Shown here one piece after another: positions 1-20,673 of a stretch of 20,673 bases of DNA (position 1 is its first letter; the number at the start of each line of letters is the position of its first letter). The notes under the pieces are model-generated. The model was given only the letters and a program-made list of their open reading frames with translations, was not told where the DNA came from and did not search any database. The translations under genes were made by a program, and so were the position numbers. This DNA is from a virus. Where the stretch lies: positions 1-20,673 of the IMG/VR virus record IMGVR_UViG_3300012203_000009, one strand, 5' to 3'.

Positions 1-166
1 AAAGACGGTGCTCGCGAATGAACGCTTCGGCGGTCTCGCGAACGGCGCGGAAGAAGGCAGGACGGTGTGGAGTTCCCGCGAGGGAACGACTCCGGTCGCA
101 TCGGCAAAGCTGAGTTTCACCATCAGGTACCGGACGAGCAGGCTCGATCCGACTTCAAAGTCTTAG
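1..166 (+). CDS. Tail terminator/tail completion-type protein, 3' end only
   Basis: An open frame enters from the left edge (codons from base 2) and ends at TAG 164-166, giving about 54 C-terminal residues. The end reads ...AKLSFTIRYRTSRLDPTSKS. A closing beta-strand of the form xFxIRYRT..DP is common at the C-terminus of phage neck and tail-terminator proteins. The position directly before the major tail gene is where a tail terminator or head-tail joining gene sits in siphoviruses. The start and most of the protein lie outside the window, so the family is inferred from the last strand and synteny only. The following gene's ribosome binding site (AGGAGG, 165-170) overlaps this stop codon, which points to one operon. 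Confidence 0.6.
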   Translation, partial: KTVLANERFGGLANGAEEGRTVWSSREGTTPVASAKLSFTIRYRTSRLDPTSKS

Positions 167-175
167 GAGGACACA

Positions 176-973
176 ATGCCAGGAATTAAATATCCCGTCC
201 CGCATGTCCCCATGCTCGGAAAGGGTTCGATCCTGTTCGACATTTTCGACGCGGCCGGACTCGGCACGGGCCTGCGGCACCTCGGGAACTGCACCAAATT
301 TGAGCTCGATATGAAAGACGACATCAAGGAGCTCTACCAGTCGCTGAACAAAAACGTGACGCTCATCGCAACCGCGGTGTCAAAGCGCCAGCCGAAGGTC
401 AGCATCACCGGCACGGACTTTTCTTCCGACCACGTCGCCATCGCTTCGATGTCCACGGGGAAGACGACGCTCTCGACGGTTGTCGCCACGTTCACCGCTG
501 AAGTGCTCGTGAGCGTCGCGCAAGCGGCGGTAGCGAAGGGTCGCTACTTCCGCGTTCTCAATCCGAATTTCGATCCCACTGGCACGCCTCCGGTGCTGAC
601 GCAGAACTCCGTCGCGCTCGTGGCGGGGACGGATTACGTGCTCGCCGATCCAGTCGCTGGACTGATTTACTTCCCGGTGGGCTCCACCATCGTGTCCGGC
701 TTCGCGATCACGATCACCTACCACACCCTGGTGGGCAGCTTCGATCAGGTCGCCGGCGCGACGGTTCCGCACCAGCAGGGACATCTGGTGTTTGTGCCGG
801 ACCCGGTCGACGGCCAGAAGATCGGCTGCGATATCTGGCGCCTGAACCTGAACCCGAACGGTCAGATCGGTCTCATCGCCGACGATTATGGGAACTGGTC
901 GCTCGACGGACAGATCCTCGACGACACGGCGAATCATCCGTCGGCTCCTTTCTATCAGTACACATTCTTCTAG
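176..973 (+). CDS. Major tail (tube) protein
   Basis: 265 aa; ATG preceded by AGGAGG (165-170) at ideal spacing. It probably polymerises into the tail tube. The N-terminal part (residues about 1-85) starts with a Gly-rich segment and a KFELDMKDDIKELYQS stretch typical of tail tube proteins of this lineage. The middle contains the pattern SVALVAGTDYVLADPVAGLIYF, in which a 'V.GTDY.LD...G.I.F' motif recurs in Gram-negative siphovirus major tail proteins. The C-terminus holds a compact beta-domain (DIWRLNLNPNGQIGLIADDYGNW) like the end of such tube subunits. It lies between the terminator-type gene and the tail chaperone/tape measure pair, the expected place. Family recognition is from motif style and gene order, not from a database search. 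Confidence 0.8.
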   Translation: MPGIKYPVPHVPMLGKGSILFDIFDAAGLGTGLRHLGNCTKFELDMKDDIKELYQSLNKNVTLIATAVSKRQPKVSITGTDFSSDHVAIASMSTGKTTLSTVVATFTAEVLVSVAQAAVAKGRYFRVLNPNFDPTGTPPVLTQNSVALVAGTDYVLADPVAGLIYFPVGSTIVSGFAITITYHTLVGSFDQVAGATVPHQQGHLVFVPDPVDGQKIGCDIWRLNLNPNGQIGLIADDYGNWSLDGQILDDTANHPSAPFYQYTFF

Positions 974-1016
974 AGACTTGGCTCGTGGGAGGGCAGGGTC
1001 TCTGGAAGATAGGGGC

Positions 1017-1043
1017 GGGGAGTCACGGTTAGGGTGATTCCCC
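1017..1043 (+). terminator. Intergenic hairpin after the major tail gene
   Basis: GGGGAGTCA (1017-1025) and TGATTCCCC (1035-1043) form a 9-bp stem with one G-T wobble around a 9-nt loop. It lies in the 112-bp gap between the major tail gene and the tail chaperone. There is no T-run after the stem, so it is not a classical intrinsic terminator. It may attenuate read-through or stabilise the 3' end of the abundant major-tail mRNA. That role is inferred. Confidence 0.4.
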
Positions 1044-1085
1044 GTTCCGCAGTCAGCGGGCGGCGATCCCGTCCCGGAGGAACGA

Positions 1086-1550
1086 ATGTTCGAAACGATC
1101 ACGCTCGACGGCAGAAAATTCCACGGCATCACGCAAGCTCTCACCGCAAACCAGGACGACTACATCCTCGCGCATCTCCGGCTCGCCGGCGCCATCGAGG
1201 TCCTTCACGATCTCGACGGCATCGAGCGCACGAAGGAGAAACGCGCCGAGGACTTGCTCACTCGGATTCTGCTCTCCGGGAGAACGCACCACATTCTCTC
1301 CGGGTGTCTGACCGAGGACGGGAAGGTCTGGAGCCGCCTGGAAGCTGACGCGAATGCAACTCGGTTCGCCGCGCTCACCGAAACCGCTGAAAAGCTCGCG
1401 ATGCGGAAGTCCATCGTGGAGTTCGTCATCGGTTTTTTTACGTTAGGGGAACCATCATCGGAGACTTCCCGGAAATCTTCGAGCCGGAGCGGAAAGGTCC
1501 CCCCTACAAAGAGCGCGGCTCCGTCGACCTCGGGGACTTCGCGTCGCTGA
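1086..1550 (+). CDS. Tail assembly chaperone, short (zero-frame) product
   Basis: 154 aa; ATG with GGAGG at 1076-1080. It occupies the lambda gpG position between major tail protein and tape measure, where a chaperone coats the tape measure during tail assembly. Residues 1-118 look like a real protein (helical, acidic/basic mix, starting MFETITLDGRKF). After the T-run at 1433-1439 the composition turns into a Ser/Pro/Arg-rich tail (SSETSRKSSSRSGK...), as expected when the ribosome stays in the zero frame through sequence evolved to be read in the -1 frame. The unshifted form ends at TGA 1548-1550. It is known that siphoviruses commonly make both unshifted and shifted chaperone forms. The assignment rests on position and the frameshift architecture. 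Confidence 0.75.
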   Translation: MFETITLDGRKFHGITQALTANQDDYILAHLRLAGAIEVLHDLDGIERTKEKRAEDLLTRILLSGRTHHILSGCLTEDGKVWSRLEADANATRFAALTETAEKLAMRKSIVEFVIGFFTLGEPSSETSRKSSSRSGKVPPTKSAAPSTSGTSRR

Positions 1551-1756
1551 TTCGCGAGGTCGCCCATCACGACGCCGGCAGGATTCGCGAACTGGTGGAC
1601 TGGCCGCTGCGGGAATTGATGCTCGCGTACCTCGAGTGTCTGAAGATCGCAGCGTTGAGGACTTACGAAACTGAATTGCTGGTATGGAGCGCACTCGCTC
1701 CGCACCAGAGAAGGAAAACCGATCCGCCGAAGGTGCCGAGGGTTCTGAGGAGTTAA
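1086..1756 (+). CDS. Tail assembly chaperone, -1 frameshift fusion (gpGT-like)
   Basis: If the ribosome slips one base back at T_TTT_TTT (1433-1439), translation continues as ...VIGFF-YVRGTIIGDFPEIFEPE... and ends at TAA 1754-1756. The product is 223 aa (118 zero-frame plus 105 shifted). The shifted part has normal protein character: acidic segments, then helices such as FASLIREVAHHDAGRIRELV and LRELMLAYLECLKIAAL. It has no start codon or ribosome binding site of its own near the shift, so fusion is the natural reading. Its stop is 3 bases before the tape measure ATG. This matches lambda gpG/gpGT logic, in which the extended form binds tape measure and tail tube protein. Frameshifting is inferred from sequence. 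Confidence 0.75.
1433..1439 (+). promoter_or_regulatory. -1 ribosomal frameshift slippery heptamer T_TTT_TTT
   Basis: Seven T residues follow GG and precede A. In the zero frame they read ggT TTT TTT acg, a perfect X_XXY_YYZ heptamer with all X, Y and Z being T. The -1 frame is open from here to 1756, while the zero frame ends at 1550. Only weak short stems are visible downstream (for example CCGG/CCGG in 1474-1492), and no clear pseudoknot was found by eye. Confidence 0.8.
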
Positions 1757-1759
1757 GCG

Positions 1760-4486
1760 ATGGCCGATGCTCCCGAGATCAAAGTAAAACTGACCGCCGA
1801 GGACACCGGTGTCTCCGCAGCCATCAAGGAACTCACCAGCCAGCTCAAGACGCTGAAGAAGCAGCAGGACGAGACGGCATCCTCCGGTCTCTCGCTGAAG
1901 AACGCATTCGCGGGTATCGTCGCCGCGGCCGGCGCGCTCGAGTTCGGCAGGATCGGCAAAGAGGCATTCGACTCCGCGGTCAACATCGGGAAGATGGCCG
2001 ACAAGACCGGACTCACGACGCAGACTCTCAGTGTGTTCCATCACGTTGCCGAGGAAACCGGTATTGCGACGGAGGGAGTAGATAGGGCGCTCGGCAAAGC
2101 AGCGCGCACCATCACGCAGTTCGAGCAGGGGAGCGTAAAGGCCGCACAAGGTTTCAAACTTCTCGGCATCACCCAGAAGGATTTTCAGGGGCTGAAGCCG
2201 GACGAGAAAATCGCACTCGTGACCGAGAAGCTCGGCCACATGGAGAAGAGTTTCCAAAAAAACACCGCAGCGGCAGCGATCTTCGGGCAGAAGGTTGGCA
2301 CCGACATGATCGTGGTGGCAAATGCGGTAGCTGGAGAGGGTTTCGACCACATCACCGCATCGGTATCGAAGCTCGGTCTCCTTCTCGACCAGGAAACGAC
2401 CGACGCGTTCCGATCCGCGAAGGCGTCCATGCAGGAACTCGAGGACGTCGGCAAGGGCATGGCGACACAGTTCGAAGCCGGGCTGCTCCCCGCAATCTCC
2501 GACGTCGGCGAGGCGCTGGTCGATTCGCTCACGCAGGGCGGCGTCTCTTTTAAAGAGCTCGGCGGATACGCTGGCGAAGTAGTCCGCGGCATCGCTCTCA
2601 TCTTCCTGAGTCTCGGACAGACGATTGGAACGGTCATCACCAGTGTCGGAGACCTGTTCTCTTCCGAATTCGATCTCATTCGCAATGAAGGAGTGAAGAC
2701 GTTCGAAGCCATCGGGCAGGCGGCAGTCGGCGATTTTTCCGGCGCATTCGCTTCGCTCAAAACAGGACTCCGAGACGGCACCAACGCGGTCAAAGACGAA
2801 GTCGGCCGGCAGAAGGCGATCTACGGGTCACTCGTGGACACGCTCAAAGCGGATTACGCGAATCTGTTCCCGTCCGACGCAGAAGAGGCGAGGCGGAAGA
2901 AAGAACGGATCGGGCGGCTCCGGCCGGAGAAACAGATCGAGGCGCCGGAGGTCACCGCGGCCGCGGCACCGACCGATGCCGCGGCGAGAGCCGCGCTCGC
3001 GCTGCTCGAGAAACAACTCCAGGATGAACTCGCCATCCATCGCGCGTACGGAAAACAGACCGAGCAGATCGACAAGGAATTCCTCGACGCCGGCGAACTC
3101 TCGCTGCATGAGTATTTCGAACGCCGGCGTGCGGCGGTCCTGGCGGACAGCCAGGAGGAGATTGCCATCCTGCAGAAAGGGCTGGAGGCCGCTAAAGAAG
3201 CCGTGGCAAAGGCGGCGGCGGCAAAGGCGAAGGCTGACACTCCGAAGGACGCCGACAAGCAGGAAGCGCAGCGTCTGAACGCTCTGCAAAAAGTCGACGA
3301 ACTGGAAACGAAGATCACCGAGATTCGCGTCAACTCTGGCACGAAAATCCAGGCGCTGAATACGCAGCAGTTCAAGGAGCAGCACGACAACCAGGAGAAA
3401 GTCCTCGCGTTCAACAAATTGGTGGAGTCCAGCCAGGGGCATGCGCTCGAAGCGGCCAAGGCGGAAATCGCCATCGAAAAACAGAAGCTGCAGATCATCC
3501 TCGCGCAGTCCGGCCTGTCGCAAGCGGAGATCGACAAACGTCTCTCGCGTTACGACGAAGTGAGAATCGCCGAGGTCACCTTCACCGAGCAACAGAAGGA
3601 CGGCGCGGCGGCGCTGAAGCTGCTCGCAGATCAGCGCGCAGAAGTCGAGGCGAAGATCCAGACCGGGCAACTCTTCCAGGTGCAGGGCGAGGAACAAATC
3701 CGCCAGCTTGAGCAGGCGCGGCTCCCGGTGCTGCAGCAGATCTCCGCTGAAATGCTCGCCGCGGCGAACGCCTCGGGGGATGAGGCAAGAATCGCCTCGG
3801 CAGAGGACTTCGCAGCGAAGGTCGGTCAGATCTCTGTCCACGTGAACACCGTGGGCCAGCAAGTCGCGACGCTCAAGCAAGGACTCACCGGAGCGATCAG
3901 CGGAGGGTTTAACCAATTCTTCGGCTCCCTCTTGCAGGGAACACAGAGCGTCGGGCAGGCATTCCGGGGTCTCGCCTCGAGCGTTATCTCTTCTCTCGCG
4001 CAGGTGATCCAGCAACTCGTGATCACAGCGATCATGACGAAACTTCTAAAGGGCGCGCTCGGAGGATTTTCTGAGGGCGGTTCCGTCGGCGGCGGTGGTG
4101 GAGGAGGCGGCGGCGGATTCGCCGAGGGCGGTTTGATTCGCGGTCCTGGAGGTCCGAAGTCCGATTCCATCCCGGCGCGTGTTTCCCCAGGCGAGTACAT
4201 CGTGAAGGCCGACGCTGTCTCCGCGTTCGGAGTCGCCAATCTTGAGGCGATCAACCGCGGTCTCAAGGTTCCGTCGTTCGAGCGGCTCGCTCTTCCCAAG
4301 TTCGCCGAGGGCGGTCTAGTGGGCAACATCGGCGGCGCCAGCGAGTCGAATATCAATCTCGGGATCGGCCTGGACGAGGGTCTCATCCTGAAGCACCTCA
4401 GTTCGAAGGCGGCTTCGAACATCATCCTGCAGCACCTCACGAACAATCCGAAGGCGGCGCAGAAGGCGCTTTCGAGGAGCGACTAG
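1760..4486 (+). CDS. Tail tape measure protein
   Basis: 908 aa; ATG 3 bases after the frameshift product's stop. It sets tail length and is ejected with the DNA. The N-terminus (about 1-60) is a helical KLTAEDTGVSAAIKELTSQL segment followed by a coiled coil typical of lambda-type tape measures. Residues about 60-240 have the usual IGKMADKTGLTTQTLSVF and ATQFEAGLLPAISDVGEAL motifs. A hydrophobic stretch (about 265-300) could cross the membrane at infection. A long Ala/Glu/Lys coiled coil follows (about 360-600). The C-terminus has three FxEGG repeats (770-774, 787-791, 848-852), a Gly run and a SDSIPARVSPGEYIV motif seen in many tape measures. At about 1.5 angstrom per residue, a tail of roughly 135 nm is expected. 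Confidence 0.93.
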   Translation: MADAPEIKVKLTAEDTGVSAAIKELTSQLKTLKKQQDETASSGLSLKNAFAGIVAAAGALEFGRIGKEAFDSAVNIGKMADKTGLTTQTLSVFHHVAEETGIATEGVDRALGKAARTITQFEQGSVKAAQGFKLLGITQKDFQGLKPDEKIALVTEKLGHMEKSFQKNTAAAAIFGQKVGTDMIVVANAVAGEGFDHITASVSKLGLLLDQETTDAFRSAKASMQELEDVGKGMATQFEAGLLPAISDVGEALVDSLTQGGVSFKELGGYAGEVVRGIALIFLSLGQTIGTVITSVGDLFSSEFDLIRNEGVKTFEAIGQAAVGDFSGAFASLKTGLRDGTNAVKDEVGRQKAIYGSLVDTLKADYANLFPSDAEEARRKKERIGRLRPEKQIEAPEVTAAAAPTDAAARAALALLEKQLQDELAIHRAYGKQTEQIDKEFLDAGELSLHEYFERRRAAVLADSQEEIAILQKGLEAAKEAVAKAAAAKAKADTPKDADKQEAQRLNALQKVDELETKITEIRVNSGTKIQALNTQQFKEQHDNQEKVLAFNKLVESSQGHALEAAKAEIAIEKQKLQIILAQSGLSQAEIDKRLSRYDEVRIAEVTFTEQQKDGAAALKLLADQRAEVEAKIQTGQLFQVQGEEQIRQLEQARLPVLQQISAEMLAAANASGDEARIASAEDFAAKVGQISVHVNTVGQQVATLKQGLTGAISGGFNQFFGSLLQGTQSVGQAFRGLASSVISSLAQVIQQLVITAIMTKLLKGALGGFSEGGSVGGGGGGGGGGFAEGGLIRGPGGPKSDSIPARVSPGEYIVKADAVSAFGVANLEAINRGLKVPSFERLALPKFAEGGLVGNIGGASESNINLGIGLDEGLILKHLSSKAASNIILQHLTNNPKAAQKALSRSD
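4067..4315 (+). repeat. Three FxEGG-coding repeats plus poly-glycine tract in the tape measure gene
   Basis: The pentapeptides FSEGG (4067-4081), FAEGG (4118-4132) and FAEGG (4301-4315) share an almost identical GAGGGCGGT core. Between the first two lies a GGN-rich tract (about 4079-4117) encoding about ten consecutive glycines. This is a flexible linker region of the C-terminal tape measure domain. Confidence 0.6.
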
Positions 4487-5665
4487 ATGAGCGTCAAAAT
4501 TGGAACGGCGACCGACTACGCCGATCTTCTGAACGTCCTCGACACCTTTTTGACCGCCACGGGGATGGCGCTCACACCGTCCTTCACCGGAACTGGGAAC
4601 GGAACCATCGACGCGCGCGGCGGCTCCGCAGGAGTGGCCGAGATCATCACGGTGACGTTCACCAGCGCGACAGCGTTCGGCGTGGTGGGGTCAATCTCCG
4701 GGTCCCTTGGAACGGGCGTGGTAGGCACGCCATTCACTTCTACGAAGGCAAATCTGACCATCACGGCCGGCGGGACAGCTTTCGTGTCCGGGGACATCTT
4801 CACGTTCGCCGTCTGTCCCCCTTGGGCCTCTAAGCGCCGCGTCAGCGGCTCGGAAATGATCTGGCAGGCTCCCGGCAACGGCGGTCTCGAGCAGATCATC
4901 GTAGGCGCGCAGGTGTTCTCGGACGTGGGCGCCGACTACTACAACTGGCGGCTCGGCGGCTTCACCGCTTTCAACTCGGGAGCGGTGTTCAATCAGCAGC
5001 CAGGGTACGTCGGCGGGGCTTCCCAGGCTCACGCCTCTCCGGTTCTCACGCTCTGGAACTCGACGATCCCCTACTGGATTATCGCCAACGGCCGGCGGGT
5101 CATCATCATCGCGAAGGTCTCGACGGTCTACGTCACCGCCTATCTGGGGTTCATGACCACGTACATGGCTCCCGGCTCTTTTCCCTACCCACTCATCGTG
5201 GGGGGGAGTCTCGATTTCCAGTTCGAACCGGCGACCAACAGTTCCTCGTGGCGCTGGAGCTACACCGGAAACGAGATGAGGAACTTCCCGATTCCTTTTG
5301 CTTCGGCGATGTCGGCGGATTACCAGAGCTCGCTGAACCTCAGACTTCCATCGGGCATCTGGCGCGGCTTCGACATTGCCTCCAGCGAGTCGCTTCTCGG
5401 GCAGCTCTGGCCTTACGCGTACATGGACCAGTCCTCCGGCATTCCGGACTGGCGCCCGAACCTGGACGGCGGTTACCCGCTGCTCCCCATCGTTCTCACT
5501 GATACGACGCCCAACACGTACGGGGAACTCGAAGGCGTCTATGCGACGACGGGATTTTCGCAATCGTCGGAGAACACCGTCACCATCGGAGGAATTAAGC
5601 ACCTGGTGGTTCAGAACGTTTTTCGCAACACGAAAGCGGACTTCTTTGCCGTGCGGCTGAGTTAG
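4487..5665 (+). CDS. Distal tail/virion structural protein with inserted beta-module
   Basis: 392 aa; ATG directly abuts the tape measure stop. I do not recognise a named family. It is rich in beta-strand, Gly, Ser and aromatic residues, as virion proteins are. Residues 1-26 (SVKIGTATDYADLLNVLDTF) resemble the start of the next gene's product. Residues about 36-108 form a module (GNGTIDARGGS...VSGDIFTFAV) also found inside the 968-aa tail tip protein. The C-terminus ends GGIKHLVVQNVFRNTKADFF, a surface-protein-like closure. It lies between tape measure and hub genes, so a distal tail or tail-tip role is likely. A side-fibre or decoration role is an alternative. Confidence 0.65.
   Translation: MSVKIGTATDYADLLNVLDTFLTATGMALTPSFTGTGNGTIDARGGSAGVAEIITVTFTSATAFGVVGSISGSLGTGVVGTPFTSTKANLTITAGGTAFVSGDIFTFAVCPPWASKRRVSGSEMIWQAPGNGGLEQIIVGAQVFSDVGADYYNWRLGGFTAFNSGAVFNQQPGYVGGASQAHASPVLTLWNSTIPYWIIANGRRVIIIAKVSTVYVTAYLGFMTTYMAPGSFPYPLIVGGSLDFQFEPATNSSSWRWSYTGNEMRNFPIPFASAMSADYQSSLNLRLPSGIWRGFDIASSESLLGQLWPYAYMDQSSGIPDWRPNLDGGYPLLPIVLTDTTPNTYGELEGVYATTGFSQSSENTVTIGGIKHLVVQNVFRNTKADFFAVRLS
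4592..4810 (+). other. Shared beta-rich module, copy 1
   Basis: Codes for residues about 36-108 of the 392-aa structural protein. Pattern: GNGxIxAxxG, then xxITVTF, VVGSISG, VxGxxFxSxxxNxTIxxG, and xVxGDxFTF. The same pattern recurs in order at 9788-10066 in a different tail protein. Protein-level similarity is visible by eye; the DNA has diverged. Confidence 0.55.
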
Positions 5666-5674
5666 GGGAGAAGC

Positions 5675-6676
5675 ATGTCCTACCAAACAGGAACCGCGAG
5701 TTCATCGACCGACCTACTCCAGAAGCTCGTGACCTGGCTCGTGGGCATCGGTTGGACGCAGGATCGGAGCGCGATCGAAGGGTCCGGCTGGACCGCATCC
5801 CTTCACAAGAGTTCGAACTACGTCCATCTCCGCGCGGCCGAGAATGAAAGCGCCGCGCCCTGGCACACGAACTTCGGGTCGGCGCACTACGGCGTTCACA
5901 TGTACCTCGGCACGGGTTTCAGTTCCGGCCAGCCGTTCAACAATCAAACGACCGGGGCTCCCATCGGAAGTACGACATTCCCCATCGGCGTGGGGATGCA
6001 GCTCTCCGCGGGTCCTTTCTCGAACTATTATTTTTTCTCGGACTCGGGCGGGGACAACATCGTGGTGGTGGTGGAGAAGACTCCCGGTCTCTACGTCCAC
6101 ATTGGATGGGGACTTTCGATTCAGAAGGCCGGGACGATCACCGGCGGTCCCTATTTCTTCGGGTCCTCTTCAGGCTTCTACACCAGTTACACGTCGGCCG
6201 GCGCGGGCATTCCCGGCTACACCAGCACCTCAGATTGTCCGATGGTCAATGGCGACCAGGTGGGCGGCGGCTCCGGGTTCGTTCGCGCGGACGTCGATTC
6301 GTGGACTGGCAAGTGGGTTGGCATCTGGAACTCGACGAGCGGCGCCGATCAAGGTTTCACCGGCAAGCAGGGCGTGAGTTCGGTTCGCGGGCAGAGCCAA
6401 GCCATGAAGCCAAATTTCCCGGTCTACTGTTATTCGGCACAAACGTATCAGTTTCAACAAGTCCAGACGAGCCAGCAGGACGGCAGAGCTAATCTGCTCC
6501 CCATCATGCTGTGGGCACTTCGAGACAGCACCACCACAGGGTTCTCGCTGCTCGGGACTGTGCCGTTTGTTTTTGTGGCGAACGCCGTCGGCCACGGTTT
6601 TTCGAATGCCGATGAGTATCTGCTCGGCGCGACGACGTACAAACTGTTCCCGAATTTCGCGGTCGTGAAGCAATAG
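5675..6676 (+). CDS. Distal tail/virion structural protein, relative of the preceding gene
   Basis: 333 aa; ATG with GGGGAGA just upstream, 9 bases after the preceding stop. It starts SYQTGTASSSTDLLQKLVTWL, which aligns with the first 25 residues of the preceding product (both have xxGTAxxxxDLLxxLxxxL). The protein is rich in Gly, Ser, Tyr and Trp with many alternating strands. It ends with ATTYKLFPNFAVVKQ, comparable in placement to the neighbour's closing strand. It lacks the GDxFTF module of the neighbour. No signal peptide or membrane helix is evident. The tandem pair probably arose by duplication and may build adjacent rings or appendages at the tail tip. Function is unassigned beyond virion structure. 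Confidence 0.6.
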   Translation: MSYQTGTASSSTDLLQKLVTWLVGIGWTQDRSAIEGSGWTASLHKSSNYVHLRAAENESAAPWHTNFGSAHYGVHMYLGTGFSSGQPFNNQTTGAPIGSTTFPIGVGMQLSAGPFSNYYFFSDSGGDNIVVVVEKTPGLYVHIGWGLSIQKAGTITGGPYFFGSSSGFYTSYTSAGAGIPGYTSTSDCPMVNGDQVGGGSGFVRADVDSWTGKWVGIWNSTSGADQGFTGKQGVSSVRGQSQAMKPNFPVYCYSAQTYQFQQVQTSQQDGRANLLPIMLWALRDSTTTGFSLLGTVPFVFVANAVGHGFSNADEYLLGATTYKLFPNFAVVKQ

Positions 6677-6685
6677 AGAGGAGCG

Positions 6686-8401
6686 ATGGCTGATTTTGCA
6701 GGAGAGATTTTTTCTTTTCCCGGCGGACTGGACCCGACGAACCGTTCGACCAGCGTAACCGCTGGTGTGTTCGCAGCCACGATCCTTCTGGGTCTCGGGA
6801 GTTTCCCGCTGGCCGCAGACCGCGGCGTGCCAGAGCCGGCCGTCTCCATCTCCCATCAGAATCTTTCCGGGGAGCGCGTTGAAATGTTCGGGGGCCAGCT
6901 CTTCGAGAAGGTCATCGTCATTCCCCGCGTGAAGGCGCTCGGCTTCATTCTGACGGCGACGCAGTTCGCAGTCGAGGTGTGGAACACCTTCAGGGACGCG
7001 GATCAGACGCTCGGCGCCATCAACATCACAGGGACTGGAGGACTCACTCTTACCGACCCATATGGCGAGCCGCTCATCTTCGCCGCACTCGACTCGTTTA
7101 TTTATCAGGCAACCGTCCCAACGTCCGGCGCCGCGCAGATCGACCAGACCGTCGCGTTTGTTTTTGACAGTGGCATCCTCGGCGCGAACCTGCACGTCAC
7201 CGGCTCCCGCATCACGCTTTTTTCCATCGCCCCGGATTGGAACGAAGGGATGGAGGAATCGCTCGAGTACCTCACGGACGTGCTGCGCGCGTATTCCGAC
7301 AACGAGCAGCGGCGCGCCTTGCGCCAGCTCCCACGCCGTGCGATGCGCTACCGGGCGCTCACGCTGAATGCGCGGGACGCTGCAGGCATGGAGTCTCTCG
7401 TTTGGGGATGGCAGAACCAGCCGTACGGAGTTCCCTGGTGGCCGGACGCGCAGCCTCTGCTCTCTGATATCCCGGCTGGCTCGTTTGTGATTCCCGTCGA
7501 CACGGCAGACCGCCAGTTCGCCGCCGGCGGCTTGCTCACGATCTGGGTCGACGAGTACACGTTCGAAGCGCTCTCTATCGTGAGCGTGGCCGCTCATTCG
7601 GTCACGGTCTCTTCGCCTACGCAGTTCGCCTGGCTCGGGGGACCAGGGACTCGCGTCATGCCGGTCTTTCTCTGCAGGCTCCCGGCATCCGTCAGCGTCT
7701 CCAGGCATAGCAGCGAAATCGATCACATCGACGTGGACTTCATTGGCGAGGCGGGACAACCGGCTCCGGCGCCAGCGGTCTCACCGACGCAATTCAAAGG
7801 GTTCGACGTGCTCGAAATTCCACCGAACTGGGATAAGGCACCGCTAAAACGCAATTACAAGCGTTCGATGGTGACCATCGATCCGAAAGTCGGACCAATT
7901 CAGGTCATCGACAAAGGCGGGACGGCGCTCGTGGGCCAGGAATTCCCCTGGTGGCTCGACACCCACCAGAACGTCACCGCGTTCCGCGCCTTCATGCTCC
8001 GCCGGTTCGGGCAGTTCAATCCGTTTTGGATTCCGACGTGGGACCAGGACCTCGTGCTTTTCCAGGACGTGCTCTCGACCGACACGGGCATTCGTATCAA
8101 GTCGGAGTTTTACGAACGGTTTTTCTTCCCGACGCCGGCGCGCCGCTTCATCGCCTTCATTCCCATCGATGGCTCCGGGAACGTGTACGCCAAAATCACT
8201 GCCGCGCATGACAACGGCGACGGCACCGAGAACCTCTCGCTCGAGGCGCAGCCTGGGAGGAACTTCGGAAAGAGCACGACCATGATTTCGTTTCTCACAC
8301 TGGCGCGGCTCGCGTCCGACCGCGTCTCGATCAAGTGGGATAGCTCGGAGCATGCCGAGTCGATCCTCTCGCTCCAGGAACTCCCGAGGGAACTTCCATG
8401 A
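6686..8401 (+). CDS. Distal tail/minor tail protein
   Basis: 571 aa; ATG with GAGGAG upstream. It precedes the BR0599 hub gene and overlaps it by 4 bases (ATGA), the position of distal tail genes in the lambda/GTA lineage. The N-terminal part (about 1-60) has a hydrophobic, Ala-rich stretch without a clear lipobox. Residues about 180-350 contain helices (EGMEESLEYLTDVL, EQRRALRQLPRRAMRYRALT) followed by WGWQNQPYGVPWWPD. A similar segment near residues 425-460 reads DTHQNVTAFRAFMLRRFGQF then FWIPTWDQDL. These look like two related units: helix, 'R..GQ..PF/PWW.P'. This suggests an internally duplicated distal-tail fold. Family membership is not certain. Confidence 0.65.
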   Translation: MADFAGEIFSFPGGLDPTNRSTSVTAGVFAATILLGLGSFPLAADRGVPEPAVSISHQNLSGERVEMFGGQLFEKVIVIPRVKALGFILTATQFAVEVWNTFRDADQTLGAINITGTGGLTLTDPYGEPLIFAALDSFIYQATVPTSGAAQIDQTVAFVFDSGILGANLHVTGSRITLFSIAPDWNEGMEESLEYLTDVLRAYSDNEQRRALRQLPRRAMRYRALTLNARDAAGMESLVWGWQNQPYGVPWWPDAQPLLSDIPAGSFVIPVDTADRQFAAGGLLTIWVDEYTFEALSIVSVAAHSVTVSSPTQFAWLGGPGTRVMPVFLCRLPASVSVSRHSSEIDHIDVDFIGEAGQPAPAPAVSPTQFKGFDVLEIPPNWDKAPLKRNYKRSMVTIDPKVGPIQVIDKGGTALVGQEFPWWLDTHQNVTAFRAFMLRRFGQFNPFWIPTWDQDLVLFQDVLSTDTGIRIKSEFYERFFFPTPARRFIAFIPIDGSGNVYAKITAAHDNGDGTENLSLEAQPGRNFGKSTTMISFLTLARLASDRVSIKWDSSEHAESILSLQELPRELP

Positions 8402-9195
8402 GTTTTGATGCGAAGGAACAGTCGGGCTTCGCCGCGCAGCCCTACGAACTCTATCTCTTCCAGGGCACGGGAATCTCTTTCGCGCTGACGAGCGCAGAAA
8501 ATCCGATCACCTATCTGGGCCAAGTATTCGCGCCGGCGACGATCACGCGGACCGAGGTGGAGCAATCGAATGAAGTCGTGTCCGGTGAGATCAAGGTTTA
8601 CATTCCGAAGGATCACCCGCTCGCGCAGCTTCTCCTCCCATACCTGCCATCGTCGCCAATTTCGGTCACCGTCTACGGCTCTCACTACGCAGATACCGAG
8701 ACCGTGGTGCTCTTCACGGGTCTCATCGCATCGGCGCGGTTTACCGATCAGTGCGAACTGACCTGCCACTCCGCGCAGTACCTGCTTCAACGGAAAATCC
8801 CGCAGCAGCTCTACCAGGCTCCCTGTTCTAACATTTTTGGCGACGCGGGGTGCGGTGCGGACCTCTCGCAACACACGTACCACGGCACGATCACCGCGAT
8901 TGATTCGACGGGGACGGTCCTCACGATCCCGGCGTTCGCTTCGCTCCCGGATTCGCTCCGCGCGGGATATCTGAAGCATGGCGACGACTTCCGCATGGTG
9001 GTGGACCATTCCGGTTCCACGGTGAAGCTCATTTCGCCGATCCCCGGCCTGGCCACTGGCGCTGCGGTCGACGGCATCGCCGGCTGCGCTCTGGACTTTT
9101 CGACGTGCGCGCACTATGGCCGCACGATCAGCTTTCTCGGGTTCGACCTGATTCCGACGGTGAACCCGTTCAATGGCAGCGCAAGCATCGGTTAG
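8398..9195 (+). CDS. BR0599/DUF2163-family tail hub protein
   Basis: 265 aa; ATG overlaps the previous stop by 4 bases. The hub protein sits at the tail tip and links the distal tail to the receptor-binding part (gpL of lambda and the hub of the RcGTA particle are the functional models). An N-terminal beta-domain (1-110) has the PxELYxFxG...ITYLGQxFxPATITR pattern of DUF2163. The C-terminal part carries cysteines C143 and C152 (APCSNIFGDAGC) and C230 and C237 (GCALDFSTC), followed by the signature GRTISFLGFD...NPFNG. In this lineage four such cysteines can hold an iron-sulfur cluster, which is inference here. Two further cysteines (C119, C123) lie upstream. The length is typical for the family. 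Confidence 0.85.
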   Translation: MSFDAKEQSGFAAQPYELYLFQGTGISFALTSAENPITYLGQVFAPATITRTEVEQSNEVVSGEIKVYIPKDHPLAQLLLPYLPSSPISVTVYGSHYADTETVVLFTGLIASARFTDQCELTCHSAQYLLQRKIPQQLYQAPCSNIFGDAGCGADLSQHTYHGTITAIDSTGTVLTIPAFASLPDSLRAGYLKHGDDFRMVVDHSGSTVKLISPIPGLATGAAVDGIAGCALDFSTCAHYGRTISFLGFDLIPTVNPFNGSASIG

Positions 9196-12079
9196 CTCGC
9201 AGAAAGGCGGTGCAATCTTCTTCTGGCTTCTGCTCTTGCTCTTCGTGGCGACGACCGTGGTGGGAGCTCTCTTGGCTCCGCATCCGAAGGGACCGCTGCC
9301 TTCCGCGCTCGGGGACTTCTCCGTCCCCACGGCGGAAGAAGGCCGCGCGATTCCCGTGGTGTTCGGCACATGCATGATCAAGGGCGGAAACACCACCTGG
9401 TGGGGCGACCTCAAAACGAAGGCCATCAAGGTGGGCGGCGGGATTCTTTCGTTCGGCCGAACGCAGACGACGGGCTACAAGTATTACCTCGGCTGCCAGT
9501 TCATGCTTTGCCACGGTCCAGTCGACGCGCTGGTGGATATCCAGGCGGACGTGAAAAGCGTTCCGCGCACACTGACGACGATCCTGAACGGAAACGCGAC
9601 CGAGAATTACATCAAAGTCAACGCGACCGGCGACAAGCTTTTCGGCGGCACGGGTCCGGGCGGCGGCGGCGGAATCTCTGGAGAGTTCCGCTTCTATCGC
9701 GGTCTCCAAACGCAGCAGCCGGACGACTACCTGAGCGCGAAGCAGGGCCGCGTGGTGCTGGACCAGTCCGGCATCGGCTACACCTTCGCCGGCGTCGGCA
9801 ATGGCGGAATCACGGCACTCTCCGCCGGCAGCTCATCGCTCGAGGAAACATTCACGATCACCGCGGTAGGCATCGACGGGAACCCGGCTCACCCGCACTA
9901 CCAGAAGATGAAGTTCACCGTGGTGGGTTCGCTTTCCGGCCAAATCGTGAACACGGTAGACGGCGGAGATGCATGGGCGGATTTCGCGTTCTCTTCCTCG
10001 CGGATCAACTTCACGATTCAGACCGGGTCCACGCAGTACGTGAACGGCGACGTGTTCACCATCGTGACGAAGCACTCGAAGGTTGCTCCCGCCTATCGCG
10101 GCTTGTGCTACGTCGTTTTCAAGCAGCCGTATGTCGGGACGTCCAGTTATCTGAAGCCGCTCGGGTTCGCGGTGCGGCGCTGTCCCGATCCGCTCGCGCA
10201 AGGCGCCGGGGTCGCCAACATCAGCGGCGATGCGAACCCGGCACTGGCGGTCTACGAACTTCTCACGAAGGTGGATTACGGTCTCGGCATCCCCGCCGTC
10301 CGCATCGACGCCACGAGTTTCACGGCCGCGGCATCGACGCTGGCAACCGAAGGTCTCGGCATTTCCATGCAGTTCGACACGCAGGCGAGCGCCGACCAGC
10401 TCATCGGCGAAATCCTCCGGCACTGCGATGGCTTGCTCTACACCGACCCGGCCACGGGTCTCTGGACTATTGTGCTCGCGCGCGGCGGCTACGATCCGAC
10501 GACGCTCCCGCTTTTGACCGTGGACAATGTCCTCGCGACACCGGACTTCTCGCGCGGGTCCTGGAGCGAAACGACGAACCTGGTCGCGATCCGCTTCACG
10601 TCCCGTTCGAACAATTGGAACGACCGCCTGGTCAAAGCCTACGACGCAGCAAATATCGCAGTCACCGGCGAGGTCCGTCCGCAGACCATCGACTTCAAGG
10701 GAATCAGTTCGGAGGCAGCGGCGGCGCTGGTTGCGATCCGCGTCCTGAAGACGCTCACCTATCCGCTGGCGAAGATCAAGCTCGTGGTGAACCGCACCGC
10801 GTGGAAGTTCCGGCCTGGAGGTCTATTCCGGTTCACATGGGTCCCGCTCGGCATCCAGAACCAGGTTTTTCGGATCACGCGCATCGGCTACGGGGAACTC
10901 AGCGACGGGAAGATCACGATGGACGCCGTCGAGGATATCTTCGGGATCAACAGCGTGGCATTCGTCGCGCCGCCGTCCTCGGGATGGGTGAACCCCGTGG
11001 GCGCGCCGCTCGCGCCGGCGGCGCAGGAGCTAGTCGAGCTCCCCTATCACTTTAAGCAGGACGGCATCCACGCGCTCGCTCTCTGCGTTCGCGGCAACTC
11101 GCCAACGAAGAGTTTCGAGATCTGGCTCGACGAAGGAGCCGGCTACTTTTTCTCGACCGAGGTCACTGGGGTTTGTCCGTCAGGACTGCTCGCGGCGACG
11201 TACGCAGCCAGCACCCCGGCGCTCGACCCAACAGGCTTTACGCTTGCGCTCGCCGGACTCGTGGACGTCGACCTCATCGACAGCGTTCTCGCGACCGACG
11301 TGGCAAATGGGAAACTGCTCGCGCTCATCGAAGACGAAATCTTGAGCCTGCAGACCAAGACCGAGAACGCGGATGGCACTATCACCTTCACGAACGTCCT
11401 CCGCGGCGTCGCCGACACAGTTCCCGTCGACCATCCTGCCGGCGCGCGCGTCTGGTTTATTTCCGAGGGCGGCGGTCTCACGAAGGAGCCGCCGTACGGG
11501 TCCGACCTCACCGTCACCGCGAAACTGCTGCCGCAGAATTCATTCGGAGGGTTCCCGCTCTCGAGCGCGACTGCGGTATCTGTCGCGACCAATTCGCGAT
11601 TTGCGCGGCCGTATCCCCCTGCGGGTCTCATCATGCAGGCGCAGGCGTATGCCGTTCGATTCACGAAGGTGTACGGCGACCTCGTGCTGGCGTGGAAATC
11701 GCGGAACCGCGTCACGCAAACCGCGGCGGGTCCGCTCGTGGCGCAGGATGCCGCCGACATCACACCGCAACTCAACACGACGTATACGGTGAAGATCACG
11801 GTGGGCGCGACTCTGATTCGGACGGTCACTGGCATCACCGCCCAGACCTATACCTACACCGGCGCGCAGCGCGCTCTCGATGATATCGACGGCACGAAGA
11901 CGGTCACGATTCAGGTCTTTTCGAATGCTGCAGGTCCCACCCTGCTCGTGCCGGGGAGTTCGCCTCCCGCGTACATCTCGACTCTGTACGACAGCTTTTT
12001 CCCGAACGCTCTCACTCCGGTTTTGATGACGGGTTTCGGGCTGGACTTCGGGAACTTTTTTGGAGGGGTGCAAGTATGA
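9173..12079 (+). CDS. Tail tip/central fibre protein (Phage-tail_3 type)
   Basis: 968 aa; ATG overlaps the hub gene by 23 bases. It probably forms the tail tip that contacts the cell. Residues 14-36 are strongly hydrophobic (FFWLLLLLFVATTVVGALLA) and would serve as a membrane-interacting helix. Residues about 50-90 have EEGRAIPVVFGTCMIKGGN, a usual entry motif of this family. A beta-module (206-298) is shared with the 392-aa structural protein. Residues about 350-595 hold the Phage-tail_3 core: TPDFSRGSWSETTNLVAIRF, PQTIDFKGISS, YPLAKIKLVVNRTAWKFRPG and ITMDAVEDIF. The C-terminal third is a variable beta-rich region, likely receptor-facing. No peptidase gene separates it from the hub, unlike many lambda-like tails. 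Confidence 0.8.
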   Translation: MAAQASVSSQKGGAIFFWLLLLLFVATTVVGALLAPHPKGPLPSALGDFSVPTAEEGRAIPVVFGTCMIKGGNTTWWGDLKTKAIKVGGGILSFGRTQTTGYKYYLGCQFMLCHGPVDALVDIQADVKSVPRTLTTILNGNATENYIKVNATGDKLFGGTGPGGGGGISGEFRFYRGLQTQQPDDYLSAKQGRVVLDQSGIGYTFAGVGNGGITALSAGSSSLEETFTITAVGIDGNPAHPHYQKMKFTVVGSLSGQIVNTVDGGDAWADFAFSSSRINFTIQTGSTQYVNGDVFTIVTKHSKVAPAYRGLCYVVFKQPYVGTSSYLKPLGFAVRRCPDPLAQGAGVANISGDANPALAVYELLTKVDYGLGIPAVRIDATSFTAAASTLATEGLGISMQFDTQASADQLIGEILRHCDGLLYTDPATGLWTIVLARGGYDPTTLPLLTVDNVLATPDFSRGSWSETTNLVAIRFTSRSNNWNDRLVKAYDAANIAVTGEVRPQTIDFKGISSEAAAALVAIRVLKTLTYPLAKIKLVVNRTAWKFRPGGLFRFTWVPLGIQNQVFRITRIGYGELSDGKITMDAVEDIFGINSVAFVAPPSSGWVNPVGAPLAPAAQELVELPYHFKQDGIHALALCVRGNSPTKSFEIWLDEGAGYFFSTEVTGVCPSGLLAATYAASTPALDPTGFTLALAGLVDVDLIDSVLATDVANGKLLALIEDEILSLQTKTENADGTITFTNVLRGVADTVPVDHPAGARVWFISEGGGLTKEPPYGSDLTVTAKLLPQNSFGGFPLSSATAVSVATNSRFARPYPPAGLIMQAQAYAVRFTKVYGDLVLAWKSRNRVTQTAAGPLVAQDAADITPQLNTTYTVKITVGATLIRTVTGITAQTYTYTGAQRALDDIDGTKTVTIQVFSNAAGPTLLVPGSSPPAYISTLYDSFFPNALTPVLMTGFGLDFGNFFGGVQV
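9788..10066 (+). other. Shared beta-rich module, copy 2
   Basis: Codes for residues about 206-298 of the 968-aa tip protein: GNGGITALSAGSSS, ETFTITAV, FTVVGSLSG, AFSSSRINFTIQTG and YVNGDVFTIV. The order and spacing match the module at 4592-4810. This copy is about 20 residues longer because of extra residues before FTVVGS and after the SG loop. Confidence 0.55.
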
Positions 12080-12891
12080 GCGTCACGAACGGTCCGAACC
12101 TCGGGAAGATGATCAGCGCGGCCACGGGAGACAATTTCGACGTCGATTTCAGGAAACTGCTTCGCGCTTTCGACGTGCTCCTTCAAGCCGCGGTGATTTC
12201 CAAAACATTGACCGCTCCTCCGGGGTCCCCGGTGAACGGCGACCGCTACATCGTCGCTGCAAGTCCCACGGGCGCGTGGGCGGGGCAAGCGAAATCTGTC
12301 GCGGTCTGGACGACCGACAATCCCGCGACGCCGTCAGGTCTCTGGGAGTTCTATCCGCCGAAGAGCGGATGGTTTCTCTACAACGTCGCCGACACCACGC
12401 TCTACTACTACAACGGTTCGACCTGGGTTGGACTTGCCACGGGCGGCGCGACTGCCTTCACCGGACTCTCTGATGTGCCGGCATCCTACTCCGGCGCGGG
12501 AGGCAAAGCCGTTGAGGTCAATGCCGGAGCGACGGCTCTGGTGTTCAGCACGAAGCCGTTCGACGTGTCCGCTTTCGCTCCGGGAGTCGGAACGAACAAT
12601 CAGATCCTGCTCCGCATCAAGCTCGCGCGCGCCGTTACGTTTCCGTCTGGAGCCTCTCTCTCTCTCGCTGCAGCATCCGCGAATGCGACCGGGTCCACGA
12701 CGTTCACGCTGAAGAAAAACGGGACCTCATTCGCCACGGTGAACTTCGCGGCCGGCGCCGCTGTAGGAACCTGGACGCAGGCGGCGGATGCGGTATTCGC
12801 AGCCGGTGATCTTCTTGAAATCGATGGGCCCGCCACGGCGGATGCGACACTCGCAAACGTAGGGATCACGCTGGCCGGGGTCCGCGCATGA
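12076..12891 (+). CDS. Tail fibre/adhesin with DUF2793-like domain
   Basis: 271 aa; ATG overlaps the tip gene's stop by 4 bases. Residues about 35-120 match the DUF2793 pattern: TAPPGSPVNGDRYIVAA, WAGQAKSVAVW, GLWEFYPPKSGWFLYNV and YYNGSTWVGL. The C-terminal part (about 150-271) is a second domain often joined to DUF2793: SFTLxKNGTxFATVNFAAGA and ADAVFAAGDLLEIDGPATAD, a beta-sandwich likely exposed on the virion. Such proteins are attached at the tail tip or fibre and usually contribute to surface binding. The downstream gene overlaps it by 4 bases. The domain call is by motif memory, and the receptor is unknown. Confidence 0.75.
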   Translation: MSVTNGPNLGKMISAATGDNFDVDFRKLLRAFDVLLQAAVISKTLTAPPGSPVNGDRYIVAASPTGAWAGQAKSVAVWTTDNPATPSGLWEFYPPKSGWFLYNVADTTLYYYNGSTWVGLATGGATAFTGLSDVPASYSGAGGKAVEVNAGATALVFSTKPFDVSAFAPGVGTNNQILLRIKLARAVTFPSGASLSLAAASANATGSTTFTLKKNGTSFATVNFAAGAAVGTWTQAADAVFAAGDLLEIDGPATADATLANVGITLAGVRA

Positions 12892-13583
12892 GTATTTTCG
12901 GATCGCCGGCGACCAGTTTCACGAGCGTTTTCTCCGGGGGTGCTGGAACTCTTGCATCTTCGGCGCTGAACACAGCCATCGGCGATTTCATCGTCGCATG
13001 CGTGTTCGGGTCAGGGTTGACGGGAGGGACGACCATTTCACTGGCGGACCTCGCCGGAAACACGTACACGGCGCGTCCGTTCCTACCCGATGCCGGTGGT
13101 GGACAGGGATTCCGATGGTTCTACTGCATCGCGACCGCAGCGCACGCGAGCAATGTGATCACCGCAACATTTTCAGCCGGCACAGTCGTCGCGCTCGGTA
13201 TCTGTAAATTCCCGATCACAGGGGGGACACCGGCTTTCGATGTGGACACAGGGATTCAACTCAACACGAACGTCACCAACCCTGCGGTTTCTCCCGCCTT
13301 CAACGCCACTGGAGCGGACGAGGTCATCCTAGCCGTGCTTGCGGACGGCGGCACTGAGCCCACGTTCACGGCCGGCACCGGCTACACGCTCGTGAACTCA
13401 TCAGGTCTCTCGTTTCCTCGCCAGAGAATGGAATACGGCGTGTTCGCCAGTCCCGGCTCCGGCGTGAGCGCATCGTTCCCATTTACAGGCTCGGGAGTCG
13501 CCAATTCTGTGACGGCTATCGCATTCAAGGCTGCCGGCGGCGGAGGCGCCGCTGCCGCTCCGGTAGTTTGCATCATGCAGTGA
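12888..13583 (+). CDS. Putative virion adhesin, beta-sandwich
   Basis: 231 aa; ATG overlaps the preceding stop by 4 bases. No family was recognised with certainty. The sequence is small-residue rich (Gly, Ala, Ser, Thr) with many alternating hydrophobic strands (FIVACVFGSGL, FRWFYCIATAAHASNVITATF, VANSVTAIAFKAAGG), the look of a jelly-roll or Ig-like surface domain. It has a Gly/Ala-rich C-terminal tail (AGGGGAAAAP). There is no signal peptide, consistent with a virion protein made in the cytoplasm. Coupling to the DUF2793-type fibre gene suggests that the two proteins work together at the tail tip. Roles in host range or as a distal fibre head are guesses. Confidence 0.6.
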   Translation: MSIFGSPATSFTSVFSGGAGTLASSALNTAIGDFIVACVFGSGLTGGTTISLADLAGNTYTARPFLPDAGGGQGFRWFYCIATAAHASNVITATFSAGTVVALGICKFPITGGTPAFDVDTGIQLNTNVTNPAVSPAFNATGADEVILAVLADGGTEPTFTAGTGYTLVNSSGLSFPRQRMEYGVFASPGSGVSASFPFTGSGVANSVTAIAFKAAGGGGAAAAPVVCIMQ

Positions 13584-13613
13584 AAACTTGCGGGACAAGG
13601 GAGACGAGCAACG

Positions 13614-13910
13614 ATGAACGGGAGAACGCATCATGAGGAACTCACACCAGAAGGCCGCTTGGCTATAGTCGTGCGCGCGCTCGTGCTGAAGCTCGCGGAG
13701 CAACATCGGAATACCAGGGTGGGTCCGAGGGAACCGGACTACTCCGATTTCCGCGAAGCTCTCCGTCCCTACGTCAGGAGGGAATTGCTATTCGCGCGAA
13801 TCGACGAGGCCAGAAAGACCGCAGCGACGGCTCTCACCGGCCGCATGAAGGAACTCGCCGCTGAACTCTTAGCCTGCGAACTGGACATTCCGCCAGAGGA
13901 CCGCATGTGA
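13614..13910 (+). CDS. Small helical phage protein, function unknown
   Basis: 98 aa; ATG with an AAGGGA-type site about 15 bases upstream, starting the lysis block after a 30-base gap. Its stop (TGA, 13908-13910) overlaps the GTG start of the next gene by 4 bases. The protein is mostly helical and rich in Arg, Glu, Leu and Ala, with an N-terminal basic helix (GRLAIVVRALVLKLAEQHR), DYSDFREALRPYVRREL in the middle, and a C-terminal amphipathic helix (MKELAAELLACELDI). No membrane segment, signal peptide or known domain was recognised. Its coupling to the membrane protein and endolysin genes suggests a late role, perhaps in lysis timing, but this is speculative. Confidence 0.6.
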   Translation: MNGRTHHEELTPEGRLAIVVRALVLKLAEQHRNTRVGPREPDYSDFREALRPYVRRELLFARIDEARKTAATALTGRMKELAAELLACELDIPPEDRM

Positions 13911-14212
13911 TTTTCACCTTCACAGAGGACGCCAAGGTCACCCTCGTGGGCGCTATCGTGACCTTCATCTTCAGCGCTGGCGGATTTTACGTCTGGGTGC
14001 GGCTCAAGATCCGCCAACTGCAAGAAGAAACGGCGGCACGTTTCCGCGAGTGCATGACCGACATCAATGGCGTGGCCGCGCGCGACCGCGACAATTCGCG
14101 CGACGAACGGCGCCACTATCACAACGTGACGATGGCCATCCTGGTCGCCGCTCCCGCGGACAAAGAAACGGAGATCACCAAGCTCTTGAAGGAAGAAGGC
14201 GGCGAGAAATGA
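13907..14212 (+). CDS. Single-pass membrane protein in the lysis cassette
   Basis: 101 aa from a GTG start, overlapping the upstream gene by 4 bases (GTGA) and the endolysin ATG by 4 bases (ATGA). Residues about 10-31 (KVTLVGAIVTFIFSAGGFYVWV) form one transmembrane helix. The rest is a charged helical tail (RLKIRQLQEETAARFREC and later DRDNSRDERRHYHN). By the positive-inside rule the tail would be cytoplasmic. One-helix membrane proteins in this place often act as holins or antiholins in Gram-negative phages. That is consistent but not shown by any motif. Confidence 0.65.
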   Translation: MIFTFTEDAKVTLVGAIVTFIFSAGGFYVWVRLKIRQLQEETAARFRECMTDINGVAARDRDNSRDERRHYHNVTMAILVAAPADKETEITKLLKEEGGEK

Positions 14213-14796
14213 ACTTCCCACTTCCGGTCGAACTGATTTCCGCGATCCTCGGACCCTATGGTCCGCTCGATAACGTGCGCGCGAACTGGCCGCTCGTGGA
14301 GGACGTGCTCGACAAACGCGACATCTACTCGCCGCTCACGGCGGTCGCTGCGATCTCAACCATCGGCGTCGAGACCGGAAGGTTCTATCCGATCCGGGAG
14401 CGCGGCGGTCCGACCTACCTCACCAATCTCTACGAAAACAGGAAGGACCTCGGGAACCTAAATCCCGGCGACGGCGCTAGGTTTTGCGGTCGCGGATTCA
14501 TCCAGATCACCGGTCGCGTGAACTACGCGCACTTCGGTTCGGAGATCGGCCAGGACCTCGAGAACAACCCAGACCTGGCTCTGGACCCGGCAATCGCGGC
14601 GGACGTCCTCGCGCTTTTCTTTCGTGAGCGGCACATCCCCTTCTACGCAGAACAGCAGAATTGGGAGATGGTCCGGCGTAGAGTGAACGGCGGTCTCACA
14701 GGCTGGCCGCGGTTCATCGATGCTGCTTCCAAGCTAGTTACCGCTCTCAACAATCCCCCGCCAGCGGCGGGAATTTCACCGGAGGTCACAACATGA
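14209..14796 (+). CDS. Endolysin, glycoside hydrolase family 19 (chitinase-like lysozyme)
   Basis: 195 aa with the ATG at 14209, which overlaps the previous stop (ATGA). An upstream in-frame extension exists but would lie inside the preceding gene, so it is not used. It cleaves the sugar backbone of peptidoglycan at lysis. Key family segments: GVETGRFYPIRERGG (residues 53-67) with likely catalytic Glu55 and a second Glu at 64, GDGARFCGRGFIQITGRVNY (87-106), and VRRRVNGGLTGWPRFIDA (155-172). No signal peptide is present, so it would depend on a holin. The length is typical of a single-domain GH19 endolysin. Catalytic residues are assigned by motif only. Confidence 0.88.
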   Translation: MNFPLPVELISAILGPYGPLDNVRANWPLVEDVLDKRDIYSPLTAVAAISTIGVETGRFYPIRERGGPTYLTNLYENRKDLGNLNPGDGARFCGRGFIQITGRVNYAHFGSEIGQDLENNPDLALDPAIAADVLALFFRERHIPFYAEQQNWEMVRRRVNGGLTGWPRFIDAASKLVTALNNPPPAAGISPEVTT

Positions 14797-15050
14797 GCAT
14801 CATCAACTCTGCAGAGCAATCTCTCGCAAAGTATCACCTGCTTCACCTTGTCATCGGCGCGATCCTGGCCGCGGTCCTGCTCCTAATCCCGAAATCTATC
14901 GGCGCGCTGCTCACCGTTTTTCTGGTATCGATGTTTTTGCCGCCGGTCATCCTCCCGGAGTTCACGCGGAACCATTGGTTTGACCGCATCGCAGTCCTGG
15001 TGGGCGCGTTCGCCGTGGCCTTTCTTTTTCACTTTTTACACAAGCTCTGA
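14793..15050 (+). CDS. Three-helix membrane protein, holin candidate
   Basis: 85 aa; ATG overlaps the endolysin stop by 4 bases. Three hydrophobic segments are visible: about 16-33 (LLHLVIGAILAAVLLLIP), 36-54 (IGALLTVFLVSMFLPPVIL) and 66-83 (IAVLVGAFAVAFLFHFLH). Size and three-helix topology fit a class I holin, which permeabilises the inner membrane so that the endolysin can reach the wall. The neighbouring endolysin, second membrane protein and spanin support this. No specific holin family motif was recognised, and one of the other small membrane proteins in the cassette could be the real holin. Confidence 0.65.
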   Translation: MSIINSAEQSLAKYHLLHLVIGAILAAVLLLIPKSIGALLTVFLVSMFLPPVILPEFTRNHWFDRIAVLVGAFAVAFLFHFLHKL

Positions 15051-15059
15051 GGTGCTCGC

Positions 15060-15317
15060 ATGGAATGGATGGACAGCCTATCGCGCCGTATTCTCCAGAT
15101 CACCCGCGGGAGAACGACGGCGTTCTTCATCGCGTTCTTTGTTTCCGGGCATGTCATGGCGGCGTTGGGCAAGCTGACGACGACCTACATCGCGTTCATG
15201 GGAACGCTCGGAGGTCTCGTGCTCGCGCACTCGGCCAAAGAAGATTACGTGGCGGCGAAGATTCCGCCGGCAGGAGGACCAGGTGTGGGCATGGCTCGCG
15301 ATCCCGTGGGTCCGTAA
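15060..15317 (+). CDS. Two-helix membrane protein, holin/antiholin candidate
   Basis: 85 aa; ATG 9 bases after the previous stop with GAGG at 15049-15052. Two hydrophobic segments (about 19-37, TTAFFIAFFVSGHVMAALG; 43-59, YIAFMGTLGGLVLAHSA) are preceded by a basic N-terminus (SLSRRILQITRGR). This would place both ends on the cytoplasmic side, the class II holin topology. The 3' end overlaps the spanin gene by 35 bases, and the last residues (PPAGGPGVGMARDPVGP) are low complexity because the DNA also encodes the spanin ribosome site and start. A function as holin, antiholin or pinholin is plausible but not proven. Confidence 0.6.
   Translation: MEWMDSLSRRILQITRGRTTAFFIAFFVSGHVMAALGKLTTTYIAFMGTLGGLVLAHSAKEDYVAAKIPPAGGPGVGMARDPVGP
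15272..15285 (+). promoter_or_regulatory. Internal ribosome binding site and GTG start of the spanin gene
   Basis: AGGAGG at 15272-15277 is followed after 5 bases by GTG (15283-15285). This consensus site lies inside the upstream membrane protein gene and fixes the spanin start within the overlap. Confidence 0.7.
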
Positions 15318-15987
15318 GCTCTGCGAGGTAGTCCTGCTCGTGGCCGCACTCGGAGCCGTGGTGCATTGGATTTATCACTCCGGCCGCACCGCCGGGCTGC
15401 AGGAAGAAGCCGGCAAAGAGACCGAGGCGAACCGCGCGCAGTTCGAGCAAGTCCGTACTCAATTCCAGTCCCAACTTGATGCCGGCCGCGCGCGGGAAGA
15501 GCAGCTTTCGCAAATGGCCACACGCTTCGCGGACCTTGCGGCTCAGGCGAATTCTCGGGTCCAGACAGCGCAGCGGCAGTCGACCGTCGACGCCGGCAAG
15601 GTCCAGGCGCTTCCCGATTCGGCCGTGAAGAGCGATCTTGAATTGAAGCTCGGAGGGCCGCTCGAAAATCCAGCGGTGCTCCGGCAGGCCGATGCTATCG
15701 TGACGGACTATCCGCACAAGGTCGACGAGGCGAAGGCGCGCGCCGCCGAAGCGGACGCTATGAGGTCAAGTCTGGAAACCGCCAGTGCTCAGACCGGGAA
15801 TGCGGAGAAGGAACGTGACGCAGCGATCTCCGCGTTTAACCAGGTGCTCCCGCTCTATACCCAGGCGTACAATGCCGCGATCCAGGGACACCGGAAGTGG
15901 TATTGTCTGTGGCTCTGCAAGCCGAAGCGGACACTCTCACTTCCCGCTCCGGCCACGCTCGCCGGAACCCTGAAACCCGCCCACTGA
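15283..15987 (+). CDS. Rz-like inner-membrane spanin subunit
   Basis: 234 aa from GTG, with a consensus AGGAGG placed inside the preceding gene. A short N-terminus and a transmembrane helix (about 12-31, RKLCEVVLLVAALGAVVHWI) are followed by a long Gln/Glu/Ala-rich coiled coil (about 40-105 and 150-190). The C-terminal region reads HRKWYCLWLCKPKRTLSLP. This is the i-spanin pattern: the subunit sits in the inner membrane, spans the periplasm and helps fuse inner and outer membranes at the last step of lysis. At 234 aa it is longer than lambda Rz (153 aa). No convincing o-spanin (lipoprotein) is nested in or near it, so its partner is unknown. Confidence 0.7.
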   Translation: MWAWLAIPWVRKLCEVVLLVAALGAVVHWIYHSGRTAGLQEEAGKETEANRAQFEQVRTQFQSQLDAGRAREEQLSQMATRFADLAAQANSRVQTAQRQSTVDAGKVQALPDSAVKSDLELKLGGPLENPAVLRQADAIVTDYPHKVDEAKARAAEADAMRSSLETASAQTGNAEKERDAAISAFNQVLPLYTQAYNAAIQGHRKWYCLWLCKPKRTLSLPAPATLAGTLKPAH

Positions 15988-16002
15988 CAAGGGTTTTCGA
16001 GC

Positions 16003-16008
16003 TACAAT
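16003..16008 (+). promoter_or_regulatory. Candidate -10 element TACAAT before the TetR-like gene
   Basis: TACAAT matches the sigma70 -10 consensus at five of six bases and ends 11 bases before ATG 16020. No well-spaced -35 is visible: CTGACA at 15984-15989 is only 13 bases away. There is no clear ribosome binding site before the ATG. A leaderless or near-leaderless transcript is possible. Confidence 0.3.
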
Positions 16009-16019
16009 TGGCTCACCTC

Positions 16020-16349
16020 ATGGCCAGCAAAATCCGCGAACGCATCGTCTCCAACGCCGTACGCTGTTTCGCCGCGCACGGTTATTCCGGTTGTTCCACA
16101 AAAGCAATTGCACAGCGCGCGAACGTCACCGAGGGTTCACTATTCCGGCTGTGCTGCTCCAAAGAGAAACTATTCACCGAGGCTTTGTCGCTGGCGCTCG
16201 CATCTAAAAAGAGCCGCACCACGTACCGCCGTCTCGTGGCCTTCGCGCTCCTCGAGCAGAAGGGTCTGAACGACGCCAACGTGAAAGCTCTCCGCCACTT
16301 CTCCGCAAGCTGTCCGCTCATCCGGGAACTCCGCTCGATCTGTAAGTGA
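16020..16349 (+). CDS. TetR-type HTH-only regulator
   Basis: 109 aa from ATG 16020. An upstream in-frame ATG at 15897 would lie in the spanin gene and adds Arg-rich shadow sequence, so it is not used. Residues about 5-55 match the TetR_N helix-turn-helix: RIVSNAVRCFAAHGYSG, then STKAIAQRANVTEGSLF and SKEKLFTEAL. Canonical TetR proteins are about 200 aa with a C-terminal ligand/dimer domain. Here only about 50 basic residues follow, so this is a DNA-binding module without the usual sensor. The FRLCCSKEKLF segment replaces the family's usual Y-x-x-F-x-S-K-x-x-L. It precedes two inverted repeats and the recombinase promoter, so it may repress or activate recombination. The target is inferred. 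Confidence 0.65.
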   Translation: MASKIRERIVSNAVRCFAAHGYSGCSTKAIAQRANVTEGSLFRLCCSKEKLFTEALSLALASKKSRTTYRRLVAFALLEQKGLNDANVKALRHFSASCPLIRELRSICK

Positions 16350-16360
16350 CAAATTATTTA

Positions 16361-16387
16361 CAATCTTGGAATCCCGCGCCAAGATTG
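16361..16387. promoter_or_regulatory. Perfect 9-bp inverted repeat, operator or hairpin
   Basis: CAATCTTGG (16361-16369), a 9-base spacer, and CCAAGATTG (16379-16387) are exact reverse complements. The repeat begins 11 bases after the TetR-like stop. It could bind a dimeric HTH protein. Alternatively it could form an RNA hairpin. No T-run follows on the + strand, whereas on the minus strand the stem is followed by an A/T-rich stretch. Confidence 0.55.
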
Positions 16388-16390
16388 GCG
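16377..16390. promoter_or_regulatory. Overlapping compact palindrome CGCCAA-GA-TTGGCG
   Basis: Arms of 6 bases (16377-16382 and 16385-16390) are exact reverse complements around GA. It shares sequence with the right arm of the 16361-16387 repeat, so in RNA the two structures would compete, although a 2-base loop would first have to open. It could be a second half-site arrangement in the operator. Confidence 0.35.
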
Positions 16391-16408
16391 TCGTAGTAAA
16401 CGCTACGA
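16391..16408. promoter_or_regulatory. Perfect 6-bp inverted repeat TCGTAG-N6-CTACGA
   Basis: TCGTAG (16391-16396) and CTACGA (16403-16408) are exact reverse complements with a 6-base centre. It is 3 bases from the end of the first repeat and 20 bases upstream of the candidate -35, a plausible position for a regulator binding site. Confidence 0.4.
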
Positions 16409-16428
16409 AAAATAACCGTACACTTCTG

Positions 16429-16458
16429 TTGACATTGCATCCTGAGTAAGAGTAAAGT
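16429..16458 (+). promoter_or_regulatory. Candidate sigma70 promoter for the recombinase operon
   Basis: TTGACA (16429-16434) is a perfect -35. TAAAGT (16453-16458) matches the -10 consensus at four of six bases with an 18-base spacer. A tandem GAGTAAGAGTAA overlaps the -10 region. The promoter would serve the 58-aa gene at 16541 and the serine recombinase at 16701. It lies in the 191-bp stretch between 16350 and 16540, which otherwise holds only the inverted repeats. Confidence 0.5.
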
Positions 16459-16540
16459 CCGACCTCGCGTCTCTGTTCGATGGCGAGCGAACGGCGGCAA
16501 ATCGTTTTTTCTTTCTGTCCCCAGGAAGGATGTTTTATCC

Positions 16541-16717
16541 GTGCCGGACCCAGGGTTAGTGGATGCGCTGTTCGAAGTGGGAAAGCAACGCCAGCAGATA
16601 CTGCAAAACCTCCGAAGTGCCTACGAGAAGAAAGACCTCGAAGCCGTTCTCGTTCACGTCGCGGAGCTAGTGGGACTCGAAGAGAGTCTGGAAAGGCCGC
16701 GTGAAAAAAGTCATTGA
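16541..16717 (+). CDS. Small protein (58 aa) before the serine recombinase
   Basis: GTG start (16541) with AGGAAGGA at 16523-16530; stop TGA 16715-16717, overlapping the recombinase start by 17 bases. The product is a normal-looking helical protein: VDALFEVGKQRQQILQNLRS, then AYEKKDLEAVLVHVAELVGL and a charged end. It is short and easily missed. A competing frame (16480-16704) gives an Arg/Ser-rich shadow with no start signal of comparable quality. No domain was recognised. Its coupling to the recombinase suggests a small partner, for example a directionality or stability factor, but there is no direct evidence. Confidence 0.6.
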   Translation: MPDPGLVDALFEVGKQRQQILQNLRSAYEKKDLEAVLVHVAELVGLEESLERPREKSH

Positions 16718-18275
16718 ACTCATCCGGGTTTCGACGCAGGCGCAGGCAGGCGACGACCGCGCAAGCATCCCGGCGCAGAAAACGGTGAACCGCAGGACCG
16801 CTGACACCTACGGTTTGACGATCACCAAATCCATCGAGATCACGGACGTCTCGGGGACTGCGGTGCTCCGCGCTCCCGAGATGCAGGAACTGCTCCGGCT
16901 CATCGAGTCGCCGGACATCGCCGGCGTGGTGGTGCGGGAATTCTCCCGCGTCATGCGTCCTGATAACTTCGGCGACTACGTGCTCTTTCAAGTGTTCCAG
17001 GACACCGGCACTTTGTTGTATCTTCCAGATGGTCCTCTCGATCTCAACAGCAAAACAGGAAAACTCGTGGCGGGACTCCGGGCCATCATCGCGGGGAATG
17101 AACTTTCGGAAATCCGGGAGCGCGTCTGGTCCGCGAAGGAAGAGATGCGTCGCGCCGGCAAGCACACCCAGAGCCACATCTGCCTGCCATTCGGCGTGGG
17201 TTACTCGAAGGAAGAGGGATTCTTCTATAAACCCGAAGCCGAACATGTCCGCGAGGCTTTCCGCCGGCTGCTCTCCGGCGAGACCAGTTACACTGAACTC
17301 GCGAAACCGCTCGGGTTCACCCCGCAGGGCATGCACACGATTTTCACCAATCCGATCTACAACGGATGGCGCGTCTACGATAAAAAGCGGGACATGGCGT
17401 CGAAGGCTCGCCGCTACTGTGCCGGCGGACGCCAGGGTGACCGTCCGAAGATTAGCCGCGATCCAGACGAAGTCATTCGCGTCAAGGTGATCTCCTCTCC
17501 GCTCGTGGGAGATGCGGAGTTCCGGCGCGCCCAGGAACTGGTCGCTCGGAAGACGCTCCGCCATTGGAAGCACCGCGCGGACACGAAGCACCGCTTCACC
17601 TATAGCGGGTTCCTGCTCTGTGCCGAGTGCGAGTCTCCGGTCTATGGCAAGGACGCGAGCGGCTTCTACTATGCCTGCCGGCGGCGCCTCTCGAAACTCG
17701 CGAGCGGGAAGTGTCCGACCAACTACATGCGCCAGGAACGGCTGGAGTCGAAGCTCGATGGGATTCTCGCCGAGCGGCTCACCGACCGGGACTTCATCAC
17801 TGAATTACTCAGTGACTTCCACGCCAACTCCGACGCGGCGGCGTCGCGCGGTAGAATCGCCAGGCTCGAACTGGAGATGAAGAAGCTTCGCGAAAAGCGA
17901 GAGCGTGTGCTCGATATTTATTTGGAGGGCATTCTTTCACGCGCGGATCGGGACCAGCGGCTCGGCGAGGTCGACGCGCGAATCCAGATGACGGAGGAGA
18001 TGCTGCTCCGAGAAGTGCCAGCTCCGACGGTGTCGGTGCGCTCGCTGATGACGGCGTTCGCTCCGCTCTTCGATTGGCAGTTTATGAACCGGGAGAGCAA
18101 GAGGAGGATTCTGTCGGTGACCATCCCCGAGATTCGCGTATCGAACTACCAGGTACGCGGCATCTCGGTGACGTCGCCGACTTTTTTTTGTGGCGAAGAG
18201 GTAACCCACTTCCGTGCGGGTTCCCTAATAGCTACGAGAAGTCCTGAACGCCTCTTCATCCCCCTAAACCTATGA
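16701..18275 (+). CDS. Large serine recombinase (phage integrase/resolvase family)
   Basis: 524 aa from GTG 16701 with GGAAAGG just upstream. The catalytic domain (about 1-140) starts KKVIELIRVSTQ, placing the nucleophile at Ser11 with Arg9. A second conserved cluster reads REFSRVMRP (Arg83, Arg86), and ELSEIRERVWSAKEEM begins the long helix. The recombinase domain (about 155-285) includes FTNPIYNGWRVY. A zinc ribbon follows with C307, C310, C326 and C338. A coiled coil occupies about 380-435, the usual subunit-contact helices of large serine integrases. The C-terminus ends GEEVTHFRAGSLI. It could integrate or excise the element or mobilise a nested one. A run of eight T bases lies near the 3' end. 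Confidence 0.88.
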   Translation: MKKVIELIRVSTQAQAGDDRASIPAQKTVNRRTADTYGLTITKSIEITDVSGTAVLRAPEMQELLRLIESPDIAGVVVREFSRVMRPDNFGDYVLFQVFQDTGTLLYLPDGPLDLNSKTGKLVAGLRAIIAGNELSEIRERVWSAKEEMRRAGKHTQSHICLPFGVGYSKEEGFFYKPEAEHVREAFRRLLSGETSYTELAKPLGFTPQGMHTIFTNPIYNGWRVYDKKRDMASKARRYCAGGRQGDRPKISRDPDEVIRVKVISSPLVGDAEFRRAQELVARKTLRHWKHRADTKHRFTYSGFLLCAECESPVYGKDASGFYYACRRRLSKLASGKCPTNYMRQERLESKLDGILAERLTDRDFITELLSDFHANSDAAASRGRIARLELEMKKLREKRERVLDIYLEGILSRADRDQRLGEVDARIQMTEEMLLREVPAPTVSVRSLMTAFAPLFDWQFMNRESKRRILSVTIPEIRVSNYQVRGISVTSPTFFCGEEVTHFRAGSLIATRSPERLFIPLNL

Positions 18276-18418
18276 AAACGGGAGCCATCGACAAGTTTGC
18301 ACCTCGCCATCCCCTAGATGACGTGGTCCTTTCCCGCCCGCCGGAGCGGGGCAAAAGTTCCGGCACTAAGGAGACTCGTGAAACCAAGCATCGGAAGGAT
18401 CGTGCATTACTTCGATGA
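18272..18418 (+). CDS. Possible 48-aa ORF coupled to the recombinase stop
   Basis: ATG at 18272 overlaps the recombinase TGA (ATGA) and reads to TGA 18416-18418, giving a short basic peptide (MKTGAIDKFAPRHPLDDVVL..., then Lys/Arg-rich). It overlaps the next gene's start by 41 bases in another frame. Coupling suits a real gene, but there is no separate ribosome binding site and the C-terminal part looks like shadow coding. Low confidence. Confidence 0.2.
   Translation: MKTGAIDKFAPRHPLDDVVLSRPPERGKSSGTKETRETKHRKDRALLR
18337..18350 (+). other. GC-rich hairpin in the gap after the recombinase
   Basis: CCCGC (18337-18341), CGGA loop, GCGGG (18346-18350) form a tight 5-bp stem. No T-run follows. 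It lies between recombinase and the next operon gene, where a serine integrase attP is also commonly found. No attachment core can be identified by eye. Confidence 0.3.
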
Positions 18419-18617
18419 TTGCGGACGGCACCATGCGGCGATCATCACGGAACTTCGCACGGAAGACCGTCCTGGAGACGGCGATGTGGTGAATCTCGCC
18501 GTCTTTCAAAACTGCAGTAAATCCCTCCTTAAGGGCGTTCTATTTGTCGAAGACATTCCCCGGTCAGATCTGATTTCTAAGCCCTGCACGTGGCACTGGC
18601 CGGAGCGCGTCGATTGA
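18378..18617 (+). CDS. Small conserved phage protein (SIGRIVHY...TWHWPER type)
   Basis: 79 aa from GTG 18378 with AAGGAG at 18368-18373. A longer in-frame start at 18318 lacks such a site and adds Arg-rich sequence. It begins KPSIGRIVHYFDDCGRHHAAIITEL and ends CTWHWPERVD. From memory, small phage and prophage proteins with 'P(S/T)xGRxVHY' at the front and 'G.TWHWPE' at the end are widespread in early or regulatory regions of temperate phages, but they have no established function. The compact beta-rich pattern suggests a single small domain. It probably heads the operon leading to the HTH protein. No catalytic motif is visible. Confidence 0.65.
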   Translation: MKPSIGRIVHYFDDCGRHHAAIITELRTEDRPGDGDVVNLAVFQNCSKSLLKGVLFVEDIPRSDLISKPCTWHWPERVD

Positions 18618-18631
18618 AGAAAGGAAAATCC

Positions 18632-18910
18632 GTGTCCAAGAAACCGGAAGGCCAGACGAAATTTGAACAGTTCATTCGCGAGTTCGGTGCGGCTGAACTC
18701 GCGCGGAGGCTCGGGGTCGACCATTCCGCAATCTGCCACTGGCTCCGGGGTTCCACGTCTCCTCATCCAGCGAATGCTCTCAAGATTCAGATGCTCGCAA
18801 AGCGGCGCGGCATCAGTCTCTCGCTCGACGAAATCTACCAGCACTTCCGTGAGGTCCACAGCAAGCTCTACACGACCTCTTCCCTGAAACCCCAACCCGC
18901 GCGCGTCTGA
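18632..18910 (+). CDS. Cro/XRE-type helix-turn-helix DNA-binding protein
   Basis: 92 aa from GTG 18632, preceded by GAAAGGA. An upstream in-frame GTG at 18590 lies inside the previous gene and lacks a site. The protein has FGAAELARRLGVDHSAICHWLRG (about residues 18-40), a clear helix-turn-helix of the Cro/YdaS kind, followed by SPHPANALKIQMLAKRRG, which completes the small DNA-binding fold. The C-terminus is a short helix (LDEIYQHFREVHSKLY). It probably acts as a transcriptional regulator of the early/lysogeny region. It is separate in type from the TetR-like protein upstream, so this region has at least two DNA-binding regulators. Confidence 0.75.
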   Translation: MSKKPEGQTKFEQFIREFGAAELARRLGVDHSAICHWLRGSTSPHPANALKIQMLAKRRGISLSLDEIYQHFREVHSKLYTTSSLKPQPARV

Positions 18911-18954
18911 CGCGATTCCACAAAGGCCAACACTCACGAGGAGGAAAGCGACTT

Positions 18955-19299
18955 ATGGAAGACAACGAAAAGGTAACACTCTCGAACCTTTGCGGCGGCG
19001 CCATCGAGGAAGTTTTCCAGCGCGAGTTCGCGGAGGTGCTCACGAACATCGGGGATGTGAACACGGACCCGGAAGCGAAACGGAAAATCGTTCTCGAGTT
19101 CACGCTCGAGCCGTTCGAGGACCGCTCCGGCGCGCAGGTGACGTTCGCCTGCAAGTCGAAGACGGTTCCGGTCAATGCCGTGAAGGGCACGGTGTTCCTG
19201 CAGCGGCGCGGTCTCGCGATGGTTGCGATCCCGCACGATCCGAAGCAGATCCGGCTATTCGATCCGAAGGCGGCGGCGGCGAACGACAAAACGAACTAG
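18955..19299 (+). CDS. Phage protein of the 'replication terminator protein'-annotated type
   Basis: 114 aa; ATG with AGGAGG at 18939-18944. The pattern LSNLCGGAIEEVFQREFAEVLTNIGDVNTDPEAKRKI, then VLEFTLEPFEDRSGAQVTFACKSKTVPV, resembles small phage proteins often auto-annotated 'replication terminator protein' in Firmicutes phages (GGAL.E......V..NI.DPNT....KR.I...). That name is doubtful and the function is not established. The protein is an alpha then beta layout without membrane segments. It precedes a DUF2303 gene here, a pairing I recall from temperate phages and would like verified. A nucleic-acid metabolism or recombination-accessory role is possible. Confidence 0.7.
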   Translation: MEDNEKVTLSNLCGGAIEEVFQREFAEVLTNIGDVNTDPEAKRKIVLEFTLEPFEDRSGAQVTFACKSKTVPVNAVKGTVFLQRRGLAMVAIPHDPKQIRLFDPKAAAANDKTN

Positions 19300-19338
19300 G
19301 GCCAGGGAGTTCAAATCGAAAGAGGAGGAACGAAATAG

Positions 19339-20085
19339 ATGAGCACTGATGCGGATGCTATCCAGAAAATTCTCACGCTCGCGCCGCCGAACATCCACAA
19401 GATTGGCGACCTCGAGTTCACCGACAAGAAACTGGACCTGATTTACCCGCCGTCGCCCAAGGCGGTCGAATGCTCGACGCTGCAGGGTCTGGTGGACCTG
19501 TTCATGGGCGACCTAGACAACGTGACCCCGGACAAAGTCCTCGTTCACATCACTTCGCCGACGTGCGTCGAACTCATCAGCAAGGATGCCGATGACCACG
19601 GCCGGCGGCGCGTCTGGGTGCAAGCGGAATATCCCGGCTGCGAGTCGTTCAAGTTCGGCGTCTGGCACAACCCGGAGAGTTTCCTCATCTCTGCTCAACA
19701 GGGATTTCAGCGGGTGAAGATCGAGAAGGACGACGGCACGTTCGCTCCCGATCTTGACTATGTGCTGAAGGTCGCTTCGAACATCACCGCAGAAAATGCG
19801 ACCAGCCACGAGGACGACGGATTCGCACAGCGGGTAGCGGTGAAGCAGGGCATCGCTCTCAAGGCCGAAACGGTCCTGAAACCTACGGTGAACCTCGCGC
19901 CATACCGCACCTTCGCGGAAATCGACCAGGTGCTCTCGCAGTTTGTTTTCCGCGCGCGCATCGGCGGTGAATCGATCCAGCTCGCTCTATTCGAAGGCGA
20001 CGGCGGTCGCTGGAAACTCGGGGCGGTCGCTGCGATCAAGACATGGCTCGAGCCCAATTTCGGGGACGTGCCTGTCATCAGCTAA
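19339..20085 (+). CDS. DUF2303 (YfdQ-like) phage protein
   Basis: 248 aa; ATG with AGGAGG at 19323-19328. The C-terminal half carries the DUF2303 signature: LKPTVNLAPYRTFAEIDQ (180-197), SQFVFRARIGG (200-210), and LALFEGDGGRWKLGAVAAIKTWL (215-237). The N-terminal region (about 15-110) contains FTDKKLDLIYPPSPKAVECS and VHITSPTCVELI. The family is common in prophages of Gram-negative bacteria (YfdQ in an E. coli prophage) and its biochemical role is not known. It is the gene before the integrase and its stop overlaps the integrase ATG by one base, so expression is linked. There are no membrane segments or catalytic motifs to suggest a reaction. Confidence 0.8.
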   Translation: MSTDADAIQKILTLAPPNIHKIGDLEFTDKKLDLIYPPSPKAVECSTLQGLVDLFMGDLDNVTPDKVLVHITSPTCVELISKDADDHGRRRVWVQAEYPGCESFKFGVWHNPESFLISAQQGFQRVKIEKDDGTFAPDLDYVLKVASNITAENATSHEDDGFAQRVAVKQGIALKAETVLKPTVNLAPYRTFAEIDQVLSQFVFRARIGGESIQLALFEGDGGRWKLGAVAAIKTWLEPNFGDVPVIS

Positions 20086-20673
20086 TGGAGAAGGTCCCCG
20101 GCATCATCGAGCGCGGCGGGGTCAAGGGCATTTGGTGGATTTCATTCCTTGACCAGGACGGAGTCCGCCACAAGGAAAAAATCGGCATGCACGACGCCGC
20201 GCTCGAAATGCTCCGCATCAGGCGTGCCGAGGTCAAGAGTGGGAGGTACGTCCCAAAGCGTGAGGAGAGAGTGTGGACATTCAGACGATTGGCCGACGAT
20301 GCGATCAAGAAAAAGGCGATCCGTCTGGCGCCGCTCACCATCGCGACGGACAAGATCCGTCTAGGGCAGCTCTACAAGCGCATCGGCGACCTCCGGTACG
20401 ACCGTTTCACCCCGGAGAGAATCGATGCCGTCCTGGGCAACCTCAAGGCATCGGGTCTGAAGGATTCGACCTGCAATCGCTACCGTTCGTTCATCTCGAG
20501 CGTTTTCACTCACGCGGTCTCGACGGGGCGCATGGCCACGAATCCCTGCGCGAAGGTGAAGCGGTTCCCCGAAAGAGCCGGTCGCACGTTGTTCCTATCG
20601 GAGGAGGACGAGAAGAAGCTGAAGCTCGAATTGACGGAGGAGCAGGAGGCGGAGGTGCTCCTCGCGATGCACA
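20085..20673 (+). CDS. int: Phage tyrosine integrase, N-terminal part (cut by window end)
   Basis: ATG 20085 overlaps the DUF2303 TAA by one base (TAATG). 196 codons are visible with no stop. The N-terminal arm-binding domain (about 1-55) reads GIWWISFLDQDGVRHKEKIG then AALEMLRIRRAEVKSGRYVP, the usual arm domain of phage integrases. The core-binding domain (about 65-165) has STCNRYRSFISSVFTHAV and the closing NPCAKVKRFPERAGRTLFLS. The catalytic domain with the Arg-His-Arg-Tyr set would begin after about residue 170 and lies outside the window. It probably integrates the element at a host site. It is the second recombinase in the window, of the other family. No attP core is identifiable. Confidence 0.85.
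   Translation, partial: MEKVPGIIERGGVKGIWWISFLDQDGVRHKEKIGMHDAALEMLRIRRAEVKSGRYVPKREERVWTFRRLADDAIKKKAIRLAPLTIATDKIRLGQLYKRIGDLRYDRFTPERIDAVLGNLKASGLKDSTCNRYRSFISSVFTHAVSTGRMATNPCAKVKRFPERAGRTLFLSEEDEKKLKLELTEEQEAEVLLAMH

Follow-up and report, generated by a model that had tools for sequence, protein, structure and literature searches.

A short TetR-type protein and a candidate operator conserved together upstream of a serine recombinase operon in a group of phages

Regulators of the TetR/AcrR family, about 200 aa long and built of nine or more helices, carry a C-terminal domain for ligand binding and dimerisation, and a typical member reads a palindrome as a homodimer, its nine-helix protomers being joined by a C-terminal four-helix bundle (PMC11667970). 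The phage protein described here, mini-TetR, resembles them in its HTH head (PF00440), in a palindromic candidate operator near a promoter and in a gene that adjoins an operon, but it is only 109 aa long and is without the C-terminal ligand and dimerisation domain. Two other kinds of phage system come close. Apl of phage 186, a dual excisionase and regulator that works with a tyrosine integrase, is likewise a small phage HTH protein at a recombinase/promoter region. PMC7498355 describes Apl as acting on direct repeats, whereas mini-TetR has a TetR-type HTH and an inverted repeat. The serine integrase/RDF pairs of phiC31 (gp3) and Bxb1 (gp47) share with our locus a large serine recombinase and a small co-encoded protein, here a 58-aa ORF. 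However, the RDFs given in Table 2 of PMC4111918 are about 240-255 aa long, and the phage studied here also has a tyrosine integrase.

The window, i.e. the whole stretch of 20,673 bases that was analysed (IMGVR_UViG_3300012203_000009), is a virus (phage) fragment. Tail, lysozyme, holin and spanin-like genes (the first three labels being read off the ORF translations, without family matches) come first, and after them the TetR-like gene, the 58-aa ORF and the large serine recombinase. Further 3' lie an HTH (Cro/CI-like) protein kept across the phage group (18590-18910, + strand), phrog_997 and phrog_1029 proteins and the tyrosine integrase (20043-20672, + strand; Phage_int_M, E 7.7e-9; phrog_1 integrase, E 3.3e-19), cut at the record end and complete in the related contig L029. 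One phage thus harbours both a large serine recombinase (16701-18275) and a tyrosine integrase. Relatives of the serine recombinase in bacterial genomes come mostly from Acidobacteriota assemblies (L007, Terriglobia; L008, Acidobacteriales; L009 and L011, Granulicella; L010, labelled Bacillota), and the host of the window phage is likely to be an acidobacterial soil bacterium.

A sequence-only reading of this DNA had pointed to a 109-aa TetR_N protein, two inverted repeats, a TTGACA at position 16429 and a serine recombinase operon, all of which we find where it placed them. The short protein (16020-16349, + strand) comprises HTH helices 1-3, helix 4 and a helical tail. Its sole domain is TetR_N (PF00440; E 1.4e-12, residues 9-54), at 47.6 bits against a cut-off of 24. 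The AlphaFold2 model, a monomer model that carries no information on dimerisation, has seven helices (mean pLDDT 90.8, pTM 0.82); TetR chains come first in a structure search with it, although the query-normalised TM-score of solved TetR chains is only about 0.5. With 109 aa and seven helices the protein lacks the C-terminal ligand-binding/dimerisation domain of the family, and a search 3' of the short gene found no C-terminal TetR homology hidden there. A putative tetR -10 (TACAAT, 16003-16008, + strand), read from the sequence, lies 11 bp 5' of the ATG, with no clear -35; it has counterparts in L016 (TAGAAT, 13 bp before the ATG) and L029 (TACAAT, 10 bp before it). If this element is used, the tetR mRNA is possibly near-leaderless.

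Relatives of the locus were found by recombinase, lysozyme and protein-pattern scans of 2.9 million viral contigs. Three of them, L016 (the same contig as L003), L017 and L029, encode in the same gene order a short TetR of 110, 109 and 109 aa, respectively, each 58-62% identical to the window copy. The short-form set therefore consists of four genomes, with L017 and L029 being short fragments. The short length, 109-110 aa in four diverged phages, is genuine and not a simple truncation of the window copy, the outcome that the sequence-only reading had named as a refutation. That a full-length gene was recently cut short or frameshifted is ruled out by the equal length in four phages and by the absence of downstream C-terminal homology. 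It had also been asked whether the same length recurs beside serine recombinases: this holds for three of the four phages, where the gene lies directly before the recombinase operon, but not for L029, which has the regulator and no recombinase. Among the short orthologues, dN/dS over the whole protein is about 0.15-0.28, with weaker constraint on the tail than on the head (0.15-0.56, still below 1, with dS near saturation). This pattern suggests that the short TetR is maintained.

The more distant phages L020 and L021 have in the syntenic place full-length TetR proteins of 207 and 204 aa, whose C-terminal domains give weak TetR_C_7/TetR_C_11 matches, under the curated cut-off. Some 100 residues, the dimerisation helices among them, have thus gone from the short form. 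That it descends from a full-length TetR is borne out, besides synteny, by BLASTP, in which the short L029 protein aligns with that of L020 (2e-19) across the deletion, the alignment breaking off after helix 4 for about 27-29 residues and restarting at R-I-A-x-F-A-x-L-E-R, and by profile scores: L020 and L021 reach 4.8e-24 and 1.1e-19, the top-scoring bacterial TetR 7.3e-9 (14 genomes/records searched). A profile of the short tail ranks the C-terminal part of L020 first and that of L021 third (1,002 sequences, 1,000 of them shuffled). The gapped alignment and the tail ranking indicate that the short form is without helix 5 and without what follows from about helix 7 onward; its last two helices are new or rebuilt, and a model of the full-length TetR displays helices that are absent from it. 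The tetR gene is missing from several relatives. In the recombinase tree, L017 groups with L007, which has no TetR, and the window with a clade that has none either (L013/L014/L015/L018), L016 branching outside these two; the short TetR thus occurs to either side of the deepest division within its clade. The simplest account of this distribution would be one ancestral short TetR followed by two losses.

Outside these loci, searches found no other short TetR of the window kind. None of the 60 PDB chains that the short-form profile listed is shorter than 170 aa, and in 40 Acidobacteriota genomes the TetR_N frames listed have about 190 codons or more, bar one 120-codon frame near a contig end. 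A profile search found nothing at E 1e-12 in 396 Acidobacteriota genomes, a set that contains no positive control; the plasmid search found no short TetR of this kind, and the open literature searched had nothing on a TetR devoid of its ligand domain or on a phage TetR next to a serine recombinase. Matches in phage records were distant (28-48% identity, mostly in the HTH part), and scanning all viral contigs for T-E-G-S-L-F-R-x-[CF] returned only the known loci and L052, a fragment resembling the full-length type. Many short GenBank records named 'Listeria phage LM 4-11-1 / 4-14-1' match the TetR HTH and look like host DNA fragments.

The operon downstream of tetR has a sigma-70-like promoter (16429-16458, + strand) with TTGACA, an 18-bp spacer and TAAAGT (16453-16458), matching at 10 of 12 positions; a TTGAC[A/T] -35 is retained in relatives with and without TetR. 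The 58-aa ORF (16541-16717, + strand) overlaps the start of the recombinase and accompanies it, being detected by tblastn in L007, L010, L011 and L013-L019. It matches no family in domain-family and phrog searches and is a candidate accessory or directionality protein. Its presence with this recombinase type also in the Bacillota-labelled L010 and in L011 points to a portable two-gene unit. The recombinase itself (16701-18275, + strand; 524 aa) bears an RVST active-site motif and the Resolvase, Recombinase and Zn_ribbon_recom domains of large serine recombinases, and matches phrog_95 (integrase). In L018 the recombinase frame, as cut here (8001-9566), holds a stop codon. In L029 an in-frame deletion (9452-9604) has fused the N-terminal part of the 58-aa ORF to the last recombinase codons (SDRIFIPLNL), and TetR, site and promoter remain.

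Two inverted repeats separate tetR from this promoter. The first (16361-16387) is perfect, with 9-bp arms (16361-16369 and 16379-16387) and a 9-bp spacer; the second (16391-16408), which we propose as the operator of the short TetR, reads TCGTAG-N6-CTACGA (arms 16391-16396 and 16403-16408) and lies 20 bp 5' of the recombinase -35. The whole window holds four repeats of at least 9 bp with a spacer of at most 20, against 0-8 in resampled sequence; a repeat of at least 9 bp within the tetR-recombinase intergenic stretch has a P of about 0.01, and a 6-bp repeat is expected there in 37% of resamples, so that neither is compelling on its own. Both had been taken as possible binding sites in the sequence-only reading, which named a lack of conservation as refuting; this applies to the first repeat alone. 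Only the second recurs with TetR; the arms of the first are broken in L029 and it has no counterpart in L016 or L017. The 16361-16387 repeat was thus dropped as an operator and is probably incidental. An Rfam search returned nothing.

The consensus TCGKAG-N6-CTMCGA occurs once each in the window (16391), L016 (7688) and L029 (9314), always 20 bp before the -35, and is absent from every other distinct locus compared; as it was read from the window and L016, only L029, L017 and L007 are semi-independent tests. L017 matches 10 of the 12 consensus positions, with a poor left half-site, 19 bp before its -35. When the loci are anchored on the -35, pairwise identity is 83% in the arms, 36% in the N6 core and 34% in the remaining upstream columns, and none of 2000 column shuffles reaches the observed palindromy. 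Between the window and L016 both arms change together, from T-A to G-C. The site lies at a variable distance from the tetR stop, as does the next ORF from the promoter; the spacing between site and -35 is constant at 20, 20, 20 and 19 bp. The TetR-less L007, sister of L017, has a decayed site (9/12, P 0.007) at the same 19-bp spacing. In L013, L014, L015 and L018, which have the recombinase and no TetR, the score is 4-5 out of 12, the chance level, while L029 has lost the recombinase and retains TetR with a full-consensus site. The palindrome thus follows TetR, not the recombinase. Gene and site are neighbours, and a joint loss may occur whatever their relation. The full site is found once in the window: no second copy that could serve autoregulation was detected at the tetR promoter, the other matches in the window having two mismatches, at chance level. 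The full-length TetR genes of L020 and L021 also precede the 58-aa ORF/serine recombinase operon and have a repeat of their own that ends 20-21 bp before the -35; unlike mini-TetR, they keep the C-terminal domain, and the operator sequence differs (TTCGG...CCGAA-like, TTCGGTTCTGCTACYAAARCAG(C)CGAA). The TetR-less L013, L014, L015 and L018 have a conserved motif of their own in common (GRGTNACT-like), placed 65-75 bp above the recombinase -35, where a different regulator may bind.

Serine integrases often adjoin attP, and the recombinase starts about 290 bp downstream of the palindrome. The palindrome could thus belong to the recombinase, as an attachment or crossover site or as an operator for the recombinase or the 58-aa protein, with TetR a bystander. 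We consider this improbable: the recombinase-less L029 has its full-consensus site beside TetR, and four TetR-less relatives with recombinases about 70% identical and the same promoter are without the palindrome, which together disfavour a recombinase site. That the palindrome works as RNA, a hairpin or terminator ending the tetR transcript, is the least probable of the readings considered here. Its position 42-59 bp past the tetR stop codon, a possible stem of 6-8 bp and the paired changes between the window and L016 would suit such a role, but the DNA that follows is A-rich and not T-rich, a terminator scan gives no match there, L029 and L017 pair imperfectly yet keep the half-site letters, as expected for a protein site, and the constant distance is to the -35, not to the stop codon. 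Hardly more probable is that the short gene is decaying and without function, a leftover of a full-length TetR. It does lack any domain of the kind that dimerises known TetR proteins and is missing in several relatives; against decay speak its equal length in four phages at 58-62% identity, a dN/dS well below 1, a confident fold over all 109 aa and the matching candidate operator.

We therefore favour, as the probable explanation, that mini-TetR is the functional heir of the full-length phage TetR, binds 16391-16408 and adjusts the 58-aa ORF/recombinase operon without a ligand. Of the full-length ancestor, the HTH head, helix 4 and a single ligand-domain helix (R-L-x-x-F-A-L-L-E) would survive in mini-TetR; helix 5, the pocket for the ligand and dimerisation helices 8-9 would be missing. 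With the palindrome still there but no bundle, two protomers need another way to meet; we infer that they pair on the site, be it via the new tail, by DNA-induced cooperativity or with a partner protein. Bound there, mini-TetR would tune transcription of the recombinase operon with no small-molecule signal, and control by a pocketless TetR would be set by the amount of protein.

The sign of the regulation we can only suggest. The centre of 16391-16408 would lie about 65 bp upstream of the presumed transcription start of the operon, a distance from which activators can contact the RNA polymerase alpha subunit. Because of this upstream position and the constant 19-20-bp distance to the -35, we lean, if only just, towards activation by polymerase contact over promoter blocking. 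The -10 hexamers of the TetR-less relatives are no better than those of the TetR-bearing ones, which counts against strict dependence on an activator. Repression, by oligomerisation towards the -35 or by keeping another activator off, is a variant of the same operator model, so that the chance we give it, as a possible but doubtful reading, overlaps with our confidence in that model. Most TetR proteins repress, and the perfect -35, retained in TetR-less relatives, could work unaided; the site, in turn, lies outside the promoter, 20 bp above the -35, at constant spacing. As to what the operon is regulated for, the evidence does not reach as far as the proposal that the locus controls integration or excision as a new type of recombination switch, even though the short regulator and one palindrome proved to be conserved. 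Four relatives have the recombinase and no regulator, and L029 the regulator and no recombinase. The tyrosine integrase in the same phage implies that the serine enzyme may not be the phage integrase, and a recombination switch is for this reason a possibility and not a result.

In the very large TetR family, recognition of a palindrome is believed to require the C-terminal dimerisation domain that also senses the ligand. A conserved natural TetR without this domain, together with its full-length orthologues and the candidate operators of both, would offer a direct test of how small a TetR can be and still read a palindrome. We put forward tentatively, and with less than even confidence, that one phage lineage has evolved a stable, ligand-blind mini-TetR that pairs without a dimerisation domain and serves as a dedicated switch of the recombinase operon. 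If true, it would be an example of a phage turning a sensor into a sensor-free recombinase regulator.
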